64,000 bases of DNA. It comes from Variovorax sp. PBL-E5 (GTDB lineage Bacteria; Pseudomonadota; Gammaproteobacteria; Burkholderiales; Burkholderiaceae_C). Position 1 is the first letter of the stretch. Every line of letters starts with the position of its first letter. A program made the position numbers and the translations under genes. The stretch lies in the NCBI RefSeq assembly GCF_901827185.1, contig NZ_LR594671.1, positions 620,001-684,000 of the forward strand, read 5' to 3'. The notes under the pieces were generated by a model. It worked only from the letters and a program-made list of their open reading frames with translations. It did no database searches and was not told where the DNA came from. This document shows, in pieces, positions 1 through 64,000 of the stretch.

Positions 1-40
1 TCGCCCCATGTGGCGAATGTCCATTCCGACCGCTTTCGTC

Positions 41-2083
41 ATGACCACTTCCAAGACCAAACTCCCCTTCCAGGCCGAAGTCGCCCAGCTGCTTCACCTC
101 GTCACGCATTCGCTCTACTCCAACAAGGAAATCTTCCTGCGCGAGCTGATCTCGAACGCGTCGGACGCCTGCGACAAGCTGCGCTTCGAAGCCATCGACA
201 AGCCCGACCTCTATGGCGACCAGCCGAAGCTCGAGGTGCGCGTGGCCTTCGACAAGGCCGCCAAGACCCTCACCATCACCGACACCGGCATCGGCCTGAG
301 CGAGCAGGAAGCCATCGACAATCTCGGCACCATCGCCAAGAGCGGCACCAAGGAATTCATGAGCAAGCTCTCGGGCGATCAGAAGGCCGATGCGCAGCTC
401 ATCGGCCAGTTCGGCGTGGGCTTCTATTCGGGCTTCATCGTGGCCGACAAGATCACCGTCGAATCGCGCCGTGCGGGGCTGCCGAATGAAGAGGGCGTGC
501 GCTGGACGAGCAGCGGCGCAGGCGACTTCGAGGTCGACACCATCACGCGCGCCGAGCGCGGCACCGGCGTGACGCTGCACCTGCGCGACGATGCCGACGA
601 GTACCTCAACGCGTGGAAGCTCAAGTCCGTGATCGGCAAGTACTCCGACCACATCTCGCTGCCCATCCTGATGGAAAAGGAAGAGTGGAAAGAGGGTGAA
701 GACAGCAAGGGCGGCGAGATGGTCAAGACCGGCGAATGGGAGCCGGTCAATCAAGCCAACGCGCTCTGGAGCCGGCCCAAGAAGGACATCACCGACGAGC
801 AGTACGCCGAGTTCTACAAGACCATCAGCCACGACTTCGAAGCGCCGCTGGCCTGGAGCCACAACCGCGTCGAAGGCTCGACCGAGTACACGCAATTGCT
901 CTATATCCCGGCCAAGGCGCCGATGGACCTGTGGAACCGCGACAAGAGCGCGGGCGTCAAGCTCTACGTCAAGCGCGTCTTCATCATGGACGATGCCGAA
1001 GCGCTGTTGCCGAGCTACCTGCGCTTCGTCAAGGGCGTGATCGATTCGGCCGACCTGCCGCTCAACGTGAGCCGCGAGCTGCTGCAGGAAAGCCGCGACG
1101 TGAAGGCGATCCGCGAAGGCTCCACCCGCCGCGTGCTCGGCACGCTCGAAGACTTGGCGAAGAAGCAGAAGACCACGGGTGACAGCATCGAGGGCAAGAT
1201 CGACGTCGGCTCCGGCGAATCGGTGCCCGCACCCGCGCCGACCGAAGGCGTGACCGACGTGGTCGACAAGAAGGCCGCCGACACCACGCCCGCCGCCGAG
1301 GCCGCGGCCGAGTACAGCGACGAATCGGGCAAGTACGCCAAGTTCTACGCCGAGTTCGGCGCGGTCCTCAAGGAAGGCCTGGGCGAGGACTTCGGCAACC
1401 GCGAGCGCATCGCCAAGCTGCTGCGCTTCGCGTCGAGCACCAGCGACACGGTCAGCGTGAGCTTTGCCGACTACAAGTCGCGCATGAAGGAAGGGCAGGA
1501 CGCGATTTACTACATCACGGCCGACACGCCGGCGGCCGCGAAGAACAGCCCGCAGCTCGAGATCTTCCGCAAGAAGGGCATCGAGGTGCTGCTCATGACC
1601 GACCGGGTCGACGAGTGGGCGCTCAACTACCTCACCGAATTCGACGGCACGCCATTGCAGAGCGTGGCCAAGGGCGCGGTCGATCTCGGCAAGCTGCAGG
1701 ACGAGGCCGAGAAGAAGGCGGCCGAGGAAGCGGCCGAATCCTTCAAGCCGATGCTCGAACGCCTCAAGGAAGCGCTCAAGGACAAGGCCGAGGACGTGCG
1801 CGTGACCACGCGCCTGGTCGACTCACCCGCATGCCTGGTGGTGCAGGACGGCGGCATGAGCACGCAACTCGCGCGCATGCTCAAGCAGGCCGGCCAGCCG
1901 GCACCCGACCTGAAGCCGGTGCTGGAGGTGAATGCCGACCATCCGCTGGTGCGCAAGCTCGAAAGCTCGGCGCACTTCGACGACCTCGCGAACATCCTGT
2001 TCGATCAGGCGCTGCTGGCCGAGGGCGGCTTGCCGGCGGATCCGGCGGCCTACGTGCGGCGCGTCAACGCATTGTTGGTCTGA
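41..2083 (+). CDS. htpG: Molecular chaperone HtpG (Hsp90)
   Basis: This is the bacterial Hsp90, a cytoplasmic ATP-dependent chaperone dimer. The N-terminal GHKL ATPase domain is clear: [18 protein letters not shown] near residue 30, DTGIGLS near 85, and the lid and glycine loop [12 protein letters not shown] near 120. Middle and C-terminal domains follow. I chose the ATG that gives [14 protein letters not shown], the usual family start; an in-frame ATG at 8 would add 11 atypical residues. The protein has about 680 residues, roughly 50 more than usual. The excess is an Ala/Pro/Glu-rich insert at about residues 375-430 in the middle domain. No heat-shock promoter can be judged, because only 40 bases lie upstream. 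Confidence 0.97.
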
Positions 2084-2184
2084 CCCCCAGGCTGCGCGCA
2101 CTGCGTGTCGCTTCGCCTTCCCCCTCTTCGGGGGGCAACACCAGCGGCCCGGCGGAGCCGGTTCCGCGGTGTTTCACGAAGGGG
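2084..2184. repeat. Dispersed intergenic repeat, copy 1
   Basis: About 100 bases starting right after the htpG stop codon match the stretch that follows the rhodanese gene at 51239 at roughly 90% by eye, with one indel. Both copies hold two small hairpins: CCCCC...GGGGG around a 5-base loop, and CCGGC-3-GCCGG. The differences fall mostly in the loops and at the junctions, so the structure is conserved. It may act as a transcription terminator for htpG or be a REP-like element. I recall similar sequence in Variovorax genomes, but that was not checked. Confidence 0.8.
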
Positions 2185-2204
2185 CCTGGCTGGGCCGGCC
2201 GGCC

Positions 2205-3326
2205 TCAGTCGAACTTGCTTCCGGGGGTCAGCGGCGCATGCCGGTAGCTGGCCGGCGTGCGGCTGAGCTTGACGGGCGAGGCGATGCCGCGGTAGCCGCC
2301 CTCGAGCTCGACCACCATGCCGCGGTGCGCGGTGTGCGGATGCGCGAGTGCCGCGTCCACCGGCAGCACGGGCGCAGCCGGCACGCCGGCGGCCATCAGC
2401 GTCTCGACCAGCGCGCGGCCGTCGAACTTCGCCAGCAGGGCCTCGAGCCTCGGCTTGAGCGTTTCGCGGTTCACCGAGCGCGAACGGGCGTCGCGGTACA
2501 TCGGATCCTCGGCCAGCGCCGGCTCGCCGATGCAGCGGCAGAAGCTCGCGAACTGGCGATCGTTGCCGACGGCGACGAAGACCGGGTCGGTGCCTGTGGC
2601 GAGCGCATCGTAGGGGTAGATGTTGGGATGCGCATTGCCGGTGCGCTTGGGCGTCGCGCCGTCCATGAACCAGTTGGCGGCGTGCGGGTGCAGCAGCGAC
2701 AGCCCGCTGTCGTAGAGCGCCGCCTCGATGAACTGCCCGCGGCCGCTGCGGGTGCGCTCCTGCAGCGCCAGCAGCACGCCGATGGTGGCGTTCAGTCCGG
2801 TCACCATGTCCACCACCGGCAGGCCCACGCGCAGCGGACCGCCGTCGGCTTCGCCATTGATGCTCATGATCCCGGTCATCGCCTGCACCGCCGCGTCGTA
2901 GCCCGGCAAGGCGCCGAGCGGGCCGTCGGCGCCGAAGCCCGAGACGCGGCACCACACCAGCCGCGGAAAGCGCTGCGAGAGCTGCTCGTAGCCGATGCCC
3001 CAGCGCTCCATCGTGCCGGTCTTGAAGTTCTCGATCAGCACGTCGGCCTCGGGCAGCAGCGCCATCAGCGTGGCGCGGCCTTCTTCAGATCCGAGGTCCA
3101 GGTGCTGCACGCGCTTGTTGCGGTTGAGCCCGTGGTAATAGGAGGCCACGCCGTCCCTGAAGGGCGGGCCCCAGGTGCGCGTGTCGTCGCCTTGCGGCGG
3201 CTCGATCTTGAGCACGTCGGCGCCGTGATCGCCGAGCACCTGGCCGCAGTAAGGGCCGCCCAGGATGCGCGAGAGATCGAGGACGCGGATGCCCGCGAGG
3301 GCGCCGGTGCCGGGAGGGGTGGTCAT
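2205..3326 (-). CDS. CaiB/BaiF family CoA transferase
   Basis: This is a family III CoA transferase of 373 residues, which moves CoA between carboxylic acids in the cytoplasm. It shows the family N terminus (LAGIRVLDLSRILGGPYCGQ), the GADVLKIEPPQGDDTR segment and the VLIENFKTGTMERWG block that follows it. It lies 16 bases downstream of a Bug receptor and after an acyl-CoA dehydrogenase on the same strand, so the three look like one operon: import of an organic acid, CoA activation, dehydrogenation. The substrate is unknown. The start ATG is followed by a Thr/Pro/Gly-rich tail and could lie a few codons further in. Confidence 0.9.
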   Translation of the reverse strand: MTTPPGTGALAGIRVLDLSRILGGPYCGQVLGDHGADVLKIEPPQGDDTRTWGPPFRDGVASYYHGLNRNKRVQHLDLGSEEGRATLMALLPEADVLIENFKTGTMERWGIGYEQLSQRFPRLVWCRVSGFGADGPLGALPGYDAAVQAMTGIMSINGEADGGPLRVGLPVVDMVTGLNATIGVLLALQERTRSGRGQFIEAALYDSGLSLLHPHAANWFMDGATPKRTGNAHPNIYPYDALATGTDPVFVAVGNDRQFASFCRCIGEPALAEDPMYRDARSRSVNRETLKPRLEALLAKFDGRALVETLMAAGVPAAPVLPVDAALAHPHTAHRGMVVELEGGYRGIASPVKLSRTPASYRHAPLTPGSKFD

Positions 3327-3342
3327 GACGATGTCCTGCGGT

Positions 3343-4317
3343 TCAATCGAGTTGGGCGCCCGATTGTTTCACCACGGCCGCCCACTTGTGCATCTGCACC
3401 GGGATGAACTGGCCCAGCTGTTCGGGCGTCGAGGCCGGCGCCGGCTCCAGGCCCTGCGCGGCGAAGAGCTGCTTGACGCGGGGCGAGGCCAGCACCTTGA
3501 CGAAGGCCTGGTTGAGCTTCGCGATGCGGTCTGCCGGCGTGCCGGCCGGCGCCACGATGCCGAAGAACACGCTCACGTCGTAGCCGGGCAACCCCTGCTC
3601 GGCGATGGTCGGCACATCGGGCAGCGCCTGCGAGCGCGCCGCGGTGGCGACGCCCAGCGCGCGCAGCTTGCCGGCCTTCACATAGGGCAGCGCGGTGAGC
3701 ACGTCGGTGAAGCTCATGCTGACCTGTCCGCCCAGCAGGTCGTTGAGTGCGGGGCCGGTGCCCTTGTAGGGCACGTGCTGCAGGTCGGTGCCGGCCATCG
3801 CGTTGAACAGCACGCCCGCCAGATGCGACGAGGCGCCGTTGCCGGACGAGGCATAGCTCAGCTTGCCCGGATGCGCCTTCGCGTAGGCGATCAGTTCCTT
3901 CACGTTGTTCGCGGGCACCGAGGGATGCACCACCAGGATGTTCGGCAGATGGCCGACCTGGATCACCGGCGCGAAGCTCTTGACCGGGTCGTAGCCGATC
4001 TTGCGGTAGAGACTGGCATTGATGGCCAGCGGCCCCGAGGTGCCGAACAGCAGTGTCTGCCCGTCGGCCGTGGCGCGGGCCACGTACTCGGCGCCGATGT
4101 TGCCGCCGGCGCCGGCGCGGTTCTCCACGATCATGGGTTGGCCGAGCGTGTTCTTCATCTCCGCGGCGAGCGTGCGCGCCATCGCATCGGTCGGTCCGCC
4201 CGGCGGGAACGGGACCACCAGCGTGATGGGCTTGTCGGGGAAGGTGTCGGCGTGCGCGGCGGGCAGCAGCGGCAGGGCCGCGGCGCAGGCGAGGACGAGG
4301 GTGGCGAGCAGTCGCAT
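3343..4317 (-). CDS. Bug-type periplasmic receptor (TctC family)
   Basis: This is a tripartite tricarboxylate transporter substrate-binding protein of 324 residues, a family greatly expanded in Burkholderiales. A Sec signal peptide (MRLLATLVLACAAALPLLP, then AHA) precedes FPDKPITLVVPFPPGG, the hallmark of the family. The later VPYKGTGPALNDLLGGQVSM block is also typical. A good Shine-Dalgarno (AGGAGAC) sits before the ATG. It lies between the acyl-CoA dehydrogenase and the CoA transferase, so it probably captures the carboxylate they process. No membrane TctAB genes are adjacent. Confidence 0.93.
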   Translation of the reverse strand: MRLLATLVLACAAALPLLPAAHADTFPDKPITLVVPFPPGGPTDAMARTLAAEMKNTLGQPMIVENRAGAGGNIGAEYVARATADGQTLLFGTSGPLAINASLYRKIGYDPVKSFAPVIQVGHLPNILVVHPSVPANNVKELIAYAKAHPGKLSYASSGNGASSHLAGVLFNAMAGTDLQHVPYKGTGPALNDLLGGQVSMSFTDVLTALPYVKAGKLRALGVATAARSQALPDVPTIAEQGLPGYDVSVFFGIVAPAGTPADRIAKLNQAFVKVLASPRVKQLFAAQGLEPAPASTPEQLGQFIPVQMHKWAAVVKQSGAQLD

Positions 4318-4351
4318 GGGGTTTGTCTCCTGTGAATCGATGGAATGAAAG

Positions 4352-6067
4352 TCAGGCCGCGGCGAGCGCCGATGAAGCGGTGTTCGCGTTCCAGCCGGCC
4401 GGCACAGTGGCGGGCGCGAGCGGATCGCGCGGCAGCACGCGGTGCAGCAGCACCCCTTGCGCCCATTCGATGCGCTGGGCCGAGCCGGTGCGCGCGCCTT
4501 CCCACGCCATCGCGATCGCGCTGCAGGTGTGGTAGAGCGCCGAGGCGGCCTGGCGCGCGATCACGTCGCCGCCTTCCTGCGCCGCGGTGCCGGCCAATGC
4601 CGACGCGCGCGCGAGTGCATCACGCAGCGCGGTCGCGAAGGCAGGCGCCAGTGCCGCTTCGTCGAGCAGCGCGCCGAAGTGCGCCTGCAGCGCGGGCAGC
4701 GAGGCCTCGCGCTTCACCGCGCGGATCACGTCCAGCGCGACGATGTTGCTGGTGCCTTCCCAGATCGATCCGAGGTGCGCGTCGCGCACCAGGCGCGGGT
4801 CGGCCCATTCCTCGATGTAGCCGCAGCCGCCGCGCACTTCCATCGCGTCGCCGGTCACCTTGCGCGCATCGCGGCAGGCGCGGAACTTGATGAGCGGCGT
4901 GAGGATGCGCAGCAGCGGATAGGCAGACGCATCGCCGCCGTCGGAACGCGCCAGCGCGAGCGCGGTCTGGAATACCATGGTGCGCGCCTGCTCGGCCGGC
5001 AGGCGCAGCTTGGTCAATTGCTTCTGCATCAGCGGCATGTCGGAAAGCCGCTTGCCGAAAGCACGGCGCTCATCGGCGATGTACTCGGCCTCGGCACAGG
5101 CGCGGCGCATCAGGCCGGCCGCGCGCACGCCGTTGGAGAGGCGGGAGTTGTTGACCATGTCGGCCATCTGCACGAAGCCGCGTCCCTGTTCGCCGATCAG
5201 GTAGGCGATGGCGCCCTCGAGCCGGATTTCGCCGCTGGCCATCGAGCGTGTGCCCAGCTTGTCCTTGAGGCGGATGATGCGGTAGTGATTGTGCGTGCCG
5301 TCGTCGAGCTCGCGCGGCAGCAGGAACAGCGACACGCCCTTCATGCCTGCCGGATCGCCCTCCACGCGTGCGAGCACCATCGCGAAGTCGGCGTCGGGAT
5401 TGGAGCAGAACCACTTGTCGCCGGAGAGGCGCCACTGGCCGTCGGCGTCCTTCGCCGCTTGCGTGAGCGTGGCGGCGATGTCGGAGCCGGCGGCCTGTTC
5501 GGTCATGAACATCGCGCCCTGCGCGAGCGCGTCGAAGTCCAGCGACTGGAAGCGCGGCAGAAAGCGCTGCACCAGCGCCGGGCTGCCGAACTTCTTCAGC
5601 GTGCGCGCCAGCGAATCGGTCATCGACACGGGGCAGCACAGGCCGAACTCGGCCTGCACGAAGAGGTAGGTCAGCACGTACTTGACCAGCGGCGGCATCT
5701 TGCCTTTCCAGCCGAGGGTCTCGTCGCGGTGCGACATCGCGGCCAGGCCGAATTCGCTCAGTGCGAGGCGCTCCATCTCGACGTAAGCCGGGTGCTTGAT
5801 CACGCGCTGGTCGTCGATGCCGGTGCGCGTGCGCAGCGACAGCGTGGGCGGGTTGCAGTCGGCCGTGTGTGCGAGCTCGTCGAGCGGGCCGCCGGCCAGC
5901 GCGCCCAGGCGTTCGAAGTGCGGCTGCATGTGGCGCAGCAGCTCGGGCGGCAGGTAGAGCGCCAGCAGCCGCTGCAGCTCGCCGTCGGTGGCGTAGAGGT
6001 TCTGCCCGTGGCGGTCGGGCACGGGATGGACGGCGGTGTCGGCCGTGGGCGAAGCGGTGCTGGTCAT
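4352..6067 (-). CDS. Acyl-CoA dehydrogenase, AidB-like
   Basis: This is a flavin-dependent acyl-CoA dehydrogenase of 571 residues. The long N-terminal extension (GQNLYATDGELQRLLALYLP), then MTEQAAGSDIAA in the flavin region and GGCGYIEEWADPRLVRDA near residue 425, resemble the AidB branch of the family. I chose the ATG of MTSTASPTAD because a strong GGAGAC ribosome site precedes it. A longer frame runs 35 codons upstream into the promoter region and over the divergent LysR start. It is probably the first gene of an operon with the Bug receptor and CoA transferase. Substrate unknown. A DNA-repair-type AidB role is less likely given these neighbours. Confidence 0.9.
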   Translation of the reverse strand: MTSTASPTADTAVHPVPDRHGQNLYATDGELQRLLALYLPPELLRHMQPHFERLGALAGGPLDELAHTADCNPPTLSLRTRTGIDDQRVIKHPAYVEMERLALSEFGLAAMSHRDETLGWKGKMPPLVKYVLTYLFVQAEFGLCCPVSMTDSLARTLKKFGSPALVQRFLPRFQSLDFDALAQGAMFMTEQAAGSDIAATLTQAAKDADGQWRLSGDKWFCSNPDADFAMVLARVEGDPAGMKGVSLFLLPRELDDGTHNHYRIIRLKDKLGTRSMASGEIRLEGAIAYLIGEQGRGFVQMADMVNNSRLSNGVRAAGLMRRACAEAEYIADERRAFGKRLSDMPLMQKQLTKLRLPAEQARTMVFQTALALARSDGGDASAYPLLRILTPLIKFRACRDARKVTGDAMEVRGGCGYIEEWADPRLVRDAHLGSIWEGTSNIVALDVIRAVKREASLPALQAHFGALLDEAALAPAFATALRDALARASALAGTAAQEGGDVIARQAASALYHTCSAIAMAWEGARTGSAQRIEWAQGVLLHRVLPRDPLAPATVPAGWNANTASSALAAA

Positions 6068-6170
6068 GTCTCTGGTCTCCTTGTCGCCGTATTTTTCAAT
6101 CGCTCGATGATTCTTGTCTAATATCGAATAACACTGGGTCGATCCGATCTGGCTATCGATGGAGAACGGC
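6068..6170. promoter_or_regulatory. Divergent promoter region, dehydrogenase / LysR
   Basis: This AT-rich stretch of 103 bases separates the divergently read acyl-CoA dehydrogenase and LysR genes. It contains a TAATAT hexamer and an ATTC-N12-GAAT inverted repeat in the same segment, a plausible LysR contact site. No exact -35/-10 pair could be assigned. Confidence 0.4.
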
Positions 6171-7049
6171 ATGGAGCTGCGTCACCTGCGCTATTTCGTC
6201 GTGCTGGCCGAGGAGCTGCATTTCGGCCGCGCCGCGCGCCGTCTTTCGATCTCGCAGCCGCCGCTGAGCGTGGCCATTCGCCAGCTCGAGGAGTCGGTGC
6301 GCGCGCGGCTGTTCGAGCGCAACAGCAAGGAGGTGCGGCTGACGCCCGCCGGCGAGGCGCTGCAGAGTTCGGCGCGCCTGCTGCTGAAGCAAGCCGAAGA
6401 GGCCGCGCTGGAGGCGCGCGACGTCTCGCAGGGCGCGGCCGGCCGACTGCGCATCGGCTTCGTCGGCGCGATGCTCTACCGCGGGCTGCCGCAGGCGCTG
6501 CGCAAGTTCCAGGCCAGGCATCCGGCGGTGCGCGTCACGCTGGCCGAACTCAACTCCGGCGAGCAGATCGCCGAGCTGCTGCACGACCGCCTGGACCTCG
6601 GCTTCGTGCACACCAGCCGCATGCCGGCCGAGCTGTGCCATGCGCTGCTGGTGTCCGAGGCCTTCGTGGCCTGCCTGCCGGTCGGCCACAAGCTGGCGCG
6701 GCGGCGCACGGTGGCGGTGGCCAGCCTGCAGGGCGAGCCCTTCGTGCTGTTCTCGCGCAGCGCCTCGCCCGACTACCACGAGCGCATCCTCGCCATCTGC
6801 GCCGGCGCCGGCTTCCGGCCCGAGGTGCGCCATGAGGTGCGCCACTGGCTGTCGGTGGTGTCGCTGGTGTCGCAGGGCATGGGCGTCGCACTGGTGCCCA
6901 GCGCGCTTCGCCATGCGGCGCTGCGCGGCGCGGTGTTCCGTCCGCTCGAGGAAGAGGTGGCGCGCTCGGACACGTACGGCGTCTGGCGCGAGGGTCCGGT
7001 CAATGCGGTGGTGCAGGGCTTCCTGCGCGATGTGCGCGGCCGGCCCTGA
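6171..7049 (+). CDS. LysR-family transcriptional regulator
   Basis: This is a LysR-type activator/repressor of 292 residues. The N-terminal winged helix (MELRHLRYFVVLAEELHFGR, ending LFERNSKEVRLTPAGEAL) is followed by a periplasmic-binding-protein-like effector domain. A GGAG about seven bases before the ATG at 6171 favours that start over the ATG at 6159. It is divergent from the dehydrogenase/Bug/CoA transferase operon, which it most likely controls in response to a pathway acid or CoA ester. Confidence 0.93.
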   Translation: MELRHLRYFVVLAEELHFGRAARRLSISQPPLSVAIRQLEESVRARLFERNSKEVRLTPAGEALQSSARLLLKQAEEAALEARDVSQGAAGRLRIGFVGAMLYRGLPQALRKFQARHPAVRVTLAELNSGEQIAELLHDRLDLGFVHTSRMPAELCHALLVSEAFVACLPVGHKLARRRTVAVASLQGEPFVLFSRSASPDYHERILAICAGAGFRPEVRHEVRHWLSVVSLVSQGMGVALVPSALRHAALRGAVFRPLEEEVARSDTYGVWREGPVNAVVQGFLRDVRGRP

Positions 7050-7081
7050 GCGACAATCCGTCGCCGAAGCACCCGAACGAC

Positions 7082-7327
7082 ATGGACAACCTGGAAGCCC
7101 TGCAGACCCTCGGCATCTCGCTGCCGAGCCCGGCCTACATCGCCGGCACCCTCCTGTTCGGCATCGCGGGCATCGTGGCCTGGCGCTACGGCAAGCGCGT
7201 CGGGCGGCCGCGCACCCGGTGGCTCGGCCTCGCGCTGATGCTCTATCCCTACGTGGTGCCGCAGACCTGGCTGCTCTACCTGCTCGGCTTCGCGCTGTGC
7301 GCGGGCATCGCGATCGATCGCGACTGA
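7082..7327 (+). CDS. Small two-helix membrane protein
   Basis: This is an 81-residue protein with two hydrophobic stretches, near residues 17-36 (YIAGTLLFGIAGIVAWRYG) and 47-76 (LGLALMLYPYVVPQTWLLYL). A basic loop, GKRVGRPRTR, lies between them, so a helical hairpin in the inner membrane is likely. It ends 7 bases before the convergent srkA gene and starts 32 bases after the LysR gene. I do not recognise a named family. The composition and the low-complexity-free sequence support a real conserved small protein of unknown role. Confidence 0.75.
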   Translation: MDNLEALQTLGISLPSPAYIAGTLLFGIAGIVAWRYGKRVGRPRTRWLGLALMLYPYVVPQTWLLYLLGFALCAGIAIDRD

Positions 7328-7334
7328 ACCGCCG

Positions 7335-8387
7335 TCAGGCGTACAGCGGCGCTTCCGCCATCGCCTCGCACTGGTCCTGCAGCATCTGGATCTGCCCTTT
7401 CCAGTAGTCGCTCGATCCGAACCAGGGAAAGTTGATCGGGAAGATCGGGTCTTCCCAGCGCCGCGCCAGCCAGGCGCTGTAGTGGATCAGGCGCAGCGTG
7501 CGCAGCGGCTCGATCAGCGCGAGCTCGCGGCGGTCGAAGTCGCGGAACTGCTCGTAGCCGTCGAGCAGGCCGCTCAGCTGCGCGGTGCGCTGCGCGCGAT
7601 CGCCCGACAGCAGCATCCACAGGTCCTGCACCGCGAAGCCGGTGCGCGCGTCGTCGAGGTCGACGAAGTGCGGGCCGCCGTCGGGACGATCGGTCGGCGT
7701 CCAGAGGATGTTGCCGGGATGCACGTCGCCGTGCAGCCGGATCTTGCGCGCCGGCGTCTCGCTGTCGCTCGCGTGGGTGGGCGAGAGGGCGGTCGCGGCG
7801 ATCATGTCCAACGCCGCGTTGCAGGCCGTCTCCCATTCGCGCTGCACATCGAGCGGCACCCGCTCGTGGCCCAGCAGCCAGTCGCGCGAGGCGATGCCGA
7901 AGCTCTGCAGGTCGAGCGCCGGCCGCGCCGCGAAAGGCGTCTGCGCACCGACGGCGTGGATGCGCGCGAGGAAGCGGCCGACCCATTCGAGCACCTCGAA
8001 GTCGTCCAGCTCCGGTGCGCGCCCGCCGCGGTAGGGGCTGACGCTGAAGCCGAAGCCGCCATGCCGGTGCAGCGTGTTGCCCTCGACCACGAGCGGCGCC
8101 ACCGCGGGCACCTCGGCGGCGGCGAGCTCGAGCGCGAAGCCGTGTTCCTCGAGGATCTCCGCATCGCTCCAGCGCCCGGGGCGATAGAACTTCACCACCA
8201 CGGCGCTGCGGTCCTCCAGGTAGACCTGGTAGACGCGGTTCTCGTAGGAGTTGAGCGCCATCAGCCGGCCGTCGCCGTGCAGGCCGAGTGTGGCGAGCGC
8301 GTCCAGCACCACGTCGGGCGTGAGCGATTCGTAGGGATGGCCGGCGTGCGCCGGTTCGTCGGGAGAAAAGGAAGGAGGTGACACCAC
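7335..8387 (-). CDS. srkA: Stress response kinase SrkA (YihE/RdoA)
   Basis: This is an aminoglycoside-phosphotransferase-fold Ser/Thr kinase of about 350 residues. It shows the nucleotide loop NSYENRVYQV, the lysine strand VVKFYRPGRW, the catalytic loop LHGDVHPGNILW and the metal-binding FVDLDDARTG. In enterobacteria SrkA counters stress-induced death linked to MazEF and Cpx signalling; that role is known for the family and not shown here. The start is uncertain: tandem GTG codons head the frame with no clear ribosome site, and the homologous part begins at YESLTPDVVLDAL. Confidence 0.92.
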   Translation of the reverse strand: MVSPPSFSPDEPAHAGHPYESLTPDVVLDALATLGLHGDGRLMALNSYENRVYQVYLEDRSAVVVKFYRPGRWSDAEILEEHGFALELAAAEVPAVAPLVVEGNTLHRHGGFGFSVSPYRGGRAPELDDFEVLEWVGRFLARIHAVGAQTPFAARPALDLQSFGIASRDWLLGHERVPLDVQREWETACNAALDMIAATALSPTHASDSETPARKIRLHGDVHPGNILWTPTDRPDGGPHFVDLDDARTGFAVQDLWMLLSGDRAQRTAQLSGLLDGYEQFRDFDRRELALIEPLRTLRLIHYSAWLARRWEDPIFPINFPWFGSSDYWKGQIQMLQDQCEAMAEAPLYA

Positions 8388-8474
8388 GGCGACATTGTCG
8401 CGGGTCGGCCCTGTTGCAGGAGATCGGCAAGCGGCCTAAACTAAGTTCAATTAAGAAAGTGAAAAGGAGACGGC

Positions 8475-8945
8475 GTGGCGGCTCGCGACAACCCCCTGAT
8501 GGGCACCTGGCAACTCGTTCGCTGGGAGATCGCCTATGGCGACGGGCGACCGGCCACGCTGCCCTTCGGCGAAGCGGCGACCGGCCTGATCCTCTACAGC
8601 CACGACGGCTGGATGAACGCCTGCATCGCGCGCGCCGGCCGGCCGCCGCTGTCCAGCGAGAGCATGCGCAGCGCGCCGGAATCCGAGCGGCTCGCGGCCT
8701 TCGGCAGCTTCTTCCAGTACGCCGGGCGCTACGAAGTCCGCGGCGAGCCCGGCCGCCAGCAGGTGGTGCACAGCGTCACGCAGTCGCTCAATCCGAACTT
8801 CGTCGGCACGCAGCAGGTGCGCGACATGCATTTCGACACCGAGGGCCGGCTCACGCTGTCGGCCTCGGACACCGTGCCGGGCAGCGCGGTGGCGCGCCAC
8901 CATCGCCTGATCTGGGCGCGCTGCGCGCAGGGAGCGGCGGCGTGA
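8475..8945 (+). CDS. Lipocalin-like domain protein
   Basis: This is a 156-residue protein of the lipocalin-like family. It has the opening MGTWQLVRWEIAYGDG and the central LILYSHDGWMNACIAR typical of these small beta-barrels found in catabolic clusters. It starts with GTG behind a strong AAGGAGA site at 8464. Its stop codon overlaps the GTG of the next gene, so the two are translationally coupled. It is the first gene of a nine-gene operon that runs to 18744. It may bind a hydrophobic intermediate; no catalytic residues are evident. Confidence 0.8.
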   Translation: MAARDNPLMGTWQLVRWEIAYGDGRPATLPFGEAATGLILYSHDGWMNACIARAGRPPLSSESMRSAPESERLAAFGSFFQYAGRYEVRGEPGRQQVVHSVTQSLNPNFVGTQQVRDMHFDTEGRLTLSASDTVPGSAVARHHRLIWARCAQGAAA

Positions 8946-10666
8946 GCGCGGTGCGCGAGGCATCCGCGGCAAGCACGCTGTTCGAGCGCCATCGCGCCAC
9001 CTTCGAGCGCGCCGCGCTGGCCTGCCGCGAACGGCACTGCTGGAGTCCGTACCCGGAGCTGCCCGCCAAGTACCCGAATGCGGCGCAGGCCCAGGCCGAC
9101 GGTGCCGCGGCGTTCCGCGCGCACCTCGGCCAGCGCTTCGCGCTCGACCAGCCGGGCGCCGTCGGCGAAGCCGGCGAGGAGATCTCGCCCTGTACGCAGC
9201 AGGCGCTTCGCATCCGCTATCCGCAGGCCGACATCGACACGCTGTTCGATGCCGCCGAAGCCGCGATCGACGACTGGGCCGCGGCTTGCGTCGACACCCG
9301 CATCGGCGTGCTGATGGAAGCGCTGGACACGATCTACCGCGAGCACCTGTTCGAGATCGCGCACGCGGTGATGCACACCGCCGGCCAGAGCTTCAACATG
9401 GCCTACGCGGGCTCGGGCGTCAACGCGCTCGACCGCGGCATCGAGGCCCTGGTCCATGCGAAGCAGGCGATGGACGCCATCGCGCCCACGGCCCGCTGGG
9501 AGCGCGCCTTCGGCAGCGCGCGGATCGCGCTCGACAAGACCTACCGCCTGGTGCCGCGCGGCGTCGCCGTGTGCTTCAGCTGCGCGAGCTTTCCGACCTG
9601 GAACGCCTGGCCCTCGATGCTCGCGAGCCTGGCCACCGGCAACGCGGTGATCGTCAAGCCGCATCCGGCCACGGTGCTGCCGATGGCGATCTCGGTGCGC
9701 GCGTTCCGCCGCGTGCTGGCCGCCGCGGGCTTCGATCCGAACCTCGTCACGCTGGCGCTCGACACCTCGGCAGAACCCATCGGCAAGCGGCTGGTGCAGC
9801 ATCCGAAGACGGCGATCGTCGACTTCACCGGCAGCGTCGCCTTCGGCCAGTGGGTCGAGCGCAACGCGCATCCGGCGCTGGTCTTCACCGAGACCGCGGG
9901 CTGCAACACCGTGGTCCTCGAATCGGCCGACGACCTCGATGCCGCGCTGCGCAGCCTGGCCACCACGCTGTGCATGTTCAGCGCCCAGATGTGCACCAGC
10001 CCGCAGAACATCTACGTGCCGGCGCAGGGCGTGCGCACGCCCCAGGGCGTGGTGGCCTTCGACGCGGTCGCGCGCCGGCTGGCCGATGCGGTGGCCGCGC
10101 TGACCGGCGATGCGAAGAAGGCCGCGATGATCCTCGCGACGCTGCAGTCGCCGCAGACGCTCGCGCTGCTGGCGCAGATGACCGAGGAGGGCGAACAGCG
10201 CGGCCAGGTTCTGCTGCGGCCGAAGCGCTACCTGCATCCCGAGTATCCCGACGCGCGCACCAGCACGCCGCTGATGCTCAAGGTCGGCAAGGCGGAGCGC
10301 GATCTCTACGGCGCGGAACGCTTCGGCCCGATCAGCTTCGTGATCGCCTGCGACGACGCGGCCGATGCGCTCGCGCAGGCCGTGCGCGACGTGAAGCAGT
10401 TCGGCGGCCTCACAGCCTTTCTCTACTCGACCGACGAGACCTGCATCGCGTCCGCCGAAGCGGCCTACGCGAAGGCCGGCGCGCAGCTCACCATCAACCT
10501 CACCGGGCCGATGCCGCTCAACTTCGCGGCCGCCTACAGCGACTACCACGTCACCGGCCTCAATCCCGCCGGCAACGCGAGCCTGACCGACCTCGCCTTC
10601 GTTGCCGGGCGTTTCCGCATCTCGCAATCGCGCCGGCCCGCGGCGCCCGACACCTCATCGACCTGA
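8942..10666 (+). CDS. paaN: PaaN-type aldehyde dehydrogenase
   Basis: This is a 574-residue aldehyde-dehydrogenase-fold protein of the PaaN branch associated with phenylacetate-type pathways. The substrate/NAD region CASFPTWNAWPSMLASLATG, the VIVKPHPATVLP strand, FTETAGCN, and SAQMCTSPQN with the likely nucleophile Cys351 are all present. The GTG start overlaps the previous stop (GTGA). There is no MaoC-like hydratase domain, unlike PaaZ, and no other paa gene in the window. In this operon it probably oxidises an aldehyde released by the downstream oxygenase. That is inference. Confidence 0.88.
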   Translation: MSAVREASAASTLFERHRATFERAALACRERHCWSPYPELPAKYPNAAQAQADGAAAFRAHLGQRFALDQPGAVGEAGEEISPCTQQALRIRYPQADIDTLFDAAEAAIDDWAAACVDTRIGVLMEALDTIYREHLFEIAHAVMHTAGQSFNMAYAGSGVNALDRGIEALVHAKQAMDAIAPTARWERAFGSARIALDKTYRLVPRGVAVCFSCASFPTWNAWPSMLASLATGNAVIVKPHPATVLPMAISVRAFRRVLAAAGFDPNLVTLALDTSAEPIGKRLVQHPKTAIVDFTGSVAFGQWVERNAHPALVFTETAGCNTVVLESADDLDAALRSLATTLCMFSAQMCTSPQNIYVPAQGVRTPQGVVAFDAVARRLADAVAALTGDAKKAAMILATLQSPQTLALLAQMTEEGEQRGQVLLRPKRYLHPEYPDARTSTPLMLKVGKAERDLYGAERFGPISFVIACDDAADALAQAVRDVKQFGGLTAFLYSTDETCIASAEAAYAKAGAQLTINLTGPMPLNFAAAYSDYHVTGLNPAGNASLTDLAFVAGRFRISQSRRPAAPDTSST

Positions 10667-10677
10667 AGGAGACACGC

Positions 10678-12123
10678 ATGGGACACAACGACATTCCGGT
10701 GCTGACCGGCGGCTTCGCGCCGATCGAGCGCGAAGTCACGCTGGACCTCACCGACATCGAGGGCGAGGTGCCGAAGGACCTGACCGGCATGCACGTGCGC
10801 AACGGCCCGAACCGCCGCTTCGAGGCGCCCGGCCGCTACCACTGGTTCGACGGCGACGGCATGCTGCATGCGGTGCGCTTCGAGGGCGGCCGCGTGCAGT
10901 ACCTGAACCGCTGGGTCATGACCGACAGCCTGCAGGAAGAGCTCGCGGCCGGCAGCGCGCTGTGGCAGGGCATCAAGGATCCGCCGCGCAAGGACCGGCC
11001 CGACATGCCGGTGAAGAACACCTCGAACACCGACGTCAAGTTCTACGGCGGCAACCTGGTGTCGATGTGGTACCTCGGCGGCTCGGTCTACCGCTGCAGC
11101 CCCGACGACCTCTCGACGCTCGGCAAGCTCGAGTTCGATCCGCGCATGAAGGGCCTGCCGGTGTCGGCGCATTCGAAGGTCGACGAGCGCACCGGCGAAT
11201 TCCTGTTCTTCGCCTACGGCAAGGAAGCGCCCTACATGCACTACGGCGTGATGGACCGCCACGGCGCGCTGCAGACCTTCATGCCGGTGCAGCTGCCCGG
11301 CCCGCGCCTGCCGCACGACATGGCGATCACGCCCAACTACACCGTGGTGCACGACCTGCCGCTGTTCTACGACATGGACGCGTTCGCGGCCGGCCGCCAC
11401 AAGCTCAAGTTCCATCACACGCTGCCGTCGCGCTTCGGCGTCATCCCGCGCCACGGCACGCCCGAGCAGATCCGCTGGTTCGAGGCCAGCCCGACCTACA
11501 TGTACCACGTGTCGAATGCGTGGGAAGAGGACGACGGCCGCGGCGGCACCGAGATCGTCATGACCGGCACGCCCTTCCGGCTGCCGCGCGACTGGCGCGG
11601 CAACGTCGAGGTCGACCGCTTCCCGAAGATGCTGGCCAACCTCGAGCACGACTTCATGTTCTACGAGTGGCGCTTCAACCTGCGCACCGGCCAGACGCGC
11701 GAGCGCGTGCTCGACGACATCGTCAACCAGGAGTTCCCGGTCATCAACTCGTGGATGCAGGGGCGCAAGACGCGCTACGCATGGAACGTGCTGATGGGCC
11801 GCAGCAACCGCGCCGAGGATCCGCGCTTCTGCGGCTTCGTGCGGCAGGACCTCGAGCGCGGCATCAGCACCAGCTACCACGAGGGCGTGCACAAGTGGTT
11901 CAGCGAGGCGCCCTTCGCGCCGAAGGACCGCTGGCAGGCCGAGGACGACGGCTACCTGGTCGGCTTCCTGTGGGACGACGAGAAGAAGGCCTCCTTCGTC
12001 ACGGTGTTCGATGCGAGCGACATCGCGAAAGGCCCGGTCGCGCGCATCCGCCTGCCGCACCGCGTGCCGAACGGCTTCCATGCCACCTGGGTCAGCGGCG
12101 AGCGCCTCGCACGAGGCTACTGA
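10678..12123 (+). CDS. Carotenoid cleavage oxygenase family protein
   Basis: This is a 481-residue non-haem iron dioxygenase of the carotenoid/stilbene cleavage (RPE65) family, which splits C=C bonds into two carbonyl products. The four iron-binding histidines can be placed at 165 (SAHSKVDE), 213 (LPHDMAI), 277 (YHVSNAWEED) and 468 (NGFHATW). The length and His spacing resemble bacterial stilbene oxygenases such as NOV1. The fold's N-terminal RNGPNRRFEAPGRYHWFDGDG is present. An AAGGAGA ribosome site precedes the ATG, and the stop overlaps the next start. The substrate is not determined; an apocarotenoid or a phenylpropanoid/stilbene are the main options. Confidence 0.93.
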   Translation: MGHNDIPVLTGGFAPIEREVTLDLTDIEGEVPKDLTGMHVRNGPNRRFEAPGRYHWFDGDGMLHAVRFEGGRVQYLNRWVMTDSLQEELAAGSALWQGIKDPPRKDRPDMPVKNTSNTDVKFYGGNLVSMWYLGGSVYRCSPDDLSTLGKLEFDPRMKGLPVSAHSKVDERTGEFLFFAYGKEAPYMHYGVMDRHGALQTFMPVQLPGPRLPHDMAITPNYTVVHDLPLFYDMDAFAAGRHKLKFHHTLPSRFGVIPRHGTPEQIRWFEASPTYMYHVSNAWEEDDGRGGTEIVMTGTPFRLPRDWRGNVEVDRFPKMLANLEHDFMFYEWRFNLRTGQTRERVLDDIVNQEFPVINSWMQGRKTRYAWNVLMGRSNRAEDPRFCGFVRQDLERGISTSYHEGVHKWFSEAPFAPKDRWQAEDDGYLVGFLWDDEKKASFVTVFDASDIAKGPVARIRLPHRVPNGFHATWVSGERLARGY

Positions 12124-13865
12124 TGATCCTGGTCCCGCAAGACAAGATCGACGCCTACACCGCGCGCGGCTGGTGGGGCAGCGAAACCATGGGCTCGCTG
12201 TTCGCGCGCCACCGGCGCGAGCGGCCCGATGACGAGGCCGTGGTCGACGCGCCGAACCGCGCCGACTTCGCGCACGGCGCGCCGCGCCGGCTCACCTGGG
12301 CGCAGCTCGGCGACGAGGTCGACCGCTTCGCGCTGCTGCTGTGTGCGGCCGGCATCCGGCGCGACGAGGTGGTGGTGGTGCAGATGCCCAACGGCGTCGA
12401 GCAGTTCGTCGTCTACCTCGCCTGCGCGCGCCTGGGCATCGTGGTGACGCCGGTGCCGATCCAGTACCGCGAGCACGAGCTGGCGCACATCCTCGAGATC
12501 ACGCGCGCCGTCGCGGCGGTGAGCTTCTCGCGCATCGGCAAGCCGGACAGCGGCCACGCGGCGGCGCGCATGTTCGCGGAGCTGCGCGCCGCGCATCCTT
12601 CGCTGCGCGTGGTGCTGGCCTGGGGCGACACCGTGGACGCTGGCGTGGTCGACGTCGCCGCGCAGCTGCGCGCCGCGCCCGACCTCGAGCGCCTCGCGCA
12701 GGCCGAGCGCGAGGCGGCCGTCACGGCCAACGACGTGCTCACCATCTGCTGGACCTCCGGCACCGAGGCGACGCCGAAGGGCGTGCCGCGCAGCCACAAC
12801 GAATGGCTGGTGATCGCGCCCTCGATCATCGAGGCCGGCGAGATCCGGCTGCATGCGCGCCTGCTCAATCCGTTCCCGCTGGTCAACATGGCGGGCTTCT
12901 CCACCGCCATGGCGGCCTGGCTGGTGCTGGGCGGCACCGTGGTGCAGCACCAGCCTTTCGCGCTGCCCATCTTCCTGCAGCAGTTGCGCGAGGAGCGCAT
13001 CGACTACACGGTGGCGCCGCCGGCGATTCTCAACATGCTGCTGCAGAACGACGCACTGCTCGCCGGCATCGACTTCGCGCGCCTCGCGCGCATCGGCTCG
13101 GGCTCGGCGCCGCTGTCGGACTGGATGGTGCGCGGCTTCGCCGAGAAGCATGGCGTGCAGATCGTCAACTACTTCGGCTCCAACGAGGGCGCGGCGCTGT
13201 CGGGCAACCACGTCGACATCCCCGACCCCGGGCTGCGCGCCCAGTTCTTTCCGCGCGCCGGCGTGCCGGGGCACGCGTGGAGCATCTCGACCACGCGCAA
13301 GATCCGCACGCGCCTGGTCGACACCGAGACCGGCGAGGACATCGAGGAGACCGGCCGCCCCGGCGAGATCCGCTTCGATGGCCCGACCATCTTCAGCGGC
13401 TACTACAACGCGCCGGAACTGAGCCGCCGCGCCTTCGACGCCCAGGGCTTCTACAAGACCGGCGACCTGTTCGAGATCGCCGGCGACCGCGCGCAGTACT
13501 ACCACTACGTCGGCCGCTCGAAGGACCTGGTGATCCGCGGCGGCGTGAACATCTCCTCGGAAGAAATCGAGAACCTGCTGATGGCCTGTCCCGGCGTGCG
13601 CGAGGCGGCCGTGGTCGGCGTGCCGGACGCGCTGCTGGGCGAGAAGCTCTGCGCCTGCATCGTCGCGGCCGAAGGCGCGCCGGCCGTCACGCTCGACGCG
13701 ATCACGGCCTTCCTGCGCGAGCACAAGCGCGTGGCGGTCTACAAGCTGCCCGAGTACCTGCTGCCGCTGGCCGAACTGCCGCGCAACCCGGTGGGCAAGA
13801 TCCTCAAGCGCGAGCTGCGCGACCGTGCGCGCACGCTCGCCGCGACGGCGAAGGCGGCCGCATGA
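12123..13865 (+). CDS. AMP-dependent acyl-CoA synthetase
   Basis: This is a 580-residue adenylate-forming ligase. Motifs in order are WTSGTEATPKGVPRSH (phosphate loop, around residue 215), NYFGSNEGAA, YKTGDLF and YVGRSKDLVIRGGVNISSEE. The C terminus ends with PRNPVGKILKREL, carrying the catalytic lysine. It converts a carboxylate to its CoA thioester through an acyl-AMP. The ATG shares one base with the stop of the oxygenase gene and its own stop overlaps the hydrolase start. In context it likely activates an acid made by PaaN. The fatty or aromatic preference cannot be read. Confidence 0.93.
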   Translation: MILVPQDKIDAYTARGWWGSETMGSLFARHRRERPDDEAVVDAPNRADFAHGAPRRLTWAQLGDEVDRFALLLCAAGIRRDEVVVVQMPNGVEQFVVYLACARLGIVVTPVPIQYREHELAHILEITRAVAAVSFSRIGKPDSGHAAARMFAELRAAHPSLRVVLAWGDTVDAGVVDVAAQLRAAPDLERLAQAEREAAVTANDVLTICWTSGTEATPKGVPRSHNEWLVIAPSIIEAGEIRLHARLLNPFPLVNMAGFSTAMAAWLVLGGTVVQHQPFALPIFLQQLREERIDYTVAPPAILNMLLQNDALLAGIDFARLARIGSGSAPLSDWMVRGFAEKHGVQIVNYFGSNEGAALSGNHVDIPDPGLRAQFFPRAGVPGHAWSISTTRKIRTRLVDTETGEDIEETGRPGEIRFDGPTIFSGYYNAPELSRRAFDAQGFYKTGDLFEIAGDRAQYYHYVGRSKDLVIRGGVNISSEEIENLLMACPGVREAAVVGVPDALLGEKLCACIVAAEGAPAVTLDAITAFLREHKRVAVYKLPEYLLPLAELPRNPVGKILKRELRDRARTLAATAKAAA

Positions 13866-14587
13866 AGCCGGTGCTGCTGCTGATCCCGGGCATGCTCAAC
13901 ACGGCCGCGGTCTGGCGCCGCGTGACGCCGCTGCTCGAAGGCCGCGCCGAAGTGCGCATCGCCGACGTGCAGACGCAGGACAGCATCGCCGCGATGGCGC
14001 GCGATGCCTGGGCGCGCATCGCCGACGTGCCCGACCATGTGCCGGTCGCGCTCTGCGGCTTCTCGATGGGCGGCTATGTCGCGATCGAGATGCTGGCGCG
14101 CGGCGGCCGGCCGGTGCGTGCGCTCGGCCTGCTCGACAGTTCGTGCCGGCCCGAGAGCGTGGAAGGCGCCGCCCTGCGCGAGAAGACCATCGCCGCGATC
14201 GAACGCGACTTCGACAAGGTGAGCGCCGGCGTCGCGCAGTTCGCCACCGATCCCGCGCGCCATGGCGACGAGGACTTCATGGCCGCGCTGCGCGCGCTGC
14301 TGCGCGAGATCGGCGCCGAGGCCGCGATCCGGCAGAACCGCGCCATCGTCGCGCGCGCGGACCATCGCGGCGCGCTCGCAGCGCTGCGTCTTCCGACGCT
14401 CGTCATGTGCGGGCGCAACGACCGCATCACGCCGCCCGCGCTGTCCGAGGAACTGGCCGCGCTGATGCCTGCCGCGCGCCTCGAATGGATCGATGACGCC
14501 GGCCACATGACGCCGATCGAGCAGCCCGCGCGCGTGGCCGCGCTGCTCGCATCGCTGCTCGACATGACCCAAGGAGACACACCATGA
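13862..14587 (+). CDS. Alpha/beta hydrolase
   Basis: This is a 241-residue alpha/beta-hydrolase. The oxyanion region LLLIPGMLNTAAVWRRV is followed by the nucleophile elbow CGFSMGGYVA (Ser near residue 66). The acid is likely in CGRNDRITP and the final His in DDAGHMTPIEQP. Its start ATGA overlaps the ligase stop, and it is followed closely by the Bug gene. It could hydrolyse an ester, an enol-lactone or a C-C bond in the same pathway. The sequence alone does not decide. Confidence 0.88.
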   Translation: MKPVLLLIPGMLNTAAVWRRVTPLLEGRAEVRIADVQTQDSIAAMARDAWARIADVPDHVPVALCGFSMGGYVAIEMLARGGRPVRALGLLDSSCRPESVEGAALREKTIAAIERDFDKVSAGVAQFATDPARHGDEDFMAALRALLREIGAEAAIRQNRAIVARADHRGALAALRLPTLVMCGRNDRITPPALSEELAALMPAARLEWIDDAGHMTPIEQPARVAALLASLLDMTQGDTP

Positions 14588-15573
14588 TGAACCGACGCGA
14601 CACCTTCCGGCAGCTCGGCGCGCTCGCGCTGCTGGGCAGCCTGCCCATCGCCCGCGCGCAGGCCCAGGGCAGTTTTCCCGACAAGCCGGTGCGCATCGTC
14701 GTGCCCTTCGCGGCGGGCAACACGCTCGACACGGCGCTGCGCCAGGTGGCCGAGGTGTTCGACAAGAACACCGGGCAGCCGCTCCTGATCGACAACCGGC
14801 CGGGCGGCTCCGGCATCATCGCCGCGCAGAACGTGATGGGGGCGCCGGCCGACGGCTACACGCTGCTGCTGGCCAACACCAGCATGTTCACCATCAATCC
14901 GCACACCTTCTCGAAGCTGCCCTACGACCCCGAGAAGAACTTCCGTCCGGTCACGAACTTCCTCGGCGCCTCGATGGTGATGGCGGTCAACAACAACGTG
15001 CCCGCGAACAACATCAAGGAGTTCGTCGCCTGGACCAAGTCGCGGCCGGGCAAGGTGTCCTTCGCCTCGTTCACCGCCGGCAACTCCTCGCATTTCGCGG
15101 GCGTGATCCTTAACCAGCGCGCGGGCATCGACATGCTCCACGTGCCCTTCAACGGCACGCCGCCGGCGGTGACCAACCTGGTCGGCGGCGAGGTCGATGC
15201 GGCCTTCCTGCCGCTGCAGGCCGTCAAGCCGCATGTGGATGCGGGCAAGGTCAAGGTGCTGGCCGTCACCAGTCCGCAGCGCTCGCCGCAGCTGCCGCAG
15301 GTCGCGACCTTCCGCGAGCAGGGCTATCCGGACCTCGACATCTACATCTGGGCCGCGATCGTCGCGCCCGCGGCCACGCCCGATGCGGCGATCGGCCGGC
15401 TCAACGCCGAGTTCGTGAAGATCCTGCGCACGCCCGAGATCCGGGAGAAGTGGAAGGTCTTCGACTTCGAGCCGCTGCCGTCCACGCCACAGGAGTTCAC
15501 GCAGTTCGAACGGGCCGACTCGAAGCGCTGGGCCGAGGCGGTGAAGATTTCCGGTTTCAAGGCCAGCGAGTAG
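14584..15573 (+). CDS. Bug-type periplasmic receptor (TctC family)
   Basis: This is a 329-residue tripartite tricarboxylate transporter receptor. The signal sequence carries a twin-arginine-like start (MNRRDTFRQLG) and ends near ARAQAQG. The mature part opens with the family signature FPDKPVRIVVPFAAGN. The ribosome site AAGGAGA lies within the end of the hydrolase gene, and the ATG overlaps its stop. It sits inside the catabolic operon, so its ligand is likely a substrate or product of that pathway. No TctAB genes are adjacent; a pair without a receptor lies at 26729-28739. Confidence 0.93.
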   Translation: MMNRRDTFRQLGALALLGSLPIARAQAQGSFPDKPVRIVVPFAAGNTLDTALRQVAEVFDKNTGQPLLIDNRPGGSGIIAAQNVMGAPADGYTLLLANTSMFTINPHTFSKLPYDPEKNFRPVTNFLGASMVMAVNNNVPANNIKEFVAWTKSRPGKVSFASFTAGNSSHFAGVILNQRAGIDMLHVPFNGTPPAVTNLVGGEVDAAFLPLQAVKPHVDAGKVKVLAVTSPQRSPQLPQVATFREQGYPDLDIYIWAAIVAPAATPDAAIGRLNAEFVKILRTPEIREKWKVFDFEPLPSTPQEFTQFERADSKRWAEAVKISGFKASE

Positions 15574-15576
15574 TCG

Positions 15577-16584
15577 ATGACCCTCATGAACTCACGCATT
15601 CCCTTTGCGCTGCGGCTGCCCGTCTTCGCGGCGCCCATGTTCCTGATCTCCGGCCCCGCGCTGGTGCTCGCCGCCTGCAGGGCCGGCATCGTCGGCGCCT
15701 TTCCCACGCCCAATGCGCGCCCCATCGAGACGCTCGATGCATGGATGCGCGAGATCACCGAAGGGCTGGCCCGCGCGCGCGACGAGCAACCCGCGTCGAC
15801 CCTCGGCCCGTGGTGCGCCAACCTGGTCACGCATTCGTCGAACACGCGGCTGCCGGAAGACCTCGAACTCGTTGCCAAGTACAAGCCACCGATCGTCGTG
15901 ACGGCGCTGGGCAGTCCCAAGCCGGCGATCGAGGTGGTGCACCGCTATGGCGGGCTGGTGTTCGCCGATGTCATCAACCTGCAGCTCGCGCGCAAGGCGG
16001 TCGCGGCCGGCGCCGATGGGCTGGCCTGCGTGTCGGCCGGCGCCGGTGGGCACACGGGCTTTCTCTCGCCCTTCGCTTTCGTGAGTGCGGTGCGCGAATT
16101 CTTCGACGGCCATGTGATCGCCGGCGGCGGCATCAGCGACGGCTGGGGCGTGGCCGGCGCGATCGCGGCCGGCGCGGACTTCGTCTACATGGGCACGCGC
16201 TTCATCCCGGTGGCCGAGAGCCTGGCGCCCGAGGCCTACAAGCAGATGCTGGTCGACAGCACGGTCGATGACCTGGTGGTGAGCGCCGGCATCACCGGCA
16301 CGCCGGCGAGCTGGCTCAAGCCCTCGCTGCGCGCCAACGGGCTCGACCCCGATCACATGCCCGACGCGCCCGCGCGGCAGTACGACAGCAGCCAGTCGAT
16401 CGCGGCCAAGCGCTGGAAGGACGTGTGGGCGGCCGGGCAGGGCGTGGGCGCGATCCGCGAGGTGGAGCCGGTGGCCGCCGTGGTGGACCGGCTCGAACGC
16501 GAGTACGCGCAGGCCGCCGCGCGCTTCGCCGGGCTTCGCTATCCGCCGTCGCAGGAGACGGCGGCCTGGAGGAGAGCTGCATGA
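15577..16584 (+). CDS. Nitronate monooxygenase family flavoprotein
   Basis: This is a 335-residue TIM-barrel FMN protein of the nitronate monooxygenase/2-nitropropane dioxygenase family. Visible landmarks are LPVFAAPMFLISGPALV at the N terminus, GADGLACVSAGAGGHTG, and the phosphate-binding VIAGGGISDGWGVAGA followed by FVYMGTRFI. The nitronate activity is known only for part of this family. In a CoA-pathway operon it may instead reduce or oxidise an enoyl or keto intermediate. It is 3 bases from the Bug gene and its stop overlaps the thiolase start. Confidence 0.87.
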   Translation: MTLMNSRIPFALRLPVFAAPMFLISGPALVLAACRAGIVGAFPTPNARPIETLDAWMREITEGLARARDEQPASTLGPWCANLVTHSSNTRLPEDLELVAKYKPPIVVTALGSPKPAIEVVHRYGGLVFADVINLQLARKAVAAGADGLACVSAGAGGHTGFLSPFAFVSAVREFFDGHVIAGGGISDGWGVAGAIAAGADFVYMGTRFIPVAESLAPEAYKQMLVDSTVDDLVVSAGITGTPASWLKPSLRANGLDPDHMPDAPARQYDSSQSIAAKRWKDVWAAGQGVGAIREVEPVAAVVDRLEREYAQAAARFAGLRYPPSQETAAWRRAA

Positions 16585-17798
16585 CCGAACCCGTCTACAT
16601 CCTCGGCGGCTGCCAGACCGACTTCGCCAAGGCCTGGTCGCGCACCGGCGAGGACATCTCGGACATGGTGCGCGAGGGCACGCTCGGCGCACTCGCCGCG
16701 GCGCGGGTCGATGCGGCGCAGATCCAGAGCATCCATGTCGGCAATGCCTTCGCCGAGCTGCAGCGCCAGCAGGCGCACCTGGGTGCGATGGTGTCGCAGG
16801 TGGTGCCCGAACTATGGGGCGTGCCCGCGATGCGGCACGAGGGCGCCTGCGCCTCGTCCTCGCTCGGCGTGCTCGCCGCGATGGCCGAGATCGAGGCCGG
16901 CCGCTACGACTGTGTGCTGGTGCTCGGCGTCGAGGAGTTCAAGAACCTGCCGGGCAACCTCGCCTCGCAGAACCAGAATGCCGCCGCCTGGCAGGGCCGC
17001 GAGGACATCCCCTGCACCTTCATGTGGCCGGCCGCGTTCGGCCGCGTGGCGCAGGAATACGAAGAGCGCTACGGGCTGGACCGGCGCCATCTCAACCGCA
17101 TCGCCGAACTCAACTATGCCAACGCGCGCCGCAATCCGCTGGCGCAGACCCGGCGCTGGCAGTTCGACGAACGCAGCTTCACCGACGACGACGAGGCCAA
17201 TCCGCTGATCGAGCCCGGCACGCGCCGGCAGGACTGCGGCCAGGTCACCGACGGCGCCTGCGCCGTGGTGCTGGCCTCGGGCCACTTCCTGCGCGAACAC
17301 CGGCGCGACGGCGCCGCGCCGCCGCGCATCGCGGGCTGGGGCCATCGCACCGCGGGCCTGCGCCTGCTCGACAAGCTGGAGCGCAGCCGCGGTGCGGCCT
17401 ATGTGTTCCCGCATGTGCGCGAGACCATCGAGGACGCGTGGCGGCGCGCCGGCGTCGGCGGCATCGACGCGATGGACGGCGTGGAGACGCACGACTGCTT
17501 CACCACCACCGAGTACATGGCCATCGACCACCTCGGCCTCAGCACGCCGGGGCAGAGCTGGCAGGCGGTGGAGGACGGCAGTATCGATCCCGGCGGGCGT
17601 TGCCCGGTCAACATGAGCGGCGGCCTGATCGGCTGCGGCCATCCGGTCGGCGCCACCGGCACGCGCATGCTCTTCGATGCCGCGCGGCAAGTGACGGGCG
17701 AGGCGGGCGAGTGCCAGATCGAAGGCGCGCGGCGCATCCAGACGCTGAACATCGGCGGCTCCTGCGCGACCGTCGTCAGCTTCGTGGTCGAGCGCTGA
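16581..17798 (+). CDS. Thiolase, SCP2/acetyl-CoA acetyltransferase type
   Basis: This is a 405-residue thiolase-fold protein. The acylated cysteine sits in HEGACASSSLG near residue 93, and the catalytic HDCF and GCGHPVGATG motifs are near residues 309 and 351. All catalytic positions are present, so it should be active as a thiolase. It resembles the SCP-x/lipid-transfer thiolase branch more than FadA. The ATG overlaps the stop of the flavoprotein gene. It would carry out the last C-C cleavage of a CoA-bound side chain in the operon. Confidence 0.92.
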   Translation: MTEPVYILGGCQTDFAKAWSRTGEDISDMVREGTLGALAAARVDAAQIQSIHVGNAFAELQRQQAHLGAMVSQVVPELWGVPAMRHEGACASSSLGVLAAMAEIEAGRYDCVLVLGVEEFKNLPGNLASQNQNAAAWQGREDIPCTFMWPAAFGRVAQEYEERYGLDRRHLNRIAELNYANARRNPLAQTRRWQFDERSFTDDDEANPLIEPGTRRQDCGQVTDGACAVVLASGHFLREHRRDGAAPPRIAGWGHRTAGLRLLDKLERSRGAAYVFPHVRETIEDAWRRAGVGGIDAMDGVETHDCFTTTEYMAIDHLGLSTPGQSWQAVEDGSIDPGGRCPVNMSGGLIGCGHPVGATGTRMLFDAARQVTGEAGECQIEGARRIQTLNIGGSCATVVSFVVER

Positions 17799-17808
17799 CA
17801 ATCCTGCG

Positions 17809-18744
17809 GTGGCACTCACCCCGGAAGAACTCGACCTGCGCCGCGAAGCGCTGGCCACCAGCACGCTCGACCACGGCCTGCAATTGCTCGGCGACCGCTG
17901 GACCATGGCGGTCGTGCTCGGCGCCTTCCTCGGCGTGCGCCGCTTCGACGAATGGCAGAGCCGGCTCGCCATACCGCGCCATACGCTGGCGCAGCGCCTG
18001 CGCGCGCTGACCGCGCTCGGCCTGCTGCGCCAGCGGCCGTATCAGGAACGGCCGCTGCGCCATGCCTACCATCTCACCGCCAAGGGCCTGTCGCTCTATC
18101 CGCATGTGCTGATGATGTGGTCGTGGGAGCGGCGCTGGGGCACGCGCGCGACCGACCTGCCGCAGCGGCTGGTGCACGCCGGCTGCGGCCACGCCTTCGT
18201 GCCTTGGCTCGCCTGTGGCGCCTGCCACGAGAAGGTCGGCATCGGCGACCTGGGCTTCACGCTGCAGCCGAACGCGGCGCTGCGCGCGCGCGCGCCCGCC
18301 CGCGGCCGCGCGCCCCGGCTCGCGCAGGCCGAAGGCGACGGCTCGAGCAGGGGCCTGCGCGTGGACCGCTGGGCGCTGCTGATCATCTCGGCCGTGCTGC
18401 TCGGCTGCCACCATTTCGACGAACTCAGCCACGTGCTGGGCATCGGCAGCAGCGTGCTGTCGCGCCGTCTGGGCGACATGGTCGACGCCGGGCTGCTGCT
18501 GTGCCAGGACGATCTGGTCGACGGGCGGCGCCGGGTCTATCGGCTCACGCCGGCGAGCCGCGATCTGTTCGGCTACATCCTCTGCTTCTCGAGCTGGGCG
18601 GCGCGCCATCATTTCCAGGAGCCGAGCTCGATCCGCCCCACGCACCGGGCCTGCGGACATCCGTTCGTACCCGAGGTCGTGTGCAGCCACTGCCGGCGGG
18701 TGCTGGAAGCGCGCGAGGTCCGCTTCGAGGCGAGCGCGCCGTGA
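17809..18744 (+). CDS. Two-domain HxlR-type regulator with duplicated Cys/His cluster
   Basis: This is a 311-residue protein with two HxlR-like winged helices in one chain, at about residues 18-110 (LGDRWTMAVVLGAFLGVRRF) and 184-270 (VDRWALLIISAVLLGCHHFD). Each is followed by the same motif, CGHxFVPxxxCxxC, at 126-139 and 282-295. The equal spacing of Cys, His, Cys and Cys suggests two metal or redox sites. The protein looks like an internal duplication, a covalent pseudo-dimer. It starts with GTG 10 bases after the thiolase and is the last gene of the catabolic operon, so it probably controls it. The metal-binding idea is inference. Confidence 0.85.
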   Translation: MALTPEELDLRREALATSTLDHGLQLLGDRWTMAVVLGAFLGVRRFDEWQSRLAIPRHTLAQRLRALTALGLLRQRPYQERPLRHAYHLTAKGLSLYPHVLMMWSWERRWGTRATDLPQRLVHAGCGHAFVPWLACGACHEKVGIGDLGFTLQPNAALRARAPARGRAPRLAQAEGDGSSRGLRVDRWALLIISAVLLGCHHFDELSHVLGIGSSVLSRRLGDMVDAGLLLCQDDLVDGRRRVYRLTPASRDLFGYILCFSSWAARHHFQEPSSIRPTHRACGHPFVPEVVCSHCRRVLEAREVRFEASAP

Positions 18745-18747
18745 GGC

Positions 18748-18768
18748 GCGGCGATGGCCATTCGCCGC
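18748..18768 (+). terminator. Hairpin after the catabolic operon
   Basis: A perfect 7-base inverted repeat, GCGGCGA-N7-TCGCCGC, begins four bases after the HxlR stop codon. No T-run follows, so if it ends transcription it is not a standard intrinsic terminator. It may instead protect the mRNA 3' end. Confidence 0.35.
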
Positions 18769-18897
18769 CTGTGGCTTCCCGTGCGATCGAGACATTTTTC
18801 ACGATCGGCGAGATCAGCACGCTCACGGCCGGCGTGCCAACGTGACTCATGACGGTTCCGGTCCAGGAACGTCACTCACAGTCAAAGGAAGCAATAC

Positions 18898-20355
18898 ATG
18901 GATGCCTTTCGCAACATTTTCGGAATCCGCCCGTCTCCCACGACGCAGATCGCGGTCGGATCAAGGTCGTCGTCGGATTTCAAGATTGAATTTCTCTCGG
19001 CATTGAAGACCAATTCCCATTTCAGGCAGCGCGGCTTCAATGGGCTGGTTGCCCGTTATATGGAGCTGTCGCCAGACTCGCCGGAAGGTTCGAAAGAAGA
19101 TCAGGTATATCGAATAGAGCTGCTGGCGACGGTGATCTCGGAATGCATGCTTCATGGCGAGACCGAGGCGCTTCATATTCTCCTCACGAACGAGCGGATC
19201 AACACACTCGGCGTTTACGGCAGGAAAGTAGGCATGTCGCTGCAGGGCTGGGAAACATTGCGGGATGCGCTGCCAAAGGATTTCGCTGCCCCCAATTTTT
19301 TTATCGCCAATACGACCATCGACGGCTCCCAGTGCAAGGTAGTGTTCGAGGTCATGCATCGAATGCCTGCCTTGAACAACATCCGTTTATTCAAGGTGAC
19401 GCTGCAGGACAAAGACTTCGAGGGTGTGGATTGTCTGTGTCTGAGCAAGCCCCTCCTGCTCGATGTCTACGGTGGATATAAATCGGAACTCATGGTGCTC
19501 AAAATCGTGGAGAAAACCCAGCTTCGCGAGTTGAATATGCATGGCTGCGACCTAAACGATGTTCCACAGCTCCATGTGGTCCAAGCGCTGAAGGAGCACC
19601 AGCAAGGGATCGAGGCGCTCTGGTGGGCTCCTGCCAGCTGCTTCCCGGAGCCCGTCAAATTGCTGATCGACGTCTGTGAGAAGAACGCGAACTCGCTGAC
19701 CAGTTTTTCGCTGGAGGACGCCGACGTTTCCGACGCTCTCGGCGACAAAACGATCCACCTCGCCAGACTGACGCAAATCAACGGTCTTCGCGTACTTAAT
19801 CTCAAGAACAACTATTACATACATGACTCGATCCTGGCGCAGACTGTCCAGATGCTGCGAGACGGCAAGACGAAGTTGCGGGAGTTGAACCTGTATCGAA
19901 CCGCCGCAGGCCCTCTTTGTTTCCAAGAACTGGCGATCGCTCTGAAACAGAACACGACGCTGACCCGGCTCACGATCAGTTGGAATGCCGAAGGCGTCAA
20001 GCTTCTGATGGAGGCCATGGAGTTCAACGAAACCCTGCAGGAAATCAACGTGCTCGACGCGGAAAGACATCCGGAGGAGGTGCAGCAGCTCCAGGCATAT
20101 GGCCACCGCAATCGCGAGCTGATGTACCAGCGGATGAAAGTTCCTAACGTTTCTTATATACAGGGTGGCATGGGGGTGCTGCTGAACAGTGGTCAGGTTC
20201 GGATGTATGAAGATCTCGCCAACTTTGCGGCCACGGTGGCATACGAGCTAGACCGGGAGTCGGCCCTTCATTTGGCCGTCCTCAACAGGGCAGCCTGGGC
20301 GGATGCCGAAGAAGCCAAGCAGGATTGGGACAAGAAGCGGCAGCAGGACGAATAA
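18898..20355 (+). CDS. Low-GC leucine-rich-repeat protein
   Basis: This is a 485-residue protein with irregular leucine-rich repeats at about residues 205-400, such as LRELNMHGCDL, LRVLNLKNNYY, LRELNLYRTAA, LTRLTISWN and LQEINVL. They look closest to the long RNase-inhibitor type. No signal peptide or membrane helix is seen. The N terminus is Ser/Thr/Pro-rich (RPSPTTQIAVGSRSSSD) and the C terminus is charged and helical. GC content is about half by eye, clearly below the neighbours, and codon use differs, which points to transfer. AAGGA precedes the ATG. LRR proteins of this build are often secreted effectors, but no secretion gene or hrp-type box is present here. Function unknown. Confidence 0.8.
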   Translation: MDAFRNIFGIRPSPTTQIAVGSRSSSDFKIEFLSALKTNSHFRQRGFNGLVARYMELSPDSPEGSKEDQVYRIELLATVISECMLHGETEALHILLTNERINTLGVYGRKVGMSLQGWETLRDALPKDFAAPNFFIANTTIDGSQCKVVFEVMHRMPALNNIRLFKVTLQDKDFEGVDCLCLSKPLLLDVYGGYKSELMVLKIVEKTQLRELNMHGCDLNDVPQLHVVQALKEHQQGIEALWWAPASCFPEPVKLLIDVCEKNANSLTSFSLEDADVSDALGDKTIHLARLTQINGLRVLNLKNNYYIHDSILAQTVQMLRDGKTKLRELNLYRTAAGPLCFQELAIALKQNTTLTRLTISWNAEGVKLLMEAMEFNETLQEINVLDAERHPEEVQQLQAYGHRNRELMYQRMKVPNVSYIQGGMGVLLNSGQVRMYEDLANFAATVAYELDRESALHLAVLNRAAWADAEEAKQDWDKKRQQDE

Positions 20356-20451
20356 CGGCGGCAGGACGAGCCGCAGCGTCCGGATGGGGCGCCCGGCGGC
20401 CGGTGAGGTGCGGCGATGGGTCGCCGTCCTTCGGCGGCCAGCGGGCGCCGC

Positions 20452-21561
20452 TCAGCCGCGCGAGAGCGAAAGGATGTGGCCGCTGCGCGGATCGCCGCGG
20501 CCCGAGCGCACCGCCGCGTAGGCCGCCTGCACCGCCGCAGCGCCGTGATGGTGCTCGACGCGCAGCCAGGGCGCGCGTGGATCCGTCACCTGCGTGGTGA
20601 AGGCGTTCCACGCCAGCGCCATGCGTTCGCCGAAGCGCTCTGCGCCCCATTCGGCGCTGCGCTTCTTGATCTGCGCCGGCGCAAAGAAGAGCGTGGCGCG
20701 CGGGCCGGGCAGGTCGCGGCCCGCGCCGCTGGGCGCGAGCTGGTCCACGTGCGCGCCGCCGATCGAGGCGCTGTATTTCAACCGGGTGAAGCGCGTGTGC
20801 ACGGCGTGCCGCAGCGCGCCATTGCCGGCGAAGTCGATGTAGACGCACGGCATGTCGGCCGCCAGCTGGTCGAGTTCCTCGTAGGCCAGCACGCGCTCGT
20901 AGCAGCCCAGCGATTCGCAGAAGGCCTTGTTGGCGGCCGAGGTCAGGCCGACCACTTCGATGCCGTCGCGCTGCGCGAGCTGGAAGGCGGTGCCGTAGGC
21001 GGTCTTGCTCGATGCGCTCGAGAGCAACGCGACGCCGGGATCGGCGCCGAAGAAATCGTTGTCGGCGAAGAAGTCGTCGATCAGCCACGAGGTGATGAAG
21101 AGCGGGCGCAGCAGCGCCTGGATGTCTTCGGTGCCGGCGGTGTAGAGCGGGTCGGCCTGGCTGCGGAAATACTGGTTGTAGACCGCGGGCAGCGCGGCGC
21201 GGTGGGCGGTGCCGTCGGCGAAGCGCTCCGGCGACAGGCGCTCGGGCGTGAGCACGACCGCCGAGGCCATCGGGAAGTAGCCGTACAGGAGCTCGCCGAC
21301 CGCGACGCCCGGATGCAGCGAGTGCGTGACGGTCGCGAAACCCCACACGGGGATGGTGCCCCAGCCGTCTTCGCCGGTCGGGTAGAACTGCCAGTAGTTC
21401 ATGGCCTCGCCGAAGGCGGCGTAGGTGATGTTGTTGGCCGTGAGGGCGAAGCTGTCGATCCGCACGCGGACCTGGCCGTCGGCCAGGCGCGTGTCATCGG
21501 CCTCGTGAAGGCGAGTGATCGAGAGATCGTCCTTGCGGATCTGCAGTTCGATGGTGCTCAT
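20452..21561 (-). CDS. DUF2855 family protein
   Basis: This is a 369-residue protein with an MDR-like N-terminal part (VRVRIDSFALTANNITYAAFGEAM) and a likely Rossmann-type core around ALLSSASSKTAYGTAFQLAQ and VVGLTSAANKAFCESLGCYE. This matches the DUF2855 group, distant relatives of quinone reductases. No zinc ligands or standard GxGxxG are obvious, so activity is unproven. It stands alone, converging with the LRR gene and lying after the ohr terminator. Confidence 0.85.
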   Translation of the reverse strand: MSTIELQIRKDDLSITRLHEADDTRLADGQVRVRIDSFALTANNITYAAFGEAMNYWQFYPTGEDGWGTIPVWGFATVTHSLHPGVAVGELLYGYFPMASAVVLTPERLSPERFADGTAHRAALPAVYNQYFRSQADPLYTAGTEDIQALLRPLFITSWLIDDFFADNDFFGADPGVALLSSASSKTAYGTAFQLAQRDGIEVVGLTSAANKAFCESLGCYERVLAYEELDQLAADMPCVYIDFAGNGALRHAVHTRFTRLKYSASIGGAHVDQLAPSGAGRDLPGPRATLFFAPAQIKKRSAEWGAERFGERMALAWNAFTTQVTDPRAPWLRVEHHHGAAAVQAAYAAVRSGRGDPRSGHILSLSRG

Positions 21562-21595
21562 GAAATCACGTTACCGCAGACCTGCGTCGCTTGCT

Positions 21596-21641
21596 TGAAA
21601 AAAGCCCGGTGCCGCGTCGCATGGGCGACGCCGCACCGGGC
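21596..21641 (-). terminator. Intrinsic terminator of ohr
   Basis: A 17-base stem with one mismatch (21604-21620 pairing with 21625-21641, loop ATGG) is followed on the minus strand by six T residues. It lies 26 bases after the ohr stop codon, so it ends the ohrR-ohr transcript. Confidence 0.88.
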
Positions 21642-21666
21642 CTTTCGCGAAACGGGCCGGCCGCGA

Positions 21667-22092
21667 TCAGACGATCGAGAGTTCGACGTCGATGTTGCCG
21701 CGCGTGGCGTTCGAGTACGGGCACACCTGGTGCGCGGCCTCGACCAGCTGCTTCTTCTGCGCATCGTCCAGGCCCGGCAGCGTGATCGCGAGCTTGACCG
21801 CGATGCCGTAGGCCGCGCCGCCGTCCGTCGGGCCGAGGGAAACGCTGGCGTCGATGGCCACGTCGTCCGGCACCTTGACCTTGATCTTGGGACCGACCGC
21901 CTTCATCGCGCCGATGAAGCAGGCCGAGTAGCCGACCGCGAACAGCTGCTCGGGGTTGGTGCCGGGCTTGCCGGTGCCGGGCGAGCTGAGCTTGACGTCG
22001 AGCGCGTCGTCGCTGGTCTTGCCGGCGCCGTCGCGGCCGCCGATGGTGTGGGACTGCGCGGTGTAGAGCACTTTGTCGAGTTTCTTGACCAT
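21667..22092 (-). CDS. ohr: Organic hydroperoxide resistance protein Ohr
   Basis: This is a 141-residue OsmC/Ohr thiol peroxidase that reduces organic hydroperoxides. The two catalytic cysteines are Cys58 (VGYSACFIGAM) and Cys124 (HQVCPYSNATRGN). The supporting Arg20 and Glu48 (NPEQLF) are also visible. I chose the ATG of MVKKLDKVLY because an AAGGAA site precedes it; the frame is open 35 codons further upstream. It lies 32 bases after ohrR on the same strand and is probably co-transcribed from the operator upstream of ohrR. Confidence 0.96.
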   Translation of the reverse strand: MVKKLDKVLYTAQSHTIGGRDGAGKTSDDALDVKLSSPGTGKPGTNPEQLFAVGYSACFIGAMKAVGPKIKVKVPDDVAIDASVSLGPTDGGAAYGIAVKLAITLPGLDDAQKKQLVEAAHQVCPYSNATRGNIDVELSIV

Positions 22093-22124
22093 GGTGGTTC
22101 CTTCGGTTGGTTGGGGGAAAAAGA

Positions 22125-22577
22125 CTAGGCAGCCTTGACGCGATCGCGCAGGGTCTGGATCTGCTGCGTGAGGGCGATGAGTTCGGGCACCGAGCACTGC
22201 GTGGCGGCCATCAGGCAGCCCGGCACGCCGGCGGCGCGCGCCTTGAGCTTGCGGCCCGCGGCGGTGAGGGTGACGCGGACCCGGCGCTCGTCATCGACAT
22301 CGCGGATGCGCGCCACCAGGCCGCTGGCTTCGAGCCGCTTGAGCAAGGGCGTGAGCGTGCCCGAATCGAGCGAGAGTCGCTCGCCGAGCTCGGACACCAT
22401 GAGCCCGTCGCGCTCCCACAGCACCAGCATCACGAGGTATTGCGGGTAGGTGAGATGGAGCTTGTCGAGCAGCGGCTTGTAGAGCTTGGTCATCGCCAGC
22501 GAGGCGGAGTAGACCGCGAAGCAGAGCTGGTTGTCGAGCCGGAGCATCTCGTCGGTCGATGGGGGCTGGGTGCGCAT
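22125..22577 (-). CDS. ohrR: Organic hydroperoxide sensor OhrR (MarR family)
   Basis: This is a 150-residue MarR-type repressor. The sensing cysteine is at position 19 ([13 protein letters not shown]), and two more cysteines lie at 121 and 128 near the C terminus, which fits the two-cysteine OhrR class. The winged helix spans about residues 55-100 ([27 protein letters not shown]). I favour the ATG at 22577 over the upstream one at 22598, because the latter would lie inside the operator. When oxidised it should release its operator and induce itself and ohr. Confidence 0.95.
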
Positions 22578-22595
22578 GGCCGGAAGTATAGCCTC

Positions 22596-22622
22596 CAATT
22601 AAATTGTGTGCAATGTAATTTG
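22596..22622 (-). promoter_or_regulatory. OhrR operator (tandem half-sites)
   Basis: The sequence CAATTAAATTGTG followed by CAATGTAATTTG stands out as AT-rich in GC-rich DNA. It closely matches the known OhrR box, a tandem of CAATTAAATTG-like palindromes. It lies 19 bases upstream of the chosen ohrR start, as expected for autorepression of ohrR-ohr. Confidence 0.85.
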
Positions 22623-22640
22623 TGAGAATTGTTGTCTTGC

Positions 22641-22675
22641 CCCCCTCTCCCTCCGGGAGAGGGCTGGGGTGAGCG
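22641..22675. repeat. CCCTCTCCC...GGGAGAGGG intergenic hairpin
   Basis: Nine-base arms (22643-22651 and 22655-22663) form a perfect hairpin with loop TCC, followed by CTGGGGTGAG. This pattern is a common dispersed repeat in many proteobacteria (recalled, not searched). It lies between the ohrR operator and the end of the crotonase gene. Confidence 0.6.
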
Positions 22676-22699
22676 CGCCGGACCTCCGCAAAGGCCCCC

Positions 22700-23515
22700 T
22701 CATCGCCCACTGAACCGCGAAGGTCTCCGCTCGACAAAGGACCGTACCCCTTCGGCCGCATCCTCGCTGTTCGCCAGCCGCTGCTGCACCGGAATGAAAT
22801 CCGCGACGGCTGCCGCCGGCCCCTGTTCGATCGCCTTCACTACATTGAGCCGTGTCGCCACCACCGCCAGCGGCGCCTGCGCCGCGATGCGCTGCGCGAT
22901 GCGCAAAGCCTCGTCGAGTTCCTCCCCGGCCGGCACCACCTTCTGCACGAAGTTCAGCCGGAAGGCCTCGGCGCTGCCGAACTCGTCGGCCGTCAGCAGA
23001 TGCAGCATGGCGTTGCCCAGCCCCGCGCGCTCCGCCATGCGCAGCGTCGCGCCGCCGGTGGCCATGATGCCGCGCTGCACTTCCATCTGCGAGAAGCGGC
23101 AGTTGTCGGCCGCGACCACGATGTCGGCGCCCAGCATCAGCTCGATGCCGACCGTGAAGCAGATCCCCTTGACCGCCACCACCATCGGCTTGCTGCGTCG
23201 CCGGTAGCCGGGCAGGCCGTAGTCGTGCGGCTCGACCAGTCCTGCGGGAATCGCCTTCTCGCCGCGCTTCATGTACTCGGCCACCGCGGGCAGATCCAGC
23301 CCGGCGGTGAAGTGATCGCCGAATGCGTGCAGCACGCCCACGCGCAGCGCCGGATCGTCGTCGAGCCGCGTGTAGGCCTCGGCCAGTTCGCGGAACATGC
23401 GCGGCGTCCAGCCGTTGCGCTTGGTCGGGCGGTTGATGCCGATCAGCAGCACGTGGTCGAGCACCTGGGTGTCGATGCAGCCTTCGGGCGGCGGCGTGGT
23501 GGGCGTGGCGGTCAT
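22700..23515 (-). CDS. Crotonase / enoyl-CoA hydratase family protein
   Basis: This is a 271-residue crotonase-fold protein. The CoA-binding region FTAGLDLPAVAEYM and the oxyanion-hole segment KGICFTVGIELMLGADIVVA are present, as is GIMATGGATLRMAERAG. The usual pair of catalytic acidic residues is not obvious in the second region, so hydratase, isomerase or hydrolase activity remains open. It starts 12 bases after the 3-hydroxyacyl-CoA dehydrogenase gene, and the two form an operon for beta-oxidation-type steps. Confidence 0.88.
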   Translation of the reverse strand: MTATPTTPPPEGCIDTQVLDHVLLIGINRPTKRNGWTPRMFRELAEAYTRLDDDPALRVGVLHAFGDHFTAGLDLPAVAEYMKRGEKAIPAGLVEPHDYGLPGYRRRSKPMVVAVKGICFTVGIELMLGADIVVAADNCRFSQMEVQRGIMATGGATLRMAERAGLGNAMLHLLTADEFGSAEAFRLNFVQKVVPAGEELDEALRIAQRIAAQAPLAVVATRLNVVKAIEQGPAAAVADFIPVQQRLANSEDAAEGVRSFVERRPSRFSGR

Positions 23516-23527
23516 GGACGACCTCGT

Positions 23528-24376
23528 TCAGTAGCTGTAGACGCCGCGGCCCGTCTTGCGGCCCAGCTGTCCGGCCGCCACCATCTCCTTGAGCAGCGGG
23601 CAGGGCCGGTACTTGGAGTCGCCGAACTGTTCGAGGTAGACCTCCATCACGGCCAGGCAGACATCGAGCCCGATCATGTCGGCCAGTGCCAGCGGCCCGA
23701 TCGGCTGGTTGCAGCCCAGCTTCATGCCGGCGTCGATGTCCTCGGCCGTCGCAAGCCCTTCGGCCAGCACGAAGAAGGCCTCGTTGATCATCGGCACCAG
23801 AATGCGGTTGACCACGAAGCCGGGCGCGTTCTTCACCGTGATCGGCGACTTGCCCAGCGTCACCGCCAGCGCCTTCACCGCATCGTGCGTGGCGTCGCTG
23901 GTGAGGTAGCCGCGGATGATCTCGACCAGCGCCATCATCGGCACCGGGTTGAAGAAGTGCATGCCGATGAAGCGGTCGGCGCGCGAGGTGGCCGCCGCCA
24001 GCTGGGTGATCGAGATCGACGAGGTGTTCGAGGCGATGATCGCTTCGGGCGGGGGCAGGGCATCGACCTGCTGGAGGATCTTGAGCTTGAGCGCGTGGTT
24101 CTCGGTCGCCGCCTCGATCACGAGTTGAGCCGCCTTGAGCTCGTCGTAGTTCGTCGAACCCTTGATCAGCGCCAGCGCGGCATCCTTCTGCGCCGTGCTG
24201 AGCTTGTCCTTCTTGATCAGCCTGTCGAGACTGCCGGCGACCGTCGAGAGGCCCTTGTCGACCGCGGCCTGCGCGATGTCGACCATCACGACCTTGACGC
24301 CCGCGACGGCGCAGGCCTGCGCGATGCCGTTGCCCATCGTGCCCGCGCCGATGATGCCGACTGTGTGGATTGCCAT
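23528..24376 (-). CDS. 3-hydroxybutyryl-CoA dehydrogenase family protein
   Basis: This is a 282-residue NAD-dependent 3-hydroxyacyl-CoA dehydrogenase. The N-terminal NAD fold is VGIIGAGTMGNGIAQACAVAG. The catalytic region IGMHFFNPVPMMALVEIIRG carries the conserved His, and KNAPGFVVNRILVPMINEAF and GCNQPIGPLALADMIGLD follow. I chose the ATG of MAIHTVG; the frame is open for 91 codons upstream but without family sequence. It resembles PaaH/Hbd. It forms an operon with the crotonase and faces purT. Confidence 0.94.
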   Translation of the reverse strand: MAIHTVGIIGAGTMGNGIAQACAVAGVKVVMVDIAQAAVDKGLSTVAGSLDRLIKKDKLSTAQKDAALALIKGSTNYDELKAAQLVIEAATENHALKLKILQQVDALPPPEAIIASNTSSISITQLAAATSRADRFIGMHFFNPVPMMALVEIIRGYLTSDATHDAVKALAVTLGKSPITVKNAPGFVVNRILVPMINEAFFVLAEGLATAEDIDAGMKLGCNQPIGPLALADMIGLDVCLAVMEVYLEQFGDSKYRPCPLLKEMVAAGQLGRKTGRGVYSY

Positions 24377-24533
24377 GAGAAATGCTCCTGAAGAAAAAAA
24401 GGGAGGGACGCTCCGAAGTCGCCCATCACGGCATTGTGAAACACGCGCGCGGGCGCCGCATTGCCGCGTGTGACAGCGGGCTTGATTTACAGTCCTGCGT
24501 ACCCGTCTCCTTCTTCTGCACGAACCCGTACCC

Positions 24534-25736
24534 ATGACCACCCTCGGCACCCCCTTGTCTCCTTCCGCCACCCGTGTGATGCTGCTCGGCTCGGGCGAGC
24601 TCGGCAAGGAAGTGCTGATCGCGCTGCAGCGCCTCGGCGTCGAAACCATCGCGGTCGACCGCTACGAGAATGCGCCGGGCCAGCAGGTGGCGCACCATGC
24701 GCGCACCCTCACGATGAGCGATCCCGTGCAGCTGAAAGCGCTGATCGAGGCCGAGCGGCCGCTGCTGGTGGTGCCCGAGATCGAGGCCATCGCCACGCCG
24801 GTGCTGCAGCAGCTCGAGGATGCCGGCGTGGTGCGCGTGATCCCGACCGCGCGCGCCGCGCGCCTCACGATGGACCGCGAAGGCATTCGCCGCCTGGCCG
24901 CCGAGACGCTGGGCGTGCCGACCAGCCCCTACAAGTTCTGCGATTCGCTGGCCCAGCTGCAGGCGGCGATCGACGAAGGCATCGGCTATCCCTGCATCGT
25001 CAAGCCCGTGATGAGCAGCTCGGGCAAGGGCCAGAGCAAGATCGACGGGCCGGCCGACGTCCAGAAGGCCTGGGACTGTGCGATGGCCGGGGGCCGGGTG
25101 AGCCACGGCCGCGTGATCGTCGAGGGCTTCATCGATTTCGACTACGAGATCACGCTGCTCACGGTGCGCGCGCTCGACGAGGCCGGCGCCGTGCAGACCC
25201 GCTTCTGCGAGCCCATCGGCCACCTGCAGGTCCATGGCGACTATGTCGAGAGCTGGCAGCCGCATCCGATGGCGCCGGCCGCGCTGCAAAAGGCGCAGCA
25301 GATCGCGCAGGCGGTGACGGCCGATCTCGGCGGGCAGGGACTCTTCGGCGTCGAGCTGTTCGTCAAGTGCGAGCAGGTCTGGTTCAGCGAGGTCAGCCCG
25401 CGGCCGCACGACACCGGCCTGGTGACCCTGGCGACCCAGTGGCAGAACGAGTTCGAGCTGCATGCGCGCGCGATCCTCGGCCTGCCGGTCGACACCACGC
25501 TCAAGAGCGCGGGCGCGAGCGCCGTGGTCTACGGCGGCGTGGATGCGGCCGGCATCGTCTTCGACGGCGTGGCCGATGCGCTGCGCGTGCCCGGCACCGA
25601 TGTGCGCCTGTTCGGCAAGCCCGAGAGCTTCGTCAAGCGCCGCATGGGCGTGGCGGTGGCGCATGCGGCCGACATCGACACCGCGCGCCGCAATGCCAAG
25701 GAAGCCGCGTCGCGCATCCGCCCTCGCCGGGCCTGA
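24534..25736 (+). CDS. purT: Formate-dependent GAR transformylase PurT
   Basis: This is phosphoribosylglycinamide formyltransferase 2, 400 residues, an ATP-grasp enzyme using formate and ATP in purine synthesis. It shows [21 protein letters not shown], the ATP-grasp [17 protein letters not shown], and the metal-binding FGVELFVK and [10 protein letters not shown] segments. Length is as expected. It is monocistronic or leads the esterase gene 24 bases downstream. No PUR-box-like operator was recognised in the 157-base upstream gap. Confidence 0.97.
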
Positions 25737-25760
25737 ACTTCACACCTCCGGAGACTCCCC

Positions 25761-26711
25761 ATGCTGCACCCTCAAGCCCGCGCGCTGCTCGACCTCATGG
25801 AACAGCGCGGCGTCCCGCCGACCCACACCCTGTCGCCGGCCGACGCGCGCGCCTTCTACCGCGAACGGCGCAGCGTCACGCAGCCCGAACCCGGGGAGGT
25901 CGCCGAGGTGCGCGAACTCGCCGCGACCGGCCCGCACGGCACGATCCCGCTGCGGCTCTATCGTCCGCTGGGCACGAGCCGTGCGGCGCTGCTGCCGGTG
26001 CTGGTCTACTACCACGGCGGCGGCTGGGTTATCGGCGACCTCGACACGCACGACACGCTGTGCCGCGAGCTCGCCAATCTGTCGGGATGCGCCGTGGTCG
26101 CCGTCGACTACCGCATGGGTCCGGAGCACCGCTTTCCCGCCGCGGTCGACGACGTGCTCGCCGCCACGCGCTGGGTGCGCAAGGAAGCGGGCGCGCTCGG
26201 GCTCGATGCCACCCGGCTCGCGGTCGGCGGCGACAGCGCCGGCGGCAACCTGGCCGCCGTGGTGGCGATCGCGGCGCGCGATGCGGGCGACCTGCCGATC
26301 GCGTTCCAGCTGCTGATCTATCCCGCGACCGACATGCGCCGCGGCCACGCGTCGCACACCACCAATGGCCAGGGCTATTTGCTCACCAGCGATTCGATCA
26401 CGTATTTCCACGACCATTACATCGCCGATCCGAAGCACGACCTCGAGTGGCGTGCCTCGCCGCTGCTGCAAGACAAGCTCGCGGGCCTGCCGCCGGCACT
26501 GGTGCTCACCGCCGGCTACGACCCGCTGCGCGACGAGGGGCTGGACTACGCGCGTGCGCTGACCGCGGCCGGCAACCGCGCGAGCTACGTCTGCTTCGAG
26601 CGCCAGATCCACGGCTTCATCACGATGGGCCGGGTGCTCGACGAGGCGAACACCGCCGTGGCGCTGTGCGCGGTCGAACTGCGCCGCGCCCTGACCTCCG
26701 CTCGCCGCTAA
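25761..26711 (+). CDS. HSL-type alpha/beta hydrolase (esterase/lipase)
   Basis: This is a 316-residue hormone-sensitive-lipase family esterase. The oxyanion motif YYHGGGWVIGDLDTHD, the nucleophile elbow GGDSAGGNLAA (Ser near residue 158), the acid in AGYDPLRDEGLDYA and the His in RQIHGFITM are all present. It hydrolyses short to medium chain esters in the cytoplasm. The leader CACACCTCCGGAGA just before the ATG is nearly the same as that of the GST gene at 35075. Confidence 0.92.
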   Translation: MLHPQARALLDLMEQRGVPPTHTLSPADARAFYRERRSVTQPEPGEVAEVRELAATGPHGTIPLRLYRPLGTSRAALLPVLVYYHGGGWVIGDLDTHDTLCRELANLSGCAVVAVDYRMGPEHRFPAAVDDVLAATRWVRKEAGALGLDATRLAVGGDSAGGNLAAVVAIAARDAGDLPIAFQLLIYPATDMRRGHASHTTNGQGYLLTSDSITYFHDHYIADPKHDLEWRASPLLQDKLAGLPPALVLTAGYDPLRDEGLDYARALTAAGNRASYVCFERQIHGFITMGRVLDEANTAVALCAVELRRALTSARR

Positions 26712-26728
26712 CACGCCTCTGGGGCGAG

Positions 26729-28240
26729 CTACTCCTCCACAAAGGCCTCTTCGCGTTTGGCCTTGATCGAAGGCAGCAGCACGATGCCCAGCAGCAGGCA
26801 GGCCGCCAACAGCAGGCCGGCGGACAGCGGCCGCGTGACGAACACGCTCCAGGTGCCGCGCGACAGCAGCAGCGCACGGCGCAGGTTCTCCTCCATCATC
26901 GGCCCGAGGATGAAGCCCAGCAGCAGCGGCGCCGGCTCGGCCTTGAGCTTGAGGAACAGGTAGCCGATGAAGCCGAAGGCGCCGACCATCCAGACGTCGA
27001 AGGTGTTGTTGTTGGTCGAGTACACGCCGATCGCGCAGAACAGCACGATCGCCGGGAACAGGAACCTGTAGGGCACCGTCAGCAGCTTGATCCACATGCC
27101 GATCAGCGGCAGGTTGAGCACGATGAGCATCGCGTTGCCGATCCACATCGAAGCGATCAGGCCCCAGAACAGCTCGGGGTTGCTGGTCATGACCTGCGGG
27201 CCGGGCTGGATGTTGTGGATGGTCATCGCGCCCACCATCAGCGCCATCACCGCGTTGGGCGGAATGCCCAGCGTGAGCAGCGGGATGAAGGAGGTCTGCG
27301 CGCCGGCATTGTTGGCCGATTCGGGCGAGGCCACGCCGCGGATGTTGCCCTTGCCGAAGGGGATTTCGCCGGGCTTCATCCGGATCTTCTTCTCCAGTGC
27401 GTAGGCCGCGAAGGCTGCCAGCAGCGCGCCGCCGCCCGGCAGGATGCCGAGGGCCGAGCCGAGCGCGGTGCCGCGCAGCACGGCCGGCGTCATGCGCTTG
27501 AAGTCGTCCCGCGTGGGCCACAGGCCCTTGACGTCGGCGGTGAACACCTCGCGCTCGTCCTCGGGCTGCGACAGGTTGCCGATGATCTCGCCGTAGCCGA
27601 ACACGCCCATCGCGATCACCACGAAGCCGATGCCGTCGGTCAGCTCCGGGATGTCGAAGCTGAAGCGCGCCACGCCGGAGTTGACGTCCGTGCCCACGAT
27701 GCCCAGCAGCAGACCGAGCACGATCATCGCGACCGCCTTCAGCAGCGAGCCCGAGGCCAGCACGACGGCACCGATCAGGCCCAGCGTCATGAGCGAGAAG
27801 TACTCGGCCGGCCCGAACTTGAAGGCCAGCTCGGTCAGCGGCGGCGCGAAGGCCGCCAGGATCAAGGTGCCCACGCAACCGGCGAAGAAGGAGCCCAGGC
27901 CGGCGGCGGCGAGCGCGGGGCCGGCGCGGCCCTGTCGTGCCATCTGGTAGCCATCGATGCAAGTCACCACCGACGAGGATTCGCCGGGCAGGTTGACCAG
28001 GATGGCGGTGGTGGAGCCGCCGTACTGCGCGCCGTAGTAGATGCCCGCGAGCATGATCAGCGCCGACACCGGCGGCAGCGCATAGGTGGCCGGCAGCAGC
28101 ATCGCGATGGTGGCCACCGGGCCGATGCCCGGCAGCACGCCGATCAGCGTGCCCAGGATGCAGCCGATCAGGCAGTACAGCAGGTTGGTGAAGGTGAAGG
28201 CGACACCGAAGCCGATGCTCAGGTTGTGAATCAGATCCAT
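26729..28240 (-). CDS. tctA: Tripartite tricarboxylate transporter, large subunit TctA
   Basis: This is a 503-residue inner-membrane permease with about twelve hydrophobic segments. The opening MDLIHNLSIGFGVAFTFTNL, GVLPGIGPVATIAMLLPATY, the repeated GILPGGGALLAAFAAYALEKK and PLLTLGIPPNAVMALMVGAM are TctA signatures. I chose the ATG of MDLIHN, since the longer frame runs back into tctB. It forms the transport core with TctB and needs a separate Bug/TctC receptor, which is absent from this locus. Confidence 0.93.
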   Translation of the reverse strand: MDLIHNLSIGFGVAFTFTNLLYCLIGCILGTLIGVLPGIGPVATIAMLLPATYALPPVSALIMLAGIYYGAQYGGSTTAILVNLPGESSSVVTCIDGYQMARQGRAGPALAAAGLGSFFAGCVGTLILAAFAPPLTELAFKFGPAEYFSLMTLGLIGAVVLASGSLLKAVAMIVLGLLLGIVGTDVNSGVARFSFDIPELTDGIGFVVIAMGVFGYGEIIGNLSQPEDEREVFTADVKGLWPTRDDFKRMTPAVLRGTALGSALGILPGGGALLAAFAAYALEKKIRMKPGEIPFGKGNIRGVASPESANNAGAQTSFIPLLTLGIPPNAVMALMVGAMTIHNIQPGPQVMTSNPELFWGLIASMWIGNAMLIVLNLPLIGMWIKLLTVPYRFLFPAIVLFCAIGVYSTNNNTFDVWMVGAFGFIGYLFLKLKAEPAPLLLGFILGPMMEENLRRALLLSRGTWSVFVTRPLSAGLLLAACLLLGIVLLPSIKAKREEAFVEE

Positions 28241-28250
28241 GGCGCGCTCC

Positions 28251-28739
28251 TCAACCCGTGATGAAGGTCGGCCAGACCTGGATCTGCAGCTTGAGCGCCC
28301 AGATGAAGGCCACGTAGCTGCCTGCTGCCAGGATGGTCGCGAGCACCAGCACGTCGCGCAGCTTGAACTGCTCACCGGCCAGGCTCGAGATGAGGGTCAG
28401 TGCGTAGATCGCGAGGATCATCCCCATGGCCGGCAGGCCGATGCTCGGCAATCCGCCGAGCAGCACGCCGAACGCGAGGTTGGCGCCGAGCACGAAGGCC
28501 AGCGGCCTCCAGGCCCATTTGCCGATCTTTCCGCCGTCGAGGGCCTCGACCACCAGCCCCTGGAACATGATCGCCGCGCCGAGGATCGCCAGCAGGATCC
28601 CCAGCATGAGCGGAAAGTAACCGGGCCCCATGCGGGCGCCGTCCCCGATGTTGTAGGTGGTGGCGCCGACGGCGAAGGCGCCCCCGACCGCAGCGAACAT
28701 GACTCCTGAAAAGAAGTCGGCCTGACTCTTGATGCGCAT
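28251..28739 (-). CDS. tctB: Tripartite tricarboxylate transporter, small subunit TctB
   Basis: This is a 162-residue membrane protein with about four helices. It opens with RIKSQADFFSGVMFAAVGGAF and has the GPGYFPLMLGILLAILG segment typical of TctB. It is upstream of tctA with a 10-base gap. The ATG of MRIKSQ has a GGAGCG-type ribosome site; earlier in-frame codons lie in the promoter region. Confidence 0.9.
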   Translation of the reverse strand: MRIKSQADFFSGVMFAAVGGAFAVGATTYNIGDGARMGPGYFPLMLGILLAILGAAIMFQGLVVEALDGGKIGKWAWRPLAFVLGANLAFGVLLGGLPSIGLPAMGMILAIYALTLISSLAGEQFKLRDVLVLATILAAGSYVAFIWALKLQIQVWPTFITG

Positions 28740-28874
28740 TGTCTCGCTCCTCGTTGTAGTGGCATCGAGGGTCGTCGCCTGAGACTGACTGGTTGCTGAC
28801 CAGGACTGTACGGACTTCCACGTACCAGGGGGCCGTGCCCCATGAGGAAAGGCGCCCGAGGGAGCCGGTTCAGC

Positions 28875-28902
28875 CAAAGAAAAAGGCTCCCGAAGGAGCC
28901 TT
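28875..28902 (-). terminator. Intrinsic terminator of the RRM gene
   Basis: The 8-base stem AAGGCTCC/GGAGCCTT with a TTCG tetraloop (minus strand) is followed by a T-rich run. It lies about 20 bases past the stop codon of the glycine-rich RRM gene, a textbook intrinsic terminator. Confidence 0.9.
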
Positions 28903-28922
28903 GTGCTGGATGCCGGAAGGGC

Positions 28923-29342
28923 TTAGTAGCCGCCGCGGCCACCGCCGCCGCCGCCGTAGCCGCCACCGCCGCTGCGATTGCCGCCACCACCGCCGCCGCC
29001 GCCGTAACCACCGCCGCCGCCGCCACCACCGTAGCCGCCGCCACCGCCGCTGCGGCCACCACCACCACCGCCGAAGCCGCCGGGCGAACGGGGCTCCATC
29101 GGACGGGCTTCATTGACGGTCAGGCTGCGGCCGTCGAGCGATTGGCCGTTCAGGCCTTCGATGGCAGCGAGTGCTTCCGCATCGGTGCCCATTTCGACGA
29201 AGCCGAAGCCCTTGGAGCGACCGCTGTCGCGTTCCATCATGACCTTGGCGCTGGCGACCGAGCCGTAAGCGGCGAAAGCCTGCTCCAGATCGTTGTCGCG
29301 CACGGAGTAAGCGAGGTTGCCTACGTAGAGTTTCTTGCCCAT
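28923..29342 (-). CDS. Glycine-rich RRM RNA-binding protein
   Basis: This is a 139-residue protein with one RNA-recognition motif at about residues 3-80. RNP2 is KLYVGNLAYSV and RNP1 is KGFGFVEM. A Gly-rich tail with Arg, Ser and Tyr ending RGGY makes up the rest. Such proteins are often cold-induced in bacteria and bind single-stranded RNA. The ATG of MGKKLYVG follows an AGGAG site. The upstream leader is T-rich on the coding strand. A strong terminator follows, so the gene is monocistronic. The tail DNA is a near-repetitive GGC/GGT tract. Confidence 0.93.
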   Translation of the reverse strand: MGKKLYVGNLAYSVRDNDLEQAFAAYGSVASAKVMMERDSGRSKGFGFVEMGTDAEALAAIEGLNGQSLDGRSLTVNEARPMEPRSPGGFGGGGGGRSGGGGGYGGGGGGGGYGGGGGGGGNRSGGGGYGGGGGGRGGY

Positions 29343-29572
29343 GGAGGGACTCCTAATCAAACCAAAAAAACAAAGCGATGGAGTCCCAGTATCACAACAA
29401 ACTAAACAGGCGCTGTGGCGCGAAACTGACCGATCACCGGATCGCGAACCAGGCAGCAGGGCCGCTGGATCGCTCCGGCATTGTCGTTCACTATTTGACT
29501 TTTGGGTGAAATGCTTTGATTTTTAGGCAGACCGGGCCGAAATGAGGCGGAAAAGCGTCACTGGCGGCCCGT

Positions 29573-29788
29573 TCAGCGCCTCTTGCGAAGCGGCTCCAGC
29601 AGCCCCTTGAGCCCGTTGTGGTCGATCTCGTGCATCAGCGCCAGCAGGCGGCCGATCTCTCCCTCGGGGAAGCCCTCGCGGGCAAACCAGTTCAGGTAGT
29701 TGCCGGGCAGGTCGGCGATCAGCCGGCCCTTGTATTTGCCGAAGGGCATCTCGCGGGTCAGCAGACGTTCGAGGTCATCGGGGTTCAT
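29573..29788 (-). CDS. DUF3820 family protein
   Basis: This is a 71-residue cytoplasmic protein containing MPFGKYKGRLIADLPGNYLNWF, the hallmark of the DUF3820 family. Its members resemble a putative quorum-sensing-regulated or nuclease-associated small domain; no activity is established. It ends with basic PLRKRR and is divergent from the DEAD-box helicase gene with only 37 bases between the two starts. Confidence 0.85.
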   Translation of the reverse strand: MNPDDLERLLTREMPFGKYKGRLIADLPGNYLNWFAREGFPEGEIGRLLALMHEIDHNGLKGLLEPLRKRR

Positions 29789-29825
29789 GCTGGCTATGCT
29801 CCTTCATCTTCGCGATCTTCATTCC

Positions 29826-31055
29826 ATGCCATTCCATTCCCTGGGCCTCGACCCCGCCCTGGTGCGCGCCGCCACCGACAAAGGCTATGCCGCGCCCACG
29901 GCCATCCAGGCCGAAGCCATCCCCGCGATTCTGCAGGGCCGCGATCTGCTCGGCGCAGCGCAGACCGGCTCGGGCAAGACGGCGGCCTTCGCGCTGCCGC
30001 TGCTGCAACGCGTGGCGGCCGGGGGCCGGCACGCGCCGCGCCGGCTGCGTGCGCTGATCCTCGTGCCCACGCGTGAACTCGCGGCGCAGGTCGGCGAGTC
30101 GATGCGCGGTCTCGCGCAGCACCTGACGGCGCCGCCCAGGATCGCGGTCGCCTTCGGCGGCGTCTCCATCAATCCGCAGATGATGGCGCTGCGCGGCGGC
30201 GCGGACATCATGGTCGCCACGCCGGGCCGCCTGCTGGACCTGATCGACCATCGCGCAGTGCGGCTGGACGCGGTGGACATGCTGGTGCTGGACGAGGCCG
30301 ACCGCCTGTTCGACCTCGGCTTTGCCGACGAACTCGGGCGCGTCCTCGCGCTGCTTCCCGCGCGGCGGCAGAACCTGCTGTTCTCGGCGACCTTCCCGCC
30401 GGCGATCCAGTCCTTCGCCGAGGCCTTGCTGCACGACCCCGTGCGGGTCGAGGTGCAGTCCGAAGCGGCCGGGCAACCCGACATCGCCCAGCGCGCGATC
30501 GAGGTCGATCCCGGACGCCGCACGCAGCTGCTGCGCCATCTGGTCCGGGACGAGGGCTGGGCGCGGGTGCTGGTCTTCGTCGCCACCAAGCATGCGGCCG
30601 AGATCGTGGCCGACAAGCTGCGCAAGGCCGACATCCATGCCGAGCCCTTTCACGGCCTGCTCAGCCAGGGCAAGCGCACGCAGGTGCTCGCCGACTTCAA
30701 GGCCTCGCGCGTGCAGGTGGTGATCGCCACCGACCTCGCTGCGCGCGGCATCGACGTCGTGCAGCTGCCGGCGGTGGTGAACTACGACCTCGCGCGCTCG
30801 GCGGTCGACCATGTGCACCGCATCGGCCGCACCGGGCGGGCCGGGGAGCGCGGTGTCGCCGTCAGCTTCGTCAGCGGCGCGACCGACGCGCATTTCAGGT
30901 TGATCGAGAAACGCCAGGGCCTGAACGTGCCGCGCGAGCAGGTGCCGGGCTTCGAGCCCGTCGAGGCCGCGCCGCCCGCCGACAAGGGCACGGGCGGCAT
31001 CAAGGGCAAGCGTCCGAGCAAGAAGGACAAGCTGCGCGCCGCGGCCGCGCGCTGA
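29826..31055 (+). CDS. rhlE: DEAD-box RNA helicase, RhlE-like
   Basis: This is a 409-residue ATP-dependent RNA helicase. It has the Q motif (FHSLGLDPALVRAATDKGY), motif I AQTGSGKT, PTRELAAQ, VATPGRLLDL, DEAD in VLDEADRLFDLGF, motif III SATFP, ATDLAARGID and HRIGRTGRAG. A short basic Lys-rich tail (GKRPSKKDKL) likely binds RNA. I chose the ATG of MPFHSLG because earlier codons overlap the divergent DUF3820 gene. Helicase and RRM genes so close together suggest shared roles in RNA handling, possibly in the cold. Confidence 0.94.
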   Translation: MPFHSLGLDPALVRAATDKGYAAPTAIQAEAIPAILQGRDLLGAAQTGSGKTAAFALPLLQRVAAGGRHAPRRLRALILVPTRELAAQVGESMRGLAQHLTAPPRIAVAFGGVSINPQMMALRGGADIMVATPGRLLDLIDHRAVRLDAVDMLVLDEADRLFDLGFADELGRVLALLPARRQNLLFSATFPPAIQSFAEALLHDPVRVEVQSEAAGQPDIAQRAIEVDPGRRTQLLRHLVRDEGWARVLVFVATKHAAEIVADKLRKADIHAEPFHGLLSQGKRTQVLADFKASRVQVVIATDLAARGIDVVQLPAVVNYDLARSAVDHVHRIGRTGRAGERGVAVSFVSGATDAHFRLIEKRQGLNVPREQVPGFEPVEAAPPADKGTGGIKGKRPSKKDKLRAAAAR

Positions 31056-31069
31056 ACCCCGGCCCGGGC

Positions 31070-32281
31070 TCAGGCCTTGCGCGCGTGCGACGCGTTGCGG
31101 CGGACCGCACCCGATCGCGCGCGCAGCGTGTCCCACGCAGCCACGCCGAGCATCACGAGCGTGGTCAGCCCGTTCAGCGTGAGCAGATCGATCCGGGCAA
31201 CGAGCGCCAGCAGCGCCGCGGCGACGGCCACGCCGGCGACGTGCGAAGCAGGGAAGGACCCATACACGATGCGCCGGTAGATGCCGTTGCCCAACAGGTA
31301 GGCGACCGGCGCGCCGAGCATCACGATGATGCCCGGCAGATCCAGATGGCCATGCGGATGCGCGATCACGAGCTCGTTGCCCACCGCGGTGACGATGATG
31401 CCGCCGACGATCAGCACGTGGACGTAGTGGAAATAGGCGCCCATGCGGCCCGGATCGTCCGAATGCGCGATCGCGTGGCTGCCGTCCTCGCTGCCGGCGT
31501 CGAAGTAGAGCCACCACATCGCGAGGCTGCCCGCGAAGGCGATCAGGAAGGCGAGCGTCGAGAGGCTGGTCAAGGTCTGCGTCCTGGCGAAGGTGTCGCC
31601 GATCAGCAGGATCGATTCGCCCAGCGCCACGATCACGAACAGCTGGCAACGCTCGGCCAGGTGGCCGCCCTCGATGGTCCAGTCGGCGGTGCGCGAGCGT
31701 CCCAGACCCGGCAGCCGGAAGCCGAACATCGGCGACACGTACTCGCAGGCCACCGCGACGGCCCAGCAGGCCATGCGGGTACCGCCCGCCGTCGCGGCGC
31801 CGGCGATCCAGAACACCGCTGCGATGCAATTCCACCCGAGGATGCGCGCGAAGTTCGCCGCCAGCGCATGGCGTTCGCGCCGCAGCAGCAGCCAGACGCA
31901 GGCCGAGCGCCCGACCTGGATCGCGACGAAGGCGACCGCGAACACCACGCCGCGCTCGGCGAACGCGCCCGGAATGGCCGCCGACATCACCAGCCCCGCC
32001 AGCATGACGCCGAACAGCAGCAACCGGATCGGTGCCGAGCGCGGGTCGAACCAGTTCGTCACCCAGCAGGTGTATTGCCAACCCAGCCAGACCGCGAACC
32101 AGAGCAGCAGCGTCTGCAGCGCGCCGAGCGGCGTCAGGTGGCCGAGCAGGTAGTGGGACAGCTGGGTGACCGCGAAGACATAGACCAGATCGAAGAACAG
32201 CTCTTCGTAGGTGACTCTGGCCTCGGCGCCGTCGCGCTGCCGCAAGGCTGCGGGTTCGGCCACCTTCGACGGGTCATGCAT
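31070..32281 (-). CDS. ltrA: Low temperature requirement protein A (LtrA) family
   Basis: This is a 403-residue polytopic membrane protein. The N-terminal VTYEELFFDLVYVFAVTQLS is the LtrA family signature, and about ten hydrophobic segments follow. The family is named for a Listeria mutant unable to grow in the cold; its biochemical role is unknown. It starts 12 bases after the ABC-2 permease on the same strand and may belong to that transcript. It converges on the helicase gene with a 14-base gap. Confidence 0.88.
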   Translation of the reverse strand: MHDPSKVAEPAALRQRDGAEARVTYEELFFDLVYVFAVTQLSHYLLGHLTPLGALQTLLLWFAVWLGWQYTCWVTNWFDPRSAPIRLLLFGVMLAGLVMSAAIPGAFAERGVVFAVAFVAIQVGRSACVWLLLRRERHALAANFARILGWNCIAAVFWIAGAATAGGTRMACWAVAVACEYVSPMFGFRLPGLGRSRTADWTIEGGHLAERCQLFVIVALGESILLIGDTFARTQTLTSLSTLAFLIAFAGSLAMWWLYFDAGSEDGSHAIAHSDDPGRMGAYFHYVHVLIVGGIIVTAVGNELVIAHPHGHLDLPGIIVMLGAPVAYLLGNGIYRRIVYGSFPASHVAGVAVAAALLALVARIDLLTLNGLTTLVMLGVAAWDTLRARSGAVRRNASHARKA

Positions 32282-32293
32282 GCAGGTTCTCCC

Positions 32294-33103
32294 TCAAGCC
32301 CGAAAGCGCTTGCGCGTGAGCCCCAGCGCGATCCAGAACGCGACCACGGTGTAGGCCACCAGCACGAGCGCATGGCGTTCCCAGTCGCCGGGCCAGCGGT
32401 CCATGAACAAGGGCCGCACCAGCGCCACCGCGTTCGCCAGCGGCAGCCAGTCCGCGATCCGCCGCACCACCGTGGGCAACTGCTCGAGCGGAAAGAACAC
32501 GCCCGACAGGAACATCATCGGCGTCATGAACAGCGTGAAGTAGTAGGTGAAGAAATCGTAGCCCTTCGCCAGCGCGTTGAAGATCAGCGCGATGCACGAG
32601 AAGGTGATGCCCACGCCCACCAGCACGAACCAGGCGACGAACAGCTTCGGGCTGTGGCTGATGTTCAGCGCCAGCATCACGAACAGGATGGCCGTGGTCG
32701 TGAAGATCGCCTTGAAGCCGGCCCACAGCATCTCGGCCAGCACCACGTCGTCCAGTCCCACCGGCGCGTTCATGATGCCGTCCCAGGTCTTCTGCACATG
32801 CATGCGCGAGAAGGCCGAATAGAGCGCCTCGAACGACGCTGCGTTCATCGCGCTCATGCACACCGAGCCGCTGGCCAGGAACAGGATGTAGGGCACGCTG
32901 ATGCCGTCGACCTCGATCCGGCCGACCAGCGCGCCCATGCCGTAGCCGAAGGCCACCAGCCAGATCAGCGGCTCGGCGATGTTGCCGATCAGGCTCGGGA
33001 TCGCGAGCTTGCGCCACACCAGCAGGTTGCGCAGGAACACCGGCCACCAGCGCATCGAGAGCTCGGGCGGGCGCCAGACCGAGGGGCCAGGAGTGGGCGT
33101 CAT
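32294..33103 (-). CDS. ABC-2 type exporter permease (NodJ-like)
   Basis: This is a 269-residue inner-membrane permease with about six helices. Segments such as WGIMNAPV-like WDGIMNAPVGLDDVVLAEM and FFTYYFTLFMTPMMFLSGVF match ABC-2/NodJ exporters. It is separated from its ATPase gene by a single base, so the two are co-translated. These systems export oligosaccharides, drugs or antibiotics; substrate unknown. Confidence 0.9.
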   Translation of the reverse strand: MTPTPGPSVWRPPELSMRWWPVFLRNLLVWRKLAIPSLIGNIAEPLIWLVAFGYGMGALVGRIEVDGISVPYILFLASGSVCMSAMNAASFEALYSAFSRMHVQKTWDGIMNAPVGLDDVVLAEMLWAGFKAIFTTTAILFVMLALNISHSPKLFVAWFVLVGVGITFSCIALIFNALAKGYDFFTYYFTLFMTPMMFLSGVFFPLEQLPTVVRRIADWLPLANAVALVRPLFMDRWPGDWERHALVLVAYTVVAFWIALGLTRKRFRA

Positions 33104-33104
33104 G

Positions 33105-34049
33105 CTATCCGTCCTCTCGTATCTGCCGGCCCGTCAATTTGAGGAACAGGTCTTCCAGGTTGGCCGGTCGGTGGAAGGTGCGCAGCCCGGCGTGGCCGGC
33201 CAGCGCCTCCATCAGCCCGCGCGCATCCTGCGTGTAGAAGAACACCGTCTCGCCGCTGACCTCGACCCGTGCCGCGTACTGCCTGAGTGGCGATTCGGCC
33301 AGCGCGAGCGCGCCGTTGCCGTACACCTCGACCACGTCGGGCTCGAGGTGCTCGGCGATCAGGTCGCGCGGCCGGCCCTCGGCGATCTTGCGGCCGTGGT
33401 CCAGCACCAGCAGGCGTGAACACAGCCGCTCGGCCTCGTCCATGAAGTGCGTCGTCAGCAGGATCGACTTGCCCTGCTGCAGCAGCAGTTGCAGCCGCTC
33501 CCACATCAGGTGCCGCGCCTGCGGATCGAGGCCGGTGGTCGGCTCGTCCAGCATCAGCAGCTTCGGATCGTTGACCAGCGCCCGCGCGAGCGACAGCCGC
33601 CGGCGCATGCCGCCCGAGAGCTCGCCGGGCTTCGCATCGGCCTTGTGCGTCAGCGCCGCGAAGTCGAGCAGATAGGGAATGCGCGGCGCGATCTCCGCGC
33701 GGCGCATGCCGAAGTAGCGTGCGTAGACCCTGAGGTTCTCGGCGCAGCTGAAGTCGGGATCGAGCGTGTCGAACTGGCTGACCACGCCGAGCTGCGCCTT
33801 GATCGCGCGCGCGTCGCGCGGCATCGACAGCCCGCCGAGCGCTTCGATCGTGCCGCTGTCGGGCGTGGTGAGGCCCAGGCACATGCGGATGGTGGTGGTC
33901 TTGCCCGCGCCGTTGGGGCCGATCACGCCGAGGCATTCGCCGGGTGCGATCTCGAAGGAGAGGTCGTCGACCACGAGGGTCGATCCGTAGTGCTTGCGCA
34001 GATGGCTGGCGTGGAAGAGGGGCGTCGGCACCGGGGCATTGTGGCCCAT
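33105..34049 (-). CDS. ABC exporter ATP-binding protein (NodI-like)
   Basis: This is a 314-residue ABC ATPase. It has Walker [11 protein letters not shown], the signature [15 protein letters not shown], Walker [14 protein letters not shown] and the His switch [13 protein letters not shown]-terminal domain of about 80 residues follows, as in DrrA/NodI proteins. It is first in a likely operon with the ABC-2 permease and LtrA. The start may lie at a later codon than MGHNAPVP, since homology begins at [12 protein letters not shown]. Confidence 0.92.
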
Positions 34050-34074
34050 GCGCTGCAGATCCTGCCCGTGACGC

Positions 34075-34965
34075 TCAGAGCCGCAGCCCCGTGAACTCCG
34101 CCTTCATCCATTCGATGAACGCACGCGCGCGCGCCGGCAGCAGCCGTGCATGGGGATAGATCACGCTCACCGGCCGCGGCGGCGGCTCGAAGTCTTCGAG
34201 CACGATCGCGAGCCGGCCTTGCGCCACCATCGGCAGTACCTGGTACGAGAAGAAGTTGCCGAAGCCCAGCCCCGCCGCGCAGGCTTCGACCGCGGGTGCA
34301 ATGTGGTTGAAGTCGATGTTGCCCCGGGCCGCGATCTTCAGCGGCCGGCCCTGTTCGCGAAAGGCCCAGTGCGCCGAACTGCCGGGCTGCAGGCACACGC
34401 AGTTGGCGTCCAGCAGTTCGCGCGGATGCGCCGGCGTGCCGTGCTGCTTCAGATACGCCGGGCTCGCGACCACCACGCGGCGGATGCTGCCCAGCGTCTG
34501 CGCGACCAGTGACGAGTCCTCCAGTGCGCTGATGCGGATGCCGACATCGATGCCTTCCTCCAGGAGGTTGACCGTGCGGTCGTGCAGCAGCACGCTGCAA
34601 CGCACCTTGTGGTGACGCTGGAGAAAACGCACGATGGCGGGCGCGACGTACATGTGCCCGAAAAGCACGGGCGCCGTGACCGTGAGCCGGCCCGCCGGCT
34701 CGGCCGCCTCGACCGCGAGCGCGCGATCGGCGGCGTCGGCCGCGGCCAGCACCTCGCGTGCGCTGTCCAGGTAGTGCCGGCCTTCCTCGGTCAGCGAGAT
34801 GCGGCGCGTGGTGCGGTGGAACAGCCGCACGCCGAGGTGCGCCTCCAGCGCCGCCAGCGCACGCACCACGGCCGGCAGCGAACTGTCGAGCACGTCGGCC
34901 GCGCGGGTCAGGCTGCCCTGCTCGGCGATCTGTATGAAGGTGTGCATGGCCTTGAGGCGGTCCAT
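34075..34965 (-). CDS. LysR-family transcriptional regulator
   Basis: This is a 296-residue LysR regulator of the CrgA-like group. The helix-turn-helix runs [20 protein letters not shown] to [15 protein letters not shown]. The effector domain contains [21 protein letters not shown] [16 protein letters not shown] chose the ATG of MDRLKAM; the longer frame lacks family sequence and crosses the promoter. It is divergent from the GST/flavin-protein pair, its probable target. Confidence 0.93.
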
Positions 34966-35074
34966 GGCGTGATTAAACCGGAAATCGGAGCAGTCAAATA
35001 CGACTGATGCCATTACTTCGAAAGATGGAGCAACACAGAATCGACTCCCACAGCCACACCTCCGGAGAAACCCC

Positions 35075-35719
35075 ATGACAGCCGCTCGCCCCGCACAGCC
35101 CATCAAGGTCTACGGCTCGTCCGTGTCCGGCCATTCGCACCGGGTGCGGCTTTTTCTTTCGCTGCTCGGCTTGCCCTTCGAGACCATCGAGGTCGACCTG
35201 CGCGCCGGTGCACAGCGCACGCCCGAGTTCCTGCGTCGCAACACGTTCGGCCAGGTGCCGGTGATCGAGGATGGCGAAGTGACCCTGCCGGATTCCAATG
35301 CGATCCTGGCCTATCTCAACGAGCGCTATGCGCCCGACCCGGCGCGCTGGATGCCGCGCGATCCGCTCGGCGCGGCGCGCGTGCAGCGTTGGCTCTCGGT
35401 CGCGGCCGGACAGCTGGCGTCCGGGCCTTCGGTGGCGCGCGTGATCGTGATGTTCGGTCTGCACCGGGAACCGGCCGAGGCGATCGCGCGCTCGCACGAC
35501 CTGCTGCGCGTGATGGAGTCCGAGCTGGCCGGGCGGCCCTTCCTCGCCGGCCGGCAATCGACGCTGGCCGACATCGCCAACTACAGCTACGTCGCGCATG
35601 CGCCCGAAGGCAATGTCTCGCTCGACGCCTATCCGCAGGTGCGCGCTTGGCTGGCGCGCATCGAGGCGCTGCCGGGCTTCGTGCCGATGGCACCGCAGCG
35701 GATCGGGCTGGCCGCATGA
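35075..35719 (+). CDS. Glutathione S-transferase
   Basis: This is a 214-residue GST. The N-terminal thioredoxin fold has YGSSVSGHSHRVRLFLSLLG with a serine/histidine active-site region, the cis-proline in FGQVPVIEDG, and the glutathione-binding PDSNAILAYL. The helical domain contains STLADIANYSYVAH. It conjugates or reduces electrophiles with glutathione. Its stop overlaps the start of the next gene (ATGA), so the two are coupled. A LysR gene is divergent. Confidence 0.93.
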   Translation: MTAARPAQPIKVYGSSVSGHSHRVRLFLSLLGLPFETIEVDLRAGAQRTPEFLRRNTFGQVPVIEDGEVTLPDSNAILAYLNERYAPDPARWMPRDPLGAARVQRWLSVAAGQLASGPSVARVIVMFGLHREPAEAIARSHDLLRVMESELAGRPFLAGRQSTLADIANYSYVAHAPEGNVSLDAYPQVRAWLARIEALPGFVPMAPQRIGLAA

Positions 35720-36690
35720 ACGCGCCGGAACGCGTGCCGTGGCACGAGGGCGAGCGCGCCCTGCAGAATCTCGCCGGCGTCGGCGAGCGGATGGCGGAGC
35801 TCGGACCGCGCGTACTGCGCGACCACATGCCCGAACAGCATCGGCTCTTCTTCCCGCAACTGCCCTTTTTGGTGGCGGGGAGCATCGATGACCGGCATCA
35901 ACCCTGGGCCAGCGTGCTGGCCGCGCCACCCGGCTTCGTGCATTCGCCCGATCCGCAGCATCTGCGCGTCGACGCGCGGCCGCTTGCCGGCGATCCGCTG
36001 GCTGCGGCCCTCGTCCCGGGCGCATCGATCGGCCTGCTCGGCATCGAGCCGCACACGCGCCGCCGCAACCGCATGAACGGCGTGATCGACGTGGTCGATG
36101 CAGAAGGCTTCTCGGTCGAGGTGCGGCAAAGCTTCGGCAACTGCCCCCGGTACATCCAGGCGCGGGAGGCTGTCTTCGTGCCGTGCGACGCCGCGCCAAA
36201 GGTCGTGCAGCTCGGCGGTCGGCTGGACGCGAATGCGAGGCGGATGGTGACCCATGCAGACACCTTCTTCATCGCCACTGCCTACCCGTCGGTGGCCGGC
36301 TCGGGCGTCGACGGCGAGCCGTCGCATGGCGTCGACGTGTCGCATCGCGGTGGCCGGCCCGGTTTCGTGGGACTGAGCGGCGAGGGCACGCTGACGGTGC
36401 CGGACTTCGACGGCAATCTCTTCTTCAACACGCTCGGCAATATCGTCGTGCATCCGCGCGCGGGCCTGCTGTTCATCGACTTCGAGACCGGCGACCTGCT
36501 GCAAGTCGCAGTCAGCGCCGAAGTCATCTGGAACGGACCCGAGGTGGACGCCTTCGAGGGCGCGCGCCGGCTGCTTCGGATGCAGGTGCTGGCGGCGCGG
36601 CGCATGCCGGCTGCGTTGCCGCTGCGCTGGGGGCGCGCGCAGATGTCGCCGCATCTGGAGGCGACCGGGCGCTGGGCGCAGGCGGCCTGA
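35716..36690 (+). CDS. Pyridoxamine-phosphate-oxidase-like flavin protein
   Basis: This is a 324-residue protein with a PNPOx-like FMN split barrel, probably in the second half. Landmarks are THADTFFIATAYP, GFVGLSGEGTLTVPDFDGN and LFFNTLGNIVVHPRAGLLFI. The N-terminal half (PFLVAGSIDDRHQPWASVLA) looks like a second barrel. The family reduces or binds flavin and acts on varied substrates. It is translationally coupled to the GST gene, so a detoxification or redox role is reasonable but not shown. Confidence 0.82.
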   Translation: MNAPERVPWHEGERALQNLAGVGERMAELGPRVLRDHMPEQHRLFFPQLPFLVAGSIDDRHQPWASVLAAPPGFVHSPDPQHLRVDARPLAGDPLAAALVPGASIGLLGIEPHTRRRNRMNGVIDVVDAEGFSVEVRQSFGNCPRYIQAREAVFVPCDAAPKVVQLGGRLDANARRMVTHADTFFIATAYPSVAGSGVDGEPSHGVDVSHRGGRPGFVGLSGEGTLTVPDFDGNLFFNTLGNIVVHPRAGLLFIDFETGDLLQVAVSAEVIWNGPEVDAFEGARRLLRMQVLAARRMPAALPLRWGRAQMSPHLEATGRWAQAA

Positions 36691-36712
36691 CCGGGCCCGC
36701 GCGTCGCGGCCC

Positions 36713-37864
36713 TCAGCGGAAGACGGGAATGCGGACGTTTGCCGAAGGCCGGTAGTCCCAGCCGCGGTCCATCAGCATGTCGATGTCGAGTCCGTCGGCC
36801 AGGAGGGCTTGTACGCCAGCCGCCGCAAGGGTGCAGGCCAGGGCCTGGCCGGGGCACGCGTGCGGGCCATGGCCGAAGCCCAGCATCCGGCGCTCGGCGC
36901 GCAGCAACTCGAAGGTCGCGGGCGCCGGGTTGAGCGAGGGATCGCGATTCGCCGCGGCGAGCACCACCAGCACGGCGTCGCCGGGCGCGAGCGGCGTGTC
37001 GGCGAGGACCGTCGGCTCGGCCACGAAGCGGCGCGTGTTGTGGACCGAAGGATCGTGCCGCGCGACCTCGTCCACCAGCGGCTGCAGCAGTTCGGCGCGC
37101 GACCCGATCTTGCGGCGCAGCCCAGGCTCGCGGGTCAGTGCGATCAGGCTGTTGCCGAGCAGGCCTGCCGTGGCTTCGCAGGTCTGCGACAGCAGGCCGA
37201 CCAGATTGGCCAGCGTCACACGGGACCCATCGCCCGGCACTTCGGCCTGCACCGCGGCGAGCAGGCTGGCGCCGGTTGCCGGCTGAGCGCTGACCAGCTG
37301 TTCGAAGCGCATCATCAGCGCGGCAGCGGCCTCGCTCGCGGCCTGCAGCTGCGGCACGCTCGACAGCGCGGAAAGGCAGGCGACGAAGTCGCGCATCCAG
37401 TCCGTCACGCGCAGCAGCATGTCGTCGGCGAACCCGAGCAGGTGCGCGACGGCGCAGACGGGCATGGCAAAGCAGAGATCCGACACCGGCGCAGCAGGCA
37501 GCCCGGCCGCAATCTTCAGCGCCGCCGCGTGCACGGCCTGCCGGTCGAGCCCGGCCAGTGCGCGCTGCAGCGGCGGCCGGTGCGCCACGTGTGGCGCGCC
37601 GTCGTTCATCCGCACCAGATGGCCGAATACTTCGCCGGCCGGCGTGCCCGCGATGGCGCGCGGCACCGCCTCGGCCGGCGGGCGCACGCGCAGTGCTTCG
37701 CACGCGAGCACCTCGCACACGACCTCGGCGCGGCTCGCGACCCACAACCGAAGGTGCTCGTCGAAGACCAGCGGCGGCCCGTTGCGCAGGGCCGCATACC
37801 AGGGATAGGGATTCGGATGCGTGACGGCGGCGATCACGTCGGCGGGCGAGGCGGGCGGTTTCAT
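36713..37864 (-). CDS. Cytochrome P450
   Basis: This is a 383-residue soluble bacterial P450. The haem loop is FGHGPHACPGQ with Cys337, the K-helix motif is EVAR (266-269), and the NRDP segment is present. Helix I reads SQTCEATAG, where the family has AGxE/DTT: Glu230 is kept but Ala231 replaces the oxygen-activating threonine. The enzyme may therefore be poorly coupled or use another proton route. No ferredoxin or reductase gene is adjacent. It is divergent from an ArsR-type regulator with a 51-base gap. Substrate unknown. Confidence 0.92.
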   Translation of the reverse strand: MKPPASPADVIAAVTHPNPYPWYAALRNGPPLVFDEHLRLWVASRAEVVCEVLACEALRVRPPAEAVPRAIAGTPAGEVFGHLVRMNDGAPHVAHRPPLQRALAGLDRQAVHAAALKIAAGLPAAPVSDLCFAMPVCAVAHLLGFADDMLLRVTDWMRDFVACLSALSSVPQLQAASEAAAALMMRFEQLVSAQPATGASLLAAVQAEVPGDGSRVTLANLVGLLSQTCEATAGLLGNSLIALTREPGLRRKIGSRAELLQPLVDEVARHDPSVHNTRRFVAEPTVLADTPLAPGDAVLVVLAAANRDPSLNPAPATFELLRAERRMLGFGHGPHACPGQALACTLAAAGVQALLADGLDIDMLMDRGWDYRPSANVRIPVFR

Positions 37865-37895
37865 GCCTGCAGTGTGCCGCTTCCTTTGCGTTCAC

Positions 37896-37915
37896 ACTTC
37901 GTTTAGCATCGAAGT
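37896..37915. promoter_or_regulatory. Inverted repeat between P450 and ArsR genes
   Basis: ACTTCG-N8-CGAAGT ends directly at the ATG of the ArsR gene, in the 51-base divergent gap. It is a candidate operator for self-control and for P450 control. The arms are short, so this is tentative. Confidence 0.45.
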
Positions 37916-38608
37916 ATGGATGCAATCACTGCCGACACCCACCTCGCGCGCCTGGCCGGCGCCATCGCCGAGCCGGCGCGCGCGCGCATGCTGTGCTGCC
38001 TGCTCGACGGCCATGCGCGCACGGCGACCGAGCTGGCGGCCGTGGCCGAGGTCGCCGCCTCGACCGCGAGCGCGCATCTGGCAAGGCTCAGGGAGCAGCG
38101 GCTGGTCGAATCGGTCGCGCAAGGCAAGCACCGCTACTTCCGCCTCGCCAGCCCCGAGGTCGGCGCCGCGCTCGAAGGCCTGCTGGTGGTGGCCGGTGCG
38201 CCGCGCGGCGAATTCAAGCCCACCGCGCCGAGCCGCCTGCGCGCGGCGCGCACCTGCTACGACCACATCGCCGGCATGGCCGGCGTCGCGCTGCACGACC
38301 GGCTGCATGCACAGGGCTGGCTGCAGCAGAAGGCCGAGGACGGCGATTACGAACTCACGCCCGACGGTGCGGTCGCGCTCGAAAGCCTGGGCATCGATGT
38401 CGACGGTGCGCGCGGTTCGCGCCGCCGCTTTGCCTGCGCCTGTCTCGACTGGAGCGAGCGGCGTGCGCACCTGGGCGGCGCGCTCGGCGCGGCCTGGCTG
38501 CAGCTGTCGCTGCGGCGCGGCTGGGTGCGGCAGGAACTCGATGGCCGCGCATTGACGCTCACGCCCAAGGCGCAGCGCGAAATGCCGGAACTCTTCGAAT
38601 CGAACTGA
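37916..38608 (+). CDS. ArsR-family winged-helix regulator
   Basis: This is a 230-residue regulator. The N-terminal ArsR winged helix covers about residues 8-85 (LAGAIAEPARARMLCCLLDG, TASAHLARLREQRLV, GKHRYFRL). A C-terminal domain of about 120 residues contains ARTCYDHIAGMAGVAL and RRFACACLDWSERRAHLGGA, both typical of the longer ArsR/SmtB-like regulators with a DUF-type extension. No canonical metal site (ELCVCDL) is seen, so the ligand is probably organic. It is divergent from the P450. Confidence 0.9.
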   Translation: MDAITADTHLARLAGAIAEPARARMLCCLLDGHARTATELAAVAEVAASTASAHLARLREQRLVESVAQGKHRYFRLASPEVGAALEGLLVVAGAPRGEFKPTAPSRLRAARTCYDHIAGMAGVALHDRLHAQGWLQQKAEDGDYELTPDGAVALESLGIDVDGARGSRRRFACACLDWSERRAHLGGALGAAWLQLSLRRGWVRQELDGRALTLTPKAQREMPELFESN

Positions 38609-38620
38609 GCGCTTCGCCGG

Positions 38621-40138
38621 CTACTGGAACGCCACTTCGGCAAAGCTGCGCAGCTTGCGGCTGTGCAGCCGGCTCGTGCCTTCGCTGCGCAGCACGTCGA
38701 TCGCGGCCATGCCGATGCGCAGGTGCTGCTCGACGCGCTCGCGGTAGAACTGGTTGGCCATGCCGGGCAGCTTGATCTCGCCGTGCAGCGGCTTGTCGCT
38801 CACGCACAGCAGGGTGCCGTAGGGCACGCGAAAGCGAAAGCCGTTGGCGGCGATGGTGGCGCTTTCCATGTCGAGCGCCACGGCGCGGCTCTGGCTGAAG
38901 CGGCGCTGCGGCCGGTTGCCGGGCAAGAGCTCCCAGTTGCGGTTGTCGGTGCTCGCGACGGTGCCGGTGCGCATGATCTTCTTGAGCTCGGGCCCCTCGG
39001 TGCCGGTGACCTGCGCCACCGCCTTCTCGAGCGCGAGCTGGATCTCCGACAGCGCCGGGATCGGCACCCACAGCGGCAGCTCCTCGTCGAGCACGTGGTC
39101 CTCGCGCACATAGGCATGCGCGAGCACGTAGTCGCCCAGCTGCTGCCCCTGCCGCAGGCCGGCGCAATGGCCGAGCATCATCCACGCATGCGGGCGCAGC
39201 ACCGCGACGTGGTCGGTGATGGTCTTGGCATTGGCCGGGCCGACGCCGATGTTGACCATCGTGATGCCGCTGCAATCCTCGCGCACCAGGTGGTAGGCCG
39301 GCATCTGCGGCAGCCGCGGCGGCGGCGTGCCCTGCGTGCCGTCGAGCAGGGCACCGAAGGTCTTGCTCGACCCCGCGGCCAGTCCGCGCCGGCGGGTGAT
39401 CACGTTGCCGGGCTGGATGAAGGCGACGTATTCGCTGTGCGCGTCGGTCATCGCCTCGAGGCCGAGCCGCACGAACTCGTCGATGTAGAACTGGTAGTTG
39501 GTGAACAGCACGAAGTTCTGGAACCACTCGGGCGCGGTGCCGGTGTAGTGGCGCAGCCGGTGCAGCGAGTAGTCGACGCGCGCGCCGGTGAAGAGGGCGA
39601 GCGGCTGCGCCTCCCCGGGCCGCGCCTCGAAGGTGCCGTTGGCAATGCCGTCGTCCATCGCGCCGAGGTCGGGCAGGTCGAACACGTCGCGCATCAGTGC
39701 GCGGCGCTCGGCACTCATGTTGCCTTCGATGTGGTCGTTCTCGGCGAAGGAGAAGTGGATCGGGATCGGCTGCGTGCTGGTGCCGATCTCGAGCTCGACC
39801 TGGTGGTTCTCGAGCAAGAGCCGGAACTGCTCGCGATAGTAGCGGCTGAACAGGTCGGGCCGCGTGAGCGTCGTCTCGAAGCGCCCCGGCCCCGACACGA
39901 AGCCGTAGCTCAGGCCCGCGTTGGCCACCGGCGTGCGGCGCGAGACCGTGTGCGTGTGCACGCGAACGAAGGGATAACAGGCCCGCACCCGCCCCGTGAG
40001 GCTGTCCCCCGCCACGAAGCGCAGCATCGCCTCGCGCAGGTGCTGCAGGCCGCCGTCGTAGATGAGTCGCACCTGTTCGAACGCGGCGTCGGGATCGGTG
40101 AAGCGGGCGGGGGCGACGAAGGCGGGCATGTAGGGCAT
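38621..40138 (-). CDS. amn: AMP nucleosidase
   Basis: This is a 505-residue AMP nucleosidase that splits AMP into adenine and ribose 5-phosphate. The N-terminal regulatory domain has LRHYTGTAPEWFQNFVLFTNYQ-like sequence (about residues 195-215). The C-terminal phosphorylase-fold catalytic domain has ITMVNIGVGPANAKTITDH, RPHAWMMLGHCAGLR and ALDMESATIAANGFRF. The start is uncertain: a GTG at 40171 or ATGs at 40138 and 40129 are possible, none with a strong ribosome site. It is monocistronic by layout. Confidence 0.93.
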   Translation of the reverse strand: MPYMPAFVAPARFTDPDAAFEQVRLIYDGGLQHLREAMLRFVAGDSLTGRVRACYPFVRVHTHTVSRRTPVANAGLSYGFVSGPGRFETTLTRPDLFSRYYREQFRLLLENHQVELEIGTSTQPIPIHFSFAENDHIEGNMSAERRALMRDVFDLPDLGAMDDGIANGTFEARPGEAQPLALFTGARVDYSLHRLRHYTGTAPEWFQNFVLFTNYQFYIDEFVRLGLEAMTDAHSEYVAFIQPGNVITRRRGLAAGSSKTFGALLDGTQGTPPPRLPQMPAYHLVREDCSGITMVNIGVGPANAKTITDHVAVLRPHAWMMLGHCAGLRQGQQLGDYVLAHAYVREDHVLDEELPLWVPIPALSEIQLALEKAVAQVTGTEGPELKKIMRTGTVASTDNRNWELLPGNRPQRRFSQSRAVALDMESATIAANGFRFRVPYGTLLCVSDKPLHGEIKLPGMANQFYRERVEQHLRIGMAAIDVLRSEGTSRLHSRKLRSFAEVAFQ

Positions 40139-40187
40139 GCCGTCATTGTGCAATGCGGCTGTGTCGGCCACGTTGTCGCTGCGGGAC

Positions 40188-40736
40188 TCAGGCGAGCAGG
40201 CAGTCCAGCACCTTGGCGAGCATGTCGTTCACGTCGGCAGTCTGCACCGCGCCCGGCAGCGCCACATCCCCATGCATCACGAAGACCGGCTTGCCCCACT
40301 TGAGTCCCATGGCCATCTCCGACAACGTGCCCATGTTGCCGCCGATGGCAAGCAGGCATACGCCACTGCGCGCGATGATCGCGTTGCGCATTTCGCCCAT
40401 GCCGGTGGGAATGGCCACGCTGAGCCAGTCGTTGGCGTTGCGGTCATCCTCTTCGGGCAGGATGCCCACGGCAATGCCGCCGGCCGCGGTGGCGCCGCGC
40501 GAGGCTGCGGCCATCACGCCGCCGCGCCCGCCGCAGATCACCGCCATGCCTGCACCGGCCAGTGCATGCGCCACGGCGTAGGCCGCTTCGCATTCGGCCG
40601 GGCCGCCGTCGCCCGGGCCGAGGATGGCCACGGGCTGGCGGTGGCGGGCCGGCCCCCGTTGTTTCTGCGCGAGGCGCGTCAGCGCCTCAGTGACCGGTGC
40701 CGACAGCACCGCGCTCGCGCCTTCGCGTAACGACAT
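40188..40736 (-). CDS. LOG-like Rossmann protein (TIGR00725 family)
   Basis: This is a 182-residue protein of the SLOG/LOG superfamily. It shows AILGPGDGGPAECEAAYAVA, VICGGRGGVMAAASRGA, RNAIIARSG and GGNMGTLSEMAMGLKWGKPV, a variant of the PGGxGTxxE nucleotide/phosphoribohydrolase motif. Related LOG proteins release nucleobases from nucleotide monophosphates; activity here is unproven. It overlaps the preceding ABC permease gene by 50 bases and lies next to amn, another nucleotide-cleaving enzyme. Confidence 0.85.
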   Translation of the reverse strand: MSLREGASAVLSAPVTEALTRLAQKQRGPARHRQPVAILGPGDGGPAECEAAYAVAHALAGAGMAVICGGRGGVMAAASRGATAAGGIAVGILPEEDDRNANDWLSVAIPTGMGEMRNAIIARSGVCLLAIGGNMGTLSEMAMGLKWGKPVFVMHGDVALPGAVQTADVNDMLAKVLDCLLA

Positions 40737-41508
40737 CGCCCACTCCCATCACGATCACACACGCCACCATCAGCACCAGCGACAAGGCCGCCGCCACCGA
40801 GAAATCGGAACCACCGTCGCCCAGCTGCGCGAGCAGCATCAGCGGCAGGATGTTGAGTTGCGTGCCCACCAGTGCCAGTGCCGTGCCATAGGTGCCCATC
40901 GCGATCGCCGCCACCATGCAGGCGCTCGACAGCACCGAGGGCATGACCTCGGGCACCACCGTGTCCCGGAAGGCCCGTGCACGCGAAGCACCCAGCGTGC
41001 GCGCCGCCTGCGCCGGGCGCAGGTCGAGGTTCGCGAACACGGGGTACAGCGACAGCGCCACGCGCGGAATCAGGTAGTAGGCATAGGCGCAACCCAGGCC
41101 CGACACGCTGTAGATCCAGCTGCCGATGACCGCCGGGTCGGCGCCCAGGCCCGCGAGCAGCTGCGTCACGAAGCCCGCGCGCCCGAAGGCCAGGATGAAT
41201 CCGTAGGCGATCACCAACCCCGAGAAGGCCAGCGGCAGGCCCAGCAGGGTCATCATCCACTGGTGCCGGCCTTCGGGCTGGCGCGCGAGTTCGATGGCGA
41301 TGCAGGTGCCCACCAGCGCCGAGATCGCGCCCGCCGCCAGGCCCAGGCCCAGCGTGTTGCGCAGCGCGCCCAGGAACAGCGGATTGCCGAACAGCCGCCC
41401 GAAGGCGCTGCCACCCTCGGCAAAGGCCTCGGGCAGCAGGGCCGCCAGCGGCACCGCGAAGAACAGCGCCATGAAGGCCCATGCGGGCCAGGCGCCAAAG
41501 CGTCGCAT
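40687..41508 (-). CDS. ABC importer permease (second subunit)
   Basis: This is a 273-residue inner-membrane permease of the binding-protein-dependent type with about six helices. The EAA-type loop reads QAARTLGASRARAFRDTVVPEVMPS. It follows the binding protein gene by 6 bases in a five-gene minus-strand operon. Its relatives serve 2-aminoethylphosphonate, iron or polyamine uptake. The end of the gene overlaps the LOG-like gene. Confidence 0.9.
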   Translation of the reverse strand: MRRFGAWPAWAFMALFFAVPLAALLPEAFAEGGSAFGRLFGNPLFLGALRNTLGLGLAAGAISALVGTCIAIELARQPEGRHQWMMTLLGLPLAFSGLVIAYGFILAFGRAGFVTQLLAGLGADPAVIGSWIYSVSGLGCAYAYYLIPRVALSLYPVFANLDLRPAQAARTLGASRARAFRDTVVPEVMPSVLSSACMVAAIAMGTYGTALALVGTQLNILPLMLLAQLGDGGSDFSVAAALSLVLMVACVIVMGVGDVVTRRRERGAVGTGH

Positions 41509-41514
41509 GGCGGC

Positions 41515-42594
41515 TTACTTTCCCAGCGCGGCCTGCGCCCAGAGCTTGTCCACGTCGGCCTTGCGCTCCGAGGCTTTCACCACGTCGAGCGGACGGATCT
41601 GCGGTGCGGCCGGCATCTTCGCTGCGACATCGGCACTGAGCGGCGTGCCCGGCACGGCCGGACGCACGAAGCCCTGCGCGAACAGCGACTGGCCGGCCTC
41701 GCTCATGGTGAAGTTGAGCCACAGCTTGCCTGCGTTCGGGTTCGGCCCGTTCTTCACCAGGCTGATCGCATACGGCGCGGCCACGCTGGCTTCCTTCGGA
41801 ATCACGACTTCGACCGCATCGCCCATGCCGTCGACGTACTTGGCCTTGAGGCCGTCGTTCTCGTAGCTGATCCACACCGGGATCTCGCCCTTGAGGAACT
41901 TGGCATACGGCGTGGTGCCTTCCACCCGCAGCACGTTGCCGGCCGCATGCAGCTTGCCGAGGTAGTCGGTGCCGGGCTGCACGTTGTCGACGCTGCCGCC
42001 GTTGGCGTAGGCCGCGGCGAAGGCCAGCACCTGGCCGATGCCGGTGGAGCGCGGGTCGAGGTAGACCACCGTGCTCTTGAACTCGGGCTTGAGCAGGTCG
42101 GCCCAGCTCGTGGGCACGTTCTTCACCAGCTTCTTGTTGACCAGGAAGGCGATGTTCAGCGTGTGGATGGTGAACCAGCGGCCTTCGGCCTCACGGAACA
42201 CGGGCGGCAGCTTGTCGAAGTTGACGGGCTTGAAGGGTGCGACCACGTCCTTCTTCGCGGCATCGACGCCCGAGGCGGCGAAGTAGTAGGCCGTGTCGGC
42301 CTGCGGGCGGCGCTTGGTCTTCTCCAGCGCGACCACGGTGGCGGCGGAGCCGATGTCGTTGTAGGTCAGCTCGATCTCGGGGTAGCGCTTCTTGAAGTCG
42401 CGGAACAGCGACTTCCAGTTGGCCCATTCGGGACCGGTGTCGAAGGAGACGCACAGCCCTTCCTTCTGCGCCTCGGCGTACAGCGCCTTCTCGCCCGCAT
42501 AGAGCTCGGGGCCGTCGAAGGCGAAGGCGGTGCGGACCGCGAGCGTGGCCAGCGGCAGTGCGCCGGCGGCCTGGATCAGATGTCTGCGTTGCAT
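41515..42594 (-). CDS. ABC importer periplasmic binding protein (AEP/iron type)
   Basis: This is a 359-residue extracellular solute-binding protein. It has a twin-arginine-like signal (MQRRHLIQAAGALPLATLAV, cleaved near AFAF). The body has VSFDTGPEWANWKSLFRDFKKR-like family-1 sequence, LDPRSTGIGQVLAFAAAYA and VWISYENDGLKAKYVDG. It resembles the 2-aminoethylphosphonate binding proteins more than the FbpA iron proteins, but I cannot decide between phosphonate, polyamine or another small ion. I chose the ATG of MQRRHL, which ends the gap after the ATPase gene. Confidence 0.88.
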   Translation of the reverse strand: MQRRHLIQAAGALPLATLAVRTAFAFDGPELYAGEKALYAEAQKEGLCVSFDTGPEWANWKSLFRDFKKRYPEIELTYNDIGSAATVVALEKTKRRPQADTAYYFAASGVDAAKKDVVAPFKPVNFDKLPPVFREAEGRWFTIHTLNIAFLVNKKLVKNVPTSWADLLKPEFKSTVVYLDPRSTGIGQVLAFAAAYANGGSVDNVQPGTDYLGKLHAAGNVLRVEGTTPYAKFLKGEIPVWISYENDGLKAKYVDGMGDAVEVVIPKEASVAAPYAISLVKNGPNPNAGKLWLNFTMSEAGQSLFAQGFVRPAVPGTPLSADVAAKMPAAPQIRPLDVVKASERKADVDKLWAQAALGK

Positions 42595-42631
42595 GGTGGC
42601 TCCTTGGAGAGACAGGACGAAAGGGGCCGGC

Positions 42632-43660
<1,029 letters not shown>

Positions 43661-43718
43661 GGATGGGTAACCTTCGCGCTGCGCGCTGCGGTGTTCGCCT
43701 TGGGAGCGGCCCGGCGGC

Positions 43719-44483
43719 TCACGGCTGCTTCACCAGAGAGGAAGAAAGAAGGGCCGACGCGCTCGCCAGCACGAGAAGGATGACGGTCGCCGCGCAGGCA
43801 AAACCCGTCGCGCCATAGAAGGCCTGCAACAGCACCACCGGGTAGGTGCGATTCTGGAAACTCGTGAGCAGGTTCGACAGCCCGAACTCGCCCACCGAAA
43901 TGGCCGCCACCATCACCAGCCCGCTGATCAGGCTCTGCCGCAGGCTCGGCAGCACGATGCCGGTGAACTGCTGCCAGCCCGAGGCACCGAGCGTCGCGGC
44001 CGCCTGTTCGAGCCGCCCGAGGTTCAGATGGCGCAGATCGGCCAGCAGCGTGTTGGTGAGGTAGGGCAGCGTGAGGATCGCGTGCGCCGCGATCAGCAGC
44101 GGCATCGAACCCAGCCAGGGCGTGAGGTCGGTGTTGAACGCGATCATGTAGCCGAAGGCCAGCGTGATGGTCGGCACCGCGACCGGCGTGGCGCTCACGA
44201 CGCGTGCGGCCAGGCTGCCGCCGCGCCGGGCGCCGTGGTACAGCGCGTAGGCCAGGGGCAGTGCGAGCACCGTGTTGATCACGCAGGCCGACAGGGCCAC
44301 CGCGAGGCTGCTCGCGAACGCCTTGCGAAACGAGGTGTCGAGCCACAGGTCGAGGTACCACTGTCCGGTGACGCCCGTGGGCAGCAGCGTGTTGGTCCAG
44401 TTGCCGCCGAAGCTGCCGATCAGCAGCAGGGCGATCGGCAGCAGCAGGTACAGGCCGTAGATGAGCGAGATGCCGCGAACCAA
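43719..44483 (-). CDS. ABC importer permease (first subunit)
   Basis: This is an inner-membrane permease of about 254 residues with six helices. The EAA loop QAAATLGASGWQQFTGIVLPSL is clear. No ATG heads the frame. A TTG at 44483 with GGAGA five bases upstream is the best start; a TTG at 44495 would put that ribosome site inside the gene. It is the first gene of the importer operon, divergent from a LysR gene 184 bases away that probably regulates it. Confidence 0.86.
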   Translation of the reverse strand: MVRGISLIYGLYLLLPIALLLIGSFGGNWTNTLLPTGVTGQWYLDLWLDTSFRKAFASSLAVALSACVINTVLALPLAYALYHGARRGGSLAARVVSATPVAVPTITLAFGYMIAFNTDLTPWLGSMPLLIAAHAILTLPYLTNTLLADLRHLNLGRLEQAAATLGASGWQQFTGIVLPSLRQSLISGLVMVAAISVGEFGLSNLLTSFQNRTYPVVLLQAFYGATGFACAATVILLVLASASALLSSSLVKQP

Positions 44484-44667
44484 GTTTGTCTCCAAAAGTC
44501 TTGTGCAATCGGCATACTTTCCGGATGCTCTACTTTTTGCGCACGGCCAGCCGCCGCTTGCCGGGAATTCTAGGAAGCAACAGCGAACGCATGGGTGAAA
44601 GTTGGATGACGACGCTTGAGCAATCAGACAGTGTTTTTCACGACGCTTTCATCCATCGGAGCCCTGC

Positions 44668-45630
44668 ATGAAGCGCGACTGCCCCACCATCCAGGAACTG
44701 CTGGCCTTCGACGCCGTGGCGCGCCACCAGAGCATCACGCTCGCGGCCGGCGCCCTGTGCATCACCGTGAGCGCGGTCAGCAAGCAGATCGCGGGGCTCG
44801 AAGCCTTCCTGGGCCGCGAGCTGCTGCAGAAGAACGGCCGCGGCGTGCAGCTCACGTCGCAGGGGCGCGTGTACTGGCAGAAGATCTCGGGCGGTCTGCG
44901 CGCCATCGAGACCGCGAGCTTCGAGGCGCGCTCGGGCGATGCCGGCGCCGGTCTGCTCACGCTCGCGAGCGTGCCCACCTTCCTCACCAAGTGGCTGATT
45001 CCGCGCCTGCCGGCCTTCAGCCAGAAGAGCCGCCATGTGATGCTGAGCTTCAGCCGCCACCTGGAGCCGAACGACGGCATTCCGGCCGGCGTCGATGCCG
45101 CGATCCGTTACGGCCCCGACGGTTGGCCGGGCGTGGTCTCCGAATACATCGCAGGGCGCGAGTTCGTGCTGATCGCGGCGCGCGCGCTGGTCGAAGGGCG
45201 CCATCGCATCGCGCAGCCGGCCGATATCGCGGGCCGCACGCTGTTGCATCACGAGGGTGCGCCGATGGCCTGGCGGCAATGGGCGGCGCAGCACGGCGTG
45301 CCCGAAGTCAAGACCATGGCGGGGCCGCGCTTCGCTCAATATTCGGCGCTGATCCAGGCGGCGCTCAACGGCCTGGGCATCGGGCTGGTGCCCAGGCTGC
45401 TGGTGCAGGAAGAGCTGGCCGAAGGCGCGCTGATCAGCCCCTGCGGCACGCCGGTCAGCGTGGACCAGGGGCACTACCTCTGCTACCGGCCGGACCGGCT
45501 CGACCTGCCGGCCTTCGTGGCCTTTCGCGAATGGCTGATGGACGAGGGGCTGAAGTCGCGGGGGCGCAAGCGTGAAGTGCCGGTCGCCGTCAGCCTCGAA
45601 AACCGAACAACCAGGGAAGTGCATCGATGA
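44668..45630 (+). CDS. LysR-family (GcvA-like) regulator
   Basis: This is a 320-residue LysR regulator. The winged helix runs CPTIQELLAFDAVARHQSIT to FLGRELLQKNGRGVQLTSQG. The effector domain has VDAAIRYGPDGWPGVVSEYI and LLHHEGAPMAWRQW, features of the GcvA group. It is divergent from the ABC importer operon, and its stop codon overlaps the start of panE (ATGA), so it is co-translated with it. Confidence 0.93.
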   Translation: MKRDCPTIQELLAFDAVARHQSITLAAGALCITVSAVSKQIAGLEAFLGRELLQKNGRGVQLTSQGRVYWQKISGGLRAIETASFEARSGDAGAGLLTLASVPTFLTKWLIPRLPAFSQKSRHVMLSFSRHLEPNDGIPAGVDAAIRYGPDGWPGVVSEYIAGREFVLIAARALVEGRHRIAQPADIAGRTLLHHEGAPMAWRQWAAQHGVPEVKTMAGPRFAQYSALIQAALNGLGIGLVPRLLVQEELAEGALISPCGTPVSVDQGHYLCYRPDRLDLPAFVAFREWLMDEGLKSRGRKREVPVAVSLENRTTREVHR

Positions 45631-46529
45631 AAGTCGCAGTCATGGGCGCCGGCGCAGTCGGCTGCTACTACGGCGCCATGCTGGCGCGCGCGGGTCACGA
45701 GGTGGTGCTGATCGGCCGGCCCCTGCATGTGGAGGCTGTTCGTGCGAACGGGCTGCGGCTGGAGACGAAGGCTTTCGACGAACACCTGCGGCTCGATGCG
45801 AGCACCGAGCCGAGCGCGGTGCAGGGCGCCGACCTCGTGCTGTTCTGCGTCAAGTCCACGGACAGCGAATCGGCCGCAGCGCAGATCAAGCCGCATCTCT
45901 CACCCGGTGCGCTGGTGCTCGTCTTGCAGAACGGCGTCGACAACGACGAGCGCGTGCGTTCGGTGTTGACCGCCAACGCGGTGATTGCGGCCGTGGTCTA
46001 TGTGGCCACCGAAATGGCCGGTCCGGGCCACGTGAAGCACCACGGCCGCGGTGAGCTGGTGATTGCGTCGTCCCACGCCAGCGAGACGATCGCACGGCAT
46101 CTGGTCGCCGCGGGCGTGCCCGCGCAGATGTCCGACAACGTGCGCGGTTCGCTCTGGGCCAAGCTGATCCTGAATTGCGCGTACAACGCGTTGTCGGCCG
46201 TGTCGCAGCTGCCTTACGGCGTGCTCGTGAAGGGCGTGGGCGTGAGCGATGTGATCCGCGACGTGGTCGCCGAATGCCTGGCCGTCGCGAAGGCCGAAGG
46301 CATCGTCATTCCGAGCGACATCGATGCGGCCGTGCGCGGCATTGCGCAGTCCATGCCGTCGCAGTACTCATCGACCGCGCAAGACCTCGCACGCGGCAAG
46401 CTCAGCGAGATCGACCACCTCAACGGCCTGGTCGTGCGGCGCGGCGAGGCGCTCGGCGTGCCCACGCCCGCGAACCGCGTGCTGTTCGTGATGGTCAAGC
46501 TGCTCGAAGGCAAGCAGCAAACGCGCTGA
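45627..46529 (+). CDS. panE: 2-dehydropantoate 2-reductase family protein
   Basis: This is a 300-residue NADPH-dependent ketopantoate reductase. The nucleotide fold is VAVMGAGAVGCYYGAMLARAG, the catalytic lysine is in SLWAKLILNCAYNALSAV, and the glutamate in KLSEIDHLNGLVVRRGEALG. True PanE makes pantoate for coenzyme A; many paralogues act on other 2-keto acids. Coupling to a transport-linked LysR gene suggests a dedicated catabolic reductase as an alternative. A second pantothenate-pathway gene, coaX, lies 5 kb away. Confidence 0.88.
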   Translation: MKVAVMGAGAVGCYYGAMLARAGHEVVLIGRPLHVEAVRANGLRLETKAFDEHLRLDASTEPSAVQGADLVLFCVKSTDSESAAAQIKPHLSPGALVLVLQNGVDNDERVRSVLTANAVIAAVVYVATEMAGPGHVKHHGRGELVIASSHASETIARHLVAAGVPAQMSDNVRGSLWAKLILNCAYNALSAVSQLPYGVLVKGVGVSDVIRDVVAECLAVAKAEGIVIPSDIDAAVRGIAQSMPSQYSSTAQDLARGKLSEIDHLNGLVVRRGEALGVPTPANRVLFVMVKLLEGKQQTR

Positions 46530-46550
46530 TCAGCCTGTTGGCGAGCCTGT

Positions 46551-47903
46551 TCACGGCATCGGCTCGCGCATCGTCACGAACTCCTCCGCCACCGTCGGAT
46601 GAATCCCGATGGTGCTGTCGAACATCGCCTTGGTCGCGCTCGCGCGCATCGCGACCGCGAAGCCCTGCACGATCTCGCCCGCATCCGGGCCGACCATGTG
46701 CAGGCCGACCACGCGGTCGCTGGCTTTGTCGACCACCAGCTTCATGAAGGTGCGCTCCCCGCTGCCCGAGAGCGTGTGCCGCAGCGCGCGGAATTCGCTC
46801 GAGTGGAGCGTGACCTCGCCGAACTTCATGCGTGCCGCGGCCTCGGTGTAGCCGCAGGTGCCGATGTTCGGATGCGTGAAGACGGCGGTCGGCGTGAATT
46901 CGTAGTCGAGCTGGCGCCGGCCCTTGCCGAACAGGGTGTCGACCACCACCATCGCCTCGGCCAGCGCGACCGGCGTGAGCTGCTGGCGGGTCGACACATC
47001 GCCCACCGCGTAGACCGAAGGCACCGAGCTGCGGTAGTGCGCATCGACCGCCACGCGGCCCTTCGCGTCCAGCGTCACGCCCGCTGCTTCGAGGCCGAGC
47101 CCCTGGGTGTTGGGTACGCGCCCGGTGGCATAGAGCACGGTGTCGACCTCGACGCGCTGGCCGCGCGACAGCATCGCGCACAGGCCGTCCTTCTGCCGCG
47201 TGATCATGTTGATCTCGGTGTTGAAGCGGATGTCGATACCGGTGCGTGTCATCTCCTTGGCGAGGAAATGGCGCACATCATCGTCGAAGCCGTTCAACAG
47301 ATGCGCACCGCGGCACAGATGCGTGACCTGCGCGCCGAGGCCATTGAAGATCGATGCGAATTCGCAGGCGATGTAGCCCGCGCCGACCACCGCAAGCCGC
47401 TTCGGAAAGGGATCGAGGTCGAACATCGCGTCCGAGACGACCACGTGCTCACGGCCGCTGAGCTCGGGCACGAAGGGCATGCCGCCGGTGGCGATCAGCA
47501 CGTGGCGCGCCGTGTAGCGCTTGTCGTCGACCTGCACCGTGTGCGGATCGGCCAGCTGCGCCCAGCCTTGAATGAGGGTCACGCCCACGCCGTCGAGCAG
47601 GCCGCGGTAGATGCCGTTGAGCCGTCGGATCTCGCGCGCGCGGTTCGCCTTCAGCGTGGCCCAGTCAAAACGCGGTTCGCCGATGGACCAGCCGAAGCCC
47701 GCCGCTTCCTCGAAGGCTTCGGCATAGCCGGCCGCGTAGCTGTAGAGCTTCTTGGGGATGCAGCCGACGTTGACGCAGGTGCCGCCGAGCTCGGCGCACT
47801 CGGCCAGCGCGACGCGCGCGCCGCGCTGGGCCGCCATGCGCGCGGCGCGGACACCGCCGCTGCCGCCGCCGATCACGAAGAGGTCGAAGTCGAATGTGCG
47901 CAT
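46551..47903 (-). CDS. gor: Glutathione-disulfide reductase
   Basis: This is a 450-residue FAD/NADPH disulfide reductase that keeps glutathione reduced. The FAD fold is DLFVIGGGSGGVRAARMAAQ, the redox disulfide is GGTCVNVGCIPKK, the NADPH fold is LAVVGAGYIACEFASIFNG, and the C-terminal catalytic pair is in IGIHPTVAEEFV. I chose the ATG of MRTFDFDLF. The same frame stays open for another 900 codons upstream, but that is antisense noise over other genes. It supports GST and peroxide defence. Confidence 0.96.
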   Translation of the reverse strand: MRTFDFDLFVIGGGSGGVRAARMAAQRGARVALAECAELGGTCVNVGCIPKKLYSYAAGYAEAFEEAAGFGWSIGEPRFDWATLKANRAREIRRLNGIYRGLLDGVGVTLIQGWAQLADPHTVQVDDKRYTARHVLIATGGMPFVPELSGREHVVVSDAMFDLDPFPKRLAVVGAGYIACEFASIFNGLGAQVTHLCRGAHLLNGFDDDVRHFLAKEMTRTGIDIRFNTEINMITRQKDGLCAMLSRGQRVEVDTVLYATGRVPNTQGLGLEAAGVTLDAKGRVAVDAHYRSSVPSVYAVGDVSTRQQLTPVALAEAMVVVDTLFGKGRRQLDYEFTPTAVFTHPNIGTCGYTEAAARMKFGEVTLHSSEFRALRHTLSGSGERTFMKLVVDKASDRVVGLHMVGPDAGEIVQGFAVAMRASATKAMFDSTIGIHPTVAEEFVTMREPMP

Positions 47904-47959
47904 GGATGCTCCTTGGCACCGACTGTACCGGCGCCGCGGGCCCGCGCGCTCGTGGAGGG

Positions 47960-49717
47960 CTACGAGCCGCCCGGTTCGCGGCCCTGTGCGCCGTTCTGGA
48001 AACGGGTGTCGCCGGGTCGACGTTGCTGTTGTTGTTGCTGCTGAGGTTCGCGCGGTTGCGGCGGTTGCTGGGGCGGTGCAAGGCCGGGCGGCAGGCGAAG
48101 CGTGTTCTGCCGCTGCAGCTGTTGCATCTGCTGGGCCTGCTGCATCTGCTGCTGCGCGCGCAGGGCTTGTTGCTGCTGCAGCTGGATCTGCTGAGCCTGC
48201 TGTTGCTGAAGCTGCATTTGCCGAGCCTGCATCTGCGCCGCCTGCTGCTGCAATTCCTGCTGTTGCCGCATCGCTTCGCGTGGCTGAAGCTGTGGCGGCC
48301 GCGGCGCAGGCGGCAGCCGCAGCGGGCCAGGCGGCGGGCCGCCGCTCTGCAGCGTCCGGCCCTGCGCGATGCCCGGCGGCAGCGCGCCGGCCGGACGGCC
48401 GGGGGCGCCCGTGCCGCGCTCGCCGCGCAGCGGAACCGGCGGCGCCGTGGCCGCCGCGATGGCCGGCACGCGCGCATCCGGCAGCCGGAGGATGTCGCGG
48501 CGCGTGATCGGCGCGCGGCCGAACAGGTCCAACGGCACGATCGTGACCGCGCCCGGTGCGCGCTGGTTCGCGAACTCGGCATTGCGCGCCGCGGCCTGGC
48601 GGTTCGCGGCGAGCGAGCGGTTGGCCTCGTCGATGTAGCGTTGGCTGGCCCGAAAGCCCGGCTGCCAGGCTTCGCCCGGCGCGAGCGGGAACCAGCCCAC
48701 GCCATTGCGGCCGCCGCCGATCGACAGGGCAGCACCGGCACCCCCGATGAAGCCCACCAGCGCCGGCGCATACACCGGCCGCGCGTTCGGGCGGCCCGGC
48801 ACCCAGCACCAGCGCCGGCCGATGCGCGCCCAGCGTCCGTAGTGGAAGGGCGCGAACCCCCAGGGCGCCGCGTCGACCCAGGTCCAGCCCCAGGGCGCGA
48901 CGTCGACCCATTGGCCGTCCTGGTAGGGCGCCCAGTCGGCGTCGACGTCGCGCGGATACCAGACCTCGCCGTAGTCCGGATCGCTTTGCCAGTCGCCGTG
49001 GTTGTCGAGCTGCTGGTAGCCGGCCACTTCGCGCGAGACGTAGCGGGCCGAGACCGACTGGTCCTCGAGCCGGCTGCGCTCGGCCACCCAGCGCTCGAAG
49101 GCGTCGGCGCCGGCCTGCACCGGCGTGCCGCTCACGGCCGCGAGATGGCGGCCCGACACGGTCAGCTGCTGGCGGCCGCCGAGCTGCAGGGATTCGCCGC
49201 CTTCTCCGTACAGCGTCGCGTTGCCCGAGGCGACCGCGACGTGGGTGATGTCCGAGTCCGGATCGGCATCGATGCGCAGGTCGGCCGCTGCGTCGATCAC
49301 CACGGCGAGGTTGCCGGTGTCGATCTCGAAGCGTCGGCCCGCGAGATCGTCGCGCACCCGCGCGGCCACACTGCCCTGCAGCGCGGTGAGGCGCGCGGTG
49401 TCGTCGCTCAGCTCGGAGAGCGCGAGTTCGGTCTGGTCGTCGAGCCGGACCGCGGTGGATCCGATGTACAGCTCGGCGCGCGCGCCGCGGTCGGTCCAGA
49501 GCCGGTCGCCGGTGGTGAGCGGCCGGTTGGGCGCGGCGTCGTACCAGCTGTCGTCGCCGGCCGGCGAGAAGCTCACCGTGCCCTGGTGGAAATTCAGCTG
49601 GGCGACGCGGCCGGGCGGATCCTGCTGCGCCAAGGCCTGCAGGCCGGTGAAGAGCAGCGCGAGCCCGAGCAGCCATGCCGTGCGCGGTCGCGGCTTCGAA
49701 GCGAGAGGGTGATGCAT
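47960..49717 (-). CDS. FecR/DUF6600 envelope protein with Gln-rich tail
   Basis: This is a 585-residue exported protein. The signal peptide (WLLGLALLFTGLQALAQ) precedes a FecR-like beta domain at about residues 35-200 (GDRLWTDRGARAELYIGSTA). A Trp-rich DUF6600-type block follows at about 225-320 (DNHGDWQSDPDYGEVWYPRD, WGWTWVDAAPWGFAPFHYGR), then a Gly/Ala segment. From about residue 475 to near the end it is extremely Gln-rich, with a few Leu and Met. Function unknown; such proteins are cell-envelope associated. The CAG-rich DNA of the tail may vary between strains. Confidence 0.82.
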   Translation of the reverse strand: MHHPLASKPRPRTAWLLGLALLFTGLQALAQQDPPGRVAQLNFHQGTVSFSPAGDDSWYDAAPNRPLTTGDRLWTDRGARAELYIGSTAVRLDDQTELALSELSDDTARLTALQGSVAARVRDDLAGRRFEIDTGNLAVVIDAAADLRIDADPDSDITHVAVASGNATLYGEGGESLQLGGRQQLTVSGRHLAAVSGTPVQAGADAFERWVAERSRLEDQSVSARYVSREVAGYQQLDNHGDWQSDPDYGEVWYPRDVDADWAPYQDGQWVDVAPWGWTWVDAAPWGFAPFHYGRWARIGRRWCWVPGRPNARPVYAPALVGFIGGAGAALSIGGGRNGVGWFPLAPGEAWQPGFRASQRYIDEANRSLAANRQAAARNAEFANQRAPGAVTIVPLDLFGRAPITRRDILRLPDARVPAIAAATAPPVPLRGERGTGAPGRPAGALPPGIAQGRTLQSGGPPPGPLRLPPAPRPPQLQPREAMRQQQELQQQAAQMQARQMQLQQQQAQQIQLQQQQALRAQQQMQQAQQMQQLQRQNTLRLPPGLAPPQQPPQPREPQQQQQQQRRPGDTRFQNGAQGREPGGS

Positions 49718-49759
49718 CGACGGATCCTTCCTGTCTGCGGATGCAACGCGCGAGTCGGC

Positions 49760-50722
49760 CTATCGGTCTTTGTCGGCGCGCTTCGGCATCGGATGCGCGA
49801 GGAAGAAGCGCAGCATCTCGGCGCTCGCGTCCGGCCCGGCCGGATCGGTGAACGAGCCCGCGGCACTGCCGCCGGCCCAGGCGTGGCCCGCGCCGTGCAG
49901 CAGCCACGCTTCGACATCGATGCGGCCGCGGGCATCGGCATATTGGCGGCGGGTGAAGGCCTGGCCCTGCGGCGAACGGCCTTCGCTCTGCTGCGGCACC
50001 GCCGCGCCGCCCTCGCGCTGTGCGAGCGCGGCCGCCACCACGCGCTCGCCGTTGAGGGGATGCACCGTGCCATCGGCATCGCCGTGGAAAACGATGGTCG
50101 GCGGCGCCGGGCCGACGGCCGGGGCGTCGGCCGGCGCTGCGGCCGGCCCGTCCTTCATCACGGCGAGCGCGGACATCAGGTCGTGCGCCGCGCCGGCCGT
50201 CAGGCCCGAATGCACGCCGACCGCGGCGAAGAGCTCGGGGTGCGTGCGCCCGAGGATGTCGGCCATCGCGCCGCCCGCCGACAGGCCGGCCACGTAGACG
50301 CGGCCGGGGTCGGCCGCGTGCAGGTCGATGACCTCCCGCGTGAGTGCCGCCAGCAGGGCGGGTTCGCCGCGATCCGCGCGCTGGTGCTGGGTGATGAACC
50401 AGTTCCAGCATTTGCCGGCGTTGGCGCGCGGCGACTGCGCCGGATACAGGACCAGGAAGCCGCGCTCGGCGGCCAGCCGGTTCATCCCGGTGCCGGTGGC
50501 GAAGTCCTCGGGGTTCTGGGTGCAGCCGTGCAGCATCACCACCAGAGGCCGCGGCGTGCCCGTGCCTCGCGCCGGCACGAACAGCTTGTAGGCGATGGCG
50601 CGGCCTTGCTGCGAGAAGGTGCCGTCGGTCCATTGGTCCGGGCCGAGCGGCGGCGCGGCGCGTCCGAGGCCGGACAGCAGGCGGCGGATCGCGCGGCCCA
50701 GGCGTTCAAGAAATGAATTCAT
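49760..50722 (-). CDS. PHB-depolymerase-type esterase (LpqC-like)
   Basis: This is a 320-residue alpha/beta-hydrolase of the polyhydroxybutyrate depolymerase/feruloyl esterase group. It shows PLVVMLHGCTQNPEDFATGT, the nucleophile elbow VAGLSAGGAMADIL, the acid region IVFHGDADGTVHPLN and the His in LLHGAGHAWAGG. No classic signal peptide is seen, so it is likely intracellular. An N-terminal basic helix (LERLGRAIRRLLSGLGRA) may associate with membrane or granules. Substrate may be short polyesters or aryl esters. Confidence 0.9.
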   Translation of the reverse strand: MNSFLERLGRAIRRLLSGLGRAAPPLGPDQWTDGTFSQQGRAIAYKLFVPARGTGTPRPLVVMLHGCTQNPEDFATGTGMNRLAAERGFLVLYPAQSPRANAGKCWNWFITQHQRADRGEPALLAALTREVIDLHAADPGRVYVAGLSAGGAMADILGRTHPELFAAVGVHSGLTAGAAHDLMSALAVMKDGPAAAPADAPAVGPAPPTIVFHGDADGTVHPLNGERVVAAALAQREGGAAVPQQSEGRSPQGQAFTRRQYADARGRIDVEAWLLHGAGHAWAGGSAAGSFTDPAGPDASAEMLRFFLAHPMPKRADKDR

Positions 50723-50809
50723 CGCAGGCGTGGGAAGGGTGGAGAGGCGGGGAGGGTTTCATGAAGGGCCGAGAATCGGCAGTCTCAATGAACGCAAGGA
50801 TCCATCAGG

Positions 50810-51238
50810 ATGGGAATCGCCATGACAACGCAGAATTCGAAGCCGGCCCAAGGTTATGCCGGCGACGTGACGCCCGAGCAGGCCGCCGAGTGGATGCACA
50901 GCGGCCAGGCGGTGCTGGTCGACGTGCGCAGCGACGCGGAGCGCGAATGGGTCGGCTATGTGCCGGGCGCGGTCGCGCTCGCATGGAAGCAATGGCCGGG
51001 CATGGCGCCGAACGCCGGCTTCGACGAGGGCATTCGCGCCGCCGTGCCGGCAGGCAAGAAGGCCGTGCTGCTGTGCCGCAGCGGCGTGCGCTCGATCGCC
51101 GCCGCGAAGCGCGCCACCGAGCTGGGCATCGAGGCCTACAACATCCTCGAAGGCTTCGAGGGCGACGCCGATGCAGAGGGCCATCGTGGCCGCAAAGGCG
51201 GCTGGCGCCTCCGAGGTCTCCCCTGGAAACAAAGCTAA
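50810..51238 (+). CDS. Rhodanese-like sulfurtransferase
   Basis: This is a 142-residue single-domain rhodanese. AVLVDVRSDAEREWVGYVPG leads to the active-site loop LLCRSGVRSIAAAKRA with the persulfide cysteine. The tail GHRGRKGGWRLRGLPW is typical of this group. AAGGA nine bases before the ATG at 50810 supports that start; a second ATG is at 50822. It is followed directly by copy 2 of the dispersed repeat. Confidence 0.92.
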   Translation: MGIAMTTQNSKPAQGYAGDVTPEQAAEWMHSGQAVLVDVRSDAEREWVGYVPGAVALAWKQWPGMAPNAGFDEGIRAAVPAGKKAVLLCRSGVRSIAAAKRATELGIEAYNILEGFEGDADAEGHRGRKGGWRLRGLPWKQS

Positions 51239-51340
51239 CCCCCAGGCTTCGCGCACTGCGTGTCGCTTCGCCAACCCCCTTGCAGGGGGCAACACCTGCG
51301 GCCCGGCGAAGCCGGTTCCGCGGTGTTCCACGAAAGGGGC
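51239..51340. repeat. Dispersed intergenic repeat, copy 2
   Basis: This copy starts at the base after the rhodanese stop codon and matches 2084-2184 at about 90%, in the same orientation relative to the upstream gene. It has the same two hairpins, with a different loop (TTGCA) in the first. It fills the gap before the convergent LysM gene and may serve as a terminator. Confidence 0.8.
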
Positions 51341-51358
51341 GAATGGTGGCCCGTGTGC

Positions 51359-51832
51359 TTACGTGCCCAGTGGAGGTATGCGCAGCTTCTGGCCGGGGTA
51401 GATCTTGTCGGGGCTGGTGAGCATCGGCTTGTTGGCCTCGAAGATCGCGTTGTACTTGTTGGCATCGCCGTAGTACTGCTTCGAGATCGCCGACAGGGTG
51501 TCGCCCCGGACCACGTCGTGGTACTGCGCCGGAGCGGCCTCGGGTGCCGTCAGGTTGTTGTCGACCTGCGTCACGTTGTGCACGTTGCCCGCGGCGAGCG
51601 AAGCCTTCTCGCTCGCTTCCTGCGAAGGCGCCTGGCCCGAGAGCGTCACCACGCCGGTCGCGGCGGCATAGGCCACCTCGAGGCCGGTCAGGCCGAGGTT
51701 CTGGGTTTCGATGTAGGTCTTGATGGCCGTGGCCGCCACCTGCTCCGCATTCGGACTCGGTTCCGCGGCCTGGGCGGTCGAGCCGCCGAACAGTTTTTCT
51801 CCCGCTTCCTTGATGAAACTCAGCAAACCCAT
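51359..51832 (-). CDS. lysM: BON-LysM domain protein
   Basis: This is a 157-residue protein with an N-terminal BON domain (LTGLEVAYAAATGVVTLSGQ, ASLAAGNVHNVTQVDNNL) and a C-terminal LysM domain (VVRGDTLSAISKQYYGDANK, YPGQKLRIP). It resembles the E. coli potassium-binding protein Kbp (YgaU). No signal peptide is evident. A strong AAGGAGAAC ribosome site fixes the ATG of MGLLSFIKEAG. The frame is open far upstream but only over the antisense of coaX. Confidence 0.93.
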   Translation of the reverse strand: MGLLSFIKEAGEKLFGGSTAQAAEPSPNAEQVAATAIKTYIETQNLGLTGLEVAYAAATGVVTLSGQAPSQEASEKASLAAGNVHNVTQVDNNLTAPEAAPAQYHDVVRGDTLSAISKQYYGDANKYNAIFEANKPMLTSPDKIYPGQKLRIPPLGT

Positions 51833-51955
51833 GGTGTTCTCCTTGCGCCGTGGTTGAGGTTGAGCAGGCACTTTAACGTCTGAACATGACGGCTGCGCGC
51901 AGGCGGCTCTCCGATGTGCAAGCGCCCGTAAGCACAACTCGCAATAATCCCGCGC

Positions 51956-52729
51956 ATGGCATTCCTCGCGATCGACATCGGCAACACCCGCCTCAAGTGG
52001 TCCCTCTACGACGCGGCGCGGCCGGGCGCCGTGCTGCAGGCGCACGGGGCCGAGTTCCTCGACCACATCGAGCGGCTGGCCGAAGGCCCCTGGGCCGACC
52101 TGCCCGCGCCGGCGTCCGTGCTGGGCTGCGTGGTGGCCGGCGATGCGGTGCGGCGCCGGGCGGAGGAACAGCTGGGCGAGCGCTTCGATTGCTCGCCGCA
52201 GTGGGTCGTCGCCAGCGCGGCCGAGGCCGGGATCGTCAACGGCTACGACCATCCGACGCGCCTGGGCGCCGACCGCTGGGTGGCGATGATCGGCGCGCGC
52301 CACCGCATGCTCCAGCAGGGGCCGGCGCGTCCGATGGTGGTGGTGATGATCGGCACCGCGGTCACCGTCGAGGCCGTGGACGCCGACGGCCGGTTCATGG
52401 GCGGCCTGATCCTGCCGGGCCACGGCATCATGCTGCGCGCGCTCGAATCGGGCACGGCCGGCCTGCATGTCCCGACCGGCGAGGTGCGGCCCTTTCCGAC
52501 CAACACCAGCGATGCGCTGACCAGCGGCGGCACCTATGCGATTGCGGGCGCCGTCGAGCGCATGGTGCAGCACGTGCGGGCGCATTGCGCGGCGGAGCCG
52601 GCCTGCTACATGACCGGCGGCGCGGGCTGGAAGATGGCGCCCAGCATGAACGGCGATTTCGAACTCGTCGACGGCCTGATCATGGACGGCCTGCTGGTGA
52701 TCGCCGAGCAGCGTTCGCTCGCCTCCTAG
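51956..52729 (+). CDS. coaX: Type III pantothenate kinase
   Basis: This is a 257-residue ASKHA-fold kinase, the first step of coenzyme A synthesis in bacteria lacking CoaA. It shows [52 protein letters not shown] and [15 protein letters not shown]. The stop codon TAG lies inside a CTAG that also holds the stop of the convergent DUF445 gene. Confidence 0.96.
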
Positions 52730-53949
52730 CCCTTCCAGACCTGGGTCAGGGCATGGATGCCCAGCCCCACCAGGCCGCCGACCAGCGTGCCGTTCACGCG
52801 GATGAACTGCAGGTCGCGCCCGATGTGGCGCTCCAGCTCGACCGTCATCTCGCCGGTGTTCCATTCGGCCACGCGCTCGACGATGTAGCGCCGGATGTCC
52901 TCGCGGTAGCGCTCGATCGCGCGCGGCGCGGCATCGACGATCTGCTCGTTGATCCAGCGCCGCATCGCGGGGTCCGCCTGCAGCCGTGCGCCCAGCGCGC
53001 CCGCCATCGCGACGATGCGCTGGCGGATGCTGGAATCGTCGCGGGCCAGATCGTCGTGCAGCCAGGCCAGCAGCTCGCTCCACAAGCCGTGCAGGTAGTC
53101 GCCGAGCGCCGGGTGCGATTGCAGCTCGTCGCGGATGGCCTCGCCGCGGCGCTGGAAATCCGGATCGGTCTTGAGGCGTTCGACGAAATCCGTCATGTAG
53201 CCATCGAAGCGCAGCCGCAGCGGATGCGCGGGCTCGGCCGCCAGCTCGGCGATGGTGCGCGCCGCCGCGGCGACGATCTTGCGCGTGGCCAGGCGTGCAG
53301 CGACCTGGTCGAGGCCGACGTAGCGCAGCGCCTTGATCTCACGCGCGATCGCGTCGGCGATCTGCGTCTGCACGTCGTCGCCTTCGACAACCTGCACGAC
53401 CTGCGCCAGCACGTCGTCGAGCAGCGCCTGGTGGCGCCCGCCGGCCGTCAGCGCATCGAGCGCCTGGCCGGCCAGCTTCGCGACGTCGACCTGCGCCAGC
53501 CCCGCGCTCGCGATGCGGCCGAGGAAGTCGCGCACGCGCGCATCGTCGAAGGCGCCGAGGCCGTAGCGCGCTGCAGCCACCACGAGCTCGCCCAGCTTCG
53601 CCGCGCGCTCGGGCCGCGCGAGCCAGTCCGCCAGCCGCGCGGCGGGATCGAACTGCGCGAGCTTGGCCAGCACCTGCGGCGTGCTGAGGAAATTGTCGAC
53701 GATGAAGCCCGCGAGCCTGGCGCCGATGCGGTCCTTGTTGGCCGGGATGATCGCGGTGTGCGGTATCGGCAGGCCGAGCGGATGGCGAAACAGCGCCACC
53801 ACCGCGAACCAGTCGGCGATCGCGCCGACCATTGCCGCTTCGGCGAAGGCGGCGATGTAACCCCAGGCCGGGTGCCTGGCTTCGAGCGCCGCTGCCACCG
53901 CGTAGAGCAGCGCGGCGGCGCACAGCAGGCCCAGTGCGATCCGTTTCAG
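52726..53949 (-). CDS. DUF445 membrane protein
   Basis: This is a protein of about 407 residues of the DUF445 family. It has an N-terminal membrane helix ([19 protein letters not shown]), the family motif [20 protein letters not shown] near residue 38, a long helical amphipathic body and a C-terminal hydrophobic [18 protein letters not shown]. No ATG, GTG or TTG fits. The best start is a CTG overlapping the upstream gene's TGA, with AAGGAG five bases before it. It is translationally coupled to the M20 gene. Role unknown. Confidence 0.85.
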
Positions 53950-55154
53950 CGAATCTCCTTGGTCTTCGCAAGCTGCTGAAGGAACGTCTCGCAGCGTGCC
54001 AATTGCGCCAGCGTCACGAACTCGTCCGGCTGGTGTGCCTGCACGATGCTGCCCGGGCCGCAAACCACGGTCGGGATGCCCGCGCCCTTGAAGATACCGG
54101 CCTCGGTGCCGAAGGCGACCAGCGTGGTGCGCGGCTCGTCGGCCAGGCGCTGCGCGAGCCGCGTCACCGGGGCGCTGGCCGAGCCCAGGAAACTCGGCAC
54201 CTCGCAGAGGGTCTCGAAGCTGAAGCCGGCATCGGGCGCGACCTTCTTCATGCCGGGCTCCATGCGGGCGGCATAGGCCGCGATCTCCTTTTGCATCAGC
54301 AGCGCATCGGCGGTGGGCAGGTTGCGGAATTCGTAGCGGAACTCGGCGTCGCGCGGCACCACGTTGTCGGCGATGCCGCCGTGGAACTGGCCGACGCTGG
54401 CAGTGCTGTAGGGCACGTCGAAGCCTTCGTAGCGCGGCTCGTCGCGCTCGAAGCCGTCGGCCATGTCGCGCAGCTTGCCGACCACGCGCGCGGCCATCTC
54501 GATGGCGTTGACCGACTGCGGCGTGAGCGACGAATGCGCCTCCTTGCCCCGCACGCAGCAGCGGTAGCGGTAGACGCCCTTGTGCGCGATCGCAGGCACC
54601 ATGTGGGTCGGCTCGCCGATGATGCAGGCCAGCGGCTGGATGCGCTGGTCCTTCATGTCGGCGATCAGCTCGCGCACGCCGAAGCAGCCGACCTCCTCGT
54701 CGTAGCTGAAGGCGAAGTGCACCGCGAAGGGCGAGTCGCTTTCGATGAAGCGTTCGGCATTGGCCAGCGCGATCGCGATGAAGCTCTTCATGTCGGCCGC
54801 GCCGCGTCCGTAGAGCCGTGGCTCCACGGCAGTTGCTTCGTCGTCGTCGTTGTCCTGCGGCCAGTCCTGCACGATGGCCGAGAGCGGGTCGACGCTCCAG
54901 TCCTGGCCGTCCCACGGCACGGTGTCGGTGTGGCCCGAGAGAATCACGCCGGCCGGCTTGCCGGCGCCGAGCGTGGCGAACAGGTTGGCCTTGGTGCGGT
55001 CGGCGTTGTAGGTGAGCCGGCTTCGGATGCCCAGCCCGGCGAGGTGGTCGCGCGCGAAGTCGATCAGCTCGAGGTTGCTGTTCGCGCTGACGGTGTTCAT
55101 GCGCACCAGGGTCTGCGCGAATTCGAGGCTGCGGGCTGAAAGCGGATGGGCCAT
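53946..55154 (-). CDS. argE: M20 acetylornithine deacetylase (ArgE type)
   Basis: This is a 402-residue zinc amidohydrolase. Metal and catalytic residues sit in ILSGHTDTVPWDG, YGRGAADMKSF, SYDEEVGCFG, IIGEPTHMVP and VQAHQPDEFV. The dimerisation domain has RGKEAHSSLTPQSVNAIEMA. Best match is acetylornithine deacetylase; other N-acyl amino acids are possible. I chose the ATG of MAHPLSARSL. It is divergent from another M20 gene and coupled downstream to DUF445. Confidence 0.9.
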   Translation of the reverse strand: MAHPLSARSLEFAQTLVRMNTVSANSNLELIDFARDHLAGLGIRSRLTYNADRTKANLFATLGAGKPAGVILSGHTDTVPWDGQDWSVDPLSAIVQDWPQDNDDDEATAVEPRLYGRGAADMKSFIAIALANAERFIESDSPFAVHFAFSYDEEVGCFGVRELIADMKDQRIQPLACIIGEPTHMVPAIAHKGVYRYRCCVRGKEAHSSLTPQSVNAIEMAARVVGKLRDMADGFERDEPRYEGFDVPYSTASVGQFHGGIADNVVPRDAEFRYEFRNLPTADALLMQKEIAAYAARMEPGMKKVAPDAGFSFETLCEVPSFLGSASAPVTRLAQRLADEPRTTLVAFGTEAGIFKGAGIPTVVCGPGSIVQAHQPDEFVTLAQLARCETFLQQLAKTKEIR

Positions 55155-55236
55155 AAAACCATCTTGGCACACCCCAAAGCTCTTCGCACACCCCAGACCT
55201 ACCCACTTCGTGTGGGAGTGGGCCTAGACTGTGCCC
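55155..55236. promoter_or_regulatory. Divergent control region between two M20 genes
   Basis: The 82 bases hold two copies of GCACACCCCA (55167-55176 and 55186-55195), 19 bases apart start to start. A hairpin CCCAC-TTCGT-GTGGG (55202-55216) follows. Two-turn spacing of a direct repeat suggests a regulator site serving both genes. Confidence 0.45.
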
Positions 55237-56421
55237 ATGAAACTCATCGATTCCCTCGTCACCCAGGCGGCAGGCATCGCTGCGGTCCGACGCGATCTGC
55301 ACGCCCATCCCGAACTCTGCTTCCAGGAGGTCCGCACCGCCGACGTGGTGGCGGCCAAGCTCACCGAGTGGGGCATTCCGATCCATCGCGGGCTCGGCAC
55401 CACCGGCGTCATCGGCATCGTCAAGAACGGCAGCAGCGGCCGCGCCGTCGGGCTGCGCGCCGACATGGACGCGCTGCCGGTCACGGAACTCAACACCTTC
55501 GCCCATGCGAGCCAGCACAAGGGCAAGATGCACGCCTGCGGCCACGACGGGCACACCGCCATGCTGCTGGCGGCGGCGCAGCATCTGGCCAAGCACCGCA
55601 ATTTCGACGGCACGGTCTACCTGATCTTCCAGCCGGCCGAGGAGGGCGGCGGCGGCGCGCGCGAGATGGTCAAGGAGGGGCTCTTCGAGCAGTTCCCGAT
55701 GGACGCCGTGTTCGGCATGCACAACTGGCCGGGGATGAAGGTCGGGCAGTTCGCGGTCAGCCCGGGGCCGGCGATGGCGTCGAGCAACGAGTTCTTCGTC
55801 ACCATCCGGGGCAAGGGCGGCCATGCTGCGCTGCCGCACACGGGCGTCGATCCGGTGCTGGTGGCCTGCGAGATCGTGCAGGCCTTCCAGGCCATCATCA
55901 CGCGCAACAAGAAACCGACCGATGCCGGCGTCATCTCGGTCACCATGATCCATGCGGGCGAGGCCACCAACGTCATTCCCGACACCTGCCAGCTCCAGGG
56001 CACGGTGCGCACCTTCTCGCTGGAGGTGCTCGATTTGATCGAGGCGCGCATGCGCCAGGTCGCCGAGCACGTGTGCGCCGCCCACGACGCGCAGTGCGAG
56101 TTCCGCTTCCACCGCAACTACCCGCCGACCCTCAACTCCGCCGACGAGGCCCACTTCGCGCGCCGCGTGATGGCCGGCATCGTCGGCGAGGAGAACGTGC
56201 TGGTGCAGGACCCGGCGATGACGGCCGAGGACTTCGCCTTCATGCTGCTGGCCAAGCCCGGCGCCTATGCCTTCATCGGCAACGGCGACGGCAGCCACCG
56301 CGCCGCGCAGCACGGCGGCGGCCCGTGCATGCTGCACAACGCGAGCTACGACTTCAACGACGATCTGATCCCGCTGGGCGCCACCTGCTGGGTGCGGCTG
56401 GCCGAGGAGTTCCTCCAATGA
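55237..56421 (+). CDS. M20 amidohydrolase (hippurate hydrolase type)
   Basis: This is a 394-residue M20D amidohydrolase. It shows DLHAHPELCFQEVRTADVV, GLRADMDALPV, HACGHDGHTAMLLAAA (Zn cysteine and histidines), FQPAEEGGGGAREMV and HNWPGMKVGQF. This subfamily cleaves N-acyl or N-aroyl amino acids such as hippurate or indoleacetyl-amino acids. The ATG at 55237 is preferred; a GTG lies two codons earlier. Its stop overlaps the DUF2817 gene start (ATGA). Confidence 0.93.
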   Translation: MKLIDSLVTQAAGIAAVRRDLHAHPELCFQEVRTADVVAAKLTEWGIPIHRGLGTTGVIGIVKNGSSGRAVGLRADMDALPVTELNTFAHASQHKGKMHACGHDGHTAMLLAAAQHLAKHRNFDGTVYLIFQPAEEGGGGAREMVKEGLFEQFPMDAVFGMHNWPGMKVGQFAVSPGPAMASSNEFFVTIRGKGGHAALPHTGVDPVLVACEIVQAFQAIITRNKKPTDAGVISVTMIHAGEATNVIPDTCQLQGTVRTFSLEVLDLIEARMRQVAEHVCAAHDAQCEFRFHRNYPPTLNSADEAHFARRVMAGIVGEENVLVQDPAMTAEDFAFMLLAKPGAYAFIGNGDGSHRAAQHGGGPCMLHNASYDFNDDLIPLGATCWVRLAEEFLQ

Positions 56422-57524
56422 TCGGAATTGCCGAAGCCTTCTCGTCGCGCTATGCCCAGGCGCGCCAGAAATTCCTGCAGGCCTGCGCCGACGCGGGGCT
56501 GGCCGTGCGCTCGCATGCCCATCCGCTGAAGGGCCGCGACGGCGAAGCGCTGGCGATGGATGTCGCGCTCGACGGCGACGCGGATGCCGAGCGCCTGCTG
56601 ATCGTCACCAGCGCCTGCCACGGCGTCGAGGGCTACTGCGGCAGCGGCGTCCAGGTGTTCGCGCTGCACGACGCCGAATGGCGCGAGAAGGCCCGCGCGC
56701 AAGGCGTGGCGGTGCTGTACGTGCATGCCCTCAATCCCCACGGCTTCTCGCATGGGCGGCGCGTGACGAACGAGAACGTCGACCTGAACCGCAACTTCAT
56801 CGATTTCTCCCGGCCCGCGCCGGTCAACGCCGCCTATGCGGAACTGCACGCGCTGCTGCTGCCCGAGGTGTGGCCGCCCGATGCCGGCAATCAGGCCGCG
56901 ATCTCGGCGTGGATCGGGCAGCACGGCGTGACCGCCTACCAGGCCGCAGTGAGCGGCGGCCAGTACCAGTTCGAGGAAGGCCTCTTCTTCGGCGGCAAGT
57001 CGCCGACCTGGAGCAACGCGACGCTGCGCGAGGTGCTGCGCGCAGAGGCGCAGGCCGCGCGCAGGCTGGCCTGGATCGACCTGCACACGGGTCTTGGCCC
57101 CAGCGGCGTCGGCGAGCGCATCTTCGCCTGCAGCGACGACAAGCCGGCCTACCAGCGCGCCAATGCCTGGTGGGGCACGCCCGCCGCGCCGGTCACCTCG
57201 ATCTACGACGGCTCCTCGACCTCGGCCTTCCTGACCGGGCTGATGTGGACGGCGATCTACGAGGAATGCCCGCGCGCCGAATACACCGGCATCGCGCTCG
57301 AATACGGCACCCTGCCGATCCTGGAGGTGACCGGCGCGCTGCGGGCCGACCACTGGCTGCACAAGCATCCGGAGGCGCCGGCGGAACTGGCCGCGTCGAT
57401 CCGCGCGCGGATGCTGGAGGCGTTCTACACGGACAGCGACGCCTGGCGCGGCCAGATCATCAGCCAGGCCCGGCAGGCCATGTTCCAGGCGGTGGACGGC
57501 CTCGCCGGGAGCGCGGCAGGCTAG
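56418..57524 (+). CDS. DUF2817 M14-like carboxypeptidase
   Basis: This is a 368-residue zinc peptidase-like protein of the DUF2817 group (M14 fold). Zinc ligands His and Glu lie in TSACHGVEGYCGSG, the substrate region is NENVDLNRNFIDF, the third ligand is in WIDLHTGLGPSG, and the catalytic Glu in GIALEYGTLP. It is coupled to the M20 gene, so the pair likely processes amides or short peptides. Its TAG shares a CTAG with the stop of the convergent binding-protein gene. Confidence 0.9.
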   Translation: MIGIAEAFSSRYAQARQKFLQACADAGLAVRSHAHPLKGRDGEALAMDVALDGDADAERLLIVTSACHGVEGYCGSGVQVFALHDAEWREKARAQGVAVLYVHALNPHGFSHGRRVTNENVDLNRNFIDFSRPAPVNAAYAELHALLLPEVWPPDAGNQAAISAWIGQHGVTAYQAAVSGGQYQFEEGLFFGGKSPTWSNATLREVLRAEAQAARRLAWIDLHTGLGPSGVGERIFACSDDKPAYQRANAWWGTPAAPVTSIYDGSSTSAFLTGLMWTAIYEECPRAEYTGIALEYGTLPILEVTGALRADHWLHKHPEAPAELAASIRARMLEAFYTDSDAWRGQIISQARQAMFQAVDGLAGSAAG

Positions 57525-58648
57525 GTCCGGACTCTTCCGTCGCCCGTGATCATCGACAGCTCGACGAACTTCGAGGCCACGTGGTTGCGCGGCGAGAACG
57601 ACACCTCGAAGCCGCCGAACTGCTGGCGGTCGATGCTTTCCAGCCCGGCGATGAAGCCGTCGCGCGAGACCTTGCCCGAGGGCGCGCGCCGCAGGCCTTC
57701 GACCAGCACCTTGGCGGCCAGATAGCCTTCCATGCTCGAGTAGTTGGCCTTGGTCGCGCCGTCGGTCTTGCTCGCCGCCTCGACGAACTCGCGCGTGATC
57801 GCGTTGGCCGGGCTGTAGGGCGAGGGCACCACCTGCGTCACGACCACGCCGGCGCCGTCCTTGCCGAGTTCGTCCGCCAGCGCCTGGGTACCGACGAAGG
57901 ACACGTTGAAGAAGGTGCCGCCATAGCCCTCCTTGCGCGCCGCCCGGATGAAGGCGGCGCAGGCCTTGTAGGCGCCCACCTGGACCACCGCATCCGGGCC
58001 CTTGGCCGTGATGGTCGCCACCGCCGCCGCGACATCGACCGAATTGCGCTCGACCGTGGCCAGCGCGATGGGCTTCAGGTTGAGCTGGGCGAGCGCGAGA
58101 TTCACGCCGTCCAGCCCGGCCTTGCCGTAGGCGTCGTTCTGGTAGAACACCGCGATCTTCCTGAGCCCGAGGTTGGTGAGCTGCTTCACGATCACGGCGG
58201 TCTCGTCGTTGTACGAGGCGCGCAGGTGGAACACGTTTCTGTGGAAGGGGTCGCGCAGGGCCATGGCGCCGGTGAAGGGCGCGATGAAGGGCAGCTTCGC
58301 ATCGACGGCCAGCGGCAGCGCGGCGAGGCTGGTGGGCGTGCCGATGTAGCCGAACAGCGAGAACACGTCGTCGTCGATGAACTTCTTCGTGTTGGCGGCG
58401 CAGCGATCGGGCTCGTAGCCGTCGTCCAGAAATTTGATCACGACCTCGCGGTGGCCCGGCTGCGCGTTGTACTGATCGAGGTAGAGCTTCGCGCCCTGGT
58501 AGAACTGGATGCCGAGTTGCGCGGCCGGCCCGGTGAACGGCGCCGACTGGCCGAGCACGATCGGCGTCTCGGCCTGTGCCCGCGCGATGCCGAAGCCCCC
58601 GAGCGCCGCTGCGCCCACGGCGAGTGAAAAGTGCCTGCGATCCATCAT
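57521..58648 (-). CDS. Branched-chain-type ABC substrate-binding protein
   Basis: This is a 375-residue type-I periplasmic binding protein of the LivJ/Leu-Ile-Val family. A twin-arginine-like signal (DRRHFSLAVGAAALGG, cut near ARAQA) precedes PIVLGQSAPFTGPAAQLG. Later segments are KLPFIAPFTGAMALRDPFHR and YGGTFFNVSFVGTQALADEL. Two ATGs start the frame behind AGGGG. No liv permease or ATPase genes are near, so it is an orphan receptor. It is divergent from the molybdoenzyme gene by 48 bases. Confidence 0.92.
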   Translation of the reverse strand: MMDRRHFSLAVGAAALGGFGIARAQAETPIVLGQSAPFTGPAAQLGIQFYQGAKLYLDQYNAQPGHREVVIKFLDDGYEPDRCAANTKKFIDDDVFSLFGYIGTPTSLAALPLAVDAKLPFIAPFTGAMALRDPFHRNVFHLRASYNDETAVIVKQLTNLGLRKIAVFYQNDAYGKAGLDGVNLALAQLNLKPIALATVERNSVDVAAAVATITAKGPDAVVQVGAYKACAAFIRAARKEGYGGTFFNVSFVGTQALADELGKDGAGVVVTQVVPSPYSPANAITREFVEAASKTDGATKANYSSMEGYLAAKVLVEGLRRAPSGKVSRDGFIAGLESIDRQQFGGFEVSFSPRNHVASKFVELSMITGDGRVRT

Positions 58649-58696
58649 CGAAAACCCCTTCACGCGCATCCGCGACGCACAACTTAGACTCGCCCG

Positions 58697-60754
58697 ATGG
58701 TTCTTGCCCCGGTCGACGCCATGAACTCCCTCATCCAAGTACGGGGCGCCTGCCCCCATGACTGCCCCGACACCTGCGCGCTCGTGACGACCGTGCAGGA
58801 CGGGATCGCCGTCAAGCTCCAGGGCAACCCCGCGCATCCGCACACGGCCGGCGTGCTCTGCACCAAGGTCTCGCGCTACATCGAGCGCAACGACCACCCG
58901 GAGCGCATCGTTCGACCGCTGAAGCGCTCCGGCCCCAAGGGCAGTGGACGCTTCGAGCCCGTCTCGTGGGAGTCCGCGCTGGATGACATCGCCGCGCAGC
59001 TGGAGCGCCACAGACGTAAAAATCCCGAAACGATTGTGCCCTACAGTTACTGCGGCACCATGGGCCTGGTGCAGGGCGAGTCGATGGATCGTCGCTTTTT
59101 CCACAAGCTCGGCGCCTCGCTGCTGGACCGGACGATCTGCTCCAGCGCCGGCGGCGAGGCCCTGGGCTACACCCTCGGCGGCAAGGTCGGCATGCGGGTC
59201 GAGTTCTTCGCCGAGGCGAAGCTGATCCTGATCTGGGGCAGCAACTCGATCGCCAGCAATCTCCATTTCTGGCGCCATGCGCAGGCCGCCAAGCGCGCCG
59301 GCGCCCGGCTGGTGTGCATCGACCCGCGCCGGACCGAGACCGCCGACAAGTGCGACGAGCACCTGGCCCTGCTGCCGGGCACCGACGCCGCGCTGGCGCT
59401 GGCGCTGATGCACGAACTGATCGTGAACGACTGGCTCGACCCCGACTACATCGCGCGCCACACCCTGGGCTGGGACGCGCTGCGCGCGCGTGCGCTGCAA
59501 TGGCCGCCGGCCCGCGCGGCGGCGGTCTGCGGCGTGCCCGAGGCGCAGATCGCGGCGTTGGCGCGCGCCTACGGCACCACGAAGCCGGCGGCGATCCGCC
59601 TCAACTACGGCATGCAGCGCGTGCACGGCGGCGGCAATGCCGCGCGGGCCATCGCCTGCCTGCCCGCGCTGGTCGGCGCATGGCGGGATCGGGCGGGCGG
59701 CCTGCTGCTGAGCAGCTCGGGCCAGTTCCCGGTGGACCGCGCCGCGCTGCAGCGGCCCGACCTGCTCGCGGGCCGGCGGCCGCGCACCCTCAACATGAGC
59801 GCCATCGGCGATGCGTTGCTCGATACGGCGAACCCCGTCGACGCCCTCGTGGTCTACAACAGCAACCCCGTCGCCGTGGCGCCGGATTCGGGCAAGGTGG
59901 TGGCGGGCTTCGCGCGCGAGGACCTGTTCACGGTGGTGCTCGAACAGTTCCAGACCGACACCGCCGACTATGCGGACTACGTGCTGCCGGCCACCACGCA
60001 GCTCGAGCACTGGGACATCCACACGAGCTATGGCCACACCGACGTGATGCTGAACCGGCCCGCGTTGGCGCCGCGCGGCGAGGCGCGCAGCAATACCTGG
60101 GTGTTCCGCGAGCTGGCGCGGCGCATGGGCTTCGTCGAGCCATGTTTCTCCGACGATGACGAGACGCTGTGCCGCCTCGCGTTCGCGCGCGAGGCCTCGA
60201 TCGACTTCGACCAGCTGATGGCGCAAGGCTTCGTCCGCCTGGACCTGCCCGATGCGCCGTATGCCGAAGGCCGCTTCCCCACGCCCTCGGGCCGCTGCGA
60301 ATTCTTCAGCGCGCGGCTGGCCGCGCAGGGCCAGGACGGCCTGCCCGACCACGTGCCCAACCATGAGCCGGCGGGCAGTTCCACCGAGTTTCCGCTGGCG
60401 ATGATTTCCCCGCCGGCGCGCAACTTCCTCAATTCGACCTTCGTCAATGTGCGCAGCCTGCGCGCGATCGAGGGCGAGCCGCTGCTCGAGATCAACGAGG
60501 CCGACGCCGCGGCGCGCGGCATCGAGGACGGTGCGACGGTGCGCGTCTTCAACCCGCGCGGCGAGTACCGCTGCCGCGCCGAGATCTCGCGCCGCGCTCG
60601 GCCGGGCGTGGTGCACGGCCTCGGCGTCTGGTGGCGCAAGCTCGGGCTCGATGGCACCAACGTCAACCAGCTCACCAGCCAGCGGTTGACCGACATCGGC
60701 CGCGGGCCGACCTTCTACGATTGCCTGGTGCAGGTCGAGGCCGCCGCATCATGA
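58697..60754 (+). CDS. Molybdopterin oxidoreductase family protein
   Basis: This is a 685-residue MopB-family enzyme. The N-terminal iron-sulfur motif is ACPHDCPDTC plus the cysteine of GVLCTKV, a [4Fe-4S] set. Cofactor-binding landmarks are SSAGGEALGYTLGGKV, LIWGSNSIASNLHFW and QTDTADYADYVLPATTQLEH. The C-terminal domain has LLEINEADAAARGIEDGATV. No Tat signal is present, so it is cytoplasmic. Relatives include putative formate dehydrogenases and other oxidoreductases; substrate unknown. The alternative ATG is at 58721. It leads a coupled four-gene chain. Confidence 0.92.
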   Translation: MVLAPVDAMNSLIQVRGACPHDCPDTCALVTTVQDGIAVKLQGNPAHPHTAGVLCTKVSRYIERNDHPERIVRPLKRSGPKGSGRFEPVSWESALDDIAAQLERHRRKNPETIVPYSYCGTMGLVQGESMDRRFFHKLGASLLDRTICSSAGGEALGYTLGGKVGMRVEFFAEAKLILIWGSNSIASNLHFWRHAQAAKRAGARLVCIDPRRTETADKCDEHLALLPGTDAALALALMHELIVNDWLDPDYIARHTLGWDALRARALQWPPARAAAVCGVPEAQIAALARAYGTTKPAAIRLNYGMQRVHGGGNAARAIACLPALVGAWRDRAGGLLLSSSGQFPVDRAALQRPDLLAGRRPRTLNMSAIGDALLDTANPVDALVVYNSNPVAVAPDSGKVVAGFAREDLFTVVLEQFQTDTADYADYVLPATTQLEHWDIHTSYGHTDVMLNRPALAPRGEARSNTWVFRELARRMGFVEPCFSDDDETLCRLAFAREASIDFDQLMAQGFVRLDLPDAPYAEGRFPTPSGRCEFFSARLAAQGQDGLPDHVPNHEPAGSSTEFPLAMISPPARNFLNSTFVNVRSLRAIEGEPLLEINEADAAARGIEDGATVRVFNPRGEYRCRAEISRRARPGVVHGLGVWWRKLGLDGTNVNQLTSQRLTDIGRGPTFYDCLVQVEAAAS

Positions 60755-61908
60755 GTCGTCGCCGCTGGGCTGCCGCAGCGGCATTGGCCGGCGTTGCGTG
60801 CGCGACGCTGCTCGCGGGCTGTGCCGACGCCAGCTACTGCTGGCAGTCGGCCAGCGGCCATCTGAACCTGATGCGGGCCGCGCGCCCGGTGCCGCAGTGG
60901 CTGCAGGATCCGTCCACCTCGGCGGCGCTGAAGGCCAAGCTGGAGCTCACGCAACGCATCCGCCGCTTCGCCGTCACCGAACTCGGCCTGCCCGACAACG
61001 CGAGCTACACCCGCTATGCCGATCTGCATCGGGCCGCCGCGGTCTGGAACGTGGTCGCCGCGCCGCCGTATTCGCTCACGCTCAAGACCTGGTGCTTTCC
61101 GATCGTGGGCTGCGTCGGCTACCGCGGCTACTACGACGAGGCGGCCGCCAAGGCCGAGGCGGCGGCCCAGACGACGCAGGGCCTGGAGGCCGTCGTCTAT
61201 CCCGTGCCGGCCTATTCGACGCTCGGCTGGATGAACTGGCTCGGCGGTGATCCGCTCCTGTCCACCTTCATCGGCTATCCCGAGGGCGAGCTCGCGCGCA
61301 TCGTGTTCCACGAACTGGCGCACCAGGTGCTGTACGTGCCCGGCGACACCGTGTTCAACGAGTCCTACGCGACCGCGGTCGAACGCATTGGCGGCGCACG
61401 CTGGCTGCGCACCCAGGCCGGTGAGGCCGCGCGCGCGGAATACGCGCAGTTCGATGCGCAGCGCCAGCAGTTCCGCGCGCTGGCCGCCGACACGCGGCGC
61501 GTGCTGTCCGGCATCTACGATTCCAGGGAAGCGAAGGCGCAGGACTGGCCGGCCGTCGAGGCCCGCAAGAAGGCCGCGATGGACGCGTTCCGCCGCCGCT
61601 ACGCCGCCTTGCGCGCCGCCTGGACCGGCCCGCGCCAGGGCGCCTACGATGGCTGGGTCGCGCGCGCCAACAACGCCCTGTTCGGCGCCCAGGCCGCCTA
61701 CGACGACCTGGTGCCCGCATTCGAAGCGCTGTTCGAGCACGAGGACGAGAACTGGCCGCGCTTCTATGCCGAGGTCAAGCGCCTGGCGGCGCTGCCGCAG
61801 GACGAGCGCGTGCCGGCGCTGAAGGCGGAGACCGCCGCCGCGTCCACGGCCGCGCGGCCGGCCCCGGATTCCGACAACCACAACAACCATGGAGGCCCCG
61901 GTGCCTGA
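60751..61908 (+). CDS. Predicted lipoprotein aminopeptidase (COG4324-like)
   Basis: This is a 385-residue exported protein with a lipoprotein signal: the basic start MSRRRW, a hydrophobic stretch and the lipobox LLAGC, with Cys24 as the lipid site. The zinc-protease motif HELAH occurs in ARIVFHELAHQVLYVPGDTV, followed by NESYATAVE with a probable third ligand. It fits the predicted aminopeptidase family COG4324. Its ATG overlaps the stop of the molybdoenzyme gene. The tail is Ala/Asn/His-rich (SDNHNNHGGPGA). Confidence 0.88.
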   Translation: MSRRRWAAAAALAGVACATLLAGCADASYCWQSASGHLNLMRAARPVPQWLQDPSTSAALKAKLELTQRIRRFAVTELGLPDNASYTRYADLHRAAAVWNVVAAPPYSLTLKTWCFPIVGCVGYRGYYDEAAAKAEAAAQTTQGLEAVVYPVPAYSTLGWMNWLGGDPLLSTFIGYPEGELARIVFHELAHQVLYVPGDTVFNESYATAVERIGGARWLRTQAGEAARAEYAQFDAQRQQFRALAADTRRVLSGIYDSREAKAQDWPAVEARKKAAMDAFRRRYAALRAAWTGPRQGAYDGWVARANNALFGAQAAYDDLVPAFEALFEHEDENWPRFYAEVKRLAALPQDERVPALKAETAAASTAARPAPDSDNHNNHGGPGA

Positions 61909-62245
61909 TATCCACATCGAACGACAGCACACGCTGGGACTGGCTGCCGCCCGCGGCATCGCCCGGCAATGGGTGCAGAAGGCCGAGCAGGATTACGGTG
62001 TGGCATGCAGCTACGACGAAGGCGAGCGCTGCGACCTCGCCCGGTTCTCGCGCGCCGGCATCGACGGCACCTGCGAGGTCACGGCCGACACCATCACCCT
62101 CCGTGCGACGCTGGGCTTTCTCTACAGCAGCTTCAGCGAGCAGATCGAGCAGCGCCTGACGCAGAACCTCGACGCGCTGATGGGCACCGGCACCGACGAC
62201 GCATCCGTCGACGACGACGCCTACAACGACAAAGACTGGAAGTGA
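61901..62245 (+). CDS. Polyhydroxyalkanoic acid system protein
   Basis: This is a 114-residue protein of the PHA-granule region family. It shows DIHIERQHTLGLAAARGIAR, AGIDGTCEVTADTITLRATL and LGFLYSSFSEQIEQRL. I chose the GTG at 61901, which has GGAGG five bases upstream and gives the usual PDIHI start; an ATG at 61889 would bury the ribosome site. It overlaps the end of the peptidase gene by 8 bases. Its role in PHA storage is assigned by family only. Confidence 0.9.
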   Translation: MPDIHIERQHTLGLAAARGIARQWVQKAEQDYGVACSYDEGERCDLARFSRAGIDGTCEVTADTITLRATLGFLYSSFSEQIEQRLTQNLDALMGTGTDDASVDDDAYNDKDWK

Positions 62246-63483
62246 ACAGCAGCCCCGCAACGGCGCCCCCCGCGGCCGGGCCGCTCGCCGGGCTCAAGGT
62301 GATCGAGCTCGGCCAGTTGATCGCCGGCCCCTTCGCGGCCCGCACGCTGGCGGACTTCGGCGCCGAGGTGATCAAGATCGAGGCACCGCGGGGCGGCGAC
62401 CCGCTGCGCCAGTGGCGCCTGCTGAAGGACGGCACCTCGGTCTGGTGGCAGGTGCAGTCGCGCAACAAGCGCTCGCTCGCGCTCGACCTGCGCGAGCCCG
62501 AGGCGCAGGCGATCGTGCGTCAGCTGGCGGCCGATGCCGACGTGCTGATCGAGAACTTCCGCCCGGGCGCGATGGAGGGCTGGGGGCTCGGCCCCGACGA
62601 ACTGCTGGCGGCCAACCCGGCGCTGGTGATGCTGCGCATCAGCGGCTACGGTCAGACCGGCCCGTACCGCGACCGGCCCGGCTTCGGCGTCGTGGCCGAG
62701 GCGATGGGCGGGCTGCGTCATCTCACCGGCGAGCCGGGCCGTGCGCCGGTGCGCGTGGGCGTCTCGATCGGCGACACGCTGGCCTCGCTGCACGGCGTGA
62801 TCGGCGTGCTGCTGGCGCTGCAGCATCGCCGCGCGACGGTGAGCGTGCAGCATCCGCGCGGATGCGGACAGGTGATCGATGTCGCGCTCTACGAGGCCGT
62901 CTTCAACTGCATGGAAAGCCTGCTGCCCGAGTACAGCGCGTTCGGCGCCGTGCGCGAGGCCGCCGGCAGCGCGCTGCCGGGCATCGCACCGACCAACGCC
63001 TACCGCTGTGCCGACGGCGGCTACGCGATCGTCGCGGGCAACGGCGACAGCATCTTCCGCCGGCTCATGCGCTGCATCGGCCGCGACGATCTGGCAGCCG
63101 ACCCCGCGCTGGCCGACAACGCGGGCCGCGTGGCGCAGGTGGCGACGCTCGACGCGGCGATCGGCGCCTGGACCGCCACGCGCACGGTCGATGCCGTGCT
63201 CGATGCCCTGGCCGCGGCGCAGGTGCCGGCCGGCCGCATCTACACCATCGCCGACATCGCCGCCGATCCGCACTACGCGGCGCGCGGCATGCTGCGGCAG
63301 GTCGAGATGGCCGACGGCAGTGCGCTTGCGGTGCCGGGCTTCGTGCCGAAGCTCTCGCTGACGCCGGCCGCGCATCGGCGCAACGCGCCGGCACTGGGCG
63401 AAGACACCGATGCGGTGCTGCGCGAAGTGGGATTGAGCGAAGCGCAGATCGCCGCGCTGCGCGAGCGGGGCATCGTCGGCTAG
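62242..63483 (+). CDS. CaiB/BaiF family CoA transferase
   Basis: This is a 413-residue family III CoA transferase. It shows LAGLKVIELGQLIAGPFAAR, FGAEVIKIEAPRGGDPLRQW, LIENFRPGAMEGWGLG and RISGYGQTGPYRDRPGFG. Its GTG start overlaps the stop of the PHA-system gene (GTGA), the last link in a coupled chain. It is a different paralogue from the one at 2205, with only general family likeness. Substrate unknown. Confidence 0.92.
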   Translation: MNSSPATAPPAAGPLAGLKVIELGQLIAGPFAARTLADFGAEVIKIEAPRGGDPLRQWRLLKDGTSVWWQVQSRNKRSLALDLREPEAQAIVRQLAADADVLIENFRPGAMEGWGLGPDELLAANPALVMLRISGYGQTGPYRDRPGFGVVAEAMGGLRHLTGEPGRAPVRVGVSIGDTLASLHGVIGVLLALQHRRATVSVQHPRGCGQVIDVALYEAVFNCMESLLPEYSAFGAVREAAGSALPGIAPTNAYRCADGGYAIVAGNGDSIFRRLMRCIGRDDLAADPALADNAGRVAQVATLDAAIGAWTATRTVDAVLDALAAAQVPAGRIYTIADIAADPHYAARGMLRQVEMADGSALAVPGFVPKLSLTPAAHRRNAPALGEDTDAVLREVGLSEAQIAALRERGIVG

Positions 63484-63499
63484 CGCGCCGCGGCGCGCG

Positions 63500-63754
63500 T
63501 CAGCGCAGCGACTCGATCAGGTCCACGTAGGCCTGCTTGGCCTCGTCGGCGCCGAGGCCCTTGCGGGTGGTCCAGGCCTCCCATTTGGCGCGCGCGACGA
63601 TGTCGCCGAAGCTCGGCTTCTTCTCGGTGTTGTCGCCGGCCGTGGCCTGCTTGAAGAGCCCGTAGATCTTGAGCAGCGTCGGGTTGTCGGGGCGCTCGGC
63701 GAGCAGTTTGGCGTTGGCCTGGGCGGTTTCGAACAGGGCGTTCAGATCGGACAT
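63500..63754 (-). CDS. Acyl-CoA-binding protein
   Basis: This is an 84-residue acyl-CoA-binding protein of the four-helix ACBP fold. The signatures are TLLKIYGLFKQATAGDN and KWEAWTTRKGL followed by AYVDLIESL. It buffers long-chain acyl-CoA in the cytoplasm. It converges on the CoA transferase with a 16-base gap. Confidence 0.95.
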   Translation of the reverse strand: MSDLNALFETAQANAKLLAERPDNPTLLKIYGLFKQATAGDNTEKKPSFGDIVARAKWEAWTTRKGLGADEAKQAYVDLIESLR

Positions 63755-63814
63755 GCGGGCATCGTCGTCAGGAAAAGGAGCCGCATCTTAAGGCGCTGCC
63801 GCCGCCGATCGAAC

Positions 63815-64000
63815 TCAGTCGAAGAGCCCGGCGCGCGCCAGTTCCACGTCGAGCCGCTCGCGCGCATCGGCCGGCTCCAGCGCCGAGGCCCGCTCGTAGA
63901 GCCGCGTGGCCTCGGCCATGCGCGAATCGCCGTGCAGCATCAGCAGGCCGCGGCCGTACTCCATCAGCGCGCAGGCCGAATGGGGATGGAGCTGCAGCCC
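63815..64000 (-). CDS. TPR-type protein, C-terminal fragment
   Basis: The last 61 codons of a gene continue past the right edge. The peptide includes ACALMEYGRGLLMLHGDSRM and ATRLYERASALEPADARERL, which look like tetratricopeptide helices, and ends ARAGLFD. The gene is cut only by the window edge. It lies 60 bases beyond the start of the acyl-CoA-binding protein gene on the same strand. Confidence 0.7.
   Translation of the reverse strand, partial: GLQLHPHSACALMEYGRGLLMLHGDSRMAEATRLYERASALEPADARERLDVELARAGLFD

Follow-up and report, generated by a model that had tools for sequence, protein, structure and literature searches.

We interpret nine adjacent genes of Variovorax sp. PBL-E5, located in a 64,000-nucleotide stretch of DNA (the window), as an operon with a probable role in taking up a natural compound, breaking a C=C bond in it and channelling the fragments into central metabolism. 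Our preferred reading, to which we assign a probability of roughly two in three, is that this unit allows CoA-dependent degradation of an alkene that is conjugated and probably non-phenolic, likeliest an isoprenoid/apocarotenoid- or polyketide-type acid. The pathway, on the best reading of the gene content, would end in thiolysis, with classical beta-oxidation genes not alongside. What is new beyond the original prediction is, from sequence comparison, a separate clade for the oxygenase, a separate branch for the PaaN-type dehydrogenase and a 19-base motif that abuts the predicted promoter.

Gene organization and proposed working

The nine genes occupy positions 8475–18744 of the + strand (Table 1; coordinates from start candidates and stops in the window sequence), and neighbours overlap by 1–4 bases or stand 3–11 apart. 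The eight junctions are, in order, an overlap of 4, a gap of 11, overlaps of 1, 4 and 4, a gap of 3, an overlap of 4 and a gap of 10, so that the original description of nine same-strand genes, in which no overlap or gap exceeds 11 bases, proved exact when the lengths were recomputed. The genes are predicted to form one transcription unit. We take the gene at 8475 as the first because the gene upstream (7335–8387) lies on the opposite strand and scores 486 bits with the kinase model PRK11768 (cut-off 194; NCBIfam), a match on which it was also set aside as a pathway kinase. G+C content is 70.5% in the operon vs 68.6 and 68.8% in its flanks, and a recent foreign origin by composition was rejected.

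Table 1. Features of the operon and its upstream region, in window positions.
Feature	Position	Strand	Basis
Sigma-70-like promoter TTGCAG-N17-TAAACT	8414..8442	+	Comparison of related loci
Candidate operator AGTTCAATTAAGAAAGTGA	8444..8462	+	At expected transcription start; recurs before related operons
Lipocalin-like protein	8475..8945	+	PF13924 Lipocalin_5, 113.5 bits (Pfam)
PaaN-branch aldehyde dehydrogenase	8942..10666	+	Pfam, NCBIfam PaaN_2
Carotenoid-cleavage-oxygenase family enzyme (RPE65 fold)	10678..12123	+	Pfam RPE65, alignments, predicted structure
AMP-forming acyl/aryl-acid ligase-type enzyme	12123..13865	+	AMP-binding (Pfam), NCBIfam, PDB matches
Alpha/beta hydrolase	13862..14587	+	Pfam, NCBIfam
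Bug/TctC-type periplasmic binding protein	14584..15573	+	TctC, 234 bits (Pfam)
NMO/FabK-like flavin oxidoreductase	15577..16584	+	Pfam, NCBIfam
SCP2-type thiolase (PRK06289)	16581..17798	+	Pfam, NCBIfam NF004936, motifs
Tandem-HxlR transcriptional regulator, 311 aa	17809..18744	+	HxlR (Pfam), two stretches

Family names given at first reading were borne out by Pfam and NCBIfam for all nine genes. The supposed HxlR pair does belong to that family (97.6 bits, cut-off 20.8), but Pfam shows a single gene with two HxlR stretches. The flavin oxidoreductase matches PF03060 (NMO) at 86 bits (cut-off 28) and scores 93 bits with the FabK equivalog, below the cut-off of 453. As had been proposed, the composition of the set is that of a catabolic operon, with an uptake protein, ligase, oxygenase, dehydrogenase, thiolase and a regulator of its own, as well as relatives of which some are plasmid-borne. 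The further claim of a ‘complete route’ is weakened, because the nine genes include neither a membrane subunit for the Bug protein nor the second, classical thiolase present in many related loci.

In the working that we propose, the tandem-HxlR protein would repress from positions 8444–8462, over the transcription start, and would release the DNA in the presence of substrate or of a reactive product, while the Bug protein would catch the compound in the periplasm. Judged by their families, the hydrolase would open or free a lactone or ester, the ligase would form a CoA thioester, the iron oxygenase would convert the C=C bond to two carbonyls, the PaaN-branch dehydrogenase would turn aldehyde to acid, the FMN-type enzyme would alter an enone or alpha-carbon, and the SCP2-type thiolase would cleave a bulky beta-ketoacyl-CoA. 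The lipocalin may, at a guess, isomerise or carry a hydrophobic intermediate.

Oxygenase, thiolase and the likely substrate

The oxygenase matches RPE65 (PF03055) at 396 bits (cut-off 27), and its model (pLDDT 82.9) aligns with carotenoid-cleavage oxygenase (CCO) structures over 404–460 residues among the matches listed. Its iron histidines (H165, H213, H277 and H468) show no variation across 21 aligned rows and line up with those of LsdA and the outgroups. Around this site, three outer-sphere Glu residues are called ‘highly conserved’ in CCOs (PMC6060882, excerpt), two of which are retained in our alignment (E352 and E410). The third position corresponds to residue 133. Of the 97 distinct clade sequences that are ungapped at this position, 2 have Glu and the others Leu, Arg, Gln or Met (101 sequences aligned, 3 of them duplicates), and all 23 outgroups carry Glu at either 132 or 133; the call at 133 is made by alignment alone, beside an insertion, and the Glu feature is highly conserved, not absolute. 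By alignment, the enzyme thus appears to be without one of the three conserved second-shell glutamates.

CCD1 and VP14 are closest to the oxygenase by profile and fold among the matches listed, and an operon for carotenoid or apocarotenoid/retinoid degradation proper, with stepwise cutting of a polyene, is a real possibility, although we would not favour it. In the fold ranking, carotenoid-type and stilbene enzymes are nearly tied, and the model for 8'-apo-carotenoid 13,14-cleaving dioxygenase (NF052295) scores 250 bits, below its cut-off of 675. Identity with CCD1, VP14 and ACO is 24–34% in structure alignments, the position equivalent to ACO Glu150 holds a residue other than Glu and, unlike those enzymes, ours belongs to a bacterial CoA-ligase/thiolase operon. 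One stilbene enzyme may open its tunnel for carotenoids (PMC6097328, excerpt). Abscisic-acid breakdown was entertained as a substrate idea; the excerpt of PMC7996341 names no genes for it.

The thiolase matches PRK06289 (NF004936) at 597 bits (cut-off 375) and carries CASS, HDCF and GHP at residues 90, 304 and 353, which we take to be the thiolase catalytic motifs. It has both the passed cut-off and the motifs in common with SCP2/SCP-x type thiolases, but its genomic partner here is an alkene-cleaving-type oxygenase, and beta-oxidation genes are seldom adjacent. In the 80 oxygenase neighbourhoods that were fetched, thiolase is present in 49, enoyl-CoA hydratase in three (L053, L074 and L086; within 5 kb in L053 only) and acyl-CoA dehydrogenase in five (L041, L043, L069, L074 and L098; within 5 kb in L069 only), the dehydrogenase and hydratase being sought with 25 queries each that had been extracted by similarity; 3-hydroxyacyl-CoA dehydrogenase, sought with a single query, is in two. 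A retro-polyketide breakdown of styrylpyrone or curcuminoid type, where hydrolase, ligase and thiolases would remove a beta-keto chain and the oxygenase would cut the styryl bond, would account for thiolases without adjacent beta-oxidation genes and for the hydrolase. It would account as well for the Rieske O-demethylase-like gene of a Sphingopyxis cluster, a hint that the compound used by that strain is methoxylated and possibly aromatic. However, the argument is purely chemical, with no operon enzyme assigned to such a substrate, and the phenol-binding residue pair of the stilbene enzymes is missing (though methylated phenols would not require it); we consider this alternative unlikely.

That same pair bears on a lignostilbene/phenylpropanoid pathway, in which a phenolic stilbene or isoeugenol-like propenylbenzene would yield aromatic aldehydes for PaaN and the ligase. 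Aromatic aldehydes can be taken to acids without need of a thiolase, which counts against this pathway. The oxygenase has the RPE65/CCO fold, the four-His iron site and the Phe-59 equivalent (F57) in common with LsdA, SYK-6 LSD4 and NOV1, salicylate-AMP ligases rank first and second among the PDB matches to the ligase, and the Rieske-type gene would also fit. In LSD4 of SYK-6, however, Tyr-101 and Lys-134 bind the 4-hydroxyl of the substrate (PMC8191317, excerpt), and the corresponding positions of the LsdA pair fall on Ile99 and Tyr132 of our enzyme, with an inserted Trp131 alongside. The oxygenase further differs from these enzymes in the second-shell Glu lost by alignment and in its setting among thiolase, PaaN and tandem-HxlR genes, and it scores 222 and 184 bits with the LSD equivalogs NF053778 and NF053780, whose cut-offs are 800 and 650. 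Its clade is, on these comparisons, separate from the lignostilbene enzymes. The alkene-bearing substrate of the original prediction is retained, but the absence of the Tyr and Lys that grip the 4-hydroxyl lowers the likelihood of a phenolic stilbenoid or isoeugenol type, and we would now give a pathway of this type rather poor odds.

The PaaN branch and phenylacetate

The dehydrogenase passes the equivalog cut-off of the phenylacetate PaaN model (PaaN_2, TIGR02288), though only just (611 bits, cut-off 579), and it differs from phenylacetate PaaN in lying on its own, lower-scoring branch: the three operon-branch proteins in the sample score 604–621 bits, and the high-scoring group 728–963. PaaN proteins of oxygenase loci form a group apart from paa-linked PaaN (support 0.835). 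Of the 13 high-scoring PaaN genes, 8 have a paaA/paaC-family gene no more than 10 kb away (one of these a weak match with a stop), as do 0 of the 3 operon-branch genes. The paaA/paaC-family genes of the genome itself are 3.27 Mb from the operon, and with the separate branch this distance led us to set aside phenylacetate breakdown as the role of this PaaN; the label should not be taken as phenylacetate metabolism. Since no PaaZ-type protein in the genome is above cut-off (best 537.6 bits, cut-off 562.8), the operon PaaN could still act in trans as a ring-opening semialdehyde dehydrogenase, but the separate grouping and the missing paa neighbours leave a phenylacetate-linked operon highly improbable.

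Recurrence and regulation

The conserved adjacency for which the original prediction had suggested a search was found for parts of the set: relatives of the oxygenase in several phyla adjoin subsets of the operon's partner families, and the neighbourhood recurs in distantly related bacteria. Of 80 related loci, 63 have one or more of six partners (lipocalin, PaaN, ligase, NMO, thiolase and HxlR) in the fetched flanks, at a lax 28% identity limit that lets in some generic ligases and thiolases. Identity limits were chosen by hand, gene by gene, and tblastn matches spanning < 40% of the query were left out. Even at the lax limit 17 of the 80 loci show none of the six partners, some of them because their contigs are short, and the partner sets vary. 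The oxygenase search itself gave 6536 proteins at E ≤ 1e-60 from 7998 scored candidates, perhaps not all of this clade. Several oxygenase paralogues share one cluster in relatives. The second oxygenase of the Variovorax genome (C1:163679–164700) was rejected as a partner; in the surrounding 14 kb, the tested families give only a weak oxygenase match.

Searches of the open-licence literature yielded no published description of the nine-gene set or of a linked thiolase operon, in keeping with the earlier remark that no named pathway was known with this gene set. In Mycobacterium tuberculosis, Rv0913c and Rv0914c, with consecutive locus numbers, are described as a putative CCO and a ‘lipid carrier protein or keto acyl-CoA thiolase’ (PMC5133782, PMC8669151; excerpts), and this mycobacterial pair, likened by description only, may represent the same CCO–thiolase core. 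Tentatively, and with more doubt than confidence, one might extend the reading to a cross-phylum ‘cleave-then-thiolyse’ route, in which a two-glutamate CCO subfamily would cut a conjugated alkene and deliver, as the product or as its CoA ester, a beta-ketoacyl-CoA to immediate SCP2-type and/or classical thiolysis, bypassing beta-oxidation, under its own tandem-HxlR operator. Knowing the substrate would assign a function to genes that occur together in freshwater, soil and plasmid records, and would show whether a carotenoid-cleavage enzyme works with an altered iron second shell.

The 19-base motif is a probable candidate operator for the tandem-HxlR regulator. It was first noticed by eye in six of seven upstream regions (L039 is without it). 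A search of the 7.09-Mb genome for AGTTCANTTAAGAAAGTRA with up to 3 mismatches allowed gave a single site, which has 0 mismatches, vs 4 matches for the reversed pattern under the same limit. Shuffled windows gave the motif in 0 of 100 cases. Among the upstream regions of 74 held-out loci, which are the 80 loci less five training loci and one too near its end, only 10 scored at least 10 bits; the shuffles used in this test preserved base content but not dinucleotide content. The promoter, which was not listed by a generic promoter scan, has its spacing and its place directly ahead of the motif in common with 8 of 12 loci, all picked because they carry the motif. Among the neighbouring HxlR genes of related loci, three families comprise 28 further members (289–476 aa), and the tandem-HxlR protein with its promoter would offer a ready biosensor for finding the substrate.

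A recurrent catabolic operon

The nine-gene operon around the RPE65-family oxygenase is real and recurrent, is catabolic in type, and falls within the already known alkene catabolism based on carotenoid cleavage oxygenases (CCOs), as a variant of it. Rechecked gene coordinates confirmed the predicted positions and spacing of the genes, and Pfam and NCBIfam searches supported their family names; the terminal 'HxlR pair' of the original prediction was right as to family but is one gene, encoding a single tandem-HxlR protein. Upstream lies a divergent PRK11768-type kinase gene (NCBIfam match). Downstream, after a gap of 153 bases, the operon is followed by an open frame that encodes 485 residues at a low G+C of 54–59% (1-kb steps; about 70% in the operon) and appears by eye to contain leucine-rich repeats. 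Pfam and NCBIfam gave nothing for it at the thresholds applied, and none of 7997 scored candidates was a homologue at E 0.001. A gene for a DUF2855 protein (369 bits; no match by NCBIfam search) also lies in the window.

Positions of features in the window, the Variovorax sp. PBL-E5 genome and related loci
Feature	Position	Strand
Window (7.09-Mb genome)	C1:620001-684000	+
Candidate operator, AGTTCAATTAAGAAAGTGA	window 8444-8462	
Nine-gene operon	window 8475-18744	+
Oxygenase gene	window 10678-12123	+
Open frame after operon	window 18898-20355	+
DUF2855 protein	window 20455-21561	-
Second RPE65-family gene (L166)	C1:163679-164700	
paaA/paaC-family genes, own genome	3.905 Mb	
Two inverted motif copies, L045	8352-8402	
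Two inverted motif copies, L059	205-255	

Conserved adjacency in other genomes, the check proposed with the original prediction, was borne out when we mapped the nine proteins on the best 80 loci (L034–L113) among a larger number of oxygenase relatives, one genome per species: gene order is kept in the closest relatives. Two loci (L034, L035) read lipocalin, PaaN, oxygenase, ligase, hydrolase, nitronate-monooxygenase-like (NMO), thiolase, HxlR; another (L036) also has Bug, but without an SCP2-type thiolase match, and a fourth (L037) runs from lipocalin through NMO to the contig end. Among the best 80 loci, just 48 of which had more than 5 kb available on both sides, we counted the operon's thiolase in 38, HxlR in 35, ligase in 33, NMO in 24, lipocalin in 21, PaaN in 18, hydrolase in 13 and Bug in 10, as absolute counts for these loci alone and with identity limits hand-set per gene. 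Relaxing the limit to 28% leaves 17 of the 80 without any of lipocalin, PaaN, ligase, NMO, thiolase and HxlR; the other 63 have one or more of them. Clustering and Pfam scans of selected representatives added a second, classical thiolase, branched-chain-type ABC transporter parts, an SDR and a DUF1295 protein, as well as a luciferase-like protein in actinobacterial loci.

Going by record titles, these 80 loci come from, among others, Comamonadaceae, Pararhodobacter, Chloroflexi, Nocardia, Amycolatopsis, Herbidospora, Saprospiraceae and Myxococcales. Within the window's own order (Burkholderiales) the system is patchy, since the oxygenase matches at E 1e-40 in 28 of 399 genomes and below 1e-100 in six, own genome counted. 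Some neighbourhoods (L034, L051, L053, L058, L091, G137 C79, G175 C37) contain two or three paralogous oxygenases, frequently from different subclades, which suggests stepwise cleavage or hetero-oligomers. None of the partner families tested adjoins the second RPE65-family gene of the own genome, two parts of which match in different frames.

PaaN matched at E 1e-120 in 18 of a 200-genome sample. Of thirteen high-scoring PaaN_2 genes (728–963 bits), eight lie within 10 kb of a paaA/paaC-family gene, and one of these eight neighbours is a weak match interrupted by a stop; for operon-branch PaaN (own genome, G175, G137; 604–621 bits) the count is 0 of 3, PaaN and oxygenase of G137 being on different contigs. 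A third group comprises L160 (658 bits) with L163 and L164, both below the cut-off. With the tree rooted on a third-group member, PaaN from oxygenase loci and the three operon-branch sequences form one group of 22 tips (two duplicates; support 0.835); with a midpoint root instead, the paa-linked L159 drops to its base.

The oxygenase clade and its possible substrates

A tree of 124 sequences, with the lignostilbene dioxygenase LsdA as root, places 101 sequences (98 distinct), including the window's, in a single group separate from the 23 outgroups (support 0.887). Our literature search found no described function for this clade, on which the operon is built. We tentatively favour an apocarotenoid-like substrate, at roughly one chance in three, and consider retro-polyketide breakdown rather unlikely. 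Structure alignments gave the predicted oxygenase model a clear fold match, yet did not tell carotenoid from stilbene enzymes. The four iron histidines are retained; in CCOs, three of the four bond to a highly conserved outer-sphere Glu, according to PMC6060882. Two such residues are kept (Glu 352 and 410). The place of the third, Glu150 in apocarotenoid oxygenase (mutants of this Glu are named among the structure matches), corresponds in the alignment to residue 133; two of the 97 distinct clade sequences having a residue there show Glu, and position 132 or 133 is Glu in every one of the 23 outgroups. The third outer-sphere Glu appears by alignment to be lost from nearly all of the clade, a reading tied to the alignment because of an adjacent insertion.

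The operon type would end in thiolysis with few beta-oxidation genes nearby. The window thiolase carries CASS, HDCF and GHP, which we take to be marks of a degradative SCP2-type thiolase, and its beta-ketoacyl-CoA may be generated by alkene cleavage or already be part of the substrate. Fetched flanks (up to 10 kb) of the best 80 loci contain an SCP2-type thiolase in 39, a classical one in 32, either type in 49 and both in 22; the 25 enoyl-CoA hydratases and 25 acyl-CoA dehydrogenases of the own genome, used as queries, matched in three and five loci, respectively, one of each within 5 kb.

A phenolic stilbenoid or phenylpropanoid is less likely still than retro-polyketide breakdown, and other substrates share the remaining probability. 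Tyr-101 and Lys-134 of LSD4, another lignostilbene dioxygenase, are phenol-binding residues according to PMC8191317. Their LsdA counterparts align with Ile99 and Tyr132 of the window oxygenase, with Trp131 inserted alongside. Every clade sequence that has a residue at position 99 shows Ile, Val or Leu, and the Phe-59 equivalent of lignostilbene enzymes is F57.

A candidate operator

The operon is probably regulated. A motif first spotted by eye upstream of the lipocalin gene is common to the window and five of the six relatives shown. With up to three mismatches its pattern matches once in the genome, against four times for a reversed control, and it is absent from 100 window shuffles. When a matrix built from the six sites was run on 74 held-out loci, the region preceding the oxygenase reached at least 10 bits in 10 of them, including Pararhodobacter (L055), Parendozoicomonas (L103) and Nocardia (L102, L104), against 0.54% of shuffled regions. 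Of 12 loci that carry the motif, eight have a TTG-N17-TA promoter immediately next to it. Such an arrangement would be expected of a repressor operator located at the start site, with HxlR as its putative binder. Two Comamonadaceae-type loci (L045, L059) have a second, inverted copy 29 bases off, before the first oxygenase.

Plasmid-borne relatives

Plasmid relatives of the oxygenase were found in seven of 72,556 records. On Cupriavidus necator pENH92 and C. basilensis pRK1-2, genes for NMO, ligase, hydrolase, oxygenase and porin stand opposite those for HxlR, thiolase, Bug, MFS transporter, SDR and aldehyde dehydrogenase. Sphingopyxis granuli pRW412b carries ligase, NMO, SDR, aldehyde dehydrogenase, hydrolase, TonB receptor, a Rieske protein whose nearest PDB match is dicamba O-demethylase, oxygenase and thiolase. 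The plasmid-borne oxygenase clusters L142, L143 and L145, whose stated sources are a 2,6-dichlorophenol enrichment, river sediment and soil, have transposase, IS or integrase genes within the same stretch; they include genes for MFS transporters, porins (L142, L145), and a TonB receptor and Rieske O-demethylase-like protein (L143).
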